Shown in pieces: positions 1-64,000 of a stretch of DNA of 64,000 nucleotides. The notes under the pieces are model-generated. The model was not told the DNA's origin. It saw nothing but the letters and a program-made list of their open reading frames with translations, and ran no database searches. The DNA is from Roseimaritima sediminicola. GTDB taxonomy: Bacteria > Planctomycetota > Planctomycetia > Pirellulales > Pirellulaceae. Location of the stretch: assembly GCF_009618275.1 (NCBI RefSeq), contig NZ_WIAD01000014.1, positions 44,860 to 108,859 on the forward strand. The letters are read 5' to 3'. Each line of letters opens with the position of its first letter. Positions within the stretch are counted from its first letter, which is position 1. The position numbers were made by a program, and so were the translations under genes.

Positions 1-22
1 CATCCGCGAGTAGCGATCCGCC

Positions 23-75
23 CAGTGGCATAGGCTTCCAGCCTGTGAACAGTAGCATAGGCTTCCAGCCTGTGG
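23..75. repeat. Dispersed short palindromic repeat, two copies
   Basis: Two copies of a unit of about 25 bp (23-47 and 50-75) contain the small dyad AGGCTTCCAGCCT. The same unit recurs at 34519-34541, and its first bases reappear at the right edge of the window (about 63988-64000). A related form lies at 62018-62040. All copies are between genes, so this is a genome-wide intergenic repeat family. Confidence 0.8.
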
Positions 76-82
76 TAAACCG

Positions 83-330
83 TACTCCTACTCCTACTCC
101 TACTCCTACTCCTACTCCTACTCCTACTCCTACTCCTACTCCTACTCGTGCTCGTACTCGTGCTCGTGCTCGTGCTCGTGCTCGAAATTCGGCGTTTCCC
201 AGTAACCATCCCGCTCAAAGCAGGTCGAGTACGAGCACCGCTGCGCTGAGTACGAGCACCGCTGCGCTGAGTACGAGTACCGCTGCGCTGAGTACGAGTA
301 CGAGTACGAGTACGAGTACGAGTACGAGGA
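83..330. repeat. Hexamer tandem repeats in opposed orientation
   Basis: Positions 83-146 are about ten copies of ACTCCT, drifting into TACTCG/TGCTCG units up to 184. Positions 222-330 hold three copies of a 21-bp unit built on GAGTACGAGCACC and then a run of GAGTAC hexamers. The TACTCG-type left arm and CGAGTA-type right arm are complementary, so the block could form a long imperfect hairpin. An open frame crosses it but encodes only Pro-Thr and Ser-Thr runs and is not credible as a gene. Confidence 0.85.
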
Positions 331-367
331 CTGCTGCCCCTGAGGACGAGAGCCGCCACCTTCTCGC

Positions 368-883
368 TCACGGCAGTTCGATATCCAGCCCGTGATTGAA
401 GCGGTTGGTAAAGTTGGCCAGGGCGACGGCGGCGGCCAGCGTGACCAATTGCGGCTCGTCGAGAAACGCTTTCAGTTGCTCGACCACCTGCGTGTCCACC
501 TGCGCGGTGCGCGTCAGTTGCTCGGTATAGCGCAGCACGGCCTTCTCTTGGTCGTCGAAAACGTCGCTGTCGGCAAAGTTGTCGATCGCCGCCAGCTGCT
601 CGTCGCTGATGCCGGCCTGCTTGGCCGCCTGTTGGTGGTAGTGCGAGCAGTAATCGCAGCGATTGATCTGCGAGGCTTTGAAATAGGCCAATTCGCGATA
701 TTTGGCTGGCAAGTCGTTCTGCAGGCCATCATTGATCTGGGTCAGACCGCCGAGAACATCGGGCTGGTGGGCAGCGGTCGAAAAGATGTTCAGCGACTGC
801 CCGAATTTCTTTTCGATCGCCTTGAGGATGGGTTGCGATTTTTCCGGGGCATCGTTTGTCTGCAGAGGGGCAACATGCGGCAT
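368..883 (-). CDS. Carboxymuconolactone decarboxylase / AhpD-like protein
   Basis: A 171-residue protein of the CMD/AhpD fold, whose members act as thiol-dependent peroxidase partners or decarboxylases. The signature redox motif is visible as C76-D-Y-C79 followed by SHYH, the CxxC plus histidine arrangement of AhpD-like peroxidase-related proteins. I chose the internal ATG at 883 because AAGGA lies about 9 bases upstream; an in-frame start 15 residues earlier has no such site. It ends beside the hexamer repeats and is divergent from the FHA regulator at 1101. It has no signal peptide, so it is probably a cytoplasmic detoxification enzyme. The substrate cannot be told from sequence. Confidence 0.85.
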   Translation of the reverse strand: MPHVAPLQTNDAPEKSQPILKAIEKKFGQSLNIFSTAAHQPDVLGGLTQINDGLQNDLPAKYRELAYFKASQINRCDYCSHYHQQAAKQAGISDEQLAAIDNFADSDVFDDQEKAVLRYTEQLTRTAQVDTQVVEQLKAFLDEPQLVTLAAAVALANFTNRFNHGLDIELP

Positions 884-1100
884 GAGGGTCGTTCCTTGAG
901 TTGCAGCGACAGAGATTACGGGACACACAGTCCATACTACAGGCCAATGGCCTTGGGATGGGCAGCGTCCGCCACCGAAACAATCGAGCTGCCGCTCCGG
1001 GGGGGAGCGGCCGATCGAGGCCTTCGATCAGCTATCCTCAGAATCTCGGCGATTCGCTAGGATAAACGGGTTCATTGGCTGAGTTTCATTGTGAGACGAG

Positions 1101-2933
1101 ATGGTAGCTTATTTGAAGGTTCGCAGCGGTCCCGAAGCCGGCAGGCAGTACCCGCTGGATCCGAGCCGCACCATGCACGTCGGACGCGGTAGCAATTGCG
1201 AAATCGTGCTATCGGATCCGATCGCTTCGCGCTTCCACGCGGTGGTCTATTTCGAGGACGACCGCTGGCAGGTCCGCGATACGCGCAGTCGCAACGGCAT
1301 GCTGGTCAACGGTCAGAAAACCGATCACGCCATGCTGCTGGATCAATCGGTCGTCCAGGTCGGTGGCACGGAACTGCAACTGCACGCCCCCGAAGACGAA
1401 TCCAGTGACGAGCAGGTGCTGTCGCAGACCGTCCAGTTGGATCGTCCGATGTCGGACCTGACGCTGGTGGGAGCCGACGTCCATACGGCCACCGCGGCGA
1501 TGCTGCGGACCGAGACCGGTCACCTGATGGACCTGTACCAGTTGAGCCTCAGCCTGCTGCAAAGCGCCGACCCCGAAGCGGTATCCAACCTGGCGGTCGA
1601 ACTGCTGCGCGATCGCACGGGTTCGGACGTGGTGGGATTCCTGTGGGACAGCGGCAATGGCCGGCTGACTCCGGAGCGTGTTTTCCCGCCCGGCGCTGTC
1701 GGCCGCGTACGGCTCAGCCGCAACCTCACGCAGCGCGTCGTCCAGGACGGCGAGGCGATCTGGATCAAAGAACGTCCCGAAGCGCTCGAAGGCTCCACCT
1801 CCAGCGATCAATGGTCCGATGCGATCTGTGTCCCCATGATGTCCCAGGACACGTCGATGGGCGTGCTGCACCTGTACCGTGAACAGAGTCGTTTTCAGAC
1901 GGCGGATTTCGAGTTCGCCGTGGCTTCGGGACGCCTGATCGCGGCCGCGTTGGCCAGCGTCCGCAAGACCCACGCCCTGCAGACCGAACACCGTCGTTTG
2001 GCCGATCGCAACGCCCACAGCGACGAACTGATCGGCAACAGCCGCCCGATGATCAAGCTGAAGGAGAAGATCACCCGCATCGGCCGTGCCAGCGGTTCGA
2101 TTTTGGTTCGCGGCGAGAGCGGCTCGGGCAAGGAACTGGTTGCACGGGCCCTACACCGGGCCAGTCCCCGCAGCGAACGCCCGCTGCTGAGCGTGAACTG
2201 CGCGGCGATCCCGCGGGACTTGATGGAGAGCCAATTGTTCGGCCATCGCAAAGGAGCCTTCACCGGCGCGGACGCCGATCACACCGGCTGGTTCGAGCAA
2301 GCGCACACCGGAACGCTGTTTCTTGACGAGATCGGCGAGCTGACCCTGGACGGCCAAGCCAAGCTGTTGCGGATTCTGGAAGGCCACCCGTTCCTGCCGG
2401 TCGGCGGGGTCAAGGAAGTGAACGTCGACGTCCGTGTGATCGCGGCCACCAACCGCGACTTGGCCGAGTTCGTACGGGAACGCAAGTTCCGCGAAGACCT
2501 GTACTACCGGCTGAGCGTGTTTGAGTTGATCGTGCCGCCACTGCGCGATCGGGGCGATGATATCGCGATGCTGCTGGACCACTTCCTGGAGCATTTTCGC
2601 CGCCAGCACGGTCGCCCCAATCTCCAGCTGGACAGCGTCGCCCGCGAGCATCTGCTGCAGTACCCCTGGCCGGGCAACGTCCGGCAGCTGCGCAACGTCA
2701 TCGACAGCGCGGTCGTCATGGCCGAAGATCCGATGATCGAGCTCGAGGACCTCGGGCTCCGCGACGCCGGCGTCAGCGCACTGGACACCCTGCGGATCGA
2801 CCTCTGGGAGAAACGGCTGATCCGCAAAGCCATCAAGCGGACGCAGGGCAGCATTCCCGAAGCGGCGAAGCTGCTGGGGATCAGCCGAGCGACGGCCTAT
2901 CGCAAGATTGCCGAATACGAAATCGACCGCTGA
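1101..2933 (+). CDS. Sigma54-dependent activator with FHA, GAF, AAA+ and Fis-type HTH domains
   Basis: A 610-residue transcriptional activator. Residues 1-95 are a forkhead-associated domain (VGRGSNCEI, SRFH and RNGMLVNG motifs) that should bind a phosphothreonine peptide. About 140-300 is a GAF-type sensory region. From about 310 the sigma54-interaction AAA+ domain follows, with Walker A GESGSGKE near 338, the sigma54-contacting GAFTGA loop near 384, and Walker B FLDEIGE. The C terminus (about 584-608, AAKLLGISRATAYRKIAEY) is a Fis-type helix-turn-helix. There is no receiver domain, so control is probably through FHA recognition of a Ser/Thr-kinase target or through GAF ligand binding. No -24/-12 promoter was identified nearby, so its target genes are unknown. 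Confidence 0.95.
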   Translation: MVAYLKVRSGPEAGRQYPLDPSRTMHVGRGSNCEIVLSDPIASRFHAVVYFEDDRWQVRDTRSRNGMLVNGQKTDHAMLLDQSVVQVGGTELQLHAPEDESSDEQVLSQTVQLDRPMSDLTLVGADVHTATAAMLRTETGHLMDLYQLSLSLLQSADPEAVSNLAVELLRDRTGSDVVGFLWDSGNGRLTPERVFPPGAVGRVRLSRNLTQRVVQDGEAIWIKERPEALEGSTSSDQWSDAICVPMMSQDTSMGVLHLYREQSRFQTADFEFAVASGRLIAAALASVRKTHALQTEHRRLADRNAHSDELIGNSRPMIKLKEKITRIGRASGSILVRGESGSGKELVARALHRASPRSERPLLSVNCAAIPRDLMESQLFGHRKGAFTGADADHTGWFEQAHTGTLFLDEIGELTLDGQAKLLRILEGHPFLPVGGVKEVNVDVRVIAATNRDLAEFVRERKFREDLYYRLSVFELIVPPLRDRGDDIAMLLDHFLEHFRRQHGRPNLQLDSVAREHLLQYPWPGNVRQLRNVIDSAVVMAEDPMIELEDLGLRDAGVSALDTLRIDLWEKRLIRKAIKRTQGSIPEAAKLLGISRATAYRKIAEYEIDR

Positions 2934-2937
2934 CCGC

Positions 2938-3065
2938 CCCCCGTAACCGAAGGCGCCAGACAGTGTCGCCTTTCGCTCCGCCGAAAGTAGCCCTCCGTAG
3001 CCGAAGGCGGTAGACAGTGTCGCCTTTCGCTCCGCCGAAAGTAGCCTCCGTAGCCGAAGGCGGTG
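2938..3065. repeat. Direct repeats of a 60-bp palindromic unit
   Basis: Two and a half copies of a unit reading CGTAGCCGAAGGCGG, then AGACAGTGTCGCC, then TTTCGCTCCGCCGAAAG. Each copy contains local dyads. Shorter relatives occur at 50095-50145. No coding potential is evident. Confidence 0.8.
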
Positions 3066-3088
3066 GACTTTGGACGAGAGAGACTTCG

Positions 3089-4080
3089 CCCCAAGGGGGC
3101 AACCCTATGTCAGCCCAGGGCAACGCCCTGGGTAATCCCGCACAACACCGATCTCCAGCCCCAAGGGGGCGGCCCTAACACCAGACCGCCGGCACACCGC
3201 ACCAAACACCCCCAAACATTCACCACGAAAACGTCCAAACAACCCCGGCCCTGACCCCACACGCAACTAGGGCCGCCCCCTTGGGGCTTGCGGTGAACGA
3301 CATACCAAAACCCAGGGCGTTGCCCTGGGCTGACGTACGGCCGGCCCGTTGGGCCTGGATACCGCGACCGTCGGCGACGCCGAAACCGTTGGGCCGCGTG
3401 GCCGTTGGCGACGCCGGGACCGTTGGGCGTCGTCGCCGCGTTGTACGCGGTGTGCACCCTCGTCCAACACCAAATTCACCACACGTCAACACATCGACGC
3501 GTACCGCGCCGACCGGTCCGCCCCAAGGGGGCAACCTTATGTCAGTCCAGGGCAACGCCCTGGGTAATCCGGCACAACATTGATCTCCAGCCCCAGGGGG
3601 GAGGTCCTAGCATCAGACCGCCGGCACACCGCACCACCCCCCCCAAACATTCACCACGAAAACGTCCAAACAACCCCGGCCCTGACCCCACACGCAACTA
3701 GGGCCGCCCCCTTGGGGCTTGCGATGAACGACATACCAACCTCCAGGGCGTTGCCCTGGGCTGACGTACGGCCGGCCCGTTGGGCCTGGATACCGCGACC
3801 GTCGGCGATGCCGCGACCGTCGGCGATGCCGCGACCGTCGGCGACGCCATGACCGTCGGCGACGCCATGACCGTCGGCGACGCCGGGACCGTTGGGCGTC
3901 GTGGCCGTTGGGCGTCGTCGCCGCGTTGTACGCGGTGTGCATCCTCGTCCAACACCAAATTCACCACGCGTCAACACATCGGCGCGTACCGCGACGACTG
4001 GTCCGCCCCAAGGGGGTAACCCTATGTCAGCCCAGGGCGTTGCCCTGAGCTGACTTAGGACCGGCCGCTTGAACCTGCTA
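3089..4080. repeat. Nested-palindrome repeat block, about 2.3 copies
   Basis: CCCCAAGGGGG starts at 3089, 3521 and 4006 mark unit spacings of 432 and 485 bp. In the first unit an outer inverted repeat of 28 bp (3106-3133 against 3310-3337, one mismatch) encloses a 20-bp inner inverted repeat built on GCCCCAAGGGGGCGGCCC. The second unit is longer because an 18-bp tandem motif (ACCGTCGGCGACGCCATG-like) is expanded at about 3794-3893. Overlapping frames on both strands reflect GC-rich repeats and look non-coding. A related block lies at 54.3-55.6 kb. Confidence 0.85.
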
Positions 4081-4187
4081 CCCCCCAGGCGTCGCCTGAG
4101 TTTTCGCAACAGCAACCGGCGCGTCCGCTGATCTCGACTCTCAGCGTTCCAAGCGCTGGCGAATTCAGCTACGCCCCATCGCAACCA

Positions 4188-5141
4188 CTAACCCTCATCC
4201 GGCGGCGTCGTGGGCAGGTTCAGCTGCAGCCGTCCCTGCCCGCCGACCTGCTGGTTGCTGGGCACGACCACACCACAGCTGACCACGAACTGGATTGCCT
4301 GGTCGATCGTCAGGTCCAGATCGACCGCCTCGCTTTTTCGCACCGTGATCGTGAACCCGGTCATCGGCATCGGCGAGGTGGGCATCAACACGCTCAGGAC
4401 CGGTTCGTTGGCCGCGGCCGTGATGTCGGCCATGGAATTACCGGTCACGAAGCCGACCGACCACATGCCCTTGCGCGGATACTCCACCGCCACCACTCGG
4501 TTGAATTCGATGTCTCGATCGCTGAACACAAAATCGGTGACCTGTTTGACCGATCCGTAGACGTTGCTGATCACCGGCAGGCGACTAATAAAGCCGTCGA
4601 ACATATTCACCAGCCAGCGGCCGATGCCGTGGGTGAATAGCCGCCCGAGGAAGTACAGCACGACCAGGAAGACGATCAGAAAGATCGGCACCACCATGTA
4701 CCGCGGCAGGTAACGCAATTCGACGTAGCGGTGCCAGTAGGCGTTGGCGGTCGCCGGCGCCGGCTGGTAGGGCCCCAATCGTTCGAGATTGCTGTTCACA
4801 TACTGAACGACCTCCGAGGGCAAGAAACGCTTGCCGGTCGGATCCGGAATGTACTTTTGGCCGTCGGCATAAAACCCGGCCGACAGATCCCCGGGCTGGA
4901 CCGGCTCGTAGCCCTCGGGCGGCACGGTCAGCGACTCGCTCATCGCCAGCACCACCGCGTAACGGATCCCGGCCTCCATGGGCCGCAGGATGTAGCTTTC
5001 GATCGCGTTCCAAGCCCAGATGAACAGCACCAATGTCAGCAACGGGGGCATGACGACACCCAAACCGCGCAGGATGGCACGCCGAACAGGGCTCGCGTCC
5101 GGCTTGGGCTCGGGCGGCGTGGCGCTATGCACTGGAGTCAT
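4188..5141 (-). CDS. DUF502 family integral membrane protein
   Basis: A 317-residue protein matching the DUF502 family, which has no established biochemical role. A first membrane segment lies around residues 27-50 (RGLGVVMPPLLTLVLFIWAW) and a second around 150-172 (VPIFLIVFLVVLYFLGRLF). Between them is an extracytoplasmic insert of about 100 residues, longer than in many family members. The C-terminal half carries family motifs such as NVYGSVKQV, FVTGNSM and VLMPTSPMP. It lies 19 bases downstream of comF on the same strand and may share its transcript. Identification rests on the conserved C-terminal half. Confidence 0.85.
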   Translation of the reverse strand: MTPVHSATPPEPKPDASPVRRAILRGLGVVMPPLLTLVLFIWAWNAIESYILRPMEAGIRYAVVLAMSESLTVPPEGYEPVQPGDLSAGFYADGQKYIPDPTGKRFLPSEVVQYVNSNLERLGPYQPAPATANAYWHRYVELRYLPRYMVVPIFLIVFLVVLYFLGRLFTHGIGRWLVNMFDGFISRLPVISNVYGSVKQVTDFVFSDRDIEFNRVVAVEYPRKGMWSVGFVTGNSMADITAAANEPVLSVLMPTSPMPMTGFTITVRKSEAVDLDLTIDQAIQFVVSCGVVVPSNQQVGGQGRLQLNLPTTPPDEG

Positions 5142-5160
5142 CGCTTTTGGATCATTCTGG

Positions 5161-6030
5161 TTATGCGGGGGAGCGGGAGCCGGTTGCTCGGGCGAGCACG
5201 ACCATGGTCACTTCGGTGGCGCCGGCTTGTCGCAAGGCGCCGGCCGCGGCATTGGCCGTGGCCCCGGTCGTCAGGACATCGTCTACCAACAATACGTGTT
5301 TGCCCCGGGGTGAAAAGCCCGTCAACGAGAAAACATAGCCCGTATTTACCGCAAAGGAACCATCCACGTTCTCGCGTCGCTGTGCGGGGCTGAGCATGCC
5401 CTGCTTGCGGGTGTGCCGGATGCGGCGAAGCAGGGGGCGAGTGGCGACCGCTAGCGACCGGCCCAGGGTTTCGGCGATCACCTGAGAAGGCGTGCCGCGA
5501 CGCTTCAGCCGGCGCCGCCAATGCGAGGGGACGGGGCAGACACAGTCGATCCCCAACTGCCCGAGAGCGGCCCCGTGATGCTGGGCCAACAGGGCGGCCA
5601 GCGTCTTGGCAACGACCCGACGCGACGGCTGCTTGGCAAGAATCACCGCCTCTTTCAAGACGCCTCGATAAGCCCCGAGAGCAAAGGTTCTGGCGAACCG
5701 CAGCGGCTGTTTGCGGCAGTGTACGCATCGAGGCTGCGAGCCGTCATCGGCCTGCATGCCGTTGCTGACCACCGGCAGCGGCATCGCACAGCGAGGACAA
5801 GTGCGAGCCGGCTGGCAAGCCGCCAGACGCGTGCGACAGCGAGAACACAACGCTCGAGCCGGCGGAGGCGTTTCCGCTCCGCAAAACACACAGGACATGG
5901 GCAGGATCGCCGCAAGCGTCCAGTGCCCAACCCGCTGCAGCCGGCAGGCAGCCTGCCGCAACCGGTCCCGCTGCTGCAGCCAGTGCTGCTGCTGCCACCA
6001 GTGCTGCGCCGCGTCCCCACCGCGAGGCAT
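5161..6030 (-). CDS. comF: ComF family phosphoribosyltransferase-like protein
   Basis: A 289-residue ComF-type protein; ComF proteins have a PRTase fold and are linked to DNA uptake in competent bacteria. Eight cysteines in CxxC pairs (47/50, 62/65, 78/81, 102/105) form the expected N-terminal zinc-binding part. The PRPP-binding loop LLVDDVLTTGAT is at 247-258 and is intact. The start ATG overlaps the stop of the upstream 64-residue gene in a TAATG arrangement, which implies translational coupling. Residues 1-40 are Gln- and Arg-rich and unusual for the family. No other competence genes are in the window, so the role here is unproven. Confidence 0.9.
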   Translation of the reverse strand: MPRGGDAAQHWWQQQHWLQQRDRLRQAACRLQRVGHWTLAAILPMSCVFCGAETPPPARALCSRCRTRLAACQPARTCPRCAMPLPVVSNGMQADDGSQPRCVHCRKQPLRFARTFALGAYRGVLKEAVILAKQPSRRVVAKTLAALLAQHHGAALGQLGIDCVCPVPSHWRRRLKRRGTPSQVIAETLGRSLAVATRPLLRRIRHTRKQGMLSPAQRRENVDGSFAVNTGYVFSLTGFSPRGKHVLLVDDVLTTGATANAAAGALRQAGATEVTMVVLARATGSRSPA

Positions 6031-6224
6031 TAGCGCCGCAGGCTTTTCTTCAATGAGCGTTGCGTAATAAAGCGAGCCTGTTTCTTTTCCAATACCGCCA
6101 ACTGGCCATCAAACCAAGCGTCCAGATGCTGGATCGACTCAGGCAAACGACGAGTCAGTTCTTCCCAGTGCTGGCCATCGGGCCGAGGCACCGCAGGGGT
6201 CCGATTATCAGATGATGTAGTCAT
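6030..6224 (-). CDS. Small hypothetical protein upstream of comF
   Basis: A 64-residue protein starting MTTSSDNRTPAVPRP. The open frame extends further upstream to 6524, but I chose the ATG at 6224 because GGAG lies about 9 bases before it and the longer N-terminal part looks non-coding. The middle (HWEELTRRLPESIQHLDAWFDG) is a predicted amphipathic helix and the end (RSLKKSLRR) is basic. Its stop codon shares one base with the comF start, so the two are almost certainly co-translated. I recognise no family. Confidence 0.6.
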   Translation of the reverse strand: MTTSSDNRTPAVPRPDGQHWEELTRRLPESIQHLDAWFDGQLAVLEKKQARFITQRSLKKSLRR

Positions 6225-6785
6225 GGGAGAGACTCCGCTAGCACTCCATTGCAGGTTGATAAACAAAAGCCGATTGCGGCCAGATTTGGTCTTCACACCC
6301 CGAAGACCCATTTCGCTTGATTCAGGTTCAATGCAATCGGTGCGCCGCACCGCGACGACACGTCCGGAAAAAGCTCCTAAGTCGCTTGCAGGAAAAGGGT
6401 TAGAAATAAAACACGCTTTTTTTGCTTTGACGACAAGCGATGCGTGAACGCGACAGCGTTGTCTCATTCTGCCATCACTGACTGCCAAAGTGCCGCCGGA
6501 AATGGCCGTTTGCATGGATAGCACGCCGTTAACGCGCCTCTAGCGCCCGGTCATTCCCCCTTAATTGTACTTCGGCAAACGAGCTTGCCTACCTGGAGCA
6601 GCAACAAAATCTTTGGCACTTTCCACATGTGGGGGGCTGCGATCACCGTACCGGGTTGTCGGTACCTGCCGTCGGTGCTGGGCTGTCGCCGATCTCGCCA
6701 GAGAATGGATGAAAGCGGCGAAAAAGCCCAAACAACTGGCGACTTCAGCGACGGCCAGACCCTGAAATCTGATGCTGACGCAGCC
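6225..6785. other. Gene-free stretch, 561 bp
   Basis: This stretch is more AT-rich on its left side than the flanking genes, including a run of seven T at about 6418-6425. Several short frames exist on both strands, but none has a convincing start, codon pattern or family match. It should contain the promoter for the minus-strand hypothetical/comF/DUF502 set. I could not single out convincing -35/-10 boxes. Confidence 0.5.
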
Positions 6786-6896
6786 CTAGCTTCCGAAGAC
6801 CATTTTGTAGGCAAGGTAGATGGCAACTGCGGCCAGGATCAGCAGGAACGTCTGCCGTTCCTGGCGTCGCATTTGTCGTCGGCGCGATTCGTCCAT
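6786..6896 (-). CDS. 36-residue single-span membrane microprotein
   Basis: The frame begins MDESRRRQMRRQERQ, a strongly basic head, followed by one hydrophobic segment (TFLLILAAVAIYLAYKMVF) and the end GS. This is a textbook single-pass topology with a cytoplasmic N terminus. It starts 15 bases after the stop of the large coiled-coil membrane protein on the same strand, with GAGG about 13 bases before the ATG. Being short, it would be missed by ordinary gene callers. It may be an accessory subunit of its neighbour; no family is recognised. Confidence 0.6.
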   Translation of the reverse strand: MDESRRRQMRRQERQTFLLILAAVAIYLAYKMVFGS

Positions 6897-6911
6897 GGTG
6901 CGGGAACTGCC

Positions 6912-8573
6912 TCAGCTGCCTTCGCGCAGCAGATCCAGATACTGCTGGGCGTGTTCTCGTTCGGTCCGCGGCAGCGAAGCGTTTTCCACCGGATCGCTTT
7001 CTTCGGACAAGGCTCCGCGAACGGTCTCTTGCAGCTCCTCGCGTGAGACTCCCTTCTTGTTGCGGCCCCCGGCCACGCCGGCGATGATGGCTCGGCCCTT
7101 CTGGGCCTGGCCGCGAACCTGAGATTCGTAGGTGTTGGTGTCGTCTTCGGCTTCGGGGCGTTCGCCCTGTCCGGCACCGCGGCCCAGGCCGTTACCGGGT
7201 TGCTCGCCGAACTGGTTCCCCATGCCGCCACCTTGGCAACTGGGACAGCCGCCGCCCTGACACTGCTGGCACCGCATCTGGTCCTTGGCCTGCCCCAGTT
7301 CTTCCATGGCCGCGTCCAATTCTTCCAGCTCTTCGAGTTCCTGCTGCATCTCGCCCAGCTCATCAGCCAGGCTTTCCATGGCTTCGGCGGCGGATTGCGA
7401 GTCGCCGTTCTGCATCGCGTCGGCCGCCTGTCCCATGCTTTCGGCCATCTGCTTCATGCGATCCATCTGCTCCTGCTTGGCCTGCATCTGGTTCAGTTTC
7501 TTCTGCAGCTCGTCGGCGTCGCCATTGCGTCCTTCGCGTTTGGCCTTTTCGATTTGCCGCTGCAGCTCCTGCTTGGCCTGCTCGTGTTTGCGGACCATGT
7601 CTTCCATTTTTTCCTTCATCTGCTGGACCTGTTCGCCCAGCTGTTTCTTTTCCGCTTCGCTCAGCTCACCGCGCCGCATTTTTTCGGCCAGCTCGTTGAT
7701 CGCTTTCTGGGCAGTCGAAAAATCGCCTTTTTCCAGCGATTTAGCGACTTTCTCGGCCGGTCCTTTGCGCATGTCGCCGCTCAGGTCCGAGAGGCTCTTG
7801 CGCATCTGGTCGGGCGACCCCAAGCGTTCGCGGCGTTCTTCCAGCGACTTCTTCAGGTCGTTCAGGGCGATCATGGCGTCTTTGCGATCGACGTTTTCCT
7901 TCTTGATCACGTCGTCGACTTTGCGTTCCAGTTTATTGAACAGGTCTTCGGCATCAGCCAAGCCCTTTTCCTTGGCTTGATCGCGGGCGTTCTGGATCTT
8001 GCGTTTGAGGATCTTAGCCGAGCGTTTCACCTGTTCGGCTTCCTGTTTGGCCGCCAGAGCGGCGCTGGCGTCGACTTCGTTTTCCCGCGTGGCGTTGGGA
8101 ATGAACACCAGGATGGCCAGCATGGCCACGGGGATCAGCGGCAACAGGCCCAGACGAGCGGGCTGCAGACGAAACCGCTGGCCGATTTCCAACTGGGCCG
8201 CTCGCCGCTGGGCATCGGCGATCAACGCCTGACCGGCTTTGCTGTCGCGGTCGCCGGCGGTCAACGAAAGCGAACTGCTGAGCCGTTCGCGAAGCTGAAA
8301 TCGACGATCCACCTCGGTGGCAGCTTCGGTCAACGAAGGCCCCCGCCACCAGGTCCAAACCGCCGCGGCCAACACCCCGGCCGCCACCGCCGCGGCCGTC
8401 CAGCCCCAGTACCAGTGGACCGAATCGATCGACAAGGCCCAGATCTTGGGAACAGCAAAGGCCAGCATGGCCACCATCAGCGAGACGAACAGCGACCACG
8501 AAACCACTCGGCCGAAGTGCTGCAGCAATAACCGGCGTCGCGCTCGAGATACCTGAGTTTCGATTTGGTTCAT
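6912..8573 (-). CDS. Membrane-anchored long coiled-coil protein with CxxC knuckle
   Basis: A 553-residue protein from the ATG at 8573 (MNQIETQVSRARRRLL), which has AGGAG just upstream; a GTG 13 codons earlier lacks a site. Membrane segments lie near residues 26-46, 54-76 and 146-165. From about 170 to 400 the chain is almost wholly charged helix rich in E, K, Q and M, a predicted coiled coil. Then CQQCQGGGCPSCQGGG, a DnaJ-like cysteine-glycine knuckle, and a Gly-rich linker precede a short C-terminal domain. It resembles uncharacterised planctomycete proteins annotated near DUF4175, but I cannot assign it firmly. A scaffold or envelope role is an inference from the architecture. Confidence 0.8.
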   Translation of the reverse strand: MNQIETQVSRARRRLLLQHFGRVVSWSLFVSLMVAMLAFAVPKIWALSIDSVHWYWGWTAAAVAAGVLAAAVWTWWRGPSLTEAATEVDRRFQLRERLSSSLSLTAGDRDSKAGQALIADAQRRAAQLEIGQRFRLQPARLGLLPLIPVAMLAILVFIPNATRENEVDASAALAAKQEAEQVKRSAKILKRKIQNARDQAKEKGLADAEDLFNKLERKVDDVIKKENVDRKDAMIALNDLKKSLEERRERLGSPDQMRKSLSDLSGDMRKGPAEKVAKSLEKGDFSTAQKAINELAEKMRRGELSEAEKKQLGEQVQQMKEKMEDMVRKHEQAKQELQRQIEKAKREGRNGDADELQKKLNQMQAKQEQMDRMKQMAESMGQAADAMQNGDSQSAAEAMESLADELGEMQQELEELEELDAAMEELGQAKDQMRCQQCQGGGCPSCQGGGMGNQFGEQPGNGLGRGAGQGERPEAEDDTNTYESQVRGQAQKGRAIIAGVAGGRNKKGVSREELQETVRGALSEESDPVENASLPRTEREHAQQYLDLLREGS

Positions 8574-8773
8574 GCTCCTGCCGCTCGCAAAAGAAAGGGA
8601 TCGGAAAATCACCCCGGCGCGGTTAATTCCGGCCGCCCAGCCCTGTTAGTATAAAGGCCTGAGTAGGGCTCGGGGGGGTAGGAAAACGCCGCCCGCGTTG
8701 GTTTTTGCTGGTTTTTACGACACTCGCCACCTTCCAAACGGCTCTTTCAGAAAGCGGACACGTGCAAAACTCA

Positions 8774-9193
8774 ATGTCGCTGCCCGATCCGGACGCGTTT
8801 CCTTGCGACGATGTCGATGTCGTTATCTTCGATGGGCACTGCGCGTTTTGTCAGTCCCAGGTGCGGAGATTGCATCGCTGGAGCGCCGGTGCAAAGCCGC
8901 TGGCCTACCTCTCGTTGCACGATCCGCGGGTGGCCCAGCGGTATCCGCAGCTGAGCCATGAAGCGCTGATGCAGCAGATGTACGTCGTTTCGGCCGAGGG
9001 CACGGCCTACGGCGGCGCCGTGGCGGTGCGTTATTTGTCTCGCCGCTTGCCGTTGCTGTGGTGGGCCGTGCCCGTGCTGCACCTGCCGGGATCGGCCGGC
9101 GTGTGGCGGTGGCTGTACGGTCAAGTCGCCAAGCGGCGCTATCGCCTGGCCGGCAAGACCTGCGACGGCGACGCCTGCCGCGTCCATCTGTAG
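8774..9193 (+). CDS. DCC-type thiol-disulfide oxidoreductase family (DUF393)
   Basis: A 139-residue protein from the ATG at 8774 (MSLPDPDAFP). The family hallmark FDGHCAFC is at residues 19-26, placing the CxxC pair at 23 and 26 after a beta strand, as in thioredoxin-like DUF393 proteins. The remainder (AYGGAVAVRYLSRRLPLLWW, GVWRWLYGQVAKRRYRL) follows the family pattern, including a hydrophobic middle and a short Cys-containing tail. The frame is open to 8705, but the upstream part lacks family similarity. Members are presumed disulfide reductases; no partner is adjacent. Confidence 0.85.
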   Translation: MSLPDPDAFPCDDVDVVIFDGHCAFCQSQVRRLHRWSAGAKPLAYLSLHDPRVAQRYPQLSHEALMQQMYVVSAEGTAYGGAVAVRYLSRRLPLLWWAVPVLHLPGSAGVWRWLYGQVAKRRYRLAGKTCDGDACRVHL

Positions 9194-9243
9194 AAACCGC
9201 AAAGCCGTAGCTGAAGTCGCCAGACTTTGGACGCTGTTGCCAT

Positions 9244-9292
9244 CTCGGCTGGGACAGCCGAGCTGCTTTGCTGGGACAGCCGAGCTGCTTTG
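9244..9292. repeat. CTCGGCTG/CAGCCGAG hairpin repeat
   Basis: CTCGGCTGGGACAGCCGAG at 9244-9262 is an 8-bp inverted repeat with a three-base loop; the right arm and following CTGCTTTG are duplicated immediately after it. The same hairpin occurs at 34550-34568, and a variant with a TCCT loop is found at about 50391, 50696 and 50941. Confidence 0.8.
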
Positions 9293-9296
9293 CTGA

Positions 9297-9980
9297 TCAA
9301 GGCGATGCGCCCGGCGGCTCGCCCGCCGCTGGGGGCAGACGCGGATCGCGGAAGAATTGGCGGTCGTTCAAACGCGGCCGGTGCGGCGTCGATGGATAAT
9401 GCCCCTCGTAGTAAGGCGGCACCTCATAACCGCTGCCCGGAATGCTGGGATACGGGTTGGGGATCCCGCTTCCATAGCCCGGTGGGTTTCCATAGCCCGG
9501 TGGGTTTCCATAGCCCGGCGGAACCTCGCCGCCGGAATCACCGTCTCCCCGATAGCCACCGTAGCCGACGCCCGGGTAGGGAAAGGGGCCGTAACCGCCC
9601 AGCGGACCGAGGCCTGCCAGGGGGGCTCCCCAAGCGGCGTAGGGCTGGGAATAGGGCCGATACGGGAACCGCCATTCACCATAGGGACGCACTGGGTCGC
9701 CCCATTTTTCGACACGATGGTAATTGTCTGCCGAGGGGCCGAACTGCAGCGAGCTGCGAGCGTGCGTGTATCCGCTGGTGCGAAAGTTCGACACCTGAGG
9801 CGCGTAGGCGGCCGCGGGCTGGGCGTACTGTTCGACTCGCTGGCCGTAGGCGTCGTGCGTGTAGGTAGAGGGCAGGGTCAGCCAGTCGGCGGCCGCAGCC
9901 GCGCCGGGAACCAACACCGACAGGCCTGCGAGGACTGCCGTGGCGAGGCAAAACCGAATCGGACGAGCCATGGAGAACAT
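9297..9980 (-). CDS. Secreted Gly/Pro/Tyr-rich hypothetical protein
   Basis: A 227-residue protein with a clear Sec signal: basic start, hydrophobic core FCLATAVLAGLSVLVPG and a likely cleavage after GAAAAA. The mature part is rich in Pro, Gly and Tyr, with repeated PPGYGN units near residues 155-172 that correspond to a short tandem repeat in the DNA. It also has a Tyr/Pro-rich tail. Two start codons are possible (9980 or 9971); both keep the signal peptide. The composition suggests a surface or matrix protein, possibly disordered. No known domain was recognised and it stands alone between repeats and ribulokinase. Confidence 0.65.
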   Translation of the reverse strand: MFSMARPIRFCLATAVLAGLSVLVPGAAAAADWLTLPSTYTHDAYGQRVEQYAQPAAAYAPQVSNFRTSGYTHARSSLQFGPSADNYHRVEKWGDPVRPYGEWRFPYRPYSQPYAAWGAPLAGLGPLGGYGPFPYPGVGYGGYRGDGDSGGEVPPGYGNPPGYGNPPGYGSGIPNPYPSIPGSGYEVPPYYEGHYPSTPHRPRLNDRQFFRDPRLPPAAGEPPGASP

Positions 9981-10162
9981 GGATTCCCAACATAGTTCAC
10001 GATTTGCGTCCGGGCGGAATCGGGAGAAATTAATTTCCGCGAACGCCCTCCGCCGGGCAAATCAACCCGTACGATCCGCACCATCATGCTAACCGCACCC
10101 CCCAAGCCCGTCGCCCCGACGCAAATGGAATCGATTCCTAAGAACGATTTCGTCTGGCGACT

Positions 10163-11782
10163 TCAGCTACGGACGGGGTGACTGCTCTCTGCGACGATGC
10201 GGGCCCACTGGCGATACTCCTGATAGGGCTGGTCGTAGGCGGCCGTTCGCTCCGGCCGCGGAGCCAGGATGTCGCGCTCCGCTTCGGCGACGCCCGCCAT
10301 CGCGGTCGCGGCGGCGGCGACCGAGTCGAACCCAGAAACCTCTGGTCCGGCGGCCAACATGCCCAGCACGGCCGCACCGGTCGCCGGCCCCTGGGTCGAG
10401 GGATGAACTTCGATTTCGGCATTCAGGACATCCGCATAGACTTCGACGAACGCTCGGTTGTGATGCGGCAATCCGCCGGTGGCGACGAAGCGATCGATCG
10501 GCACCCCGTGCTCCCGCAACCGCTCGACGATCCAGCGCAGCCCGAACGCGGAGGCTTCCATCAGGGCCAGATACAGATGCGCCGGGCCGTGTTCCAGTCC
10601 CAGGCCGGCGAACAGCCCGCGCAGCGAACCGTCCATCAGCGGCGTGCGGCAACCGTTCATCCAGTCCAGACAGCGAACCCCTTCGGCACCGGGCGGCAGG
10701 GCCATCGCCTCGGCCGCCAGCGTGTCGAACGAGTCCAGCCCCAGCAGATTGCGGAGCCAGGCAAAGGCGTCGCCCACGGCGGCTTGTCCGGTCTCGTAGC
10801 CGAACAGGCCCGGCAAAATACCGCCTTCGACAACGCCCGCCACCCCGGGCACGTCGTGCCACCGGCGGCTGTTCAGCATGTGACAGCTGCTCGTGCCCAT
10901 GACCATGACCAACGTCCCGGGATCGGCCGCTCCCACGCCCGGCACCGCCGCATGGGCGTCGATGATTGCGGTCGCCACCGGGGTTCCGGCAGCCAGCCCC
11001 AGTCGCTGGGCCATCGCCGGGCACAGCCTGCCGGCGACTTCGCCGGGAGCACGCATCACGCCGGGCAGTTTTTCGGCGGCCGCGGCAGCCAATTGCGGAT
11101 GCACCGCGGCCAGATAATCCTGCGCAGGATAACCCTCGGCGGCCGACCACATGGCCTTGTACCCGGCCTGGCAGGTCGAACGGGCCAAGCCGTCGGCCGG
11201 GCCGCCGACCAACTGCCACACGAACCAATCCCCGCCCTCGATCCAGACTTCGGCCGCCTCGGCCACCTCGGGCGCCCCTTCGATCGTTTCCAGCATCTTG
11301 GGAAAGAACCATTCCAGTCCGATCGTACCGCCGTAGCGTTTTAAAAAGGGCTCGTCTCGCTGCCGGGCCACCTCGTTCATCCGCGCGGTCTGCTCGAGCG
11401 CCCCGTGATGCTTCCACAGTTTGGGCCAAGCCAACGGCACGCTGCGGAGGCGGTCGACCTGGCACAGCGGCGTGCCGTCGCGGAGCGTGGGCAACATGGT
11501 GCAGCTGGTAAAATCCACCCCGATGCCGACGACCGCCCCGGGTTCAAGCCCGCTGTGCTGTAGCGCCGCCGCGGTGGCTTCGGCGGCGGCGTCCAGCCAA
11601 TCTTCGGGGGCCTGCAGGGCGTATCGCGCCGGCAGCGGTTGGTCGCTCGAGGGCAACGTCGAAACGATCTGGCCGTGCGCAAAAGCGGCCTCGCCCAGGC
11701 CTCGGTGAGCGCCGTCGCGGTCGATCAATAAAGCGCGTACCGATTCGGTTCCAAAATCCAACCCCAATGCGACCTTGTCCAT
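10163..11782 (-). CDS. araB: Ribulokinase, FGGY family
   Basis: A 539-residue carbohydrate kinase. The N-terminal phosphate-binding motif LGLDFGTESVRAL, the strand IGVDFTSCTM and the later MGTSSCHML and FVATGGLPHHNR motifs match L-ribulokinase, which phosphorylates L- (and D-) ribulose and related ketopentoses with ATP. Length agrees with bacterial AraB (about 560). GGAG is placed about 9 bases before the ATG. No AraA or AraD homologue is in the window, so it appears as a single gene; many planctomycetes keep these genes apart. The substrate is assigned by overall resemblance and could be another ketopentose. Confidence 0.88.
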   Translation of the reverse strand: MDKVALGLDFGTESVRALLIDRDGAHRGLGEAAFAHGQIVSTLPSSDQPLPARYALQAPEDWLDAAAEATAAALQHSGLEPGAVVGIGVDFTSCTMLPTLRDGTPLCQVDRLRSVPLAWPKLWKHHGALEQTARMNEVARQRDEPFLKRYGGTIGLEWFFPKMLETIEGAPEVAEAAEVWIEGGDWFVWQLVGGPADGLARSTCQAGYKAMWSAAEGYPAQDYLAAVHPQLAAAAAEKLPGVMRAPGEVAGRLCPAMAQRLGLAAGTPVATAIIDAHAAVPGVGAADPGTLVMVMGTSSCHMLNSRRWHDVPGVAGVVEGGILPGLFGYETGQAAVGDAFAWLRNLLGLDSFDTLAAEAMALPPGAEGVRCLDWMNGCRTPLMDGSLRGLFAGLGLEHGPAHLYLALMEASAFGLRWIVERLREHGVPIDRFVATGGLPHHNRAFVEVYADVLNAEIEVHPSTQGPATGAAVLGMLAAGPEVSGFDSVAAAATAMAGVAEAERDILAPRPERTAAYDQPYQEYRQWARIVAESSHPVRS

Positions 11783-11990
11783 CCGTTTCTGCTCCGTGAA
11801 GTCGTTGTCATGTCGTGGTGTGCGTGCCCATCGCTGGCGTCAGCGGGCGTCATTCTAACACCGCTGCGGTCTCGCGATGGCTACAATGGACACACTCCCT
11901 CCGCCGCGCATCGCCGCGCAAATGCGAATCGTCTCGCGCTCGTCTTGTCCCGCCGTTTGTGTCTCCGTTTACGAACAGAAGTGATACGCC

Positions 11991-14567
11991 ATGCATCGTC
12001 TCTCCCGCACCAACTTCATCCGTTCGAACTGGCTCCCCGGTCTGTGCATGCTCTCGTGCATCACCGTGTGGACCAGCGGTGGTGCAGGCCTGTCGGCGGC
12101 CGAACGGGCTTCGCAACCCGCCGCCGAATCGGCGTCGCCGGCGATCGATGTGCCGGAGGTGCTGGACCCGCACTGGCAGATCGAACTGGTCGCCTCCGAG
12201 CCGGAGTTGGTCACGCCGGTGGCCTGTTGTTTTGACGAACAGGGGCGTCTGCTGGTGATCGAATGCCACACGCACTTTCCGCCCGATGACTACCCGGGTC
12301 CCGACCAGGACCGGATTTACTTGTTCGACGATCCCGACGGCGACGGACGCCTGGACCGGCAACGACTGTTCTACGCGGGCGGCCGGGCGACGATGGGGAT
12401 CACGCCGCTGGCCGATGGCTGGATCGCCGTCTCCACGCGCAGCCAAGTCATTCGCATCCGCGACAGCGACGGCGACGACCGAGCCGACCAGCGCGAAGTC
12501 CTGCTGACGCTGGATACCAAAACCGACTACCCGCACAACGGCCTGGCCGGAATGGTGGTCGGTCCCGACGGTTTGCTGTACGTCAGCCAGGGCGAGAACT
12601 TCGGCGGCGACTATCGCTTGACCGCCGCCGATGGAAGCCAGCAGGTGGGCAGCGGCGAAGGCGGCAATGTCTATCGCATGACGCAATCCGGCGGACGGCT
12701 GGAACGAATCGCGACCGGGTTCTGGAACCCTTTTGGATTGGCTTTTGATCCCGCCGGTCGGTTGTGGACCGTGGACAACGATCCCGATTCCCGGCCGCCC
12801 TGCCGTCTGCTGCACGTGACTCCCACGGGCGATTACGGGTTTCAGTTTCGCTTTGGCCGCGCCGGCACGAACCCGCTGCTCAGCTGGGACGGCGAGTACC
12901 CGGGCACGTTGCCGATGGCCGCGGGAACCGGCGAAGCTCCCGGCTGCCTGGTCGCCCACGGGCCGCATCTGTGGGTGACGGGCTGGGGCGACAACCGTCT
13001 CGAACGCTATCGCCTCCAATCCTCCGGTGCAACCTGCGTCAGCCAGCTGGAAACCGTGGTCCAAGGCGGCGCGGCGTTTCGGCCGGTCGATATCGCGACC
13101 GCACCCGATGGCTCCTTGTACGTGACCGATTGGGCGGACCGCAGTTATCCGGTTCATGGCAAAGGGCGGCTGTGGCGATTGAGCCGACGTGCCGATGCGC
13201 CACCCCTGGCCGGCAACCTGCCGCCGCTGAGCAACGCGGAACAGCGGGCGGCTGAGCTTCGTGAGCCGCGCGGCGTGAACACGAAGGATCGCCTGGCGAC
13301 GTTGGATTCTGCCGATCCGTTCCTTCGCCAAGCCGCCATTGCCGGACTGGTCGCCGGCGACGACCTGCAGGACGTTGCACCGGAGGATGAGCTGACCGCC
13401 TCGCAGCGGCTGGGACTGTTGACGGCGTGGCGGTGGATCGATCTGGTTTCCCCGGATCGGTTGACGGCGGATCAGCGCCGGCGGTGGATCCATGCCGCGT
13501 TTGCCGACGCCGACCAGCGCGTCGTGATGGCCGCTCTGCGATGGGTCACCGAGCGGGGCGATACCACGGCGCTACCGCAGATCGAATCCCTTCTGAACCG
13601 CCCCGGGCTCTCCCCAGAATTGTTTTCAACCCTGCTGGCTGCGATGGCCTACTTGGAAGCGGGACGCGCCGACGGCGGCAAGCACGGCAAGCACATCCAG
13701 GACCGGCTGGCTCGCGTCCTCACCGATCCGGAGCGTTCGATCGAGCTGCGGACGTTGGCCCTGGGCCGCTTGTCACCGACCTTCCGGCGCATCACCCCGG
13801 ACCGGCTGCGCCAGTGGATGCGGGCCAGCGACCACCGGCCGTTCCGCGCCGAGGCCGTGCAGTGGTTGGCCACACGGTCCGACGAAGCCGCGACGAGTGC
13901 CCTGCGAAGCATCGCCGAAGACGCGCAGCTGGATGCTCAGACGCGCGCCGATGCCGTGGCCGCGGTGGCCGCCAGAGCCTTGGAATCGGAAGCTATGAAA
14001 CCGTGGTTGGAAACGTTGGCAGCGCGTGTCGGCGGTCCCGATCAGGAGGCCTTGGCCGGCGAGATCCGGCGGGTCTTGCGAGCTCCCGAGTCGGCGGACA
14101 TCGACACGCCGGAAATCGAACCGCTCAGCCGCTGGGAGGGGTTGGTTGCCCACGGCGGCGATCCCGCGGCCGGTCGCCGAGTCTTCCGGCGAGCCGGTTG
14201 CGTGAACTGTCACGCCTACAAAGGCCGCGGCGCGGACACCGGCCCGGACCTCTCGACCCTGGACGACAACACGAGCCGCCTGCTGGAATCGATCCTCCTG
14301 CCCAGCAAAGAGGTGGGGCCGCTGTACATGCCCTGGCAGGTGCTCACCCGCGACGGCCGGGTCTTGGTGGGATTAAAGGTCAACGGGGGCGGCGTGGGAA
14401 CGAATCTGAAATTCCAGCAAGCCGACGGCAAAACCTTCGAAGTCCCACTAGCGGAGATCGAATCCCAGCGAGCGATCACCAAGTCGATCATGCCCGACGG
14501 CTGGCACGAGCGACTCAGCGTCGCCGAGCTACGAGACTTGATCGCCCTGCTTGGCGGAGACGGCTGA
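11991..14567 (+). CDS. PVC-type heme-binding dehydrogenase with C-terminal cytochrome c
   Basis: An 858-residue secreted protein. After a signal peptide (about 1-40) comes a beta-propeller of the membrane-bound dehydrogenase / glucose-sorbosone type (about 55-400: HWQIELVASEPELVTPVACCFD, LLVIECHTHFP, GLLYVSQGENFGG, SLYVTDWADRSYP). A helical HEAT-like segment follows (about 410-700). The C-terminal domain has the heme c motif C737-V-N-C-H and downstream PDLS and VLTRDGRVLVGL motifs. These proteins are greatly expanded in Planctomycetota and presumed to oxidise sugars or polyols in the periplasm; the substrate is unknown. It is divergent from ribulokinase, with about 208 bases between the starts. 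Confidence 0.9.
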   Translation: MHRLSRTNFIRSNWLPGLCMLSCITVWTSGGAGLSAAERASQPAAESASPAIDVPEVLDPHWQIELVASEPELVTPVACCFDEQGRLLVIECHTHFPPDDYPGPDQDRIYLFDDPDGDGRLDRQRLFYAGGRATMGITPLADGWIAVSTRSQVIRIRDSDGDDRADQREVLLTLDTKTDYPHNGLAGMVVGPDGLLYVSQGENFGGDYRLTAADGSQQVGSGEGGNVYRMTQSGGRLERIATGFWNPFGLAFDPAGRLWTVDNDPDSRPPCRLLHVTPTGDYGFQFRFGRAGTNPLLSWDGEYPGTLPMAAGTGEAPGCLVAHGPHLWVTGWGDNRLERYRLQSSGATCVSQLETVVQGGAAFRPVDIATAPDGSLYVTDWADRSYPVHGKGRLWRLSRRADAPPLAGNLPPLSNAEQRAAELREPRGVNTKDRLATLDSADPFLRQAAIAGLVAGDDLQDVAPEDELTASQRLGLLTAWRWIDLVSPDRLTADQRRRWIHAAFADADQRVVMAALRWVTERGDTTALPQIESLLNRPGLSPELFSTLLAAMAYLEAGRADGGKHGKHIQDRLARVLTDPERSIELRTLALGRLSPTFRRITPDRLRQWMRASDHRPFRAEAVQWLATRSDEAATSALRSIAEDAQLDAQTRADAVAAVAARALESEAMKPWLETLAARVGGPDQEALAGEIRRVLRAPESADIDTPEIEPLSRWEGLVAHGGDPAAGRRVFRRAGCVNCHAYKGRGADTGPDLSTLDDNTSRLLESILLPSKEVGPLYMPWQVLTRDGRVLVGLKVNGGGVGTNLKFQQADGKTFEVPLAEIESQRAITKSIMPDGWHERLSVAELRDLIALLGGDG

Positions 14568-14634
14568 GCGGTTGGGGGGAGGACGGACGAGAGTTCAGGG
14601 TTGGATGGGCGTGCGAGCGTTCGCTGAAGAGTCG

Positions 14635-15058
14635 ATTGCAAATTGCAAATCTCCTGACTCCGGCGGAATCTATGTAGTGCTCGGAACGGTAGAAGACAAT
14701 GTTTTCTCCCCTCTCCCCCGCTGCGCCGCGAGCGTCAGTGAGTGAAGCAGTGGTGGGAGAGGGGCCGGGGGTGAGGGGGCTCGGGTGCAACGGAATGCCT
14801 GTTTGCGCACGCCTTTCCGATTCCCGTACGGTATCGAGACACCGCACTGGTGGTGCCGCTCTGCTGGGCCCAGAGGGACGACACGAATTGCGGTGCCAGA
14901 CTTCCTGTCGCCCTTCCAGGGCTTTTGTTCGTGGTGTTTACGTTTCCCCAGGCTCGCGCCTGGGGCTACCACATGTCGCCACTTCCGTGGCTGCTGCGCC
15001 CCGAGCTTCGCACGCCCTACATAGAATCCGCCGGAGTCAGCAAATCTCAAATCGAGCA
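14635..15058. mobile_element. MITE-like element with 22-bp terminal inverted repeats
   Basis: GACTCCGGCGGAATCTATGT begins the left terminus at 14656-14677, and its near-perfect reverse complement (one mismatch) is at 15017-15038; CAAATCTC-type sequence flanks both outside. Inside are an imperfect CCCCTCTCCC/GGGAGAGGGG palindrome (about 14705-14762) and other palindromes. No transposase is encoded. Parts recur at 27.1-27.3 kb and 44.3-44.7 kb, so this is a non-autonomous repeat. It fills the gap between the heme protein and the lipoprotein gene. Confidence 0.7.
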
Positions 15059-15212
15059 CGAGCACGATTCAACCCCGCCCCTCGCCACTCGCCACTCGCC
15101 CCTCGCCACTCGCCTCCAATCACGCCCCCGGAGGTTGCTATTGCTCCTTCGGCGGGCTTCTTTTACTGTCGCGGGCGAATCGTTTGTTTCTTCAACACTG
15201 CGCGAGGCACGG

Positions 15213-16739
15213 ATGCACGTCAGCGGTACACGACTGCCAGTCCTGGTTGCCCTTACGATGATGGTCGCCACCGTCGGCTGCCGCACTCCCCCGTTCGATC
15301 GCTCGATCCAGGTGAGTCAGCAACCCAGCGAACAAGATCATCGCCGCGACAAGCCGCCCACGCGTTTGGCTTACAGCAAGAAACCCGCCGCGGGTGTTGC
15401 TCCCGCCGGCGCGGCGGCGGCCACCGCGTCGATCGATGACAGCGGCCAGCAACTGACCAGCTCGCTGGCGGCCGCCGGCACGTCGGCGGCCGACGCCGAC
15501 GGTGTGGTCCAGGACAAAGAACTGCTCGAAGCGTTCCGCGATGCGGACCCGGTCATTCGCGATGCCGCTCGCCGACGTCTGGCGGCCACCAAGCAAACCC
15601 AGATCCAGAGCAAACCGCTGCCGGATCTGCCCACCCGCGCCGAACTGGATGCCGATCCCTTTGCCGCCGAACCCGATGCGGTCGCCACCGCCGACGCTCC
15701 GCGGCAAGCCGCTGCCGAAAAGAGCTCGCCGGTCGTGCCCGCTTCGCACAGCGCTCAGGCCGAGCAGGCTCCGGCTGAACGGCCCACTGCGCCGGCCGCC
15801 GCCGAACCGCTGCTCGGCCCCGATTCCACTACCGAACAACTGGCCGCCGACGAAGCCAAAGCAGCTCGGCCGTCGTCAGCCGAGGAAGCGAAACCTTCCC
15901 AGCCCGCCGCCGACGACGCCAAAGCAGCTCGGCTGTCCTCAGCCGAGGAAACGAAGCCTTCCCAGCCCGCCGCGGACGAAAATCCCAGCTCGGCCGCCAG
16001 CCTCGAACGATACAGCGACCAAAAGCTGCTGGCCGAACTGGCTCGGCGCTGGCAGACCATGCCCGAAGACCTCGACGAACCGGGCCAGCTGCGGCACCAC
16101 GTGCGGCGCCGCATGCTACTGTTGCTCGACGGCCGGATCGACGAAGCGGTCGAGCCGATCGACTCGCTCGGCAGCAGCGAGCAGGAGTACCTGCGAAACC
16201 AACTGCTCGCCCTCTGGACGGCGATGGACCCGCAGGGACATCCCGTGCTGCAGCGGCGTTGGTCGACGGCACTACCACACCTGCGCGACGCCACCAAACA
16301 CATGGCGGCCGCCACCGGAACGCTGGAAGTCGGCTCGTTGGCCTTCTGCACCGAAGTCGAATCGTACGGTCGCATCAAACCCTTCGAATCCACGCGGTTC
16401 AAAGCCGGCCAGCAGGTCATCCTGTACAGCGAAGTCGACGGTTTTGCTGCCGAACGGCTCAGCAACGGTTACGAGACCCAGTTCCAGGGCTCCTACGAGA
16501 TCTTCGATCACAGCGGCAAACGCCTGTACCACAAAGTGCTGCCGGCCGACCGTCAGGTCTGCAACAACTACCGTCGAGATTACTTCATCGCCTATCGCCT
16601 GCACCTGCCCAGCCAGTTGGCCGAGGGCCAGTACCGCATGGAATTGACGATGGAGGATCTCAAGGGTGAAAAATACGGCCAGGCCAGCATCGATTTCGAG
16701 ATCAACGGTTCAGTCGCCAAACCGCACGCGGGCAGCTAG
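15213..16739 (+). CDS. Ala-rich lipoprotein with low-complexity repeats
   Basis: From the ATG at 15213, preceded by GAGG, the 508-residue product begins MHVSGTRLPVLVALTMMVATVGC, a lipoprotein signal with the likely lipid-bearing Cys at residue 23. Residues about 45-265 are Ala/Pro/Glu-rich, with near-duplicate blocks KAARPSSAEEAKPSQPAADD and KAARLSSAEETKPSQPAADE. The C-terminal about 230 residues are a compact domain (SDQKLLAELARRWQTMPEDLDEPG, VGSLAFCTEVESYGRIKPF, GQQVILYSEVDGF, YRMELTMEDLKG) seen in planctomycete hypotheticals. The frame is open further upstream through repeats and should not be used. Its last 30 bases overlap the convergent permease gene. Confidence 0.75.
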   Translation: MHVSGTRLPVLVALTMMVATVGCRTPPFDRSIQVSQQPSEQDHRRDKPPTRLAYSKKPAAGVAPAGAAAATASIDDSGQQLTSSLAAAGTSAADADGVVQDKELLEAFRDADPVIRDAARRRLAATKQTQIQSKPLPDLPTRAELDADPFAAEPDAVATADAPRQAAAEKSSPVVPASHSAQAEQAPAERPTAPAAAEPLLGPDSTTEQLAADEAKAARPSSAEEAKPSQPAADDAKAARLSSAEETKPSQPAADENPSSAASLERYSDQKLLAELARRWQTMPEDLDEPGQLRHHVRRRMLLLLDGRIDEAVEPIDSLGSSEQEYLRNQLLALWTAMDPQGHPVLQRRWSTALPHLRDATKHMAAATGTLEVGSLAFCTEVESYGRIKPFESTRFKAGQQVILYSEVDGFAAERLSNGYETQFQGSYEIFDHSGKRLYHKVLPADRQVCNNYRRDYFIAYRLHLPSQLAEGQYRMELTMEDLKGEKYGQASIDFEINGSVAKPHAGS

Positions 16740-18344
16740 ACGCCAGATGATGCCGCCCATCAAGGCGGCATTCAGCACGACGGTGGTCAGAAAGTAGGCC
16801 AGCACCAGCCACCAGTTGCCCTCGTTGGCCGGCATCGAATGGTCGGCGATCAACGTCGCGTCCAGGGGAATCGCGAACACGGCATTGAACGGGCTGGCCG
16901 CTCCCAACCACTGAAACCGCTCGACCGTCGCCGCTGGGAAATCCAGAATCTGCAGCAGCAACGTCAGTGCCACCGGCGCGGCATAAGCCACCAGCAGGAC
17001 CGAGTACGTGGTCATCAGGCTGATGCTGGTTTTGCGCGAAAACACGCTGCAAAACATCGCCACCACACTGTTGGTAACACAGGTCGTCACGACGATCACA
17101 AACATCGCCACCAGCGCCAACCAGTTGCTCCAGAAATCGCTGACCAGGACGCCGCCCAACAGCAGTGGCCACAGCAGAAAACTGGTCAACACCGCCGAGA
17201 CGCGGAAGCCCACAACCAGCTTGCCCCAAAAAATCTGCCAGGGCGTGATCGCCGTGGTTAACAACAGGTCCAGCGTTTGCCGCTCGCGCTCGCCGGTCAT
17301 GCTGCCGGCCAGGAAGACCGGACCGATCAGGATGTTGAAGACCAACACGAACACCGCGTACCAGGCGCAGCGATAGGACTGGGCGAACAACAACCAGGCC
17401 ATCAACGGAATCGCCAGCAGCATGCTGATCTGAATCACCAACCGCAGCATCAACGTGCCCTGGCTGAAGATCTCGCTGTGGATCTCCTTGTCATACACCG
17501 GATTGACGCCGTCGGGCATCAACTGCTGCTTCTTGGGCGGGGCGAACAGACGATCGGGGAACTGATCGCGGTTGATCACCAGGCCCACCGCCCGCTCGGC
17601 TTCTTCTTCCAGGTCCACGACCTCCTTGCCTTCGCTGCCCACGTCCGGCGGGTACAGCATCCGGGCCGCGGCGTTGCCGCACAGCAACAGCACCGCCGTC
17701 AGGCCGTAGGCCGGAATCACCAACATCGCCAGCTTCAAACGCAGCTCGGCGTCGCTTTCGAAGGTTTTCCAGAACAGCACCCCGACCAGCACCAGTGCCA
17801 AGACCGTCAGATAGCTGACCGCCAGCGAGGCGCTGGTCCGTTTAAAGTAACTGCTGGCCGCGATCCCGATCGCGCCGAACAACACCACCGAAACGATCAA
17901 GCCCACGTAGGCGGCAACAACTTCGTACACGCTGACGCCGCCCAGCGGCAGACACAGCACGATGATCGGCAGCGATGCCAGGATCAGCATTCCGATGTGC
18001 GTCAGGGCCGCGATCATCTTGCCCATCACGATCGCCCCGGGACGCAGCGGACTGGCCAACAGCATTTCGTAGGTCTTGCGTTCCTTCTCGCCGGTGATCG
18101 CTCCGGCCGCAAAACTGGGCGCCATCAGCGACGCGATCACGTACTGGCCCAGGAAAAACAAATCAACCAGCTTGCGCGCGGACTGCGGGTTACCGGTCAG
18201 GTCCAAACGCTCCTCGCTGGGCCAGGCGATCAACACGACGACCGCCAGCAACAACTGGTACAGGGCCAACAGCACAAAGGCCCGGCCGGTGCGCAGGTTT
18301 ACCAACAGCTCGCGCTGCAGGACCGGGTTTTCCATCAAATACAT
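16710..18344 (-). CDS. ABC-2 type transporter permease with two homologous halves
   Basis: A 544-residue polytopic membrane protein beginning MYLMENPVLQRELLVNLRTGRAF; an ATG 14 codons upstream is less likely because family members start near MxNPVLxREL. About 12 membrane segments fall in two halves, each with the ABC-2 signature loop: AGAITGEKERKTYEMLLASP in the first and AGSMTGERERQTLDLLLTTA in the second, suggesting internal duplication. It should pair with a separate ATPase, but none is adjacent. It follows the M24 peptidase on the same strand and overlaps the lipoprotein gene by 30 bases at its 3' end. Confidence 0.85.
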   Translation of the reverse strand: MYLMENPVLQRELLVNLRTGRAFVLLALYQLLLAVVVLIAWPSEERLDLTGNPQSARKLVDLFFLGQYVIASLMAPSFAAGAITGEKERKTYEMLLASPLRPGAIVMGKMIAALTHIGMLILASLPIIVLCLPLGGVSVYEVVAAYVGLIVSVVLFGAIGIAASSYFKRTSASLAVSYLTVLALVLVGVLFWKTFESDAELRLKLAMLVIPAYGLTAVLLLCGNAAARMLYPPDVGSEGKEVVDLEEEAERAVGLVINRDQFPDRLFAPPKKQQLMPDGVNPVYDKEIHSEIFSQGTLMLRLVIQISMLLAIPLMAWLLFAQSYRCAWYAVFVLVFNILIGPVFLAGSMTGERERQTLDLLLTTAITPWQIFWGKLVVGFRVSAVLTSFLLWPLLLGGVLVSDFWSNWLALVAMFVIVVTTCVTNSVVAMFCSVFSRKTSISLMTTYSVLLVAYAAPVALTLLLQILDFPAATVERFQWLGAASPFNAVFAIPLDATLIADHSMPANEGNWWLVLAYFLTTVVLNAALMGGIIWRLAARVRFGD

Positions 18345-18432
18345 AAGGCCAACGACGCCCCACTCAGACCGCGTAAGGGTAGACAAGCCGAATGATTATA
18401 GAGCATCGTCGGCGGCGGCTCAGGATGGGGCT

Positions 18433-19566
18433 TTAGGACCAGTCCAGTCCTTCGGGCAAGCGGTTCAAGTTGCGAGGACCATCGGCGGTGACCACGATCA
18501 TGTCCTCCACGCGGACGCCGCCGGTTTGTCGGCCGTACAGTCCCGGTTCGACCGTGAAGACTTCGCCCTCGAGGATCTCGCCACCGCCGTCGTCCAGCAG
18601 GATCGGCTCGTGGACTTCCAGTCCAATTCCGTGGCCCGTTCCGTGCTGGATGGTGGGGCCATCGCTGAGGGTGCCACGCGAGAGCTCGAAGCCGTGTCGC
18701 TGTTGGACGGCGATCACGGCTTGATGAACCTGGTCGCCGGTGTTGCCCGGACGCAGTTTGTCGATCCCCGCCGCCTTGGCTTCGACCACGGCCCGGTGCA
18801 TCGCCACCACCTGCTCGCTGGGGCGGCCGTGAACCACACAGCGCGTGCAGTCGCCGCAGTACCGCGTGCTCTGATCCTGTGGGTACAGGTCGACGATGAT
18901 GGGGACGCCGCTGCGGAGCGCCCCGGTGCCGGCATGGTGGCAATCGGCGGCGTGTGGCGCGGTGGCCACGATCGCCCCGTGGTTCAGCGCGTAACCGTGC
19001 TCCAGAAAGAACGCCGCGGCCATTGCGCGAGCCGCCTCGCTGGTCAGGATTTCGCCCTCGAAGACCAACTGTCCTTCGTCATCGGTGTCGCAGCGAGCGA
19101 TGCGTTCGCACAAAAATCGGATGCCTTGCTCGGTGACGTTCTGCGCCTTCTCGAGCCATCGAATTTCTTCGGCGGTTTTGACGCGGCGGTCCAGCACGCC
19201 CAGGTCGGCATCGTACCGAAGCTCGACGCCGGCCTGCATCACGTGCCAGGCAAAGATGAACGGCAAACTGCGGTCGGCCGTGATCTGCCGGACGCCTTCG
19301 CGGCGGAGCAGTTCGGCGACGGCCTGAGCGGTGGCCGTCGCCCGGTCGGCGTCCAGCCCCTGTTCGGGCGTGAAGTCCGCCGGTGAAAAAACTTCGTGGT
19401 CCCGGCCCACGTCGCGAGCTCGCCCGGCTTCGATGTCTCGGATGATCAAGCGATTGCGGCCATCGAGCGAAAGCCAAGCCGCCGGGTCGCCCGCGGCCAG
19501 ACCGACCGCGCGATAGAGAGTCGGATTTTCGGCGGGGATTCCAGCTAGCAATACGTTTTTCGTCAT
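18433..19566 (-). CDS. M24 family metallopeptidase (Xaa-Pro aminopeptidase-like)
   Basis: A 377-residue cytoplasmic protein. Residues 1-130 are a divergent creatinase-type N-terminal domain and 130-370 the pita-bread catalytic domain. The five metal ligands are visible: D226 (IVDLYP), D239 (YCGDCTR), H312 (HGTGHGIGLEVHE), E340 (FTVEPGLY) and E354 (VRVEDM). Length suits bacterial Xaa-Pro peptidases, which remove an N-terminal residue next to proline. The cysteines around the second ligand (YCGDCTRC) are unusual. It lies 88 bases upstream of the permease on the same strand. Confidence 0.88.
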   Translation of the reverse strand: MTKNVLLAGIPAENPTLYRAVGLAAGDPAAWLSLDGRNRLIIRDIEAGRARDVGRDHEVFSPADFTPEQGLDADRATATAQAVAELLRREGVRQITADRSLPFIFAWHVMQAGVELRYDADLGVLDRRVKTAEEIRWLEKAQNVTEQGIRFLCERIARCDTDDEGQLVFEGEILTSEAARAMAAAFFLEHGYALNHGAIVATAPHAADCHHAGTGALRSGVPIIVDLYPQDQSTRYCGDCTRCVVHGRPSEQVVAMHRAVVEAKAAGIDKLRPGNTGDQVHQAVIAVQQRHGFELSRGTLSDGPTIQHGTGHGIGLEVHEPILLDDGGGEILEGEVFTVEPGLYGRQTGGVRVEDMIVVTADGPRNLNRLPEGLDWS

Positions 19567-19707
19567 GCGGATCAGCTTGGGGAAAGGAGGGCGAAAGCGG
19601 GGTTCAACGAGTGTCCCGGACGGCGACGAACGAGTGTCCCACTCGGGCGAAGCAAATTTTTTTTAGCGGAAAGAGTGGCCCGGCAGGGATGATTCTGACG
19701 AACTACC

Positions 19708-19735
19708 TTGCTGTCCGCCTAGGCGGGTCTAGAAT
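19708..19735 (+). promoter_or_regulatory. Candidate promoter of the 19.74-kb RNA
   Basis: TTGCTG (19708-19713) and TAGAAT (19730-19735) are separated by 16 bases. The -10 box matches TATAAT at five of six positions and the -35 box at three. A start about seven bases downstream falls at 19742, just before the first hairpin of the candidate RNA. Confidence 0.45.
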
Positions 19736-19741
19736 GTGACA

Positions 19742-19946
19742 CGTGGGAAGAAAACTCTGACCCACTTTCCTTCGACCAATCACCGGCAGAGGGACCAATT
19801 TTCGGGCTGGCCGATGTTCACTTAAGGCTTGTGCAGAAGTACGCCGAACATCCGCCATTCTCCCAGCGGCTCCGTGTTTGCCGCCGACGGTCGAAGGATG
19901 TTATATGACCGGCTGTTACGGGTAAAACCGTAGCAGCCGGTTTTTT
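19742..19946 (+). ncRNA. Candidate structured small RNA, about 205 nt
   Basis: No protein fits here, but the sequence folds well by eye. A 5' hairpin pairs GTGGG (19743-19747) with CCCAC (19761-19765). A perfect 10-bp stem joins TCCTTCGACC (19768-19777) to 19889-19898. Inside it are pairs 19784-19788/19879-19883, 19806-19810/19863-19867 and a 7-bp stem 19813-19819/19846-19852. Together they make a long rod with internal loops. A strong intrinsic terminator closes the 3' end and a promoter-like element precedes the 5' end. The rod shape recalls 6S RNA, but I found no diagnostic 6S sequence and do not assign it. It does not resemble tmRNA, RNase P or SRP RNA. Confidence 0.6.
19908..19946 (+). 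terminator. Strong rho-independent terminator
   Basis: CCGGCTG (19909-19915) pairs with CAGCCGG (19934-19940), extended inward by TACGG/CCGTA to a small GTAAAA loop, followed by six T at 19941-19946. On the plus strand no coding gene ends here, so it terminates a non-coding transcript. Confidence 0.85.
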
Positions 19947-20192
19947 CGTGCGCCGTTTTCTCCTCCAGCCCGATGCCAGCGAGGATCGCCGTGGCGGCGG
20001 CGGCGCTGCTGTAGGCCGGACCGGCCAACCGAGTAACCGGCCAACCGAGTCACAGCGGCCGAAGCCGACCGGCCGGTGGCGCTTCGCCGACCGGTCCGCC
20101 GCTGGCGTAAAAGAGCACGCGTCGCCAAACCCGCCAGACGTTGGGGCAAGCGTTGTCATTCACGACCGGTTTTAATGTCTGGCGGTTTTCGG

Positions 20193-20954
20193 CTACTTGG
20201 CGTCTTGCAGATTGATGATCTTCTGCCAGATTTTGCTGCTCATTCCAGTGGTCAGCTGTTCGATCTCGCTGACCGCGGCCAGCGAGACGGGGTCGTCGAA
20301 TCGCTGGACGTACAGCGCGGCCACTTTGCCGGTCAACGACAGCATCTCGCTGCAGTAATCCAGGTATCGGTTCAGCAGCAGCGGTGTCAGCTGGATCACC
20401 GGCGACGTCGCCGTGCTCTGCCACTGCTTCTGCGTCCGTTCGGGGTCCTTGGTCAACTGGTGCATGTCGATGACGTGGGCGATCGAACGCAGTTCGTGGA
20501 TCGCCGCTAAGGCTCGGCGGCGTTTGACGCGCGTCTCCAGCGTGAACAAGAAAAAGATGCCCGCGCCCAGCAGGACCGCTTCGTTGCTGGCCGCTTCGAT
20601 CATCGACAGGAAATTGCTGACCTGCAAATCCTCGTCGTTCAGCTGCAGGCGTTGGCTGTAGTAGAACACCATCCCGATCAACAACCCGCTGAGCAGCAAT
20701 CCCAGACCGTAACCCGAGATGCGAAACAACAGGATCGGCCGATTGATCCAGCGCGATCGCTCGCTGGCCTGACGGGACAGATCCAGCAACTGGCCACACA
20801 GATTGAAGAGACCGGAGTCGGGAAAGCGTTCGCCGATACGACGCTGCAGCCGAGCCACCGTGCTGATGATTTCATCGTCACGCAACACCAGCACCGGTTC
20901 GGACGCCCCGGCCGGCGACTCGGGGCGGGTCTTATATTTCCAGAAACTCTTCAT
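20193..20954 (-). CDS. Hypothetical membrane protein with two transmembrane segments
   Basis: A 253-residue protein. Residues 25-70 are a charged helix (EIISTVARLQRRIGERFPDSGLFNLCGQL). Two hydrophobic segments follow at about 75-98 (LLFRISGYGLGLLLSGLLIGMVF) and about 124-138 (NEAVLLGAGIFFLFTLE). The rest is a soluble helical domain (RVKRRRALAAIHELRSIAHVIDMHQLTKDPE, LNRYLDYCSEMLSLTGKVAALYVQ) with family-like conservation; similar uncharacterised proteins occur in other bacteria, but I cannot name a family securely. Its start lies inside the 3' end of the preceding shikimate-dehydrogenase-like gene (23-base overlap), so the two form an operon. Confidence 0.75.
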   Translation of the reverse strand: MKSFWKYKTRPESPAGASEPVLVLRDDEIISTVARLQRRIGERFPDSGLFNLCGQLLDLSRQASERSRWINRPILLFRISGYGLGLLLSGLLIGMVFYYSQRLQLNDEDLQVSNFLSMIEAASNEAVLLGAGIFFLFTLETRVKRRRALAAIHELRSIAHVIDMHQLTKDPERTQKQWQSTATSPVIQLTPLLLNRYLDYCSEMLSLTGKVAALYVQRFDDPVSLAAVSEIEQLTTGMSSKIWQKIINLQDAK

Positions 20955-22023
20955 ACGCCTCTCGCAGGATCGCTTCGTCGATTGCCTGATCGGTCCAGCA
21001 CTGCACGGCCCGGGCGGTCTGGTCGACCATCAAGTCCAGACGCGTCAGCGTTGCGAGGTTTTGTTTGCCAGCGGCGCGGGTCAGGGGCGACGAACCGGTC
21101 CACTCGGCCAAATCGATTACCAGGGCGGGCGCCCGCAACCGCTGGATGACGGTTTCGGAAATCAAACAAGGCTCGCCGTCGCACATGCCCCGCAGGACCA
21201 CGTCCACCGCCTCGTCGATGGTTTCCTCGATGCGCGCCGTCCGCCGCACCCGACGCGGGTGCGCGGCGTTCCCGCCGGTGGGCGACGCGACGTCCTGGGC
21301 GTTCATTTCCTTTCGTTCCACCTCTGCCAAATCCCTGCCTGCCGGATCCCTGCCTGCCGGATCCCTGCCTGCCGGATCCCTGCCTGCCGGATCCCTGCCT
21401 GCCAAATCCCTGCCTGCCGGATCATCCTGGTGGCCGTCGGGCGTGGAGTTAGCCGTGTCGGCGCCGCTGCGCTGCCACAGTTCGGGCGGCGTGTCGAACA
21501 GACGCCAGCGGTAGTGTGGCTGGCGCATCAGCGGCAACAGCGCGGCCAGCCACGGGTCCGCGTCGCCCAGCACGGCGATCGTGCGTTCGACCGGGGACTT
21601 GTCGCCGGCGGACTCGCCGGCAGCTTCGTCCGCAAACGTTTTCGAGATCGCGGCCCGCAGCACTTCGGTACTGACAAAGTGTCCACGCAGCGGGCCGTCG
21701 TCTTGGCGGCTGAGCACATCGACGTAGGCGGCGATCGTGGCGGCTTCGTCGGTTTCGTCACACAGCGGAGCGACGGCTCCACGGTGCGGATCGGCGACGA
21801 TCCCGCCGCGAAACCCCATCGCTCGCATCCCCGCAACGGCCGCTGGCAGGTCCTCGGCGGTGACGTCCAGCGAGAGAAACCGCCAATCGATGTCCGCCGC
21901 CGCCAGCGCGCGTTCGACGGCGAACTGGGTGGGGTTGCCGGCGATCGGGTGACCGAGAACGCAGGCGATCGGTTGAACGGCAGAATCGGTCACGGGAACA
22001 CGCGCTTCACGAGATGAGGGCAA
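20932..22023 (-). CDS. Divergent shikimate dehydrogenase-like protein with repeat insertion
   Basis: A 363-residue protein whose N-terminal third resembles the substrate domain of shikimate dehydrogenase (IACVLGHPIAGNPTQFAVERAL, AAVAGMRAMGFRGGIVADPHRGAVAPLCDETDEAA). The usual catalytic lysine in the (N)VTxPxK motif is replaced (ADPHRG, H80-R81). No clear GxGxxG nucleotide loop is visible in the second part; FVNTEVL-like and IAVLGDADPWLAALLP are the nearest. Six 15-bp repeats insert a DPAGR tract near residues 202-231. True AroE activity is therefore doubtful; an altered or lost function is more likely. It is upstream of, and overlaps, the membrane protein at 20193. Confidence 0.65.
   Translation of the reverse strand: MPSSREARVPVTDSAVQPIACVLGHPIAGNPTQFAVERALAAADIDWRFLSLDVTAEDLPAAVAGMRAMGFRGGIVADPHRGAVAPLCDETDEAATIAAYVDVLSRQDDGPLRGHFVSTEVLRAAISKTFADEAAGESAGDKSPVERTIAVLGDADPWLAALLPLMRQPHYRWRLFDTPPELWQRSGADTANSTPDGHQDDPAGRDLAGRDPAGRDPAGRDPAGRDPAGRDLAEVERKEMNAQDVASPTGGNAAHPRRVRRTARIEETIDEAVDVVLRGMCDGEPCLISETVIQRLRAPALVIDLAEWTGSSPLTRAAGKQNLATLTRLDLMVDQTARAVQCWTDQAIDEAILREAYEEFLEI
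21331..21420. repeat. 15-bp tandem repeat, six units, inside a coding region
   Basis: The unit ATCCCTGCCTGCCGG is repeated at 21331, 21346, 21361, 21376, 21391 and 21406 with one AA-for-GG variant. Being a multiple of three it stays in frame and is read on the minus strand as DPAGR or DLAGR. Units this uniform point to recent expansion by slippage or recombination. Confidence 0.9.
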
Positions 22024-22143
22024 CGCGCATAGTTATCGTCAGCGGTGCCGCTCGATGCAATCGGGGGAACGGCCTGAGGATGAATTACAATGGGTCGATA
22101 CGCCGAAAGACTGTTTCCTGCCCGCTCACCAATCCCGGTTTTG

Positions 22144-22971
22144 ATGGTCGACACCGTGCTAAATTCTCCTCGCTCGCGTGTGCCCGGTTCGTCGATTGCG
22201 ATCCCGGCCGCGGTGACCTGGATGGGTTTGCTGGGGATCCTGGCCCTGCAGATCGGGGGGGCGTATCTGTCGGCTGGCTCGCCGCCGGCCCACGGGATCT
22301 GGCTGGGGTGCATGTGGGGCGGGCTGTCGGCCAGTGTATGGGTGCTGGGACGCGCCGTGACCCACTGGCCGGCGCTGCTGGCAATCCTGGCCTCGGCGGC
22401 TTGGCACGCCCTGTGGATGCACGCCTGGTCCTCCGAGCCGCTGTCGCGGTACCTGTTCTCGATCGGCCTGTTGGTCGTGCTCCAGTCGCTGGCGATGGTC
22501 GGCAGTGCTCGGCTGCGATCCGCCGGCAGGAAGCCCTGCGTTTCCCACGCTTCGGGCCGTTACGGCATCGCTTCGCTATTGGTGCTGACGCTCGTCTCGG
22601 CGGTTGTCTTCAGCGGTTGGCGGAGCTACGTGACCGATGACGCGCTGTATCACTTGGGCACCCTGACGGCGGTGACCAGTCTGGTGGCGATCGCGACCGT
22701 GTCCCAGCGCTTGGTGGCCGCGACGCCAGCGCCGCTGCTTTGGGCGGGATTGTTGTTCGCCACGGCGGCGGGCGGCTGGCTGGGACTGCATCGCCTGATG
22801 CGGCTGAACGACCAGCTCCGCGGCCAATCGGACAGCATGCTGTACGCAGAACAGACGGCGATCGTGCTGGCGACCTTCACCGTTGTCGTGATGACGCTGC
22901 AGTGGTGCCTCGAGTTCGACGCGGCGCGTCACCGAGTACGGGACCGCCTTTCCGGGCTGTCGGTCGAGTGA
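22144..22971 (+). CDS. Polytopic membrane protein of unknown function
   Basis: I chose the ATG at 22144 (MVDTVLNSPRSR), giving 275 residues; an ATG at 22090 adds 18 residues without hydrophobic or family features. About eight hydrophobic segments are seen (for example AAVTWMGLLGILALQIGGAYL, ALLAILASAAWHALWM, LFSIGLLVVLQSLAMV, SLLVLTLVSAVVFSGW). The last segment is followed by a charged tail (RHRVRDRLSGLSVE). No conserved motif suggests a substrate. Its 3' end overlaps that of the convergent agmatine deiminase gene by 43 bases. Confidence 0.65.
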   Translation: MVDTVLNSPRSRVPGSSIAIPAAVTWMGLLGILALQIGGAYLSAGSPPAHGIWLGCMWGGLSASVWVLGRAVTHWPALLAILASAAWHALWMHAWSSEPLSRYLFSIGLLVVLQSLAMVGSARLRSAGRKPCVSHASGRYGIASLLVLTLVSAVVFSGWRSYVTDDALYHLGTLTAVTSLVAIATVSQRLVAATPAPLLWAGLLFATAAGGWLGLHRLMRLNDQLRGQSDSMLYAEQTAIVLATFTVVVMTLQWCLEFDAARHRVRDRLSGLSVE

Positions 22972-24047
22972 GCCGCCCGCGGTTGTTGTTGGCTTGCACA
23001 GTGCAGCGCCCCCAGGCCCCAGACCAGGTCCGCCGCGTCGACTCCCAACACTTCCACGCCGGGCGCCAGGTTTCGCAGGATCGACAGGGCCACGCGGTCG
23101 CTGGCCGGAGAGCGGAACTGCGGCACCAGCATCCGTGGCTCGCCCAGCCGAAGAAAATTGCAGTAGCTCTCCGGCACCCGTTGCCCATCGACAAACCGAG
23201 CCGGCGGCAGGGGCAACCGGTGGACGTGGACCGTGGGGCTGGTCTGGCGAGCCCAAACGCGGATCTGACGATAGTGGTTTTCCAGCGTCTCGTAACTGGG
23301 GTCCGAGCGATCCTGACATACCGCGACCACGACGTTCTCGGGGTCGATGAAGCGGGCGATCTGATCGATATGTCCGTCGGTGTCGTCGCCGGCCGGCCCG
23401 CCGCCTTCCAACCACAGGATCTCGGTCACGCCCAGACAGCGATACAGTTCTTGAGCGATTTGGTCGCGTGACCAGCCGGGATTTCGCGTGTCGGTGACCA
23501 GGCAGGACGCCGTCGTCAACAGTCGGCCCGCGCCGTCGGTCTCCAGAGCTCCGCCCTCGAGCGTCAACGCACTGGTGACGCGGGGGCTGCCGGACAGGTG
23601 GCAAATGGTTTCGGCGGCCGCCGCATCCTGGTCCCAGGGCGGGTATTTTCCGCCCCAGGCGTTGTACTGCCAGTCGATACCGACGACCGAACCGGCGGCC
23701 AGTTCGGGCAGCGCCGCCGCATGCGGATCCACACAGTGCACGAAGGTCGGGCCGTAATCGCGGATCCAGCAATCGTTGGTCGGGTACTCGATAGACTCGA
23801 CCCGCGGCACGTTCCTCAGCCACCGCTGGGCCTGTTGGCGTAGTGCGTTCGGCACCAACAATCGCACCGGCAGGACTTCGGACACGCTGCGGACAAACCG
23901 TGTGTAGGCCGGCGGCATGCGCTCGACACGTCCCGGCCAGGTTTGCGGATTATGCGGCCAAGCCAACCAGATGCACTGCATCGGTTCCCATTCGGCCGGC
24001 CAGCGGAACGCCGATACGGCCGGCGGCTGGAGCGTCGATTCGCTCAT
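22929..24047 (-). CDS. aguA: Agmatine deiminase
   Basis: A 372-residue member of the agmatine deiminase / peptidyl-arginine deiminase family, which converts agmatine to N-carbamoylputrescine and ammonia in polyamine synthesis. Family landmarks are WPAEWEPMQCIWLAWPHN at the start, NDCWIRDYGPTF, LEGGALETDG, DDTDGHIDQIARF and, at the C terminus, the catalytic cysteine in LHCASQQQP. Length matches the family. The ATG at 24047 forms an ATGA overlap with the stop of the upstream methyltransferase gene, so they are translationally coupled; the frame's open extension upstream belongs to that gene's shadow. No carbamoylputrescine amidase is nearby. Confidence 0.92.
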   Translation of the reverse strand: MSESTLQPPAVSAFRWPAEWEPMQCIWLAWPHNPQTWPGRVERMPPAYTRFVRSVSEVLPVRLLVPNALRQQAQRWLRNVPRVESIEYPTNDCWIRDYGPTFVHCVDPHAAALPELAAGSVVGIDWQYNAWGGKYPPWDQDAAAAETICHLSGSPRVTSALTLEGGALETDGAGRLLTTASCLVTDTRNPGWSRDQIAQELYRCLGVTEILWLEGGGPAGDDTDGHIDQIARFIDPENVVVAVCQDRSDPSYETLENHYRQIRVWARQTSPTVHVHRLPLPPARFVDGQRVPESYCNFLRLGEPRMLVPQFRSPASDRVALSILRNLAPGVEVLGVDAADLVWGLGALHCASQQQPRAAHSTDSPERRSRTR

Positions 24048-24715
24048 GAGGGGTCCTGGAAAGGCGTGCTCGCGGGATCGTCCGCAGCCGCGAGGTTCGC
24101 GAGGTCGCTTGCCGTGCCAAAGGGGCGAGCTTCGGGACAGCGAGCCAGTAATTGATACAGGACGATGCCCACGGTCGTGGCCAGATTCAGGCTGCGGACC
24201 TCCGGCAGGGTCGGCAGATTTACGGCATAGGGGCTGTCGGGATCCAGGATGTCCGGCGGCAGACCGGCCGACTCGCACCCGAACACGAACGCGTCGCCGG
24301 CTTGCAGCGGTGCGTCCCACAGGGGCCGTTTGGCGAACCGGCTGAACACCCATTGCCGCGGCGTCGGCAATTGCTGCTGCAGCTGGCTCCACGAGTCGAC
24401 TTCTTCGCAGGCCAGGTGTTGCCAATAATCCATGCCGGCGCGTTTCAGCCGGGTATTGGTGATCTCGAATCCCTTGGGGCCGACCAGCCAAAGTTTCGCG
24501 CCGGTGGCCACACAGCTGCGTCCGATATTGCCGGTGTTCTGCGGGATCTCGGGCCGGTACAGCACGACGTGGGCCGAGGGTCGGCCCCGGCGAGCCTTCG
24601 CCGCATCCAACCCCGGGCGATCCTTCGCGGCTTGCAACGAGGGGTGTTCGTCTGGGAAACTAGGCGGCTGCCCGTCGTCGCTTCGCTCCTCGGTTTCTCT
24701 TTTCTGATTTCCCAT
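24044..24715 (-). CDS. trmL: SpoU-family tRNA methyltransferase, TrmL-like
   Basis: A 223-residue SPOUT methyltransferase. The core HVVLYRPEIPQNTGNIGRSCVATGAKLWLVGP, FGCESAGLPPDIL and EVRSLNLATTVGIVLYQLL corresponds to TrmL, which methylates the 2'-O of the wobble nucleotide in certain tRNA-Leu. The catalytic-site asparagine-rich NTGN and trefoil-knot SLNLATT motifs are present. The family normally starts near the HVVLY strand; here the ATG at 24715 adds about 45 charged residues, which may not all be translated. That ATG overlaps the ATG of the divergent zinc-ribbon gene. It is followed by aguA through an ATGA overlap. Confidence 0.88.
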   Translation of the reverse strand: MGNQKRETEERSDDGQPPSFPDEHPSLQAAKDRPGLDAAKARRGRPSAHVVLYRPEIPQNTGNIGRSCVATGAKLWLVGPKGFEITNTRLKRAGMDYWQHLACEEVDSWSQLQQQLPTPRQWVFSRFAKRPLWDAPLQAGDAFVFGCESAGLPPDILDPDSPYAVNLPTLPEVRSLNLATTVGIVLYQLLARCPEARPFGTASDLANLAAADDPASTPFQDPS

Positions 24716-25568
24716 GCCGATCCAAGTCACGTGTCCGAGTTGCCTAAGCCGGTTTACGGTAAGCGATAAATTCGCGGGCAAAAAAGGCCCTTGTCCCAAG
24801 TGCAAAAAACAGATCGCCGTCCCGGAAAAGACGGACGAAATCGTCATCCATGCGCCGCGCGACGATGCTCCGAAGGATAGCAAGGGCCAGTCGGTCTTAA
24901 AACCGATCCAGCGAACGGAAACCCGCGTGACCGGGCGCGCCGTAGCGATCACGGTGGGAACGATCGTCGTAATGTTGGCCGCGGCGGCCGCGACGCGTCT
25001 GTGGGACCCGGTGCCCTGGTGGTGGGTGGCCCTGGGCGCGATCGCCCTCGCACCGCCGGCGATCTACGCCGCCTACGGCTTCGCCCGCGACGCCGAACTG
25101 GCACCGCTGGTCGGCAGCGAACTGCGAAATCGCCTGTTGATCCTGTCCGCGATCTTTCCCGCCCTCTGGCTGATCTATGCCTTCGTGCCGATGTACGTGC
25201 TGGACCTGCGCCAGCCATCGGACATGTCCCTGTTCGTGGCCGGAATCATGCTGGTGATCGTGGCCGGAATCGGCGCATTTGCCGCCGCCAACGCGTTGGA
25301 ACTGGAATTCAGCGGCGGGCTGGCCGTGGCCGGTTTGTATCTGGTCGGGGCCCTGATCCTGGCGTTGATCGCCGGCGTGCCGGTCGCCAGCCTCAATGGC
25401 GGCTCCGCTCCGGCCGAACGCGAGCTGTTGTTCGAAACCCCGCCCGGCGGCCCTGCCAGCGGGGCCCCGCAACCGCCCGCCGCCACGCCGCCCGCCGCCG
25501 GCACCCCGTCGGCTGCGAACCCGTCGGCTGCGAACCCGTCTTCAGCGAATCGGGGAGCCGGCCGGTGA
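24714..25568 (+). CDS. Zinc-ribbon multi-span membrane protein
   Basis: A 284-residue protein. The N terminus is a zinc ribbon with cysteines 7, 10, 27 and 30 (MPIQVTCPSC, KGPCPKC), a module found at the start of many planctomycete membrane proteins. About six hydrophobic segments follow from residue 70 to 225. The C-terminal 45 residues are Ala/Pro-rich with repeated SAANP units. The start is secure because the ribbon begins at residue 1. The stop overlaps the GTG start of the HD phosphohydrolase gene, indicating an operon. Function is unknown; nucleic-acid or metal sensing is possible only by analogy. Confidence 0.8.
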   Translation: MPIQVTCPSCLSRFTVSDKFAGKKGPCPKCKKQIAVPEKTDEIVIHAPRDDAPKDSKGQSVLKPIQRTETRVTGRAVAITVGTIVVMLAAAAATRLWDPVPWWWVALGAIALAPPAIYAAYGFARDAELAPLVGSELRNRLLILSAIFPALWLIYAFVPMYVLDLRQPSDMSLFVAGIMLVIVAGIGAFAAANALELEFSGGLAVAGLYLVGALILALIAGVPVASLNGGSAPAERELLFETPPGGPASGAPQPPAATPPAAGTPSAANPSAANPSSANRGAGR

Positions 25569-26890
25569 ACCAGGAAGTGCAGGCGCTCGGCGGGGCGCGC
25601 CATCTGATGCGGATCGCTCCGGAAATGGACGTTCCGATCACGCCGCGGGTGCGCCGGTTGATCGACACGGCGCCGATGCGCCGCCTGTCGCGGATCAGCC
25701 AGTTGGGACTGGTCGCCCATGTTTATCCGGGGGCGACCCATTCCCGTTTCGAGCATTCCCTGGGCGTTTATCGCTGTGGGCTGCAGGTGCTGCAGCGGTT
25801 GGCGGCCGATCCGGCGTTTGTCGAGCACGTCGACGACCGAGCGGTCGACACGTTCGTCGCCGCGTCGCTGCTGCACGACGTGGGCCACTGGCCGTATTGC
25901 CACCCGATCGAAGACATGCAGCTGGCGGAACTGCCGCGACACGAAGTGCTGGCCCGGCAGATGTTGATGCAGACCGAGATCGCCGAGCGGATCGAGGCCG
26001 ACTGGAGTTCGGTGGACGAGGTGTGTCGCCTGCTGGAGGGACCGCTGGAAGATGAGGCCAGCCGTCTGCTGGCGTCGATCCTCAGCGGCCCGATCGACGT
26101 CGACAAAATGGATTACCTGCTTCGCGACAGCCTGCATGCGGGCGTGCCCTACGGACGGAATTTCGATCTGGGCCGTTTGATCGGATCGCTGTGCGTGCAT
26201 CCTGAAAAACCCGCCTTGGCCGTGGGCGAGAAAGGTCGCACGGCAGCCGAGATGATGGTCTTCGCCCGCTATGTGATGTTCAGCGAAGTGTACTGGCACC
26301 ACGCCGTTCGCGGCGCCAGCGCGATGCTGCAGCGGGCCGTGTACCTGCTGCGCGAGCGGCTGGACCTGACGGCCATGGTCACCTTGGACGACCACCGCTG
26401 GACCGGGCGGCTGTGCCGGATCGCCGAAGGATCACTGGCCGAGCCCCTGGTCGAAGGGCTGTTTGGCCCGCAGCGGGTGCTCTGGAAACGGGTCGCCGAG
26501 TTCGATCGGCTGCAGCACGAAACCCTGCACGCCCAGCTGTCCCGCCGGCCCTACAGCTGGCTGGTCGCCTGCAGCGAACATCTGGCCGAGCGGCTGAGTG
26601 CGGAGTGCGGGATGCCGCTGAGTGCGGCCGACGTGATCATCGATGCCCCGCCGATCAAGTTGGAGGTGGATATCGACGTGGACGTCGTCCATCGCAGCGG
26701 TCAGGTGCGGCCCCTGGGAGCCGTCTCGCCGGTGGTCGACGCCCTGGCGCGGCGACAATTCGATGAATTCGTCAAACGGGTCCGCGTTTTCGTCCGCGGC
26801 GATGTCCGCGACCGTCTGAGAGAGGGGCACTTGGACCAGGACTGGCTGCACGACGCCGTCGAACGAACCGAAGCGGCGTTCGAAACCTAG
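25565..26890 (+). CDS. HD-domain phosphohydrolase (dNTP triphosphohydrolase-like)
   Basis: A 441-residue protein starting at the GTG at 25565, which shares bases with the preceding TGA (GTGA). The HD superfamily ligands are visible: H64 in HSRFEHSLGVYR, H104-D105 in SLLHDVGHWP, and the distal Asp in DVDKMDYLLRDSLHAG. The DYLLRDS signature and length are those of SAMHD1/dGTPase-like bacterial proteins. The likely reaction is hydrolysis of dNTPs or related nucleotides, but the substrate is inferred. An open frame upstream of the GTG overlaps the zinc-ribbon gene and is not part of it. Confidence 0.85.
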   Translation: MNQEVQALGGARHLMRIAPEMDVPITPRVRRLIDTAPMRRLSRISQLGLVAHVYPGATHSRFEHSLGVYRCGLQVLQRLAADPAFVEHVDDRAVDTFVAASLLHDVGHWPYCHPIEDMQLAELPRHEVLARQMLMQTEIAERIEADWSSVDEVCRLLEGPLEDEASRLLASILSGPIDVDKMDYLLRDSLHAGVPYGRNFDLGRLIGSLCVHPEKPALAVGEKGRTAAEMMVFARYVMFSEVYWHHAVRGASAMLQRAVYLLRERLDLTAMVTLDDHRWTGRLCRIAEGSLAEPLVEGLFGPQRVLWKRVAEFDRLQHETLHAQLSRRPYSWLVACSEHLAERLSAECGMPLSAADVIIDAPPIKLEVDIDVDVVHRSGQVRPLGAVSPVVDALARRQFDEFVKRVRVFVRGDVRDRLREGHLDQDWLHDAVERTEAAFET

Positions 26891-27370
26891 CTCGCCCCCC
26901 GCGGCGCAGCAGCCACGGCAGTGGCGACATGCGGTAGCCTCAGACGCGAGCCTGGGGTGCCGTCCCCACCCCCCCCCGCGCCAGTCCCGGAGGGACGACA
27001 CGAATTCCGATGCCAGACTTTGGGCCGCCGCCCCGTAGCTGAAGTCGCCAGACTTTGGCGGCGAGATTGCAAATTGCAAATTGAACAATGCAAATTGCAA
27101 ATTGAGATTTGTCGGCTCCGGCGGAATCTATGTAGGGATCGGAGCGATAGAAGACAACATTTTCTCCCCTCTCCCCCGCTGCGCCGCGAGCGTCAGCGAG
27201 TGAAGCAGTGGTGGGAGAGGGGCCGGGGGTGAGGGGGCTCGGATGCAACGGAATGGCTGTTTGCGCACGCCTTTCCGATTCCCGCAGCGCAGCGAAACAC
27301 GGAGGTGGTGCTGCTCTGCTGGTCCCCCTCACCCCCAACCTCTCGATCCGGCTTGTCCTGACGGTTTGGC
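26891..27370. repeat. Intergenic composite repeat region
   Basis: Holds a CAAATTG-rich AT-island (about 27063-27107) and the left terminus of the MITE-like family (27114-27135). These are followed by the imperfect CCCCTCTCCC/GGGAGAGGGG palindrome (about 27172-27230) and sequence matching the 14.7-14.8-kb element through about 27290. The right terminus is missing, so this is a truncated copy. Left of it are short relatives of the GTAGCTGAAGTCGCCAGACT repeat (27037). No gene is supported. Confidence 0.75.
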
Positions 27371-27400
27371 TTGCCTTTTCCCAATCATTCAGAATACAAT
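27371..27400 (+). promoter_or_regulatory. Candidate sigma70-type promoter of the Fe-S carrier gene
   Basis: TTGCCT (27371-27376) and TACAAT (27395-27400) are 18 bases apart; four of six and five of six positions match the consensus boxes. The start of transcription would be near 27407, about 50 bases before the ATG at 27458. Confidence 0.5.
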
Positions 27401-27457
27401 TGGGCCACGAAACAATCGGACGTTCAGTCCTTACCATCTCTAAGAGGTTTCCAACTG

Positions 27458-27790
27458 ATGGCGATCAAGCTTACCGAACGAGCCGCCGAAGAAGTGACGC
27501 GTTTCCGCAGCGAGCACAATTTCGGTGACGAAATGGTCCTGCGAATCGGCGTCGCTGGCGGCGGTTGCAGCGGTTTTAACTACACGCTGAACTTCGACGA
27601 AAATTTCGACGAAAAAACCGACAGCAAGTTCGAATGCCACGGCGTGAACGTGGTGGTCGACAAGAAAAGTGCCCTGTATTTGGACGGCACCACCGTCGAC
27701 TGGTACGATTCGCTGGAAAAGAAGGGTTTCACCTTCGAAAACCCCAACGCCGTCAAAACCTGCGGCTGCGGAAGCTCGTTCCAGGCCTAA
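27458..27790 (+). CDS. A-type iron-sulfur carrier (IscA/ErpA/HesB family)
   Basis: A 110-residue protein with the three invariant cysteines of A-type carriers: C37 in GGGCSGFNY and C102/C104 in TCGCGSSF. Length is typical. It should bind an Fe-S cluster and pass it to apoproteins. AGAGG stands about 10 bases before the ATG at 27458, and the frame's 29-codon upstream extension covers the promoter region. It is a single gene here with no other isc or suf genes in the window, so which subfamily (IscA, ErpA or SufA) cannot be fixed. Confidence 0.93.
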
Positions 27791-27801
27791 CGGTCCCAAG
27801 C

Positions 27802-27829
27802 TTCTAAAAGCTTCGAAAAGCTTTTAGAA
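27802..27829. repeat. Perfect 12-bp inverted repeat after the Fe-S carrier gene
   Basis: TTCTAAAAGCTT (27802-27813) and its reverse complement (27818-27829) flank CGAA. It lies just past the stop codon, but on the plus strand it is followed by A rather than T residues. It may help mRNA ending or stability, but is not a canonical intrinsic terminator. Confidence 0.8.
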
Positions 27830-27857
27830 AAAAAGTTCGCTGGGTCTGTTAACCTAA

Positions 27858-28514
27858 ATGCCTCCAGCGGCATTTATAGGTATGGAACCGGCCCCCAAGC
27901 GAAACGATCTCGACGGCCCACCGGGCTCCCTGGCAAAAGCGGCCGGGGATGCCCCGCCGCCGGCGGCGTGCAATGCTCCGCCGGCCTCGCCGCCCAGCGA
28001 AGCGGCTTTGATCGCCCTGCTGACCGAGTGTCAACTGCCGCTGGGCTTGTATGTCCGCAGTCTGATGCCGGGCGATGCGGCCGCGCACGACGTCCTCCAG
28101 CAGGCCAACGCCAAGATCTGGGAGAAACGGGCCGAGTTCCAGCTGGGCACCAACTTCAAAGCCTGGGCCCTGGCCGTCGCCCGCTTCGAAGTGCTGAACT
28201 ATCGCAAGCAACAGGCTCGCGACGCGCGCTTGGTCTTTTCCCAGGAGCTGGAAAAGACGATCGCCGAAGAGCTCGAGCACGCCGATGACGATCTGATGCA
28301 GCGGCATCAAGCCCTGCAACAATGTTTGCAAAGCCTCAAGGCGGAGAGCCGCCAACTGCTGATGCATCGCTATGCGTCGGCCGAGCCCCTCTCACAGTAC
28401 GCCGGCCGCGTTGGCCGCTCGGTGTCCTCGTTAAAGGTCACGCTGTTTCGCCTGCGGGCTTCCTTGGCCGAATGTGTCGAGCGACGCCTGCGCGTGGAAG
28501 GAGGTCCGCAATGA
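27858..28514 (+). CDS. ECF-like RNA polymerase sigma factor
   Basis: A 218-residue sigma factor of the kind placed beside FecR-LamG genes in Planctomycetota and Verrucomicrobia. Region 2 is visible at about 45-115 (LPLGLYVRSLMPGDAAAHDVLQQANAKIWEKRAEFQLGTNFKAWALAVARFEVLNYRKQ) and region 4 at about 155-205 (QCLQSLKAESRQLLMHRYASAEPLSQYAGRVGRSVSSLKVTLFRLR). The Pro/Ala-rich first 45 residues are atypical; the true start may be the ATG at 27882. Its stop overlaps the FecR gene in an ATGA arrangement, so the pair is co-translated, as expected for a sigma factor and its membrane regulator. Confidence 0.9.
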   Translation: MPPAAFIGMEPAPKRNDLDGPPGSLAKAAGDAPPPAACNAPPASPPSEAALIALLTECQLPLGLYVRSLMPGDAAAHDVLQQANAKIWEKRAEFQLGTNFKAWALAVARFEVLNYRKQQARDARLVFSQELEKTIAEELEHADDDLMQRHQALQQCLQSLKAESRQLLMHRYASAEPLSQYAGRVGRSVSSLKVTLFRLRASLAECVERRLRVEGGPQ

Positions 28515-30208
28515 CGCCTGCCGAACGTTCGCGGCTGATCGATTCGCTGCTTGACGGCGAGATCAGCGAAGCCGATTTCTTGCGGATCGAAGCCGAGCTG
28601 TTGGTCGATTCGGACGTCCGCGCCGAGTACTACGACCGGTTGAAGCTGCAGTTGTTGTTGGAACGCGAAGCCGCCGACGACGCCGAAGCCGCCAACCACG
28701 CCGAAGCCACTGCGTCACGCGATGCGACCACGACCGAAGCCGCGGTGGGGCGAGCCGACCTGCCGACACGTCGCGCCGCCTACCTGCTGACGGCTGCGGC
28801 GCTGCTGACTTTGGCCGCCAGCTTGTTGGTCATCCTGCCCCGGATCGTTCCCTCGGACGCCGATCGCGCGTCGCTTCCTGCCGGGCCGCTGGCCGCCACC
28901 GCGCTGCCGGCCGAATCCAAAGCCAAGGGGTTTGCCCTGCTGGGCGGGCAATCGGACGCCGTCTGGGACGGCCCGGCGGTCGAGAGCGGTTCGCTGCTGC
29001 CGGCCGGTACGCTGAAGTTAATTTCGGGCCTGGCGCATATTGAATTGTTCAGCGGCGTGCAGATGGTGGTGGAAGGTCGCGCGGAGTTTTCCATCGAATC
29101 GCCGATGGAGGTGCGCGTGGCACGAGGCCGCGTTCGCGCTTACGTGCCGGATGCCGCCAAGGGGTTTCGCGTCCTGACCGACCAAGGCGAAGTCATCGAT
29201 CTAGGTACCGAGTTCGCCATCGATGTCGGTGCCGCCGGCACTCGCGTAGACGTGTTGGACGGCGAGGTGGAACTGCGACACGGCGGCAGCGAGGCCCAAC
29301 GCGTCCTCGGAGGCCAGTCGCAGCGCTTGACTGCCGCCGGCATCAAGGCGTCGACCGATTCCGGCGAGGTATCGATCGTCAGCCCTCAGGAGTTTCACAG
29401 GAGTCTGGACCGCCGCTTGGTCGAGCGGGTTCAGCGGTGGCAGCAGCGTATGGCGTCGCTTCGCACGCAATCGGATCCGATTGCTTACTACCGGACCGAT
29501 CCGGCGGATCGTTGGTCGCGGCGGTGGGACAACATCGCGCGGCTCGAAGCCGAAGACGGCGGCGGGACCGAAACGCTGGCCAGCGATGGAGCGATCGTGG
29601 CGGCTCGGCGAACGCCGGATCGCTGGGGACGCCCCGACGCGGCCTTGGATTTCAGCCGCACCGGCAGCCGAGTTCGTGTCGATGTTCCCGGCCAGTACCA
29701 AAATCTAACCTTGATCACCTGGGTCAAAATCAACAGCCTCGACCGCTGGTACAACTCCTTGTTCCTGACCGACGGCCACGAACGTTTCGAGCCGCATTGG
29801 CAAATGATGAACGACGGACGCTTGTTCTTCTCGGTCAAAGCTCGCCAGCGAAACCAGGACGGCGCGGCCGCCCAGCACATCTTCTACTCACCCCCGATCT
29901 GGGATGCGTCGCTCGGCGGGCAGTGGATCATGCTGGCGGTCGTCTACGACACCGATGCCCAGCGGGTTACGCACTATGTCGACGGCAAAGCGGTCAGCCG
30001 CGAAGCGATTCCGGCGGATCATCTGGTCGACACCATTCGGATCGGCGCCGCATCGATCGGCAACTGGAGCGAACCGATGTACCGCACCGACCCGGAATTC
30101 GTGGTGCGGAACTTGAACGGCAGCATGGACGAGTTCGCCATGTTCTCAGCCGCCCTCTCTGACGAACAGATTCTGAACTGGTATCAAGCAGGTAATCCGC
30201 ATGAGTAG
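28511..30208 (+). CDS. FecR-domain membrane protein with C-terminal LamG-like domain
   Basis: A 565-residue protein. Residues 1-50 are a cytoplasmic segment (SLLDGEISEADFLRIEAELLVDSDVRAEYYDRL) of the anti-sigma type. One membrane span is at about 82-106. The FecR domain follows (GALKLISGLAHIEL-like, VRVARGRVRAYVPDAAKGFRV, IDLGTEFAIDV, VDVLDGEVEL). The C-terminal 200 residues form a LamG/concanavalin-like lectin domain (LTLITWVKINSLDRWYNSLFLTDG, GQWIMLAVVYDTDAQRVTHYVDG, MDEFAMFSAALSDEQI). The layout suggests a surface sensor that binds glycan and controls the sigma factor made just upstream. Its stop overlaps the next start by eight bases. Confidence 0.9.
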   Translation: MTPAERSRLIDSLLDGEISEADFLRIEAELLVDSDVRAEYYDRLKLQLLLEREAADDAEAANHAEATASRDATTTEAAVGRADLPTRRAAYLLTAAALLTLAASLLVILPRIVPSDADRASLPAGPLAATALPAESKAKGFALLGGQSDAVWDGPAVESGSLLPAGTLKLISGLAHIELFSGVQMVVEGRAEFSIESPMEVRVARGRVRAYVPDAAKGFRVLTDQGEVIDLGTEFAIDVGAAGTRVDVLDGEVELRHGGSEAQRVLGGQSQRLTAAGIKASTDSGEVSIVSPQEFHRSLDRRLVERVQRWQQRMASLRTQSDPIAYYRTDPADRWSRRWDNIARLEAEDGGGTETLASDGAIVAARRTPDRWGRPDAALDFSRTGSRVRVDVPGQYQNLTLITWVKINSLDRWYNSLFLTDGHERFEPHWQMMNDGRLFFSVKARQRNQDGAAAQHIFYSPPIWDASLGGQWIMLAVVYDTDAQRVTHYVDGKAVSREAIPADHLVDTIRIGAASIGNWSEPMYRTDPEFVVRNLNGSMDEFAMFSAALSDEQILNWYQAGNPHE

Positions 30209-33080
30209 TTTTCGTTTGTCAACGGTCCTGTTGCTGGCCGTCTTGCTGCTGGCCCGGGCCACAACCGGCCATGCTGACGAGGCCAAAGAGGCCAACGAGG
30301 CCAACGAGCGACTGTTCACCCTGAAGGTCTTGCCGTTGTTGAAAGACAAGTGCGCAGGCTGTCACGGCGGCGCGGCCGAAGACATCAAAGGAGAATTCAG
30401 CGTGCTCAGCCGGGCGGAGCTGCTTCGCGGCGGCGAGTCCGGCGAGGCGGCCGTCGTGCCTGGACATGCCGACGAAGGAACGCTGCTCGAGGCGATTCGC
30501 TGGGAAAGCTGGGAGATGCCGCCCAAGGAAAACGATCGCCTGAGCGACCAGCAGATCGCCGTGATCAGCCGCTGGATCGACGGCGGTGCGGCTTGGCCCG
30601 ACCCGAAAGCCCAGCAGCGGTATCGCGAGGAAGCGGAGAAAGAGCTGGTCAATGAAGACGGAATGATCGCATCGACCAGCGGCGGCACATCGGCCGAATG
30701 GACCAGCCGCCGCTACCAGCCGGAAGACCTCTGGGCCTTCCAAGCGGTGCAGCCGCCCAGCGACCTCGATCCGCAAGCCGCACCGTCGCAGCACATCGAT
30801 ACGCTGCTCCAGCGGCGGCTGGACAAAGCCGGTATCGAAGCTGCGCCGCGCGCCGACGCTGCGGCGCTGATTCGCCGCGCCACCTACGACCTGCACGGCC
30901 TGCCGCCCACGCCCGAGGAAGTCGCCGCGTTCGAGCAAGCTTGGCAACAGACCCCCGACCGCGCCTGGCAGGATTTGATCGACCGCCTGCTGGAAAGCCC
31001 TCGGTACGGCGAGCGCTGGGCGCGGCACTGGATGGACGTGACCCGGTATGCCGACACCGGCGGAATGGCCAACGACTTCGAACGTTCCAATCTGTGGCGT
31101 TACCGCGATTATCTGATCCGCGCGTTCAATAACGACAAACCCTACAACGAATTCGTCGTGGAGCAATTGGCCGGCGACGAACTGGCCGACGCATCGGTGC
31201 GAGAGCGTCATCAGGGCGACGAAGCGGCCGTCCGACGGGCCCGCCTGGAAGGGGACTACACGCCCGAGGAAACCGAATGGTTGATCGCCACCGGCTTCCT
31301 GCGACTGGGCCCCTGGGACAACGCGATGATCGATGCCGACGAAGCTCGCCAGATCTATTTGGACGACGTCGTGAACATCACCGGTCAGACCTTCTTGGCG
31401 ACCACGATGCGGTGCTGCAAATGCCACGATCACAAATTCGATCCGATCCCGACCCGCGACTACTACCGCATGTACGCCGCCTTTGCGACGACGCACATGG
31501 CCGAACGCCCGGCCCCATTTTTGGAAGTCGAAAGCCGCGAAGGGTTCGATCAGGGCCGGGCCCACGTGCGGCGTTTGCTGGACTTTGCCCAGGCCGAAAA
31601 GAACCGCTTGGTCGAAAAACGCGAAGCCGCCGCTCGGGAGTGGTTCGAAAAACACGACCTGCCCTACAAGAACGAACAACAGCGCAAGAGCCTTCCCGAC
31701 GAACAGAAACCGCCGCGTCACGTCGGCCTGACCATTCCCGAGCAGGGACAATTAAAAGTCCGCGAGCAGGACGAGTGGATCTGGCAACGACGCCTGGAAC
31801 GCTACGAACCGATGGTGCAGAGCGTTTACAACGCCAAAGCCGCCCGAATCGCTTGGAACGGGGCGCGAAAACTGCGCATCCAAAAGCCGCCCAAGAAAGC
31901 CCAGCCCCTGGTTAACCACATCCTGACCGGCGGAGCGTTGACGGCCCTCGGAGACGTCGTCCAGCCGGGCGTGTTGAGCGCGCTCTCGCTGCCGGCTTCG
32001 CCCGGTGCCGAAGACCCGTATCTGGTGACCCCAGACGTCGACGGCCGCCGCCTGGAATTGGCCAAGTGGATCGCCCACCGCGACAATCCTTTGACCACGC
32101 GGGCGATCGTCAATCGCATCTGGCAGTATCACTTCGGCAAAGGCCTCGCGGCCAACGCTAATAACTTTGGCGCCAAAGGTGCCAAGCCCACGCATCCCGA
32201 ACTGTTGGATTACCTGGCCGACGACTTCGTCCGTCATGGCTGGAAGATGAAACGGCTGCATCGCTACATCATGCTCAGCGACGCCTACCAGCGAGCGTCC
32301 GTTCCAGCCGATCAAGAACGCTTGCAATTGGAAGACCCCAACAACGAGCTGTTGTCCTACTTTCCGCCGCGCCGGCTGACCGCCGAAGAGCTGCGTGATG
32401 GCATCTTGGCAATCACCGGCGAATTGACACCCAGTCGTGGCGGGCTGCCGATCATGCCAGAGATCAACATGGAGGTGGCGCTGCAGCCGCGCATGATCCA
32501 GTTCTCGCTGGCTCCCGCCTACCAACCTTCGCGGTCGCCCCAGCAGCGGAACCGCCGCACCATCTACGCCTACCACGTGCGTGGACAAGCGGACCCGTTC
32601 ACCCAACTGTTCAACCAGCCCAATCCCAACGAGTCCTGCGAGCGGCGGGAATCGGCCGCGGTGACGCCGCAAGCATTTACCCTGATGAACAGTGACATGA
32701 TCACCGACCGTTCGATCGCCTTCGCCCTGCGGCTGCAGCGCGAAGCCGAACCGCTGGAGCAGCAGATTCAGCGGGCGTTCCAGCTGGTGTTCTCGCGAGA
32801 CGCATCGCCCACACAGCTTCGTGACATGAAGACGTATGTCCGCGACATGGTCTCCTACCACCGGCAACACGTCCCCGAACCGGTCGAGTACCCGGCCGTG
32901 ATCACGCGTTCTTTGGTCGAGGAGTTTTCCGGCGACACGTTCGAGTACACGGAGATCCTGCCGGTGTTCGAGGACTACGTTGCGGATACCAAACCGGCCG
33001 AGGTATCGGCCGAGACGCGTGCTCTGGCGGACATGTGTCTGCTGCTGCTGAACACCAACGAATTCTTGTACGTGCCCTAG
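30201..33080 (+). CDS. PSD1-type planctomycete cytochrome c protein (DUF1549/DUF1553)
   Basis: A 959-residue secreted protein. After a signal peptide (about 1-25) comes the PSCyt1 heme domain with C-A-G-C-H near residue 51. DUF1549 (about 195-410) carries LIRRATYDLHGLPPTPEEV and a second CKCHDHKFDPIPTRDYY motif. DUF1553 (about 620-870) carries LAKWIAHRDNPLTTRAIVNRIW and PELLDYLADDF. Such proteins are specific to Planctomycetota and relatives and pair with DUF1501 proteins; a role in complex polysaccharide or carbohydrate oxidation is proposed but unproven. It is the third gene of the sigma/FecR operon and lies 15 bases upstream of the DUF1501 gene. Confidence 0.93.
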   Translation: MSSFRLSTVLLLAVLLLARATTGHADEAKEANEANERLFTLKVLPLLKDKCAGCHGGAAEDIKGEFSVLSRAELLRGGESGEAAVVPGHADEGTLLEAIRWESWEMPPKENDRLSDQQIAVISRWIDGGAAWPDPKAQQRYREEAEKELVNEDGMIASTSGGTSAEWTSRRYQPEDLWAFQAVQPPSDLDPQAAPSQHIDTLLQRRLDKAGIEAAPRADAAALIRRATYDLHGLPPTPEEVAAFEQAWQQTPDRAWQDLIDRLLESPRYGERWARHWMDVTRYADTGGMANDFERSNLWRYRDYLIRAFNNDKPYNEFVVEQLAGDELADASVRERHQGDEAAVRRARLEGDYTPEETEWLIATGFLRLGPWDNAMIDADEARQIYLDDVVNITGQTFLATTMRCCKCHDHKFDPIPTRDYYRMYAAFATTHMAERPAPFLEVESREGFDQGRAHVRRLLDFAQAEKNRLVEKREAAAREWFEKHDLPYKNEQQRKSLPDEQKPPRHVGLTIPEQGQLKVREQDEWIWQRRLERYEPMVQSVYNAKAARIAWNGARKLRIQKPPKKAQPLVNHILTGGALTALGDVVQPGVLSALSLPASPGAEDPYLVTPDVDGRRLELAKWIAHRDNPLTTRAIVNRIWQYHFGKGLAANANNFGAKGAKPTHPELLDYLADDFVRHGWKMKRLHRYIMLSDAYQRASVPADQERLQLEDPNNELLSYFPPRRLTAEELRDGILAITGELTPSRGGLPIMPEINMEVALQPRMIQFSLAPAYQPSRSPQQRNRRTIYAYHVRGQADPFTQLFNQPNPNESCERRESAAVTPQAFTLMNSDMITDRSIAFALRLQREAEPLEQQIQRAFQLVFSRDASPTQLRDMKTYVRDMVSYHRQHVPEPVEYPAVITRSLVEEFSGDTFEYTEILPVFEDYVADTKPAEVSAETRALADMCLLLLNTNEFLYVP

Positions 33081-33095
33081 TCGGAGTCGAATCAA

Positions 33096-34517
33096 ATGAT
33101 GGACGCAACACGCCGCGGTTTTCTGTACGGACTCGGGGCAACCCTGGGCTCGGTCGCGCTGACGGATTTGCTTGCGGCCGAAGCATCAAGCGGTGCCGGG
33201 CCGTCAGGAGAAGCAACGTCTCAGGGCCCGCTGGCCTCGAAACCGCCGATGTTTCCGGCTCGGGCCAAGAACGTGATCATGTTGTTCATGGAAGGCGGCC
33301 CCGGCCACATGGACACGTTCGACCCCAAGCCCGAACTAACGCGGCTGCACAAACAGGAATCCAAGCTGACCGCCGGCCAGGAAACCGGTTTTAAGTTCTT
33401 TGTCGGCAGCCCGTTCGGCTTTCGCAAGGTCGGACAGTCCGGTATCGAAATGTGCGACCAGTGGGTGCATCTGGCCGATCCCTACGTCGCCGACGAACTG
33501 TGCAACTACCGCGGCTGCCAAGCGGAATCGCTGAACCATCCCGAGGCGTTGTTTCATATGAACACGGGCAGCCGATTGGGAGGCGATCCGGCACTCGGGG
33601 CTTGGACGACGTATGGCCTGGGCAGCGAAAACCAGAACCTGCCCGGCTACGTCGTGATGACCGAACTGGCTCTGCCGCAAGGCGGCGCCGGCAATTGGTC
33701 CAATGGCTTCTTGCCGCCGCACTATCAAGGCACTCGCCTGCGTCCCGAAGGATCGCCGCTGCTGGACCTGGCGTCGCCGTCTTTCAAGACGCGCCAGCAT
33801 CAGCGGCGAGCCCTGGACGAATTGGCTCGCCTGAACCGGTCCCACCTGGAATCATTGGGCGCCGAAGACCAACGGTTGATGGCTCGGATGGAAAGTTACG
33901 AACTGGCGTATCGCATGCAAACCGAAGTGCCCGACCTGATCGATCTGAGCAAGGAGAGCCAACAGACCCAGGAAATGTATGGCCTGGACCAGAGCGAAAC
34001 GGCCACCTTCGGCCGGCAATGTTTGATGGCCCGGCGAATGGTCGAATCCGGGGTGCGTTTCGTGCAGATCTTCAGCGGTGGCTGGGACAGTCACGATTAT
34101 CTCGAGCGAGGACATACCTCGCGGATCAAGAGCGTCGACAAGCCGATGGCGGCGCTGATTCGCGACTTAAAGCAACGCGGCATGCTGGAAGACACGCTGG
34201 TGATCTGGACCGGCGAGTTCGGACGGACGCCCGACAACAACAAACGCGGCGGCGTCTACTCACTGGGCCGCGGTCACAACAATCAAGCGATGACGATGTT
34301 GATGGCCGGTGGCGGCGTCAAACCCGGTGCGATCGTCGGCGGAACCGACGAACTGGGCTCGTCGGCAGTGGAGTGCGTGCATCCGATTCGCGACCTGCAC
34401 GTGACGCTGCTGCACCTGCTGGGGCTGGACGACAACAAACTGACCTACTTCCACGCCGGCCGCTACAAACAACTCAGCCAATTCGGCGGCCAAGTGATCC
34501 AAGAGCTGATCGCCTAA
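33096..34517 (+). CDS. DUF1501 family protein with Tat-type signal
   Basis: A 473-residue protein of the DUF1501 family, distantly related to the alkaline phosphatase/sulfatase fold. The N terminus TRRGFLYGLGATLGSVALTDLLA has the twin-arginine pattern, pointing to export in folded form. Core motifs include KNVIMLFMEGGPGHMDTFDPKPEL, YGLGSENQNLPGYV, GWDSHDYLERGH, WTGEFGRTPDNN and LHVTLLHLLGLDD. The aspartates and histidines in these motifs suggest a metal-dependent hydrolase-like site. It partners the upstream PSD1 protein, a pairing repeated at 34.6-38.9 kb. The substrate is not known. Confidence 0.92.
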   Translation: MMDATRRGFLYGLGATLGSVALTDLLAAEASSGAGPSGEATSQGPLASKPPMFPARAKNVIMLFMEGGPGHMDTFDPKPELTRLHKQESKLTAGQETGFKFFVGSPFGFRKVGQSGIEMCDQWVHLADPYVADELCNYRGCQAESLNHPEALFHMNTGSRLGGDPALGAWTTYGLGSENQNLPGYVVMTELALPQGGAGNWSNGFLPPHYQGTRLRPEGSPLLDLASPSFKTRQHQRRALDELARLNRSHLESLGAEDQRLMARMESYELAYRMQTEVPDLIDLSKESQQTQEMYGLDQSETATFGRQCLMARRMVESGVRFVQIFSGGWDSHDYLERGHTSRIKSVDKPMAALIRDLKQRGMLEDTLVIWTGEFGRTPDNNKRGGVYSLGRGHNNQAMTMLMAGGGVKPGAIVGGTDELGSSAVECVHPIRDLHVTLLHLLGLDDNKLTYFHAGRYKQLSQFGGQVIQELIA

Positions 34518-34518
34518 C

Positions 34519-34568
34519 AGTGGCATAGGCTTCCAGCCTGTGATAGAAACTCGGCTGGGACAGCCGAG
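34519..34568. repeat. Two dispersed hairpin repeats between convergent DUF1501 genes
   Basis: CAGTGGCATAGGCTTCCAGC begins one copy of the window-edge repeat (34519-34541), followed by the CTCGGCTGGGACAGCCGAG hairpin (34550-34568). These occupy almost the whole gap between the two convergent operons and could act as a bidirectional transcript end. Confidence 0.75.
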
Positions 34569-34585
34569 CTACTCTGTGGCCTTAC

Positions 34586-36031
34586 CTACGCCAAAATCTC
34601 GCGGACCACCTCCCCATGCACGTCGGTCAAGCGGAACGGGCGACCGTTGTGCATGTAGGTCAACCGTTCGTGATCCAGCCCCAACAGATGCAGCAGCGTC
34701 GCGTGCCAATCGTGCATGTGCACCTTGCCCGAAATCGCATGATGCCCGAACTCGTCCGTCTCGCCGTAACTGAAGCCGGCCTTCACACCGCCGCCGGCCA
34801 GAAAGGATGTGAATCCGTAGGGGTTGTGATCGCGTCCGGTGCCGTTGGCCTGGGCGTAGGGCGTGCGTCCGAATTCGCCGCCCCACCACACCAGCGTGTC
34901 GTCCAGTAATCCACGCTGCTTCAAGTCCTGCAGCAATCCCGCCACCGGTTTGTCGGTGTTGAAGGCGTGTGTCGCATGCTGCGGCAAATTGGAGTGTTGG
35001 TCCCACCGGGGGTTGTTCGTGTTGTCGCCGTAATTGACCTGAATGTAGCGCACCCCGGCCTCGGCCAAGCGGCGCGCGATCAAGCACTGGCGGCCGAAAT
35101 CATCCGTGCCCTTTTCGTCGATCCCGTACATCCGGCGAACGTGCTCGGGTTCGTCGGAGATGTCAAACCGGCCGGGGGCATGCTCCTGCATTCGCCAAGC
35201 CAGCTCGTAGGACTGAATCACGGCTTCCATCGCTTGGTCTTGCCCATGCTGGGCCAACTGGGCCGCGTTCACGCTGCGCAGCAGTTCGAACTGGCGCCGC
35301 TGTTGGTCCGCGGAAAACCTCGGATTGCTCAAGTTACGGATCCGAGCCTGTTCGGCGGGCACCCCGGCACGGCCAACGGCGGTGCCCTGGTAACGGGTCG
35401 GCAGGAACGCATTGCCGTAGTTGCGCGGGCCACCGTTGCCCATCGATGGCTGCAGCGTCACAAAGCCGGGCAGGTTCTCGTTCTCGCTGCCCAGTCCGTA
35501 CAACACCCAAGATCCCACCGAAGGCCGGATCAAGTTGATCGATCCGGTGTGCAGGAACAACGTCGACGGACCGTGCGCCACGCCGTCGGTATGCATGCCT
35601 TTCAAAAAACACAGGTCGTCGACGTGCTGGGCGATGTGGGGAAACAATTCCGACACCGGTTGCCCACAGTCGCCGTAGCGTTTGAATTTCCAAGGCGAGC
35701 GAAACACGCGGTGCGATTTAATTTCTTTGGTCTTGGCCAACACGCGGGCGTCGTCAAAGCGGCGCATGTCGCCATCGTACTGAGCCAGAGCGGGTTTGTA
35801 ATCGAACGTGTCGACCTGGCTGGGCCCGCCTTGCATGAACAGAAAGATCACCCGCTTGGCCCGCGGTGTGAAGTGCGGTGGCTGGGCCGCCAAGGGATTG
35901 ACGCTCTGCACGCCGCCCGCCGCCGCTTGCGCCGGATTCGTTCGGCTGGCCAAAGCCGCAGCCGCCAAGTACCCAAAACCACATCCCAGCGTTTTCAGGG
36001 CGTCGCGTCGACCGGAGAGCGATGGCAACAC
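34586..36031 (-). CDS. DUF1501 family protein, second copy
   Basis: A 481-residue paralogue of the gene at 33096. The start RRDALKTLGCGFGYLAAAALASR is a Tat-type signal. Core motifs are all present: KRVIFLFMQGGPSQVDTFDYKPAL, YGLGSENENLPGFV, NPRWDQHSNL, WWGGEFGRTPYAQ, DWHATLLHLLGLDHERLTYMHNGR. It is the second gene after the PSD1 gene at 36053-38938 (21-base gap) on the same strand and convergent with the first pair. Sequence divergence from the first copy is considerable, so the two pairs probably act on different substrates. Confidence 0.92.
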   Translation of the reverse strand: MLPSLSGRRDALKTLGCGFGYLAAAALASRTNPAQAAAGGVQSVNPLAAQPPHFTPRAKRVIFLFMQGGPSQVDTFDYKPALAQYDGDMRRFDDARVLAKTKEIKSHRVFRSPWKFKRYGDCGQPVSELFPHIAQHVDDLCFLKGMHTDGVAHGPSTLFLHTGSINLIRPSVGSWVLYGLGSENENLPGFVTLQPSMGNGGPRNYGNAFLPTRYQGTAVGRAGVPAEQARIRNLSNPRFSADQQRRQFELLRSVNAAQLAQHGQDQAMEAVIQSYELAWRMQEHAPGRFDISDEPEHVRRMYGIDEKGTDDFGRQCLIARRLAEAGVRYIQVNYGDNTNNPRWDQHSNLPQHATHAFNTDKPVAGLLQDLKQRGLLDDTLVWWGGEFGRTPYAQANGTGRDHNPYGFTSFLAGGGVKAGFSYGETDEFGHHAISGKVHMHDWHATLLHLLGLDHERLTYMHNGRPFRLTDVHGEVVREILA

Positions 36032-36052
36032 AGCAGGTACCTCGTCGTGAAA

Positions 36053-38938
36053 CTAAAACAGGTGGCGAAAGTCGATGCTTTGAAACAGTGTCTGGTAAAC
36101 GTCGGCCCACGTGGACGGCGCCGCCGGACCGTCGGGATGCTCGCTCACAAACCGCTGCAACACCTGACGCTCGCTCGGATTGGGCGTGCGGCCGATCACC
36201 TGGCGGTAGACGTAATCGATGCGCGTCGACAGCTCCTCCGGCGGGCGCTCGAGCAACCGCCGGGCCGCTGCGGCCGCTTGATCCATCACCAACGGATGGT
36301 TCATCAACAACAGCGCCTGCGAGGCGATCGTGCTGGTGCTGCGCGAACCGCTTTGCAGATTGGGGTCCGGGAAATCAAAGACCTCGAAGATCTCCGGCAA
36401 GCGGTTGCGGAACACCGGCACGTAAACACTGCGGCGAGTGCTGGTGAACTGGTACCCGTACTCCGACCGCGTCCCTTTGCGGATGGTCGATCCCTCCAGC
36501 GTGTCGTCCAGGTTGCCACCGATGGCCAGCAAGGCATCGCGGATCTGTTCGGCGTGCAGTCGCTTACGCGGCAGACGGGAAAACAGATCGTTGTTCGGAT
36601 CCGCCTGTCGGGCCGCCGGGGTTGCTTCAGTGCTCAAGCGATAGACGCGCGAGAGCACGATCTCGCGGACCAGGGGTTTGATCGCCCAGCCACCGTCGAC
36701 AAATCGATCGGCCAGATAATCCAGCAGCTCGGGATGCGTGGGCCGCTGGCCCATGCTGCCGAAATTGTCCACCGTGCGGACCAGCCCTCGCCCCATCGTC
36801 CACTGCCAAATCCGGTTCGCCATCACGCGGGACGTCAACGGGTTGTCGGCGTCAGTCAACCACTGGGCCAACTGCAACCGGCCGCTCTGCCGCGCAGGTA
36901 TCGCCGGGAACGGATCCTGCGAAACGACCTGCAGGCCCCCTCGCGGCACCATCGGTCCCGGCTGATGCACCACGCCCCGGATGGCGATCGGGATATCGGC
37001 CGGTTCCGCTTCGTCGGTGGTCGCCATCACCTTCGGACGCGCGGCCAAACGCTTTTCCAGTTTCTTGATCTGGTCGTTTAATCGTTTGATCTGTGCCGCC
37101 AGCGTTTTGCGGCGTTGTTGGCGAGCCTGTGCTGCATCGCTGGCAGGCGTTTTCGCCACGTCTTCGACCGGCACAAACACAACCGCATCGGCGATCACCA
37201 CACCGTCCTGCGGGCCGTCGTTGGAGATCACGACGCGATTATCGGCCGCGGGGTCGGCCGCGAACACAAAGGTTCCGAGGCTCAGCAGGCCGTGCTCGGT
37301 ATCGGGAACTTTGCGTTGGTTGACCGCCACCGTCGCTTGACCGCTGCGATGATGCACCTGCACGGCCGCGCGCGTCGATCGGTTGCTGCCCGCGGTGTAG
37401 CTGATCCGCACTTCGTAGGTTCCGCCGGCGGGCAACTCGGGACGATAGATCACCCGGCGGCGGCCCCGCTGTTCGCCCTGATCGTGCACGTAGTGACGGC
37501 CGACGTAACCGCGCGTATGAGTTGACTCCTTCCACTCTCCTACTTTCTCCGCTTGGTCGTCATCCACCACGATGCCGGCCAGGGTTTTCGGATCGATCGA
37601 AGCCCCGCCGGGCTTCTTCACTTGCCCGCCGACCTCGACCAATTGCTGCTCGGCCGAAGCGAGTTCCTTGCGGAGCCGATCTAATTTTTCGCGGGCGGCA
37701 TCGTCGGCGGCCTGCTGGGCGGGATCCACGGGCAACGGGGCGGTGTTCCAGGTGGAGACGTTGCTGTGGATGACCGCTCGAGTGCTTTTAAAAATTCCGG
37801 CCAGGGCGTAATAGTCCGCCGTGGGGATCGGGTCGAACTTGTGATCGTGGCAGCGGGCGCAGCCGATCGTCATGCCCAGCACGCTCTTGCCCAGCGTGTC
37901 CAGTTGCTCGTCGACGATGTCCATCTCCAGGACATCCTTGTCTTGCAATTCGTAATTGGTCGGCCCCAGCAACAAAAAGGCGGTCGCGGTCAATTGCCGG
38001 CGTCGCTGTTGCCAATCCTCGTGGGGCAGTAGATCCCCGGCAATCTGCTCTCGCAGGAATTGATCGTAGGGTACATCGTTGTTGAAGCTATCGATGACAT
38101 AGTCGCGGTAGCGCCAGGCATCGGGGAACAGCAACGTACGGCCGCCGCCGCTGGATTCCGCATACCGCACCACACTCAACCAATGTCGGCCCCAGCGCTG
38201 GCCGAACCGCGGCGAGTTCAGCAGCCGATCGACCAAGCGGGCATAGGCCGCCGGCGAAGGATCGCGGCGGTACTGCCTAATTTGTTCGGGCGTGGGCGGC
38301 AGGCCGGTGAGATCAAAGTACAACCGCCGCACCAATTGCTCGTCGGTGGCCTCGGCCGGTGGCGGGATCTGGGCGGATTCCCACTTCGCCAACACATACC
38401 GGTCGATCTCGGTGGCGGGCCAGGTCGTGTTCTGCACCGGCGGCTGCGTGGGTTCGTCCACCGGTTGAAACGCCCAGAATTCGCGTCCCTGTTCGACCGT
38501 CGGCGGCGCATCCGATTCGGCCTCGCCGTGGTGTTCACGCGGGTCCGGCGCGCCGGCCAGGATCCAGCTTTCGAACGCTTCGAGGATCGCCGCGGGCAGC
38601 TTGCCCTTGGGCGGCATCTCCAGGGCCAGGTCCTCGTAGTGCAGGGCGTGCATCAAGAGGCTTTCCTGCGGCTTGCCGGGCACGATGACCGGCCCGGAAT
38701 CGCCGCCGCGCATCCAGCCCTCGCGGGAGTCCAACCGGAGGCCGCCCTGTTGTTTGTCCGCGCCATGACAGCGCTGACAGTGCTCCAGCAGGGCGGGCCG
38801 AATCCGCTTTTCAAACAACTCCAGCCCGGGCACCTCCGCCGCAGACGACGAAGCAGCAACCAGGGACAATAGCATCGCCGGCAGCAGCGTTAACAAGGCC
38901 GACGATCGAAGGTGGGACAACGGCGGGATCGAGCACAT
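36053..38938 (-). CDS. PSD1-type cytochrome c protein with inserted golvesin-like domain
   Basis: A 961-residue secreted protein with a signal peptide ending around ASSSAAE. The PSCyt1 heme motif C-Q-R-C-H is near residue 56 and DUF1549 includes VRRLYFDLTGLPPTPEQI and a CARCHDHKFDPIPTADYY motif. Between DUF1549 and DUF1553 (about residues 455-575) is a beta-rich insert (ELPAGGTYEVRISYTAGSNR, AVQVHHRSGQATVAVNQRKV, GVVIADAVVFVPV) resembling golvesin-type carbohydrate-binding domains; the first PSD1 protein lacks it. DUF1553 follows a short coiled coil (QIKRLNDQIKKLEKRLA). It heads the operon with the DUF1501 gene. Confidence 0.92.
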   Translation of the reverse strand: MCSIPPLSHLRSSALLTLLPAMLLSLVAASSSAAEVPGLELFEKRIRPALLEHCQRCHGADKQQGGLRLDSREGWMRGGDSGPVIVPGKPQESLLMHALHYEDLALEMPPKGKLPAAILEAFESWILAGAPDPREHHGEAESDAPPTVEQGREFWAFQPVDEPTQPPVQNTTWPATEIDRYVLAKWESAQIPPPAEATDEQLVRRLYFDLTGLPPTPEQIRQYRRDPSPAAYARLVDRLLNSPRFGQRWGRHWLSVVRYAESSGGGRTLLFPDAWRYRDYVIDSFNNDVPYDQFLREQIAGDLLPHEDWQQRRRQLTATAFLLLGPTNYELQDKDVLEMDIVDEQLDTLGKSVLGMTIGCARCHDHKFDPIPTADYYALAGIFKSTRAVIHSNVSTWNTAPLPVDPAQQAADDAAREKLDRLRKELASAEQQLVEVGGQVKKPGGASIDPKTLAGIVVDDDQAEKVGEWKESTHTRGYVGRHYVHDQGEQRGRRRVIYRPELPAGGTYEVRISYTAGSNRSTRAAVQVHHRSGQATVAVNQRKVPDTEHGLLSLGTFVFAADPAADNRVVISNDGPQDGVVIADAVVFVPVEDVAKTPASDAAQARQQRRKTLAAQIKRLNDQIKKLEKRLAARPKVMATTDEAEPADIPIAIRGVVHQPGPMVPRGGLQVVSQDPFPAIPARQSGRLQLAQWLTDADNPLTSRVMANRIWQWTMGRGLVRTVDNFGSMGQRPTHPELLDYLADRFVDGGWAIKPLVREIVLSRVYRLSTEATPAARQADPNNDLFSRLPRKRLHAEQIRDALLAIGGNLDDTLEGSTIRKGTRSEYGYQFTSTRRSVYVPVFRNRLPEIFEVFDFPDPNLQSGSRSTSTIASQALLLMNHPLVMDQAAAAARRLLERPPEELSTRIDYVYRQVIGRTPNPSERQVLQRFVSEHPDGPAAPSTWADVYQTLFQSIDFRHLF

Positions 38939-39163
38939 GCCCCTACTATAGCGGTGCCCGTATCGCCCTTCATCCTTTTTTCAGAAGAAAACCCGAGCAG
39001 CCTCCGGGCACGGCCCCCGATCACAAGTGGGGCACCCCAAACGGCAACCCGCAAGGCCGTGTACTTTAAGCAAAACCGTGTATCCTAAGCCGGTAGCTGT
39101 CAATGATTCGCAGAAACTAAGCACGTCGGCATGAATCTTTCGGTGAAACCCCGCGACAACACC

Positions 39164-39257
39164 CTCCCGCGCAGCGGGAGGTCGGGCTCTTAGGCCCGGG
39201 GAGGGCCCTACGAAAACCCTCTCCGGGCCTAAGAGCCCGACTCTCCCAGAGGGAGAG
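39164..39257. repeat. Cruciform-type element of three nested or adjacent hairpins
   Basis: A 19-bp perfect inverted repeat (39181-39199 against 39223-39241, arms with GGGCTCTTAGGCCCGG) is flanked by CTCCCGC-GCA-GCGGGAG (39164-39180) and CTCTCCC-AGA-GGGAGAG (39241-39257). Together they could form a symmetrical three-stem structure. It lies in the otherwise featureless 370-base gap between the PSD1 and sulfatase genes, near the latter's promoter region. Confidence 0.85.
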
Positions 39258-39310
39258 TAAAGCCGAATGAAATGTTGCGACGTGCTTATTACCCGTTGCG
39301 AGCACAATCG

Positions 39311-40831
39311 ATGAGACCCAGAACGATGCGCGTCCTGCTCTATGTTGCTCTAGCCGTGTTGTTGGTCCGTGCGCCGGCTGCGGCGGCCGATCGGCCCAAC
39401 GTCCTGTTCGTGGCCGTCGACGATCTGAACGATTGGATCGGTTGTCTTGATGGGCATCCGCAGGCGCACACTCCGAACATGGACCGGCTGGCCCGGCGTG
39501 GCATCCTGTTCACCAATGCGCACTGCGCGTCGCCGGCGTGCAATCCGTCGCGAGCGATCGTGTTCAGTGGCCAGATGCCCTGGAAAACCGGCGTCTGGTC
39601 CAACGACAGCCGGAAACTGTTTCAACAACATCCCGACATACAGGTCCTTCCCCGCGCCTTTGGCGACGCCGGGTACGCCACGCTGGGAACCGGCAAACTG
39701 ATGCACTCCAGCGGCAACGCGAATCGAAGGATGTTCGACCGGCATTTCAACACCGAACAGCGCTGGAGCCCTTTCACGCGCCAGCAGGTTCGTTACACAC
39801 CGGCCGAACTTCCTTCCAAAGGCACCGACAGCCCCCGCCACGTCGTGCGCATCGACGGTCGCGAACCGGTCGTTTTGCCCCTGAACGGGATGCCGTCGGA
39901 CCGTAACCCGCAAACCCCCACCGGCGAATCGTTCGACTGGGGGCCACTGGATGTCTCCGATGCGGAAATGGGCGACACAAAAATCACCGACTGGGCGATC
40001 GAACAGCTCGAAGCCGGCTTCGATGGCAAGCCGTTCTTCCTGGGCGTCGGTTACTACCGGCCGCACATTCCGTTGTATGCTCCTGCGCCCTACTTCGAAC
40101 GCTTCGACGGCGTCGAGGTCCAGCTGCCGCCGATTGCGAAAAACGACCTGGCGGATCTGAGCGACACCGCGCGGCGTTGGGCGCTCGAACCGATCACCGC
40201 GGGCCGGCACTCGACGGTCGTCCAACACGGCCAATGGCAAGAAGCCGTCAAAGCGTATCTGGCCTGCACGACGTTCGTGGACCATCAGGTCGGGCGTCTG
40301 CTCGACGCCCTGGACGCGGGCCGGTTTGGCGACAACACGGTGATCGTGCTCTGGTCCGATCACGGTTGGCACCTGGGCGAAAAACAGCACTGGGGCAAGT
40401 GGACCGGTTGGGAACGTTCGACGCGCGTGCCGTTGATCGTGGTGCCGCCGCGGCGGCAGGCCAGCGAATTCGCCGGCGGTGCCCGCTGTGATCGCCCGGT
40501 CAGCCTGGTGGATCTGTATCCGACGTTGGCCCAGCTGTGCGGCGTCGACCCGCCGCAAGGACTCGATGGCCATTCGCTGGTGCCGCTGCTGCGCGAGCCT
40601 TCCCGGACGACCGACCGCAACGTGGTCACGGTCTTTGATCCGGGCAACGTGACGCTCCGCAGCGATTCCTGGCGTTACATCCGCTACGCCGACGGCAGCG
40701 AAGAATTGTACGACCTTTCGCAAGATCCGCACGAATGGAACAATCTAGCGGGCGAGCCACGCCGGCGAGATATCCTGCAGTCTTTCCGCCGTGCCGTACC
40801 GCCACAAGCAATTCAACAAACCGACCGATAA
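39311..40831 (+). CDS. Sulfatase, iduronate-2-sulfatase-like
   Basis: A 506-residue formylglycine sulfatase from the ATG at 39311, with a signal peptide ([19 protein letters not shown]). The active-site cysteine is C77 in ACNPSRA, i.e. the CxPxR motif to be converted to formylglycine. Metal-site residues appear in [12 protein letters not shown] and [19 protein letters not shown]. The pattern FVAVDDLN and [14 protein letters not shown] matches iduronate-2-sulfatase-type enzymes abundant in planctomycetes. It should remove sulfate esters from a glycan in the periplasm. It begins a plus-strand operon of four genes. The open frame extends 13 codons further upstream. Confidence 0.92.
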
Positions 40832-40886
40832 AGCGGTCGCTGTCAACAAAACGGAAACCTGAACCGCTCGACAGAAGAGAAGCTTC

Positions 40887-42344
40887 ATGCCACTGAGAAC
40901 ACGTATCGCAATCCCCCTGCTGTTGCTGGCCGCCACTTGCCTGCTTCCGCGTCCCTTGACGGCGGCCGATGAAACCGCCTCGCGGCCGAACATCCTGTTG
41001 CTGTTGGCCGACAACTGGGCGTGGCCGCACGCCAGTATCTATGGTGACCAGTCGGTCGAGACGCCCACCTTTGATCGGCTGGCTCGCGAAGGCGTTCTGT
41101 TCACCCACGCCTTTTGTCAGGTGCCAACGTGTTCGCCCGCCCGAGCGGTACTGCTGACCGGACAAGCCTCGCACCGGCTCGAGGACGCCGCCAACCTCTG
41201 GGGCCGCTTTCCCGAAGACCTCGCGACCTATCCGGCGATCCTGCAAACGGCCGGCTACGTCACTGGACACACCGGCAAGGGCTGGGGACCGGGGAAATAT
41301 CATGGCGAACACCACAAACGTCGCAATCCGGCGGGCCCGCCGTACAAGTCCTTCGATGAATTTATCGATCAGGTGCCCGACGACCAACCTTTCTGCTTCT
41401 GGTTCGGCTCGCACGACCCACACCAACCCTGGACCCGTGGCGACGACTATCGCGACAACCTGAATGCGGACGAGGTGCATGTGCCGGCGTACCTGCCCGA
41501 CCATCCGGTCGTCCGCGAGACGATCGTGGACTACTACGCCGAAGTCCAACGATTTGATCACGAATCGAATCAGGTTCTCGAGCGGCTGCGCGAAACCGGT
41601 CGGCTGGAAAATACGCTCGTCGTGATGGTCGGCGACAATGGCTGGCAGACACCACGCGGGTTGGCGAATGTTTACGATGCCGGCACCCACGTACCGATGG
41701 TCGTCCATTGGCCGAGCCGGGTTCCGGGCGGACAAACCCGCGACCAGTTCATCAGCTTTGAAGATTTCGCTCCGACGTTTCTTTCGGCGGCGGGGCTGCC
41801 GGTTCCGGAATCGATGACCGGCCGCAGCATCCTGCCCCTGATCACCTCCTCGAACATCCAGGATGTCGACTGGCGGGACGCGGTTTTTCTGGAGCGAGAA
41901 CGGCATGCCAACGTACGGGCCGGCGACCGCTCCTATCCGGTCCGGGCCGTGCGCACCAAAGATTATTTGTACGTCCGCAACCTCGCTCCCGATCTGTGGC
42001 CCGCCGGTGATCCACAGCTGCACCACGCCGTGGGACCGTTCGGCGACGTGGACAACACGCCGTTCAAGGAACTGATTCTGTCGCATCGCGAGGAACCCGA
42101 GATGCGTCGCTTCTTCGAACTGGGGTTCGCCAAACGACCGGCCGAGGAGCTGTACGTGCAGGAGTCGGATCCGGATCAAGTTCACAACGTGGCCGGAGAT
42201 CCCCAGTACGCTCCGGTGATCGACGAACTGTCGAAGAGACTGGATCGCTGGATGCGTGAGACCGACGACCCGCGCAGCGAAAACGTGGCAGATCCGAGCT
42301 TCGACCGGTATCCCTACTATGGGCGCGGGGCGACGAAGAAGTGA
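40887..42344 (+). CDS. Sulfatase, second copy
   Basis: A 485-residue sulfatase with a signal peptide (IAIPLLLLAATCLLPRPLTAA). C82 in TCSPARA is the formylglycine cysteine. Other landmarks are ILLLLADNWAWPHASIYGD, GTHVPMVVHWPSRV, FISFEDFAPTFLSAAGLPVP and GRSILPLI. It resembles arylsulfatase/heparan N-sulfatase-like (S1_8-type) enzymes. AGAGAAG is placed near the ATG. Its stop codon shares bases with the GTG start of the acyltransferase gene, so the two are co-translated. The substrate is a sulfated carbohydrate but the linkage cannot be deduced. Confidence 0.92.
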   Translation: MPLRTRIAIPLLLLAATCLLPRPLTAADETASRPNILLLLADNWAWPHASIYGDQSVETPTFDRLAREGVLFTHAFCQVPTCSPARAVLLTGQASHRLEDAANLWGRFPEDLATYPAILQTAGYVTGHTGKGWGPGKYHGEHHKRRNPAGPPYKSFDEFIDQVPDDQPFCFWFGSHDPHQPWTRGDDYRDNLNADEVHVPAYLPDHPVVRETIVDYYAEVQRFDHESNQVLERLRETGRLENTLVVMVGDNGWQTPRGLANVYDAGTHVPMVVHWPSRVPGGQTRDQFISFEDFAPTFLSAAGLPVPESMTGRSILPLITSSNIQDVDWRDAVFLERERHANVRAGDRSYPVRAVRTKDYLYVRNLAPDLWPAGDPQLHHAVGPFGDVDNTPFKELILSHREEPEMRRFFELGFAKRPAEELYVQESDPDQVHNVAGDPQYAPVIDELSKRLDRWMRETDDPRSENVADPSFDRYPYYGRGATKK

Positions 42345-43474
42345 GTTTGCCGCAGCCCCGGTCGACGTCCGAACAGACAGTCGCCCGCCAGCGATTAATA
42401 TCGCTCGATGCGCTCCGCGGTTTCGATATGTTCTGGATCATCGGCGGAAAGCCGTTGTTGATTGCGTTTGCCGCTTGGACCGGGTCCACGTCCTTTCTTG
42501 CGCTGGTGCGTGAACAGACTCGTCACACGCCCTGGCAGGGTTTTACGGCTTGGGATTTGATCTTTCCGCTGTTCATGTTTATGGCGGGGGTCACGATGCC
42601 CTACGCGATCACCAGCAAACTGCAGCGAGGCGAAGGGCGGTGGCCGGCGTACCGGCGGCTGATCCGCCGGATGGTGTTGCTGGTCCTGATCGGATTGTCC
42701 TTCACGGCCTTGCGGTTCGAGCCCGAGGAGATCAAACCCTACAACGTGCTGGGACTGATCGGCGTCGGCTACTTCATCGCTGGCGTGGTGGTCATTCATC
42801 GGCCCGTGCGCAGCCAGTGCCTGTGGGCGGTGGGGATGTTGCTGGGGTACTGGGCGGCGTTGGTTTGGCTTCCCGTCCCGGGGTACGGCGCGGGCGTGCT
42901 CACGCCGACCGGCAATTTCACGGGCTTCTTGGATCGGAATCTGATCCCCGGCAAACTGCACATGAGCATCTTCGATCCCGAGGGCACGATCCGCGTGTTT
43001 CCCGCCGCGGCGATGGCATTGATCGGTGCAGGCACCGGACACCTGCTGCGAAATTCGCCGGTCGCCACCTATCGCAACGTCGGGATCTTGTTTGTTGCCG
43101 GCGCCGTGCTCGTGCCGCTGGGATACGCCTGGGATCAGGTACTGCCGATCGTCAAACCGTTGTGGAGCAGTTCGTACATCGTGCTGTCGGCCGGTTACAG
43201 CCTGTTGCTGCTGGCGTTGTTCTATTTGGTGATCGACGTGTGGCAACAGCGGTGGCTGGGGTGGTTGTTCCTGCCGATTGGGATGAACGCGATCACGATC
43301 TATGCCGGCGTGCATTATTTCGACTTCGCGTACACGGCGGACTTCTTTTTCGGAGGCTTCGCTCGCTGGGCGGGAGCGGACCTGGCTCCGCTGGTCCTGG
43401 CTGCCGGTGTGCTGATCGTCGAGTGGACGCTGCTGTATTTTCTGTATCGCAAGAACGTTTTCCTGAGAGTCTGA
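42341..43474 (+). CDS. DUF5009 / HGSNAT-like membrane acyltransferase
   Basis: A 377-residue polytopic protein starting at GTG 42341 in a GTGA overlap. The N-terminal RLISLDALRGFDMFWIIGGKPL and FTAWDLIFPLFMFMAGVTMPYAI are hallmarks of the DUF5009 / heparan-alpha-glucosaminide N-acetyltransferase group. About ten membrane segments are visible. The human homologue acetylates glucosamine during heparan sulfate breakdown; in bacteria the role is not established. Being fused by overlap to a sulfatase gene supports a role in handling amino-sugar-containing sulfated glycans. The next gene starts inside its stop codon. Confidence 0.88.
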   Translation: MSLPQPRSTSEQTVARQRLISLDALRGFDMFWIIGGKPLLIAFAAWTGSTSFLALVREQTRHTPWQGFTAWDLIFPLFMFMAGVTMPYAITSKLQRGEGRWPAYRRLIRRMVLLVLIGLSFTALRFEPEEIKPYNVLGLIGVGYFIAGVVVIHRPVRSQCLWAVGMLLGYWAALVWLPVPGYGAGVLTPTGNFTGFLDRNLIPGKLHMSIFDPEGTIRVFPAAAMALIGAGTGHLLRNSPVATYRNVGILFVAGAVLVPLGYAWDQVLPIVKPLWSSSYIVLSAGYSLLLLALFYLVIDVWQQRWLGWLFLPIGMNAITIYAGVHYFDFAYTADFFFGGFARWAGADLAPLVLAAGVLIVEWTLLYFLYRKNVFLRV

Positions 43475-44133
43475 TGGGTTTGCAACCGGCGCCGAAGACA
43501 ACCGATCCACCGCAGTCGCTCTCAAGCGGTTCGAGAATAGTCCGCGGCGTCAGCGAAGTCGTTGTCGCCGCGTTGGTGGTTCTGGCGATCGCAGGCGGTT
43601 TGAGTCTGATCGCCCGCTGGCGAGCGGAGTCGCGTGCGGCAGCGCCGATCGTGCCCGATGCCGCGGGCGTGCTGACGCTGCGACCCTATCGAGCCACGAT
43701 TACCGGCGACCTGAAACGGTTCCCGACCGAGCTCGAAGCTCAAACCGCTGATTTCTCGTACACCCACGGCCGCAAAGTCTTGGCCGAACGACAGGAACGC
43801 AAAGTCGGTGGCTGGACCGCTGCCGAGGCGAGTGTCCAGTGGCAATTCACCCCGGATCGGTCGGGTGAGTACAAGGTTCGCGTGCGTTATGCCGGCGGAG
43901 ACGACGTGGCCGGCAGCACGATCCGCGTCGACATCGGAGAGGTGAGCTTGCAGAAGTCGCTCGAGTCCACAGGCGGTCGAGACCAATGGGCGAGCCTGCC
44001 GGTGGGCCGCGTCGACCTGGACGCCGGCCGCACCTATCACCTGCGCGTCCAACCGGCCGCGACGCCGTCCAACCATTGGATCGACCTGGACTACATCAAA
44101 CTAATGCCGCTCGAGGCCCCCGCCTCCCGATAG
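43474..44133 (+). CDS. Membrane-anchored carbohydrate-binding-like protein
   Basis: A 219-residue protein whose ATG shares a base with the upstream TGA. One membrane span is at about 24-46 (VSEVVVAALVVLAIAGGLSLIA). The extracytoplasmic part from about 60 is beta-rich: VQWQFTPDRSGEYKVRVRYAG, SLESTGGRDQWASLPVGRVDLDAGRTYHLRVQP and NHWIDLDYIKLMPLE. The last motif, with the preceding GxY.vrvrYA, is the pattern of family 6-like carbohydrate-binding or DUF5077-type modules. It is the last gene of the sulfatase operon and may hold the glycan at the cell surface. Family assignment is from pattern only. Confidence 0.7.
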   Translation: MGLQPAPKTTDPPQSLSSGSRIVRGVSEVVVAALVVLAIAGGLSLIARWRAESRAAAPIVPDAAGVLTLRPYRATITGDLKRFPTELEAQTADFSYTHGRKVLAERQERKVGGWTAAEASVQWQFTPDRSGEYKVRVRYAGGDDVAGSTIRVDIGEVSLQKSLESTGGRDQWASLPVGRVDLDAGRTYHLRVQPAATPSNHWIDLDYIKLMPLEAPASR

Positions 44134-44285
44134 CCAAACTCGTCCGAGCCTCGGCAGAGGCCTCCGCAACCAACAGCGCTCCCACACACGTCTCGCATGC
44201 TGCTCTTTCCGCTCAACACCCGGAAACGAGTCGTTCCGCCGAACCATGACAAATCGACGCGAGGATAGGATTCTGTGTATGGTGA

Positions 44286-44676
44286 GCTTCGCACGCCAAC
44301 CATAGAATCCGCCGGAGTCACGAGATCTCAAATCTTCTGACTCCGGCGAATCGATGGATGAAAAAAATCGTTTACTCCCCTCTCCCCCGAAGCCTGGCGA
44401 GCCTAAGCGAGTCAGGCTTCGGGGGAGAGGGGTCGGGGGTGAGGGGGACCAGCAGAGCAGCAGCACGATTGCCGTATTTGAATGCGGTGCACGGCCCTGG
44501 GGATCGTACGCCACGAGTCATTCCGTTGCACCCGAGCCCCCTCACCCCCGGCCCCTCTCCCGCCACTGCTTCACTCGCTGACGCTCGCGGCGCAGCGGGG
44601 GAGAGGGGAGAAAACATGGTCGTCTACCGCTCCGAGCCCTAAATAGATTCCGCCGGAGCCAGCAAATCTCAAATCT
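44286..44676. mobile_element. MITE-like elements, one tail and one complete copy
   Basis: Right-type terminus at 44301-44319 preceded by AGCTTCGCACGCC (as at 15004) ends a truncated copy. A complete copy runs between a left-type terminus at 44339-44357 and a right-type terminus at 44643-44660. Inside is a perfect 20-bp stem (44377-44396 / 44413-44432) and, inverted, the imperfect palindrome also present at 14.7 kb (about 44530-44620). No transposase is encoded. These fill the 630 bases before the next gene. Confidence 0.7.
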
Positions 44677-44764
44677 CACAACTCGCAACTCAACCAACCG
44701 CTACCATGGTTGACTGCCACCCACGTCCATCTCCCACACAAGCGCAAACCCCTCGGCCTCTCGC

Positions 44765-45772
44765 ATGACCTGGTTCCAAACGCTTACTGGCATCGACGAA
44801 CAGTCCCCCGAACAGGTGCGCCGCGAGCTGACGATCGATGGCGACTCGCTGGTCTGCGCCAACGGCAACCGGGTGGCCTACGGGCGACTGGAAACACCAC
44901 AACTTGCAGAGCTGCGGCAAGCCGTCGCGAACCTTTCGCGGGAATCGCGTGCGTCCAGCCTCGCTGAGCTGGTCGGCGATGTGCGCGAGCTGCACGCCGA
45001 TCCGGCCAATGCGGATGCCCTGTTTCAAGTCGCTTCGCAGTTCAACCTGCTGGAAATGGCCGGCCCCAGCGTCACGCCCGAGCGAGGCGTCGGCGTCTAC
45101 GAGCACGATCACACCCAGGGCCCGGCCTGCGCGATCGCTTGCGGCGCCGGAACGATCTATCGCAATTATTTTGCCGACGTCGATGGTCAGATCGGACAAA
45201 CTAACCAGCGGCAGATCGACTGCGCCGCGGACCTCGGCAGGCAGCTCGGCAACGTCGACATGCGGCTGTGGCGAATGCAAAACGGCTACCTGTTTCCCAC
45301 CGACGAGGGGCTGAGCGAGATCTCGGCAAAGCTGCAGCAGATGTCCGCGGACCAGCTCGATCGGCTGCGGGGCACGCTGCGGATCGGTCTGCAGTGGCAG
45401 GCCGCCGTGACGCTCGATGGCGCCGCGCACCGGGTCAGCCAGGCTTACTGCTCGGCGCTGCCGGTCGCTTACGGCCGGCAACCCCGGGCGCAGTGGACGG
45501 ACTTCGCCCGCCTGGTGCTCGACGCGGCTTACGAAGCGACCCTCGCCGCCGCCGCGCTCAACGCTTCGCAAACGGGCAACAACACCGTCTTCCTCACCCT
45601 GCTCGGCGGCGGCGTCTTCGGCAACGATGATGCTTGGATCACCGGGGCCATCGAGCGAGCCTACGGCCGCTTCCGCCACAGCGGCTTGGACGTTCGTATC
45701 GTTTCCTACGGCCGCTCGCATCCCGCCGTCGCGGCGCTGCTCCGCCGCTGCCAAGCGGCAGAGCAGGATTGA
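44765..45772 (+). CDS. Uncharacterised protein with macro-domain-like C terminus
   Basis: A 335-residue soluble protein that I cannot place in a named family. Conserved-looking motifs are VASQFNLLEMAGPSVTPERGV, HTQGPACAIACGAGTIYRNYF and, near the end, NTVFLTLLGGGVFGNDDAWI followed by DVRIVSYGRS. The last recalls the glycine-rich loop and following strand of macro domains that bind ADP-ribose, but the middle of the protein does not fit clearly. It stands alone between MITE-like repeats and the convergent NhaC gene. A role in ADP-ribose or nucleotide-sugar handling is only a suggestion. Confidence 0.65.
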   Translation: MTWFQTLTGIDEQSPEQVRRELTIDGDSLVCANGNRVAYGRLETPQLAELRQAVANLSRESRASSLAELVGDVRELHADPANADALFQVASQFNLLEMAGPSVTPERGVGVYEHDHTQGPACAIACGAGTIYRNYFADVDGQIGQTNQRQIDCAADLGRQLGNVDMRLWRMQNGYLFPTDEGLSEISAKLQQMSADQLDRLRGTLRIGLQWQAAVTLDGAAHRVSQAYCSALPVAYGRQPRAQWTDFARLVLDAAYEATLAAAALNASQTGNNTVFLTLLGGGVFGNDDAWITGAIERAYGRFRHSGLDVRIVSYGRSHPAVAALLRRCQAAEQD

Positions 45773-45781
45773 GCTTGTCGC

Positions 45782-47650
45782 CTACACGAAGAACACCACG
45801 GCTGCGGTCCACAGGATGCCGGCCAGAATCGCCGCTCCACTGGCAGGAACGATTTGAGTCTTAACGTGGTCCATCAGATCGCAACCCGTCGTCATCGCAC
45901 TCAGGATCGTGGTGTCGGAAATCGGTGAGCACTGATCGCCGTAGACGCTGCCGTTCAGGACGGTTGCAAAACAGATCGACAGAAACAGTTCCGGATTGGC
46001 GACACCATTGGTCTGGGCCACTTCCCAGGCCAGCGGCATCGCCAACGGAAAGGCAATCGCGTAGGTGCCCCAGCTCGTCCCGGCCGAAAATGCGATCACC
46101 ATCGTGATCAGCTGCAGGGCTACGGGAAGCGCGACGTAGGGGATGCGTTCGCCCAATAGATCCACCAGATAGATCCCCGCCCCGACCTCGCGGCTGAGGC
46201 TGCCTATCGTCACGGCCAACATCAGAATCACCGACGCCACCACGACTCCTTTCAGTCCATCGCCGATGCCTTCGATCACGTCCCCCAGCCGCATGCCGCG
46301 GAGCAGCGCGACGAGAACCGAGACCAGCAGAGCGCCGCCGAAGGCCCAGTTGACTTTCGGGGTGCCCAACAGGACGAACGTTCCAATCGCAGTTCCGATC
46401 AGCAGCCCCAGCGGTACGAAGAATTCCAGCACATGCGGCGTGTAGTGTTTCGGCACCCGAGCGACCTGCAACTCCTCGGCACTGATGGGAGCCGCGCCGG
46501 GAGCGTCCAATTGGCCGGTCGAGCGGGCGCGGTTGCGGGCCCTGCGAAGTCCCCGCCCCGCAAACCGGTTGAAACCAAGACTCAGCAGCAACGTACTGAG
46601 AACGGCGAGAATCCCGTAGAAGCTCAGCGGTACACTGCGGAAGAAGAACGCGATCCGGTCCGCTTCGGTCGCCAGAAAACTGACTCCGGGCACAAAGATC
46701 AACGCCTGGACGTACACCGGCCACGCATTGAACGCGAGCACCGAGGCGATCGGCGAAGCCGTGGAATCGACGATGTAGGAAAGCTCTTCGTGGCTGATCC
46801 TTTCTTTATCGGCCACCGGTTTCACGATCGTCCCAACCAGGACGACACTGACCGTACCGCCCTGAAAGAAGATGACTCCCATCAGCCAAGCGACCAACTT
46901 CGCCGATCGTGGCCCGCGGACAAAGTGAGTTGTCATGAATTCGGCAAAGGCCTGCGCCGCTCCCGTACGCGACCAGATTCCCATCAATCCGCCCAGCAAC
47001 CACAGATACAGCAGCAGGATCGTGGCGGCACTCTTGCTGGCCAGACTCGGCAGCAGCACCGCGTCGGTGATGTCGAACTGCCCCAGCATGAACGCGCCGA
47101 CGACGACGGCACTCAGCAAAGCCGTAAGCGGTTCTTTGGTCAGCAGACACAGCCCGATGGCGATCACGGCCGGCAACAGCGACCAATATCCGAAATGGAA
47201 TTTCGCTTCCAACTGGGCATAGCGCTGGGAGGTTCCGCCTTCATCCTGGAACGTTTCCACCACCCACTGCGGTTCGGTGGGCGGGCGTCCGACCAGTTCG
47301 TCGAGAGCTTCCTGCCGCAGCGGCGATTGACCATAGGGGACGACTTCGCCAAGCGGCGTCTCGTCGCCTTTGAATTTGTAAACCAACGTGCCGCTGTCGT
47401 TTTCGTACACGTCGTACGTCGTCTTTTGTTCCTGCCACGTGGGTTCGACCTTGGCAAACACGAACAGACCGCCGAGCAACCCGAGCACGACAACGATCCC
47501 CGCAATCCGCCGCGTGGGCCGAAGTCGTGAAGTGGTCTCGGGGCCGACATCCGGCTGGTCGGCCGTGCCGGTTCCGGATTCTTCAATCGCAGAAATCGGC
47601 GCTCGTTCGGGCTTGCCGGCGGAATTGGGATCGTCGGATTCGATAGTCAC
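45782..47650 (-). CDS. Na+/H+ antiporter, NhaC family
   Basis: A 622-residue membrane protein with about 12-13 spans. An N-terminal cytoplasmic tail of about 45 residues and the first span are followed by a periplasmic insert of about 95 residues ([20 protein letters not shown]) that ordinary NhaC proteins lack. Family motifs are [74 protein letters not shown] and [18 protein letters not shown]. NhaC proteins exchange Na+ for H+, or swap organic acids. It lies just downstream of the dgcN-dgcA-like pair on the same strand, separated only by the repeat array, so uptake of a substrate for that pathway is possible. Confidence 0.88.
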
Positions 47651-47654
47651 CTGC

Positions 47655-47858
47655 GTTACCTATTGAGCCGTTTGGGCGCTAGCCCTCGGTTACTTACTGA
47701 GCCGTTTGGGCGCTAGCCCTCGGTTACTTACTGAGCCGTTTGGGCGCTAGCCCTCGGTTACTTACTGAGCCGTTTGGGCGCTAGCCCTCGGTTACCTATT
47801 GAGCCGTTTGGGCGCTAGCCCTCGGTTACTTACTGAGCCGTTTGGGCGCTAGCCCCCG
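47655..47858. repeat. 34-bp tandem repeat, six units
   Basis: Six back-to-back copies of a unit built on GAGCCGTTTGGGCGCTAGCC, period exactly 34, start at 47655 and every 34 bases after it. They differ at a few positions (CCTATT against CTTACT), and there are no spacers. Together they occupy the whole gap between the start of the antiporter gene and the stop of the epimerase gene. The same unit occurs singly at about 54690-55600. Confidence 0.9.
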
Positions 47859-47859
47859 G

Positions 47860-48921
47860 TTACTGATCGGACGGACGCGGTAGACCATACTGGGCAACCT
47901 TCTCCGCAATCAACTCCACCCCGTTGCCTGCCCGCTCCGCCAATCGAATCCGTCCATTCTCCACTTTCACGCCGCGAGCCACGTCACCGGAGAGCAGTTC
48001 GGCACCGTCGAGATCGACGTAGTCCAACAGCGGGCTCAGCTGGGCCGCCGCAGAGATACCGACCGTGCTCTCGACCATACAGCCGACCATCGTCTTAAGG
48101 CCCAATTGGCGAGCCGCTTTCAGCATTCGATATCCCGGCGTGATCCCGCCGCACTTGCTCAGTTTGACGTTGATGCCATGGAATAGCCCCTCGCAGGCGC
48201 CGACGTCCGCGGAAACCAGACAGCTTTCATCCGCGATGATCGGCAACGCGGATGCGGTGAAGACGCGGCGGTGATCTTCGTCGGGCGCGTCGGCGGGCAG
48301 CGGTTGTTCGATCAACTCCACGCCCATCTCCCGCAGCGCCGCCGAGTTCTCGATCGTTTCCTCGGCCGACCAGCCGCAATTCGCATCCACGCGCAGCGTC
48401 GCCGCGGTGTGTTCGCGCAGTCGCCGCACGATCTCGATGTCTCGATCCGTCCCCAGTTTGATTTTGTAGATCGGCCACTCGCTGCGCTGCTCCATCTTTT
48501 CGACCATCCGCTCGATCTCGTCGATGCCGATCGTGAAGCTGGAGGCGGGGATGTTCTCCCAGGCGAGGCCGAGCGTTTCAAAGCTCGGGCGTCCGGCCAA
48601 TTTTCCCGCCAGATCGTGCGCGGCGCAGTCGATCGCGGCGAGCAGGAACATTTCGCCCTCGAGCTGCGGCCGCAGGCAGTCCCAAAGCGTTTCCACGTTC
48701 CGCCCGTCGAAAGCTTCCACCGTCGCTCGACAGCGGTCGATGCGTTTCACCATCTCTTCGACACGGACGCCGTAGTAGGCGTGCTCGGTCGCTTCGCCGT
48801 AGCCGCAAAGGCCGTCGTGCTGGAGTTCGACGATCAGGGAACGCTGAACGTGCCGGGTGCCGCGCGCGATCGTAAAAGGATGCTCCAGCGGCAGCTCGAC
48901 GCAGTGGGTAAGCAGTTTCAT
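47860..48921 (-). CDS. dgcA: Enolase-superfamily epimerase, DgcA / dipeptide-epimerase-like
   Basis: A 353-residue enolase-superfamily protein of the muconate-lactonizing subgroup. Catalytic and metal residues are visible: K153 and K155 (YKIKLG), D179 (VDANCGWS), E205 (IEQPLP), D231 (DESC) and the lysine pair in VKLSKCGG (253/256). Such proteins are annotated as L-Ala-D/L-Glu epimerases, but the ones paired with a DUF1611 gene were shown to be N-acetyl-D-glutamate racemases (DgcA). The ATG at 48921 overlaps the DUF1611 stop as ATGA. On context I favour DgcA; the alternative is dipeptide epimerase. The open frame upstream to 49524 is a shadow of the partner gene. Confidence 0.85.
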
Positions 48922-50006
48922 CGGTGTCGCTCCTGCTGGAACCGCTGCACCGCATCGGCCAGCACGGCCGGACCGTCCACATAAACATCGCACACGGGCA
49001 ACCCGAACTCCGCCCGCATTCGCTCCCGTTCGGCCGCTGCTTCGTCCGCCGACACATTGCGGCTGTTCATGGCGATTCCAATCACGCGAGCCGGGTGCCG
49101 CAACGCCGAGAGGGATTCGTAGGCGTTGATCATCGTGCGGTGATCGACCAACGGCACGTGGTCCAGCCCCTTTACATTCTTCCGTCCTACTTCGTAGCAG
49201 TAGATCAGGGCGTCGGGCGAGCAACCGTGGAGCAGTCCTAGGGTGACGGCCGAAAAACTCGGATGGGCGAGACTGCCCTGGCCTTCGATCAGAAGAAAGT
49301 CGTGGTGATCGTGGCGGCGGATGAGGGCTTCGACCGAGCCGTTGACGAAATCCGAAACGACGCAGTCGACCGGAACGCCATCGCCGGAAATCATGATTCC
49401 GGTTTGCCCCGTGGCCACGAAAGCCGCATCCAAATCGCGGCGAGCCAACTCCCTTTGCAGCTCCAGGCTGACAACCATCTTTCCGAGGCTGCAGTCCTGT
49501 CCCACGGTGTGGATTCGGCAACAACCGTCGCGAAACGGTTTGCCGGTCGACGTCGCATTCTCGGTGTTGCGGCGCACATCGATCAGGCGACTGCCCGACG
49601 CCTGCGCGGCCTCGCGGAACTCGGCATCATCGATCAAAAACTGGTGGTTTCCCGAAACCACATCCAGGCCGCGCTCGATCGCTTTGATGATGATCGCTCG
49701 CCACTCGCCGGGCAGTTTACCGCCGGCCACCGAAGTGCCCAGGAACAACGCATCGGCGTTGACGTTCTTCAGCGAGCCGACGACGGGAACATCGTCGCCC
49801 ACGCCAAACAATTCTGCCGCACGCTTGCCCTGTTCGCCGGCGTCGACCACCGCCACGACGTCCTCGCGTCGGTACCGCAGCATACTGATCGCCGTCTTCG
49901 CGTAGAACGGCGTCGAGTAGCCCTCGGTCAGCAGAGCGATCCGCCGATACGAGCTCAAACTCTCGATGCTTTGGGTTTGGAAACCGGCTGCTGCAGCAGG
50001 GTTCAT
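48918..50006 (-). CDS. dgcN: DUF1611 protein, DgcN / D-glutamate N-acetyltransferase-like
   Basis: A 362-residue DUF1611 protein. It has a Rossmann-like N-terminal half ([33 protein letters not shown]) and a P-loop [18 protein letters not shown] at about 166-183, with the Walker lysine at 176, then the switch-like [12 protein letters not shown]. In a characterised bacterial D-amino-acid pathway, DgcN acetylates D-glutamate and DgcA then racemises the product. This gene shares an ATGA overlap with the dgcA-like gene. DgcN function is inferred from that pairing; no DgcR regulator or N-acetylglutamate deacetylase was found here. Confidence 0.85.
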
Positions 50007-50161
50007 AGAGGTCGTCGCCTTATCAGTCGTTGTACCAGCGAACGCAACCCGCGTCGCCCCGAAAGAACGTCGCCATTCTAACGCCGGTAGCCAAAGTCGC
50101 CAGACTTTGCCCAGTGTCGCCTTTCGCTCCGCGAAAGTAGCTCTGGTCGTCAGACCTTACC

Positions 50162-50965
50162 CCGCCGCTCAATCGCGAAGCGATGGCAGTTGATAGCCTC
50201 GGATGCCAATCCGAGGTAGGAGGCTCCAAAAACACATCGGGAGTCGCGGAGCGACGACAGGTCGCTCAAGCCACATGCCGTCGCTCCGCGACTTTCACTG
50301 GGGTGGGGTGTCGCCGACCTGGGATTCGCATCCCAGGCTATCGACGGTCGTTGCTTCGCAACTAGCGATCGTCTGCGATCGTCCATCAGTAGCTCGGCTG
50401 TCCTCAGCCGAGACGAGAGCGAGCCACGGCCGGGAACGGCCATCCCGTTCTCGACGGCGCGGATGCCGAGGCGCACCGCCGCTCAATCGCGAAGCGATGG
50501 CAGTTGATAGCCTCGGATGCCAATCCGAGGTAGGAGGCCCCAAAACACATCGGGAGTCGCGGAGCGACGACAGGTCGCTCAAGCCACATGCCGTCGCTCC
50601 GCGACTTTCACTGGGGTGGGGTGTCGCCGACCTGGGATTCGCATCCCAGGCTTTCGACGGTCGTTGCTTCGCAACTAGCGATCGTCCCACAGTAGCTCGG
50701 CTGTCCTCAGCCGAGACGAGAGCGAGCCACGGCCGGGAACGGCCCTCCCGTTCTCGACGGCGCGGATGCCGAGGCGCACCGCCGCTCAATCGCGAAGCGA
50801 TGGCAGTTGATAGCCTCGGATGCCAATCCGAGGTAGGAGGCCCCAAAAACACGTCGGGAGTCGCCGACCTGGGATTCGCATCCCAGGCTTTCGACGGTCG
50901 TTGCTTCGCAACTAGCGATCGTCTGCGATCGTCCCACAGTAGCTCGGCTGTCCTCAGCCGAGACA
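50162..50965. repeat. Large tandem repeat: two full units of about 310 bp and a shortened third
   Basis: Unit starts at 50162, 50476 and 50779 (periods 314 and 303). Each unit contains several small palindromes, including CGGATGCCAATCCG, CTGGGATTCGCATCCCAG and the CTCGGCTGTCCTCAGCCGAG hairpin. The third unit lacks about 65 bases in its middle. Near-identity between copies indicates a recent duplication. The area between the dgcN start and the DUF2272 gene otherwise holds no supported gene. Confidence 0.9.
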
Positions 50966-51106
50966 GGGGCGCGTCCCAACTCTGGCGTTTTCCAGCTACC
51001 TCCCCCACACAGGTCGCGAGCTTCCGTACGGCCCACCCCCGAAGTAAACTCAAAAACCGTCCTCGCCCCCCGTGGCCCGCCTCTCACCGCAGCCCAAAAA
51101 TCCCCT

Positions 51107-52036
51107 ATGACCAGAACCAAACTTTTCAACGCTCGTGATCTTGTCCGGTCGCTCGCCGTCGCTCTCGGCATCTTCGCCGGCTGCTGTAACGCTCCCCTGC
51201 CGGCCGCACAATCGCTCGACGACTCGGTCGGCCGAGAGGGCACGAACGCCGAAGCGGACGTCTTGACCGTCCAGGTTCTGCTCAATCAGGTCCCGGCCGA
51301 GCAGGGCGGACCGCGGGAACTGCTCGTGCCCGATGGCGAAAACGGTCCCGCGACGATGGCCGCCATCGCCGCGTTCCAGCAAAAGCACTTCGGCACCGCC
51401 GACTCGCGAGTCGACCCACGGGGGCGGACGCTGGCCAAGCTGAACGAGGTCGTCGAGGCCCAGCCCTTCGCCCACCGAGTCACGCGAGTCGCATTGGGCG
51501 AGCAGAAATTTTGGAAGAATGGCCAGCGGACGGAGACCTCGCCGCGCGTGGCCACACGGCTGCAAGCCTACTGGGACGCGACCGACCAGCATTTTCCGAT
51601 CGAGCGGTTTCGGGACCGTGAATTCCAGCGCAAGTGGCCGTGGAGTGCGGCTTGCGTTTCCTGGATCGTCAAGCGAGCTGGCGGCGGCAACGACTTCGCG
51701 TACTCCGACTCGCATTACGTTTACACCGCGGCGGCCAAGCGGAACCGAGTCCGCGGCTCGTCGAATCCCTTCAAAGCCTACGATGCCGCGACCGCCGTCC
51801 CCGCCGTGGGCGACATCATCGTCAACGAGCGAGCCGGCGACAATGTCACCTACGCCAACGTCGACGACGGCAACGTGTACAAGACGCACGGCGACATCGT
51901 CGTCGCCGTGGAGGACGATCAGGTTATTGCGATCGGCGGCAACGTCAGCAACAGCGTGCGAGCAACCATAGCCGAACTCAACGCCGACGGTACACTCAAA
52001 GCCGACCGCTACTTCGCCGTCATCAAACGCCATTGA
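51107..52036 (+). CDS. DUF2272 family exported protein with peptidoglycan-binding-like region
   Basis: A 309-residue protein with a signal-like N terminus (RSLAVALGIFAGCCNAPLPAA), which may be a lipoprotein, though the lipobox is weak. About 50-115 resembles the peptidoglycan-binding fold (LTVQVLLNQVPAEQGGPRELLVPDGENGPATMAAIAAFQQKHFG). The C-terminal DUF2272 domain carries RKWPWSAACVSWIVKRAGGG, SDSHYVYTAAAKRN, VGDIIVNERAGDNVTY and HGDIVVAVEDDQVIAIGGNVSNSV. That is an NlpC/P60-like layout with Cys in SAACVSW and His in HGDIV. A cell-wall amidase or endopeptidase role is likely but unproven. Confidence 0.8.
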   Translation: MTRTKLFNARDLVRSLAVALGIFAGCCNAPLPAAQSLDDSVGREGTNAEADVLTVQVLLNQVPAEQGGPRELLVPDGENGPATMAAIAAFQQKHFGTADSRVDPRGRTLAKLNEVVEAQPFAHRVTRVALGEQKFWKNGQRTETSPRVATRLQAYWDATDQHFPIERFRDREFQRKWPWSAACVSWIVKRAGGGNDFAYSDSHYVYTAAAKRNRVRGSSNPFKAYDAATAVPAVGDIIVNERAGDNVTYANVDDGNVYKTHGDIVVAVEDDQVIAIGGNVSNSVRATIAELNADGTLKADRYFAVIKRH

Positions 52037-52161
52037 CGCCCATCCCGCTGCGGATCTTCCCGGCTTTCCCGGCGTCGATCTCGCTGGCAAGTTGGACAAC
52101 GCCCCCCGCGGCTTACGGTATCATGACCGGGATCCTTCCGAGCATCCCAAGAGATTTTGTC

Positions 52162-53421
52162 ATGCGTTCACTGTGTTGTACGTTGGTTGTCGTCATCGGC
52201 TTGTCGGCAGTTGCCAATCGATTATCCGGTCAGGACTGGACTCGCTTCCGAGGTCCGAACGGACAGGGCATCGCATCCGAAAGCGACCTACCGCTGAAGT
52301 GGTCCGAGGACAGCAATATCGCCTGGAAAACGCCGATTGCGGGCCAGGGCTGGTCGTCTCCCATCGTCTCGGGCGACCACGTCTTCGTGACGACCGCCAC
52401 CGAAGAAGGCGTGTCTTGCCGAGTGATCGCGATCGATCGCAAGAGTGGCGACGTGCGTTGGAACACCGAAGTCCACCGTCAGGTACCAGGCCCCAAGCGG
52501 GCGCAGAACTCCTACGCCACACCGACACCGGTAACCGACGGCACCCGCGTCTATGCCGCCTTCTACGACGGGACGGTGGTGGCGGTGGACTTCGACGGCA
52601 ACTTGGTATGGCGTAACGAAGACGTCGACTTCCACAGTCTGCACGGGCTTGGCGCCTCGCCGATGATTGCCGGGGGACGGATCGTCATGCCCTTCGATGG
52701 CAGCAGTCCCGAGGAACAGCGTGTCGGTTGGAAGGAACCGTGGGACCAAGCCGTGGTCCTGGCAATCGACAAGGAGACCGGCAAAACCAGCTGGCGTGGC
52801 CAACGAGGACTGTCTCGCGTGGGACACGTTACACCGATCACGATCGACAACGGACAGACGGTGGTCAGCGCCGGTGGTGACCGTGTCCAAGCCCACGACG
52901 TCGCCACGGGCGAGCGAATCTGGTCGGTCTACAGCCAGGGCGAAGGCGTGACGCCGTCGCCGGTTCTGGGCGAGGGACTGATTTTTACCTCATCCGGTTT
53001 CGAAGATCCGACCATCCGCGCCATCCGTCCGGGCGGACGCGGCGACGTGACCGATTCGCACATCGTTTGGGAACAGAAACGCGGCGTCCCAGCCCTGCCA
53101 TCGCCGCTGTACGTCGATCCGTATCTGTACACGATTACTCGTGACAACATCCTGTACTGCTTCGAAGCCTCGACCGGTGACGTCGTTTGGCAACAGCGAC
53201 TCGACGGCAACTACTCCGCCTCGCCGCTGTTTGCCGACGGCCGGATCTATATCACCTCGGAAGCAGGAAAGACCACGGTCCTGGAACCCGGCCCGCAATA
53301 CCAAGAGCTCGCGACCAACGATCTGAGCGGCAAAACGATGGCCTCCATCGCCGTCTCTCAAGGCAATTTCTTCCTTCGCTCTGGCGATGCTCTCTACTGC
53401 ATCGGCCCGGCGCCACACTAA
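52162..53421 (+). CDS. Secreted PQQ-like beta-propeller protein
   Basis: A 419-residue protein with a signal peptide (MRSLCCTLVVVIGLSAVANRL). WTRFRGPNGQGIASESDLPLKWSEDSNIAWKTPI opens a repeat series of the PQQ/BamB-like type: GVSCRVIAIDRKSGDVRW, GTVVAVDFDGNLVWR, VVLAIDKETGKTSWRG, RVQAHDVATGERIWSVYS and LYCFEASTGDVVWQQRLDG. These make a seven- or eight-blade propeller. Such secreted proteins are very common in planctomycetes; they may bind a cofactor or act as scaffolds. The start is chosen for the signal peptide, and an ATG 13 codons upstream is possible. Confidence 0.88.
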   Translation: MRSLCCTLVVVIGLSAVANRLSGQDWTRFRGPNGQGIASESDLPLKWSEDSNIAWKTPIAGQGWSSPIVSGDHVFVTTATEEGVSCRVIAIDRKSGDVRWNTEVHRQVPGPKRAQNSYATPTPVTDGTRVYAAFYDGTVVAVDFDGNLVWRNEDVDFHSLHGLGASPMIAGGRIVMPFDGSSPEEQRVGWKEPWDQAVVLAIDKETGKTSWRGQRGLSRVGHVTPITIDNGQTVVSAGGDRVQAHDVATGERIWSVYSQGEGVTPSPVLGEGLIFTSSGFEDPTIRAIRPGGRGDVTDSHIVWEQKRGVPALPSPLYVDPYLYTITRDNILYCFEASTGDVVWQQRLDGNYSASPLFADGRIYITSEAGKTTVLEPGPQYQELATNDLSGKTMASIAVSQGNFFLRSGDALYCIGPAPH

Positions 53422-53546
53422 ACGAGGCTCGGCCAGACCAGCCCCCGAGGACTGGGCCTCTCCTGCCTACCGGAGACCGGTACACTCCAACCACACGATG
53501 CGTTTTCCAACGTCTTTGCATCGCACAGGGATTTACGGATGCTCTG

Positions 53547-53804
53547 ATGACCGACCTAAAAAACCCTCGCGTGATTCTCGCCAAAGGATTTTTGTTCTTG
53601 CTGCTTGGCGGTCTTGCCGTGGTAATCCTGATCGCGCGGGTTCCGCGACTGGACGTGGCGGTGCTGGTGGCGATCGCCATCTGGTCGTTCTGCCGTTTTT
53701 ACTACTTCGCCTTCTACGTTATCCAGCACTACGTCGACCCCGGATACCGCTTCGCCGGACTGATGGACTTCGCTCGCTACGCGATACGCCGGCGGCGGAA
53801 GTGA
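53547..53804 (+). CDS. Small two-span membrane protein
   Basis: An 85-residue protein from the ATG at 53547. Two hydrophobic segments lie at about 13-31 (AKGFLFLLLGGLAVVILIAR) and about 36-58 (VAVLVAIAIWSFCRFYYFAFYV). A conserved-looking loop follows (IQHYVDPGYRFAGLMDFARYAIRRRRK) with a basic end. It is similar to short planctomycete hypothetical proteins with the HYVDP motif. It lies about 125 bases after the propeller gene and may share its transcript. Function is unknown. Confidence 0.7.
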   Translation: MTDLKNPRVILAKGFLFLLLGGLAVVILIARVPRLDVAVLVAIAIWSFCRFYYFAFYVIQHYVDPGYRFAGLMDFARYAIRRRRK

Positions 53805-53860
53805 GGTTGCCACGCTACCATGCGTAGTGGCTAGAATTCTTCTACCCCGCGAGCACGACG

Positions 53861-54019
53861 ATGCGCCCTTTTCCATGCCCGCGCCCCGCGATTGTTCTGT
53901 TTGCCACTGCGTTGTGCAGCCCGCTTGTCGCCCTTAGCAGCCCTCCCGCCCGGTGCCTTGCGGCACCAGCCGACGAGGCCCCGGCCGCTACGACGCAGCA
54001 GCCCCCCGCCGCACAATAG
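53861..54019 (+). CDS. Short ORF with signal-peptide-like start, possibly a truncated gene
   Basis: The 52-residue product (MRPFPCPRPAIVLFATALCS start) has a hydrophobic stretch and Ala-rich PADEAPAATTQQ end that read like a signal peptide and the beginning of an Ala/Pro-rich secreted protein. It stops just before the palindromic repeat at 54068. It may be the remnant of a longer secreted protein cut by repeat insertion, or simply a chance frame. The start lacks a clear binding site. Confidence 0.3.
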   Translation: MRPFPCPRPAIVLFATALCSPLVALSSPPARCLAAPADEAPAATTQQPPAAQ

Positions 54020-54060
54020 ACCAGGCCGCCAACCCTGCTCTCCTGTCGCCCTATCTAAGT

Positions 54061-54140
54061 GTTTGCTCCCCTCTCCCCCAAAGCCTGGCGAGCCTAAGCG
54101 AGTCAGGCTTTGGGGGAGAGGGGCTGGGGGTGAGGGGGAT
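54061..54140. repeat. Perfect 20-bp palindromic stem element
   Basis: Arms at 54068-54087 and 54104-54123 pair perfectly and enclose GCGAGCCTAAGCGAGT. It is the same element as at 44377-44432 except for one paired change: G-C at 44.38 kb is A-T here. It is followed by the same GGGGGTGAGGGGG tail. Confidence 0.9.
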
Positions 54141-54339
54141 TGCCGCGCAGCGCCACCGTCTTTGTGCTTCTTCGCATCTTAACGCGGGATGGAACCAATC
54201 AACAGCGAATGCAGATGCAAGGAATTGCACCCGAGCCGCTCCCTCCTCCACCAGCCGCATCCACAACAGCCGCAGATCGCTAGCCCACGGTTCCCATCAG
54301 CGCAACCCAACGCGCTGCCCCACCACGGACCGAACCGGA

Positions 54340-55620
54340 CGCTAGCGAACCGGCGGCATAGCATTCCTTACGCGCGAGCAGGCCCAACGGGCCGAAGCTA
54401 TGTCAGCCCAGGGCAACGCCCTGGGTCACGAGCGGACGAAGCCGCGAGCCCCAACGGGGCGGCCCTACGGTTCTGCACGATCCAGCGCAGTCGAACCGGC
54501 TAGGGATCGAATTAGGGCCGCCCCGTTGGGGCTTGGCGCGGAGCGGGTGGGGAACAACCCAGGGCGTTGCCCTGGGCTGACATAGGGTTGCCCCTTTGGG
54601 GCGAGGTTGCGCGTGCGTCGCCCAGGAACATCCGCTCACGTGCTTGTCAATCTAGTCAACCGCCCGCTAGCCCACGGTTCCTGCTTCCGCCCCCTGAGCC
54701 GCCGGGCGCTAGCCCGCGGTTCCCACCCCGCAACCCAACGCGCTACCCCAACACACCACCGAACCGGACGCTAGCGAACCGGCGGCATAGCATTCCTTAC
54801 GCGCGAGCAGGCCCAACGGGCCGATGCTATATCAGCCCAGGGCAACGCCCTGGGTCACGAGCGGACGAGCCCGCGAGCCCCAACGGGGCGGCCCTACCAT
54901 TTTGCACGATCCAGCGCGGTCGAACCGGCTAGGGATCGAGCTAGGGCCGCCCCGTTGGGGCTTGGCGCGGAGCGGGTGGGGAACACCCCAGGGCGTTGCC
55001 CTGGGCTGACTTAGGGTTGCCCCTTTGGGGCGAGGTTGCGCGTGCGTCGCCCAGGAACATCCGCCCACGTGCTTGTCAATCTAGTCAACCGCCCGCTAGC
55101 CCACGGTTCCTGCCTCCGCCCCCTGAGCCGTTTGGGCGATAGCCCCGGTTCCTACCCACCACGCCCATCAGCCGCAACGCGCTACCCCACCACGGCACCG
55201 AACCAGACGCTGGCACACCGGCGGCATAGCAGTCCTAACGCGCGAGCAGGCCCAACGGGCCGATGCTATGTCAGCCCAGGGCAACGCCCTGGGTCACGAG
55301 CGGACGAAGCCGCGAGCCCCAACGGGGCGGCCCTACCATTTTGCACGATCCAGCGCGGTCGAACCGGCTAGGGATCGAGCTAGGGCCGCCCCGTTGGGGC
55401 TTGGCGCGGAGCGGGTGGGGAATACCCCAGGGCGTTGCCCTGGGCTGACATAGGGTTGCCCCTTTGGGGCGAGGTTGCGCGTGCGTCGCCCAGGAACATC
55501 CGCCCACGTGCTTGTCAATCTAGTCAACCGCCCGCTAGCCCACGGTTCCTACCTCCGCCCCCTGAGCCGTTTCGGCGATAGCCCCGGTTCCTACCCACCA
55601 CGCCCATCAGCCGCAACGCG
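54340..55620. repeat. Nested-palindrome repeat block, three copies of about 430 bp
   Basis: The motif GCCCAACGGG starts at 54382, 54811 and 55250 (periods 429 and 439). In each unit a 28-bp outer inverted repeat (54399-54426 / 54557-54584 in copy 1) encloses an inner one of about 21 bp built on GCCCCAACGGGGCGGCCC. In copy 1 a short CGGTTC/GAACCG pair lies inside that, so a hairpin of about 190 nt could form. Between units lie copies of the 34-bp repeat seen at 47.7 kb. No genes are supported here despite several GC-rich frames. Confidence 0.9.
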
Positions 55621-55945
55621 CTAGCCCACGGTTCCTACCGACAACCCGTTTGTGCACGAAACGCCAAAACTCAGCGAGCTCGAGAACCCCGATGGGACGC
55701 AACTGCAAAATTTATGGACGGTCGCGACCGAACGAACAGTTTGTAGACAGAGGGTCGCGAACCAAAAAAACTCGACAACGCCAATCAAGCGATGTGCGGG
55801 AATCGACGCTCCGGAATCGTTAAGCTCATGCCGTCTCTTAAGGACGAAACGATACGGGGTGACCTCCCTTTCCCCAGGTCTCAAGTCCATGGCCACAATC
55901 GTCCCGGGCATGCTTACCGATCCACCGACTCACGCCGATGATTAG
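55621..55945. other. Gene-free flank with lower GC content
   Basis: This 325-base stretch is visibly less GC-rich than the rest of the window, matching the module to its right. Short frames exist on both strands, but none has a believable start or motif. It may represent the edge of a transferred segment, since the repeat block ends exactly where the composition changes. Confidence 0.45.
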
Positions 55946-58900
55946 CTACGTCTCGACCGAATCGATCACTCTAATGAACTCGCCCACAACCCGGACGTCC
56001 TCCGCCTCTTCACTTGAAATCTCGATCGGTTGGTAGCTTTTGTTCAGCGGCTCGAGCCGAATCGACTCATGCACCCAACCGTCATTAGTCGCTTGTTTAA
56101 CAGAATGGTAGCGTTTGACGGTATAGCGTCCGCCGTCCTCAGGATCTGCATGCGTATTGACCTGCACCAATAGTAACCTCCCTTCTCGGGAGCCAGCCGG
56201 ACACGGCCGAAACAAGCACCACGAACGATCAGGAATAGTTGGCTCCATTGAATGACCATAAACACGAGCCGCGAACAGCCCCTCGGAAAGTGGATAATTC
56301 GGGACAGCAATCCATCCGATCGCTTCTGGAACACCGGCGGGCCCCCACTCCCCAGCAGCGGCCGACAAGTCGTACACGGGGGCGTGCGTCTTGAACTTGG
56401 ATTCATCTGGCACCTCGGACAAAATGTCGCAGAGATCCGTCTCCACTGAGCTCGTCTTCTCAGCCGAAACTGCACCTTCGACTTGAAGCGGCGTCACGTA
56501 CCATTCCCCGCCTCGGCATTCGAAGTTTACTCGAAAGTCCGTACCAGGTAGTCCGGCATTTGGGCCAAACCATTGTTGCAGCAACTGTCCCAGTTGATTC
56601 CTCTTATCGCCTATTGGCCTCGCGACATTACATGCGATCTTCACCATCTTGAACTCCCACATCTGGCCGTCCGGCAAACGCATGCGTGTCGGTCCCACTG
56701 GTCGTTCGGGCGATTTCGACTCTTCGGGAAGAAACAGGATCGGACGACCGTTGGAGTGAGATACCTTTGCTTCAAAACGGACTTCTTGATGATCGGTCGG
56801 CACTAGCCGACGGCTTCGGGCATAGGCCGCTAGCCGCCAATCCACAAGTTCTTCGGTGAGCGCTTCGACGGTCGATTTTAAGTGCTCAGGACAAGCCACC
56901 GCCCACTGGAACATGTTCTCCTTTCTCACAAACCACTTGGTTCCGTTCTGTTTCGCAAGCCAACGATCGATCGGCCAACGGATCCACCATTTGGCCCACT
57001 CCTGGTCCGTTGCGTTCGCATGGTCGACCCCATGGTTCGCACCGTGTAAATCGCGTCGCAGCACTTCGTGGCCTTGCAAGAAACCTCGACACTGTTTGGA
57101 GAACTCGAATAAGCCAACCGCTCGAAACATCTGCGAGGTGTCCAGTAGGGCTCTCAAAACGATCATCTTGTATGACTTTTTTAGATTCGTTGTCTCCAAC
57201 GTCTGGAACCAGTCGCCAAACGACGCAACCGCTTTCTCTTCCAGTTCCGACAGATCGCCCTCGTCCCGGATAAAATGAAACCAACTTTGCGCACCGGCAC
57301 TAATCGTTCGCGGTAGAAAGCCTCTACTGAACACTTCTGTTGCCGTCGGTCTGCGTCCCAGCTCATCGCGCAGGGCACGATAGCCTTCGATTGAGGCCAG
57401 TCGTCCCCGCGGAAGGAACGCTTTCAGCATGTCCTTCGCTTCAAGTTCCACATCCAGTAGACAGCCTTCGGGCAGCTCTACCTGCCGGCCAGCAAGCCAA
57501 TCCTTTAGAACCTTCCATTTATCGCTACCCGATTCCAAGCACAGCAAATGCAAAATGCGTTGTGCGAAGATGCGGTGATTGCCGACAAAGTCTAGAACCA
57601 ACAGGCGGGTCTTACCTTCACTGGATCGCAAGCCTCGACCGAGCTGTTGCAAGAAGATAATCTTCGATTCTGTCGGGCGGAGCATTACCACGCGATCGAC
57701 CGCCGGAATGTCCAGTCCTTCGTTGAACATATCGACAACGCATAACGCCTGAAGCTCGCCATCGCGAAGCCGCTGAAGTGACTCGCTATAGCTGTCGCTC
57801 CCCTCGCCCGAAAAGACTGCGGCCGACGATACGCCTTTGGAACGCAGCCAATCACGAGCAAACAATGCGTGGCGACGCGAGCAGCAGAACACGAGTGTTC
57901 GATCCGCGGGATGGCTCTGCATCGCCTCCCAGAGCCGAACCATACGTTCACTCTTGATGACACGCTGTTCGAGTTGCGCGACGTCAAAACGGCCGTTCCG
58001 CCAAGGCACTTGCTTGAAGTCAACAGTGTCTTTGAGTCCTACATAGTGGAACGGCACCAACGCGTCTTCAGAAATTCCATCACCGATCGTCGCGTGATAG
58101 GCCAGATTGTCATCGAAAATCGTCGCCACATCGACACCGTCGGTCCGTTCCGGCGTGGCTGTCAGTCCGAGCGCGAAACTGCAATGAAGATTTGCTAGCA
58201 CACGCCGGTAGCTTGGTGCATGGGCATGGTGCACTTCGTCCATGATTACGTAATCGAAACGTTCGGCAGCGAGTCGCTGCAAACCCTTTGAGCGAGACAG
58301 CTTCTGTACCGACGCGACCACCAGGTCGCCCCTAAGTTCGCTTCGCTTCCCAACATACCAGGCCGTCGCTCCCGCACCGAACCGATACTCTAGCAAGCGG
58401 GAAAGCACTGATTCTGCCTGAGCAAGTATATGGGCGCGGTGGGCAACGATTAGTACGCGTGGACGACGGTTGATACTTTCGCCAAACTGGCACGCATCGA
58501 ATGCAGCCAGCCAAGTCTTTCCCATACCAGTAGCGACGGCGACGAGTGCTCGTCGATAACCATTAACGCGAACGTCTGCCAACGCCGCCAACGCTTCAAC
58601 CTGCCACGGACGCGGATCAGGGACCTCCTGAGATTCTTGCGTTTCCGGAACAAAGTTTTCTCTCCGGAACTTCCTCGCACGCTGTTCGTAGTCGACAACG
58701 GCTTTTGACGTCAGAGCTGACGCGTTCTCCCAAAGGATGTCAAACTCTTCCGCAAATTTCGCGTGTGCCGGCTCGTGCTCCTCGGTGGTCGATAACAGGT
58801 TCCACTCCACGCCCGTTTCGAGTGCTGGCCGCGACAAATTGCTGCTACCGACGGAGATCAATTCACTGCCGCTCTCGACGATCCGCCACGCCTTCGGGTG

Positions 58901-59647
58901 AAATGACATCGGCTTCGACGGCAATTTCGCGGACTCGATTAGCCTCGCACGCAAGCGTAAGGACCGAAACTCTTCCTTCGCCAACTCGCACCACCCAAGC
59001 AGGCTGCGAAGTGCTTTTGGGTCAGAAACATACAGGTAGTCGCTGACCAATATGCGAATCTCTGCCTTATTCCCCAAAGCTTCGAACAGTCGTTCCTCAA
59101 TGACTTCCAAGCCAGACGACTGAACAAACGAAGCGAGTATGTCCACCGTTTTCGCACCAGCAATCCGCCAAGCAAGTTGCTCCCATAGCGGAGCACGCGG
59201 ATAGCCGACACTTAGAACGGAACCACGGCGTATCCTCGCTTCTGCAGACGCACTTGTCGCAGAAGTCAAGTAGTTTCCTTTGCCTGGGATGACGTGACGA
59301 ACGCCACCACGAGGATCAGGCATGTCCCCTACATAACGCGGTATCACGTGAATGTGGACATGTTCTACAGTTTGGCCAGCTGCACCCCCAGCGTTGAAGC
59401 CGACGTTGTAGCCATCCGGTTTCGGGCAAAGCATTGCGTCCAGTTTTCGCTTGACCTCGTTGACTAGCGACATCAGCGCAGCTTGTTCCTCCGCCGTGGC
59501 TTCAAACCACGTAGGGACAAGCCGCCGCGTAACGACAAGAGCATGTCCTGGAGTCACAGGGAATCCATCGTGAATGGCAAACGCCAACTCATTCGACGCG
59601 ATCCAGTCATCAGGCGGCACATCAAGAAACGGCGAAGCCATCGTCAT
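55946..59647 (-). CDS. HIT - PLD - SF2 helicase - S24 peptidase fusion protein
   Basis: A 1233-residue multidomain protein. (1) Residues 1-125: HIT hydrolase domain with H96-V-H98-I-H100. (2) About 150-310: phospholipase D-like nuclease domain with H250-P-K252 and GSSNLS (267-272). (3) About 340-700: superfamily 2 helicase with TGMGKT (373-378), DEVH (470-473), TATPERTDG (496-504) and QQLGRGLR (667-674). (4) A helical region (about 700-1080) of no recognised family. (5) About 1100-1230: LexA-like S24 peptidase domain with Ser in GHSMEP (S1133) and Lys in YTVKRY (K1178), the usual dyad. The start may be the internal ATG at 59641, which has GCAGGA before it. An SOS-like or defence role is inferred. 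Confidence 0.9.
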   Translation of the reverse strand: MTMASPFLDVPPDDWIASNELAFAIHDGFPVTPGHALVVTRRLVPTWFEATAEEQAALMSLVNEVKRKLDAMLCPKPDGYNVGFNAGGAAGQTVEHVHIHVIPRYVGDMPDPRGGVRHVIPGKGNYLTSATSASAEARIRRGSVLSVGYPRAPLWEQLAWRIAGAKTVDILASFVQSSGLEVIEERLFEALGNKAEIRILVSDYLYVSDPKALRSLLGWCELAKEEFRSLRLRARLIESAKLPSKPMSFHPKAWRIVESGSELISVGSSNLSRPALETGVEWNLLSTTEEHEPAHAKFAEEFDILWENASALTSKAVVDYEQRARKFRRENFVPETQESQEVPDPRPWQVEALAALADVRVNGYRRALVAVATGMGKTWLAAFDACQFGESINRRPRVLIVAHRAHILAQAESVLSRLLEYRFGAGATAWYVGKRSELRGDLVVASVQKLSRSKGLQRLAAERFDYVIMDEVHHAHAPSYRRVLANLHCSFALGLTATPERTDGVDVATIFDDNLAYHATIGDGISEDALVPFHYVGLKDTVDFKQVPWRNGRFDVAQLEQRVIKSERMVRLWEAMQSHPADRTLVFCCSRRHALFARDWLRSKGVSSAAVFSGEGSDSYSESLQRLRDGELQALCVVDMFNEGLDIPAVDRVVMLRPTESKIIFLQQLGRGLRSSEGKTRLLVLDFVGNHRIFAQRILHLLCLESGSDKWKVLKDWLAGRQVELPEGCLLDVELEAKDMLKAFLPRGRLASIEGYRALRDELGRRPTATEVFSRGFLPRTISAGAQSWFHFIRDEGDLSELEEKAVASFGDWFQTLETTNLKKSYKMIVLRALLDTSQMFRAVGLFEFSKQCRGFLQGHEVLRRDLHGANHGVDHANATDQEWAKWWIRWPIDRWLAKQNGTKWFVRKENMFQWAVACPEHLKSTVEALTEELVDWRLAAYARSRRLVPTDHQEVRFEAKVSHSNGRPILFLPEESKSPERPVGPTRMRLPDGQMWEFKMVKIACNVARPIGDKRNQLGQLLQQWFGPNAGLPGTDFRVNFECRGGEWYVTPLQVEGAVSAEKTSSVETDLCDILSEVPDESKFKTHAPVYDLSAAAGEWGPAGVPEAIGWIAVPNYPLSEGLFAARVYGHSMEPTIPDRSWCLFRPCPAGSREGRLLLVQVNTHADPEDGGRYTVKRYHSVKQATNDGWVHESIRLEPLNKSYQPIEISSEEAEDVRVVGEFIRVIDSVET

Positions 59648-59771
59648 CCTGCAGCATCCACTTCCCGAAACTTTTCCAATGCCTGTACACGCTCTCGAAA
59701 GACTCCACCAAAATTGAGGAGTTGTCCATTGGATGAAATGCGGCTTTGTACCACAACGAAACCTGAAAGTA

Positions 59772-60434
59772 TTAGTCGATCCCGACGAGTTCGCGACATT
59801 TGGGGTAGTTCACGCATGCCCAGAATTGTCTGCCAGCGTGTTTGCCTCTTGTCGCTGTCCGTAGAACCATTGACGTGTCACATTTTGAACATAGCGGCGA
59901 GGCCGGTTCCCGCACCGTTGTGTCGCTGCCTGACACCACAGCTGGAGACTCACCGTGAATGCAGGCTGCAATTCGGTCTCGCAGGTCGGTAGCTGAGTAG
60001 TTGCGGGATGCAGCAACATGCAAGATCGGTAGACGTGCCGCAGCAAACGCTTTGTCCACGAAGGCGTCGCGGTCCTGTCGGTCCTGTCGATTGTGGCTAG
60101 AGTCATCTAGCTCGATGGCTAGGACGGGCTGCATCGTAGCAGGGTCACAGAGCAAGAAGTCGACGTGTTTGCTGCTGATTTTGTTCTCGTAGCGGCGGCT
60201 GCCTTCTGCTCTTGGGACGTAGAGAACATCCCATAAACGCACCTTGTTGTTTATCGAATACTGCGGAGCGGCCTGTTCGAGTACGCGGTAGAAAGCTAAT
60301 TCGGCTGGCGAGAGAAAACTCGTCCTCAGCCGATATGGAAGCTCTTCACTGGCATCTGCCGTTCCATCGCCTGAATTGAAGCCGAAGACCCGAAGAAAGA
60401 AACCCAGACAGCCACTTCGCTGCGATTCAGCCAT
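59772..60434 (-). CDS. DUF2726 nuclease-like protein with C-terminal topoisomerase-type zinc ribbon
   Basis: A 220-residue protein. The N-terminal part (LRTSFLSPAELAFYRVLEQAAPQYSINNKVRLWDVL) and the core KHVDFLLCD with AIELDDSSH follow the DUF2726 pattern, a PD-(D/E)xK-like fold with D92, E108 and D110 as likely metal ligands. The C terminus is a topoisomerase-type zinc ribbon: C182, C185, C207 and C213 (LCSKC, FWACVNYPKC). It lies 124 bases upstream of the helicase fusion on the same strand, so the two are likely co-transcribed. It may be a DNA-binding endonuclease subunit of the module. Its composition is as AT-rich as its neighbour. Confidence 0.85.
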   Translation of the reverse strand: MAESQRSGCLGFFLRVFGFNSGDGTADASEELPYRLRTSFLSPAELAFYRVLEQAAPQYSINNKVRLWDVLYVPRAEGSRRYENKISSKHVDFLLCDPATMQPVLAIELDDSSHNRQDRQDRDAFVDKAFAAARLPILHVAASRNYSATDLRDRIAACIHGESPAVVSGSDTTVREPASPLCSKCDTSMVLRTATRGKHAGRQFWACVNYPKCRELVGID

Positions 60435-60562
60435 GTCCTATTGCCCCTGTGCGGTGTTCAGTTTGTGTCGTGCTGCGGACAATCTAACACACACCCGCTT
60501 CTGCATGCATCACCGTACCCAATGTTCTACAAACCTGTATCACAGTCTTCGCATCTTTGGCT

Positions 60563-61996
60563 CTACCCAACCAGCTCGGCGATTTCCTCTAGGGAGATGG
60601 TGCGGTTGGCGGGTGAGGCGTGTAGGGATCGGCTCCGGATGGTTTGCGGGTTGGCGTCCGATGCCGACTTGGGAGGGACGGGGGTGCTTGGGCTTGCGAC
60701 CGTTTTCGCAAGGCTCGCGGCGATGCTTGGAGCGGCGTTGGGGGGATGGCCGAAGAGGTACCAGTGGATGAGCCCGCCGATGGCGTAGATGTCTGTCTGG
60801 GGACTGATGCTGCCCAGCGCGGGGTCGATCTGCTCGGGGGCCGCAAAGCCGAGGGTTCCGCCGAGGACCGGCGGACGCGACCCCGAGAACGCTTGCGAGA
60901 ACCCGAAATCGGTAATCACGATCCGATCGTGCTCGTCGACCAGAAGGTTCGCGGGCGTGAGGTCCCCGTGCACCAGCCCGGCTCGGTGGACCGCCTGCAG
61001 GGCCTCGCAGATCTGGCGCACCCATCCAGCGAACCGTTGCCGGCCGGGACGTTCGATCGCGTGCATCGGCCCGCCGTCGATCCACTCGCTGAGCACATAT
61101 GGGCCGCCGTGCGGCGACTCGCCGTAGCCCAGGTAGCGAATCACGCCGGGATGTCGAATGCGGGAAGCGGCATCGATCTCGCGGAGGAAGGACGCGTGGG
61201 CGGACGCGTGCTGCCAAAACGTCTTCCGCAGGAACTTGACCGCCACCGTTCGGGCGTCAGCCTGCAGACGGGCTCGATAAACTTTCCCAAAACCGCCGCT
61301 GCCAATCAGTTTCCCCAGCACGAACCGGCTGTAATCCACTCGCGGCAAACTCGGCCTAGCGGGTGCCGCGTCGCGGACGACTTCATTTGTATTCTCGCTC
61401 GGAGCCAACAACTCGCGAATCCGCGACAGCCGGCGACGCACCGTTCGCTCGTCGATCCCCAGCGACGCGGCGATTTCTCGCTGGGCCTGCCCGGCGAGCA
61501 AGCCCTGTACGACGGCGAATTGATCCGGAGCGAGCTCCTGCTTCAACCGATCTTCGAGCTCTTCGGCGTCGCCGTCCGCAATCGCAGAAGGCTGGGAATC
61601 AGCCGTCAGCTGGCCCAGTGAGACTCGGTCGCGATCGCCCCCGCGTTTGGCTGCCGCGTGCCGTTCGATCGAACGAGCCAGCTTCCGACGAGCAAAGGTT
61701 GCCAGCAGCCGCCACAGCGAAACGCTCTGACTGGCGCGGATGCGGCTGTGCCGGGCAGCATCGAAAAAGCTTCCTAAGGCTGACTGGACGACGTCGCCCG
61801 GATCGATCTCCGCCCGGAACCGCCGGTTGAGACGACTGGCCACCAGGGCCACGAGCCGTATGGCATAGCGGTCGTAGAGAATCGCGGCAGCTCCTTCGTC
61901 TCCGTCCTTCCAACGCCGCAGTAGCCAATCGTCTGGCTGATCCGCCAGCGACTCCGCTTTTTGCAATTCTTTTTCGCGATGGGTGTCCGGTTCCAA
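60563..61996 (-). CDS. ECF-type sigma factor fused to a Ser/Thr protein kinase
   Basis: A 477-residue fusion. Residues about 22-195 are an ECF-like sigma factor: region 2 (DEGAAAILYDRYAIRLVALVASRLNRRF, IDPGDVVQSALGSFF) and region 4 (FAVVQGLLAGQAQREIAASLGIDERTVRRRLSRIREL). From about 221 follows a complete kinase domain: GSGGFGKV loop (232-239), K254, catalytic H343-G-D345, DFG (363-365), APE (386-388) and D402. The start is TTG at 61996, supported by GAGGAA seven bases upstream; no other in-frame start precedes the kinase part. The kinase probably regulates the sigma part in the same polypeptide. The C-terminal about 60 residues are Ser/Pro-rich. Confidence 0.9.
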   Translation of the reverse strand: MEPDTHREKELQKAESLADQPDDWLLRRWKDGDEGAAAILYDRYAIRLVALVASRLNRRFRAEIDPGDVVQSALGSFFDAARHSRIRASQSVSLWRLLATFARRKLARSIERHAAAKRGGDRDRVSLGQLTADSQPSAIADGDAEELEDRLKQELAPDQFAVVQGLLAGQAQREIAASLGIDERTVRRRLSRIRELLAPSENTNEVVRDAAPARPSLPRVDYSRFVLGKLIGSGGFGKVYRARLQADARTVAVKFLRKTFWQHASAHASFLREIDAASRIRHPGVIRYLGYGESPHGGPYVLSEWIDGGPMHAIERPGRQRFAGWVRQICEALQAVHRAGLVHGDLTPANLLVDEHDRIVITDFGFSQAFSGSRPPVLGGTLGFAAPEQIDPALGSISPQTDIYAIGGLIHWYLFGHPPNAAPSIAASLAKTVASPSTPVPPKSASDANPQTIRSRSLHASPANRTISLEEIAELVG

Positions 61997-62089
61997 GCTC
62001 GCTTCCTCACTTCCCCTGTGGCATAGGCATCCCGCCTATGATCACCAGCCCAACAGCCAGAAGCCTATCTTACAAAGGGAGACACGAAA

Positions 62090-62344
62090 ATGACGATGGT
62101 GGTAACGCAGCCCTGCGTCGGCTGCAAAGACAAAGCGTGCTTGCCGGTTTGCCCGGTGGAGTGTTTTCACGAGGATGAGACGATGGTCTATATCGATCCG
62201 GACGAGTGCATCGACTGCGATGCCTGCGTCACCGAATGTCCGACCGAAGCGATTTTTCACGAGGACGATGTTCCCGAGCGGTGGCAGGGATTCATTGAGC
62301 TCAATGCGGCGAAGGCACAGGAATGCCCCTCGGCGCATGGTTGA
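62090..62344 (+). CDS. fdxA: 7Fe/8Fe ferredoxin, FdxA-like
   Basis: An 84-residue ferredoxin. The cysteines fall in CVGCKDKACLPVCPVECF and CIDCDACVTECPTEAIF, the spacing of the FdxA type, in which one site holds a 3Fe-4S cluster and the other a 4Fe-4S cluster. GGGAG stands about 10 bases before the ATG. It is a small cytoplasmic electron carrier. It lies alone, divergent from the sigma-kinase gene and followed by repeats. Confidence 0.93.
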   Translation: MTMVVTQPCVGCKDKACLPVCPVECFHEDETMVYIDPDECIDCDACVTECPTEAIFHEDDVPERWQGFIELNAAKAQECPSAHG

Positions 62345-62358
62345 TCGGTACCGCTGGC

Positions 62359-62770
62359 GGTTGCGCACCATCACGGCGACGAATACCGTCGTGGCTGGGA
62401 AACCCGCGGCTAGCGCCGTCGGCTAGGGGAAGCGAGGCCAGCCGAACGCGCTAGCGTCGGGCGAGCGCGGCGGTGGATGATCCTGCGGCGATTCGCGTTT
62501 CCGCACCGTTATCGGTTGCGCACAAGGGCGGTGGAGAAATGCATCGTGGCTGGGAGACCTGCGGCTAGCGCCGTCGGCTAGGGGAACTAGCCCAGCCGAA
62601 CGCGTTAGCGTCGGGTGAGCGCGGCGGGGATGATCCTGCGGCGATTCGCGTTTCCGCACCGATATCGGTTGCGCACCATCACAGCGACGAAAACCGTCCT
62701 GGCTAGGAGACCCGCGGCTCGCGCCGTCGGCTGGTGGGAGGAGGCCCCAAAGTCTGGCGACTTCGGCTAC
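62359..62770. repeat. 155-bp tandem repeat, 2.7 copies
   Basis: GGTTGCGCAC starts at 62359, 62514 and 62667 (periods 155 and 153). Each unit contains CGGCTAGCGCCGTCGGCTAG-type and CAGCCGAACGCG-type dyads, with AGCGTCGGGCGAGCGCGGCGG. The last unit ends in the GTAGCCGAAGTCGCCAGACT repeat next to the cobalamin-binding gene's stop. It holds no supported gene. Confidence 0.8.
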
Positions 62771-62781
62771 GGGAGGCGACA

Positions 62782-63648
62782 CTAGGTGATCAGGTTCGAC
62801 AGGATCTCGAGGCTGTCGACCAGGCGGGGGCCGGGGCGGTTGAAGTAGGCGGAGCCGTCGACGATGTGCACTCGCTGGTTGCGGACGCAGCGGAGCGATT
62901 CCCAGCCGGGCTTGGCTTCCAGGATCGGCAGGTCCTGCCTCATTCGCGGCTCGTCGAAACCGCAGCAGGCGATGACCAAAATCTCCGGATCGAGCTCGAC
63001 GATTCTTTCCCACTCGATCGCCCGCGAACGTTCTCCGGGCACGCCGAGCAGCTCGCGGCCGCCGGCTTTCTCGACCAGCTCCGGACTCCAGTGCCCGGCA
63101 CTGAAGGGCGGATCGATCCATTCCAGCAACAACACGCTCGGCCGCTCGGCAGGCTCGACCCTTCGCGCTCGCTGGACCACCCGCTCGACGCGCGCTTCGA
63201 GCTCGGCCACGACCTCCCTGGATCGATCCTCGACGCCCGCGGCGGCTGCTACCGCGGCGATGCCCTCGAACACGTCGGCCAGCCGCGTCGGTTCGAGGTT
63301 GACCACGCGCGGCGACCCCGGCAAGCGGCTCACCGCCTCCCGGACCTCTCGCTCGGCGACCGCGCACACGTCGCACAACGTCTGCGTGACGATCAAATCA
63401 GGCGAGAGCCGCTGTAACGTCGGCATGTCCAGCGAATACAATGCGCTCTCGGACTTCAAGCGTTCCCGGACCAACGCGTCGATTTCGCGGCTGGTCGCAG
63501 CCGGCGGAATCCACGACCGAGTCACCGCCGGAAGCGACTCGATGCCGGCCGGAAAGTCGCATTCGTGCGTCACCCCGACCAATTGGCTGCGCAGTCCCAA
63601 GGCGCAAACAATCTCGGTCGCACTGGGCAAGAGGGAAACGATTCGCAT
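62782..63648 (-). CDS. Cobalamin-binding / BtuF-like periplasmic-binding-fold protein
   Basis: A 288-residue class III substrate-binding-fold protein. MRIVSLLPSATEIVCALGLRSQLVGVTHECDFP at the start and the later LSPDLIVTQTLCDVCAV, LLEWIDPPFSAGHW, ELDPEILVIACCGFD and VDGSAYFNRPGPRLVDSLEIL match the subfamily annotated as cobalamin-binding protein. Unlike transport partners it starts directly at the first strand with no signal peptide, so it is probably cytoplasmic. No btuC or btuD gene lies beside it. It is divergent from the small gene at 63667 with an 18-base gap. Confidence 0.85.
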   Translation of the reverse strand: MRIVSLLPSATEIVCALGLRSQLVGVTHECDFPAGIESLPAVTRSWIPPAATSREIDALVRERLKSESALYSLDMPTLQRLSPDLIVTQTLCDVCAVAEREVREAVSRLPGSPRVVNLEPTRLADVFEGIAAVAAAAGVEDRSREVVAELEARVERVVQRARRVEPAERPSVLLLEWIDPPFSAGHWSPELVEKAGGRELLGVPGERSRAIEWERIVELDPEILVIACCGFDEPRMRQDLPILEAKPGWESLRCVRNQRVHIVDGSAYFNRPGPRLVDSLEILSNLIT

Positions 63649-63666
63649 TTTGGATGGATAGGTAAC

Positions 63667-63987
63667 GTGACCAAACGAGAACTGGATCAAAAGGCGGCCA
63701 TTATGACCGTCATCCGGTACCTGGGCGACATCCCGCCGGGCACCAGGTGCTCGGCGGTCTTCTTCGACAGCGAACGGATTCGCCGGGAGAAGGAATTCTA
63801 CATGAAACTGTACAGCGACAGCGGCGTGCAGGACCCGGAGGTGCTCCGCGCGATGGTCGCCGCCAATGTGCCCGAGGATCCCTACTGGCTGGTTTCGTTG
63901 AAAGCCGGCGACGGGATCTCGCAAGATGCCACCCGGTTGCACCGCGTGGACGACCGCACCGGCAAAATTCTAAACGAACCCACCTAA
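63667..63987 (+). CDS. Small hypothetical protein
   Basis: A 106-residue soluble protein from the GTG at 63667 (TKRELDQKAAIMTVIRYLGDIPPG). The ATG at 63703 is a possible alternative start. It has a DSERIRREKEFYMKLYSDSGVQDPEVLRAMVAANVPEDPYWLVSLKAGDGI core with charged helices. I recognise no named family, although similar short proteins occur in other planctomycetes. The stop is followed directly by the beginning of the dispersed repeat that also opens the window. Confidence 0.6.
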   Translation: MTKRELDQKAAIMTVIRYLGDIPPGTRCSAVFFDSERIRREKEFYMKLYSDSGVQDPEVLRAMVAANVPEDPYWLVSLKAGDGISQDATRLHRVDDRTGKILNEPT

Positions 63988-64000
63988 GCAGTGGCATACA

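What the first reader, a model, noticed from the sequence alone, without database searches (positions are those of the whole stretch)
55946..59647. A single protein joins HIT, PLD-nuclease, SF2 helicase and LexA-like peptidase domains
I can see all signature residues of the four domains in one 1233-residue chain: HIT histidines 96/98/100, PLD H250-x-K252, helicase TGMGKT/DEVH/QQLGRGLR, and an S24 Ser1133-Lys1178 dyad. PLD-helicase proteins are known in anti-phage islands, and S24 domains act in damage-induced self-cleavage. Joining both, plus a nucleotide-hydrolase domain, would let DNA damage or phage attack release or silence the nuclease-helicase by autoproteolysis. That mechanism is inference.
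Basis: partly seen in the sequence, partly recalled or inferred. Interest (0 to 1): 0.85.

Follow-up and report, generated by a model that had tools for sequence, protein, structure and literature searches.

The report
Restriction motor with LexA self-cleavage switch
This gene encodes a large protein, related to the restriction enzyme SauUSI and so likely a DNA-cutting defence enzyme, that carries a LexA-like domain predicted to cut the protein in two when DNA is damaged, which would likely switch the enzyme off; the same fusion occurs in several bacterial phyla.

Summary
Confirmed: one unbroken 1233-aa minus-strand ORF (55946-59647) joins HIT, PLD-type nuclease, SF2 ATPase and LexA/UmuD-type S24 domains. 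(1) PLD-ATPase-coupler is the chassis of SauUSI, an ATP-driven Type IV restriction enzyme (PDB 7clg, E 9e-95). (2) A predicted B3-like DNA-binding domain (954-1058) precedes S24. (3) S24 looks fully able to cleave itself: Ser1133, Lys1178 and an Ala1098-Gly1099 pair 35 residues before the Ser; of 363 aligned rows 356 keep both catalytic residues, and all 356 have Ala or Cys at P1 (Gly at P1' in 348). HIT-bearing relatives form one clade among the SauUSI-like enzymes compared; in some, S24 sits between motor and a C-terminal recognition module, and one lineage lacks it. The gene is patchy (18 of 199 family genomes intact), sometimes decayed, and in some loci beside defence genes or integrases. 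Best reading: a restriction-type enzyme with a built-in, RecA-triggered off-switch (hard-wired restriction alleviation). Direction, trigger and HIT role are inferred. Eight searches of an open-access library found no description of this fusion.

The parts
55946..59647 (-). Whole gene: HIT-PLD-SF2-coupler-B3-S24 protein, 1233 aa
   Evidence: Unbroken ORF; Pfam/PADLOC/PDB matches; homologues of the same architecture
59333..59614 (-). HIT domain, residues 12-105, HxHxH 96/98/100
   Evidence: Pfam E 2e-21; nearest solved relatives are HIT-family Ap4A phosphorylase and FHIT-type proteins
58658..59200 (-). PLD-type (HKD) nuclease domain, about residues 150-330, H250-x-K252 ... GSSN 267-270
   Evidence: PLDc_2 below cut-off; SauUSI alignment from residue 160; residues invariant in 121 of 121
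57548..58630 (-). SF2 ATPase/translocase, about residues 340-700
   Evidence: ResIII and Helicase_C; SauUSI 7clg E 3.9e-69 and 9.3e-95 with a profile
56813..57547 (-). Helical coupler, about residues 701-945
   Evidence: AF2 model mostly helical; profile match to SauUSI-like enzymes, 93% probability over 88 columns; 7clg alignment runs to residue 798
56474..56788 (-). Predicted B3-like DNA-binding domain, residues 954-1058
55958..56392 (-). LexA/UmuD-type S24 autoprotease domain, residues 1086-1230
56351..56356 (-). Predicted scissile bond Ala1098-Gly1099
   Evidence: 35 residues before Ser1133; P1 Ala/Cys in 356 of 356 and P1' Gly in 348 of 356 rows that keep both catalytic residues
56249..56251 (-). 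Catalytic Ser1133
   Evidence: Aligned sequences
56114..56116 (-). Catalytic Lys1178
   Evidence: Aligned sequences

Best explanation
This protein is likely a SauUSI-like, ATP-driven restriction endonuclease with a built-in LexA-type domain predicted to cleave itself, which would switch the enzyme off when the cell's DNA is damaged. Shown by sequence: the SauUSI-type chassis (PLD nuclease, SF2 ATPase, coupler), an S24 domain with intact Ser-Lys dyad and a conserved Ala-Gly (or Cys-Gly) pair at the place where LexA-type proteins cut. Predicted by modelling: the LexA-type fold and a B3-like DNA reader just before it. In relatives that still carry a recognition module after S24, the cut would separate the motor-nuclease from that module, so the simplest outcome is loss of targeting: restriction alleviation built into the enzyme itself, where the Type I enzyme EcoKI uses ClpXP. 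The HIT domain probably hydrolyses or senses a nucleotide; its role is unknown.
Against: No experiment. The direction of the switch is not shown: cleavage could activate. In this branch no recognition module follows S24, so the off-switch logic is carried over from relatives. One lineage (type D) has no S24 in the chain (Pfam on L115, L116, L117, L120), so the switch is dispensable. The cited analogy is imperfect: a section heading of PMC11109961 says that restriction alleviation of EcoKI is not an SOS-response function. No LexA-type box was recognised upstream of the gene. No neighbour family is shared by more than 5 of 52 loci and none of the families shown recurs in more than 3 of 94 scanned neighbour ORFs. 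No full-architecture copy in the phage, plasmid or viral searches made. Modification dependence cannot be assumed, since the SRA/DUF3427 reader is absent here.
Confidence: 0.42

Rival explanations
1. On-switch: the intact protein is held inactive and RecA-induced self-cleavage, set off by phage-caused DNA damage, frees the nuclease-motor as a second-line or suicidal effector.
For: Same anatomy. Phages generate ssDNA and RecA filaments (recalled). Placement after the DNA reader could let S24 mask it. UmuD is a precedent for cleavage that activates (recalled).
Against: A translocating nuclease set loose whenever host DNA is damaged would be costly (inference). In type C the cut would remove a recognition module rather than a mere mask. 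Type D has no S24; if S24 were an inhibitor only, its loss should be toxic (inference).
Confidence: 0.27
2. S24 as a non-cleaving docking or pairing module: the LexA-like domain binds RecA filaments or dimerises and recruits the enzyme to damaged or recombining DNA, cleavage being rare or irrelevant.
For: LexA bound to RecA filaments is among the best structural matches. S24 family domains dimerise (recalled).
Against: Conservation of Ser, Lys and the scissile pair in 348 of 356 rows next to a variable stretch is hard to explain without cleavage.
Confidence: 0.13
3. DNA-repair enzyme: an end-processing nuclease-helicase (HIT removing 5'-AMP adducts like aprataxin, PLD trimming ends) under SOS control, not a defence enzyme.
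For: HIT, PLD and RadD/XPB-like SF2 domains occur in repair proteins (recalled); RadD matches at E 2.7e-24 in NCBIfam, far below its cut-off. RecA and LexA present in the host. In L115 a type D gene overlaps a SprT-like gene.
Against: Closest relatives over the whole chassis are Type IV restriction enzymes. Distribution is patchy even within a genus and copies decay, unlike core repair genes.
Confidence: 0.1
4. Constitutive maturation: S24 cleaves itself soon after folding in every cell, so the mature enzyme always lacks the last 135 residues; no damage sensing.
For: Intramolecular S24 cleavage is possible without RecA at high pH (recalled).
Against: LexA-type domains normally hold the site out of the active centre until stimulated (recalled); tails follow S24 in types B and C and would be shed at once.
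Confidence: 0.08

Closest known systems
SauUSI (Staphylococcus aureus Type IV restriction endonuclease, PDB 7clg; PMC7913695, passages seen)
   Same: PLD nuclease - SF2 dsDNA translocase - helical coupler in one chain; sequence match over residues 160-798
   Different: SauUSI as described there has four domains, with no HIT or S24, and ends in an SRA domain that reads 5mC, which this protein lacks
LexA / UmuD / lambda CI (S24 self-cleaving proteins)
   Different: Those are repressors or a polymerase subunit; here the domain is the tail of a nuclease-motor and follows a B3-like, not helix-turn-helix, domain
R.NgoAVII and BfiI (PLD + B3 restriction endonucleases; PDB 4rd5, 4rct, 2c1l)
   Different: No HIT, no S24; the ATPase of NgoAVII is a separate protein (recalled); order and linkage differ
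EcoKI restriction alleviation by ClpXP (PMC11109961 abstract; PMC12707154 passages)
   Same: Proteolytic switching-off of an ATP-driven translocating restriction enzyme after DNA damage, replication or repair
   Different: There an outside protease does it and it is stated not to be an SOS function; here the protease would be a domain of the enzyme (inferred)

Membership tests
SauUSI-type Type IV restriction endonuclease | PLD nuclease + SF2 ATPase + coupler in one chain | tested here: met
   7clg E 9.3e-95, residues 160-798; PADLOC mREase_IV 1.4e-84; HxK and GSSN invariant in 121 of 121; PLDc_2 itself below Pfam cut-off
SauUSI-type Type IV restriction endonuclease | C-terminal SRA / DUF3427 target-recognition domain | tested here: not met
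   No DUF3427 match in the window protein at E<=1; tail is B3-like + S24. Present in type C relatives
SauUSI-type Type IV restriction endonuclease | Cuts 5mC/5hmC-modified DNA with ATP | not testable with these tools
   Needs biochemistry
LexA/UmuD-type S24 autoprotease domain | S24 fold with catalytic Ser-Lys dyad | tested here: met
LexA/UmuD-type S24 autoprotease domain | Scissile Ala-Gly or Cys-Gly pair about 35 residues before the Ser | tested here: met
   A1098-G1099, 35 residues; 348 of 356 have Gly at P1'
LexA/UmuD-type S24 autoprotease domain | RecA-stimulated self-cleavage | not testable with these tools
   RecA is in the genome; cleavage itself untested
LexA repressor | N-terminal helix-turn-helix DNA-binding domain and small size | tested here: not met
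   No HTH family among the 9 Pfam matches at E<=1; the genome's LexA is a separate 205-aa frame on C130
HIT superfamily hydrolase/transferase | HxHxH motif in HIT domain | tested here: met
   Pfam E 2e-21; H96/H98/H100 in 123 of 123 type A rows; one type C relative, P0206, has a degenerate motif
B3 DNA-binding domain | B3 fold | tested here: met
B3 DNA-binding domain | Sequence-specific DNA binding | not testable with these tools
   Needs binding assay
Anti-phage defence gene | Patchy distribution and defence-gene or mobile-element neighbourhood | tested here: inconclusive
   Patchy: 18 of 199 intact in family. Defence or integrase neighbours in some loci; no conserved neighbour; the share of loci with a defence gene was not counted
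Anti-phage defence gene | Protects cells from phage or plasmid | not testable with these tools
   Needs plating/transformation assay

The most novel reading that the evidence does not exclude
A whole lineage of restriction enzymes, spread over Planctomycetota, Myxococcota and Actinomycetota, has swallowed a LexA-type protease and so listens to the SOS signal directly: RecA filaments make the nuclease-motor cut itself away from its recognition end. Restriction alleviation becomes a property of the enzyme itself, needing no outside protease, and S24 self-cleavage is extended from repressors and polymerase subunits to a DNA-cutting effector.
Probability: 0.38. Interest if true: 0.85.

Novelty: new variant of a known kind. 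Interest (0 to 1): 0.72.

Why it matters
If true, it links two systems taught separately, restriction and the SOS response, in one polypeptide. How ATP-driven restriction enzymes are kept from killing their host after DNA damage is known for Type I enzymes (ClpXP) but not, to my knowledge, for SauUSI-like enzymes; here the answer would be written in the sequence and testable with one point mutation. It also gives a defined predicted cleavage site (Ala1098-Gly1099), a natural no-switch comparison (type D relatives without S24) and a large family to draw on, including cultured Rhodopirellula-group planctomycetes and myxobacteria.

Tried and rejected
Unique domain accident: rejected, the 120 listed hits share the architecture. 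Frameshift or assembly artefact: rejected for the window copy. Broken or partial copies do exist elsewhere (L051, L052 = G428, L053 = G422, L056, L057, L059 = G349, L060, L124, L126); they are described only. Some are split near residues 650-720 (L053, L057) or 800-846 (L052) with two overlapping frames; whether those are natural two-gene forms or decay or sequencing error was not decided.

Conserved operon partner: none. Clustering neighbours of 52 loci (G274 enters twice, as L040 and L064; several loci have short flanks) gave no recurrent family besides the gene's own relatives; two families occur in 5 loci each (one with the window's sigma-kinase gene, one of about 293 aa, not identified), a DUF6884 family in 4, the upstream DUF2726 gene in 3. 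A SauUSI-like gene sits directly beside the gene in L039, L046, L056 and L069 and 5.5 kb away in L111; G178 has one about 0.6 kb away, which my ORF picking in L066 missed.

S24 detection: my own S24 profile, built on type A, missed or barely found the S24 domains of types B and C that Pfam finds, so its silence is not evidence; the absence of S24 in type D rests on Pfam and on reading the tails. Separate S24 genes near type D were looked for only in the genes next to L115 and L116 (none).

LexA box: I scanned 300 bases upstream of lexA, recA, this gene and the DUF2726 gene for box types known to me (patterns recalled); none matched. A TGTACA-N9-TGTACA palindrome lies upstream of lexA and not upstream of this gene. 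The planctomycete box was not established, so this is weak.

Mobile elements: tblastn of the window protein in phages (E<=1e-20) found 256 records, none covering 80% of the query; tblastn of relative P0234 in plasmids (E<=1e-60) found 15, none covering 80%; the window protein itself was not run against plasmids. One pattern scan of viral contigs gave 2 helicase-level relatives.

dN/dS by domain: synonymous sites saturated, no result. Foldseek on the B3 model alone gave no E below 0.001; the B3 call rests on VIA-align. The extra tail of type B only weakly matches the DUF3427 tail of type C (47%) and not that of SauUSI-like enzymes (0.5%).

Literature: searches of the open-access PMC library found no description of a HIT-PLD-helicase-S24 protein; subscription papers are not covered, and most listed papers were seen as listings only.
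Full report
What is there. The finding's span holds one unbroken ORF on the minus strand (55946-59647, 1233 aa). Pfam finds HIT (12-105), ResIII (345-501), Helicase_C (572-675) and Peptidase_S24 (1090-1224) above their cut-offs and PLDc_2 (184-306) below its own. The named catalytic residues are present and invariant in 121 of 121 aligned sequences, one of which is the window's own database copy. The database search returned 3179 proteins at E<=0.001; the 120 shown are 60-74% identical over 78-100% of the query (own copy 100%) and share the architecture, some S24 matches being weak.

The chassis is a restriction enzyme. Residues 157-740 match PADLOC's Type IV mREase model (E 1.4e-84), and the best PDB relative is SauUSI, 7clg (E 3.9e-69; with a 12-sequence profile 9.3e-95 over 160-798). 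In passages I saw, SauUSI is a dimer of PLD nuclease, SF2 ATPase (221-617), helical coupler (618-805) and an SRA domain (806-953) that reads 5-methylcytosine; the ATPase translocates on DNA. None of the 25 NCBIfam matches shown (of 27) reaches its cut-off for this protein.

A self-cleaver by sequence. LexA-type proteins cut an Ala-Gly (LexA) or Cys-Gly (UmuD) bond some 35 residues before the catalytic Ser (recalled). Here Ala1098-Gly1099 lies 35 residues before Ser1133, and Lys1178 is 45 after it. I aligned 363 rows: the query, the 120 hits shown (P0001 is the window's own protein, so it is counted twice), 120 shown, 120 shown, and L047 and L048; these are the best-scoring hits of three queries, not a random sample. 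Ser and Lys are both present in 356; in these P1 is Ala in 243 and Cys in 113, P1' is Gly in 348, Ser in 7 and Asp in 1; the residue before P1 is nearly always Ala, while positions after P1' have entropies near 3 bits. The 7 rows lacking one or both catalytic residues are P0151 (Ala for Lys), P0201 (Lys region missing) and five with no S24 region in the alignment (P0196, P0207, P0208, P0209, P0221), most of them short or named partial; P0211 and P0214 have Asp or Ser at P1'.

How the family is built. Type A (the window's) ends with S24. Type B (mostly about 1400-1460 aa) has S24 followed by an extra tail; type C (about 1330 aa) has S24 followed by DUF3427. Type D is HIT-PLD-SF2-coupler without S24 (Pfam on L115, L116, L117, L120), with a DUF3427 end in L115 and none in L116, L117 and L120. 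The type C tail matches the DUF3427 tail of SauUSI-like enzymes at 99.9% (148 columns); type B's tail matches type C's only weakly (47%); the coupler is shared with SauUSI-like enzymes (93%, 88 columns) and B3 is not detected there (2.6%). In an 82-sequence tree of the PLD-SF2 part, rooted for display on L063, all HIT-bearing types form one clade (support 0.94, long stem) among SauUSI-like enzymes; A+B (0.999) and C+D (1.0) are its halves. The simplest history: HIT, B3 and S24 were added to a SauUSI-like enzyme, S24 landing between motor and recognition end; type D lost S24; type A lost the end. This is parsimony, not tested. L114 is a mosaic: a HIT domain of type A score, a type D body with DUF3427, and directly behind it a separate 117-aa S24 frame that lacks the scissile-site part, which speaks for module exchange.

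Where it occurs. Names given for type B and C hits include Myxococcota (Sorangium, Archangium, Polyangium, Anaeromyxobacter), Planctomycetota and Mycolicibacterium. In the window's phylum 37 of 294 genomes match at E<=1e-50: 3 with type A (67% identity or more), 7 with HIT-type relatives at 42-49%, 1 with a HIT fragment, and 26 matching only within about residues 94-840, as SauUSI-like enzymes do (three of these scanned with Pfam have DUF3427 and no HIT). In its family 49 of 199 match and 18 of 199 carry a single-frame, near-full-length type A gene; the 3 other same-genus genomes drawn have no match. Of 27 loci found in named genomes, 21 bear planctomycete names, 1 is an unnamed bacterium, 2 are fragments from bins named Victivallales and Spartobacteria, and 3 are SauUSI-like genes of Oceanobacter and Treponema. 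Several copies are broken or partial, and L125 holds a HIT-only frame.

Surroundings. The gene has no conserved partner (52 loci). In some loci it sits with defence or mobile genes: in Rhodopirellula europaea 6C (L045) about 360 bases from an HmaA gene (1633 bits) followed by a HEC-07 match (102 bits) and HmaB (1211 bits); L101 about 5 kb from a Type IIG enzyme; L039 beside a SauUSI-like gene with a PDC-M27C match beyond it; L065 and L106 beside phage-type integrases. I scanned 94 neighbour ORFs (90 from 14 loci and 4 from the window, one of these probably not a gene) out of 274 listed by the script: 179 PADLOC families match at least one ORF at 1e-10, but of the 25 shown none matches more than 3 of 94, and most of these are PD-T4-6 models that fit kinases generally (recalled); no Pfam family shown matches more than 3 of 94. 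I did not count how many loci hold a defence gene. In the window itself the upstream gene encodes DUF2726 plus a zinc ribbon resembling that of Top1, the latter below cut-off.

Mechanism. Shown by sequence: chassis, dyad, scissile pair, insertion point in relatives. Predicted: LexA-type and B3-like folds. Inferred: nuclease dimer and translocation as in SauUSI; RecA filament as trigger; off rather than on. The host has RecA and a true LexA, and two S24 matches in all, so the trigger is available. I prefer an off-switch because in type C the cut would part motor and nuclease from the recognition end, because type D lives without S24, and because proteolytic shut-off of a translocating restriction enzyme is known: EcoKI is removed by ClpXP when it acts on unmodified sites after replication or repair (PMC11109961, abstract and section list only; PMC12707154, passages only). 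Against the parallel, a section heading of PMC11109961 states that this alleviation is not an SOS-response function. An on-switch is the main rival and the data do not exclude it. The HIT domain resembles Ap4A phosphorylase, FHIT and HINT proteins; its motif is degenerate in P0206; its role is open.

Novelty. I found no paper describing the fusion (open-access library only). PMC7159879 (passages) mentions DUF3427 fused to a helicase and predicts binding to modified DNA; PMC12839542 (passages) names SauUSI in its reference list and has no 'LexA' or 'S24'. I therefore call it a new variant of a known kind: it would work like a SauUSI-type enzyme but fails one defining feature (SRA/DUF3427 reader) and adds a LexA-type domain.

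Noticed in passing
window 59775-60434, minus: Gene directly upstream encodes DUF2726 (E 2.8e-30) plus a Top1-like zinc ribbon (below cut-off); relatives near the same gene in only 3 of 52 loci, the window included.
   Followed up: partly
window 60566-61996, minus: One ORF fuses an ECF sigma factor (25-198) to a Ser/Thr protein kinase domain (227-425).
   Followed up: no
window 54307-55474: Three direct copies of a 300-nt element, 91-95% identical to the reference copy, start-to-start spacing 429 and 439 nt, just downstream of the gene.
   Followed up: partly
window 50162-50971: Second repeat cluster: overlapping families of 89-171 nt, many with 303-314 nt spacing, up to 99% identical.
   Followed up: partly
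L114:6106-10043: Mosaic locus: type A-like HIT domain on a type D body with DUF3427 end, followed at once by a separate 117-aa S24 frame that starts after the scissile site.
   Followed up: partly
L045:13765-14226, L109:11671-12132, L111:7540-7993: A DUF6884 gene follows the HIT-S24 gene directly, its start overlapping the stop codon, in L045 and L109; in L111 related frames lie at the same place but broken in two.
   Followed up: partly
L039:13955-17059, L046:1449-4559, L056:7537-10017, L069:4397-7504: A second, HIT-less SauUSI-like PLD-helicase gene lies beside the HIT-S24 gene; possible two-reader pairing.
   Followed up: partly
L125:7607-7981: A free-standing 125-aa HIT frame, 76% identical to the window protein's first 127 residues; remnant or independent gene.
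   Followed up: no
L115:10881-11405: A SprT-like (metalloprotease) gene overlaps the start of a type D gene; possible link to DNA-protein crosslink repair.
   Followed up: no
L134 (lexA of the same genome), about 77 bases upstream of its assumed start: TGTACA-N9-TGTACA palindrome, a candidate LexA operator in this genome.
   Followed up: no
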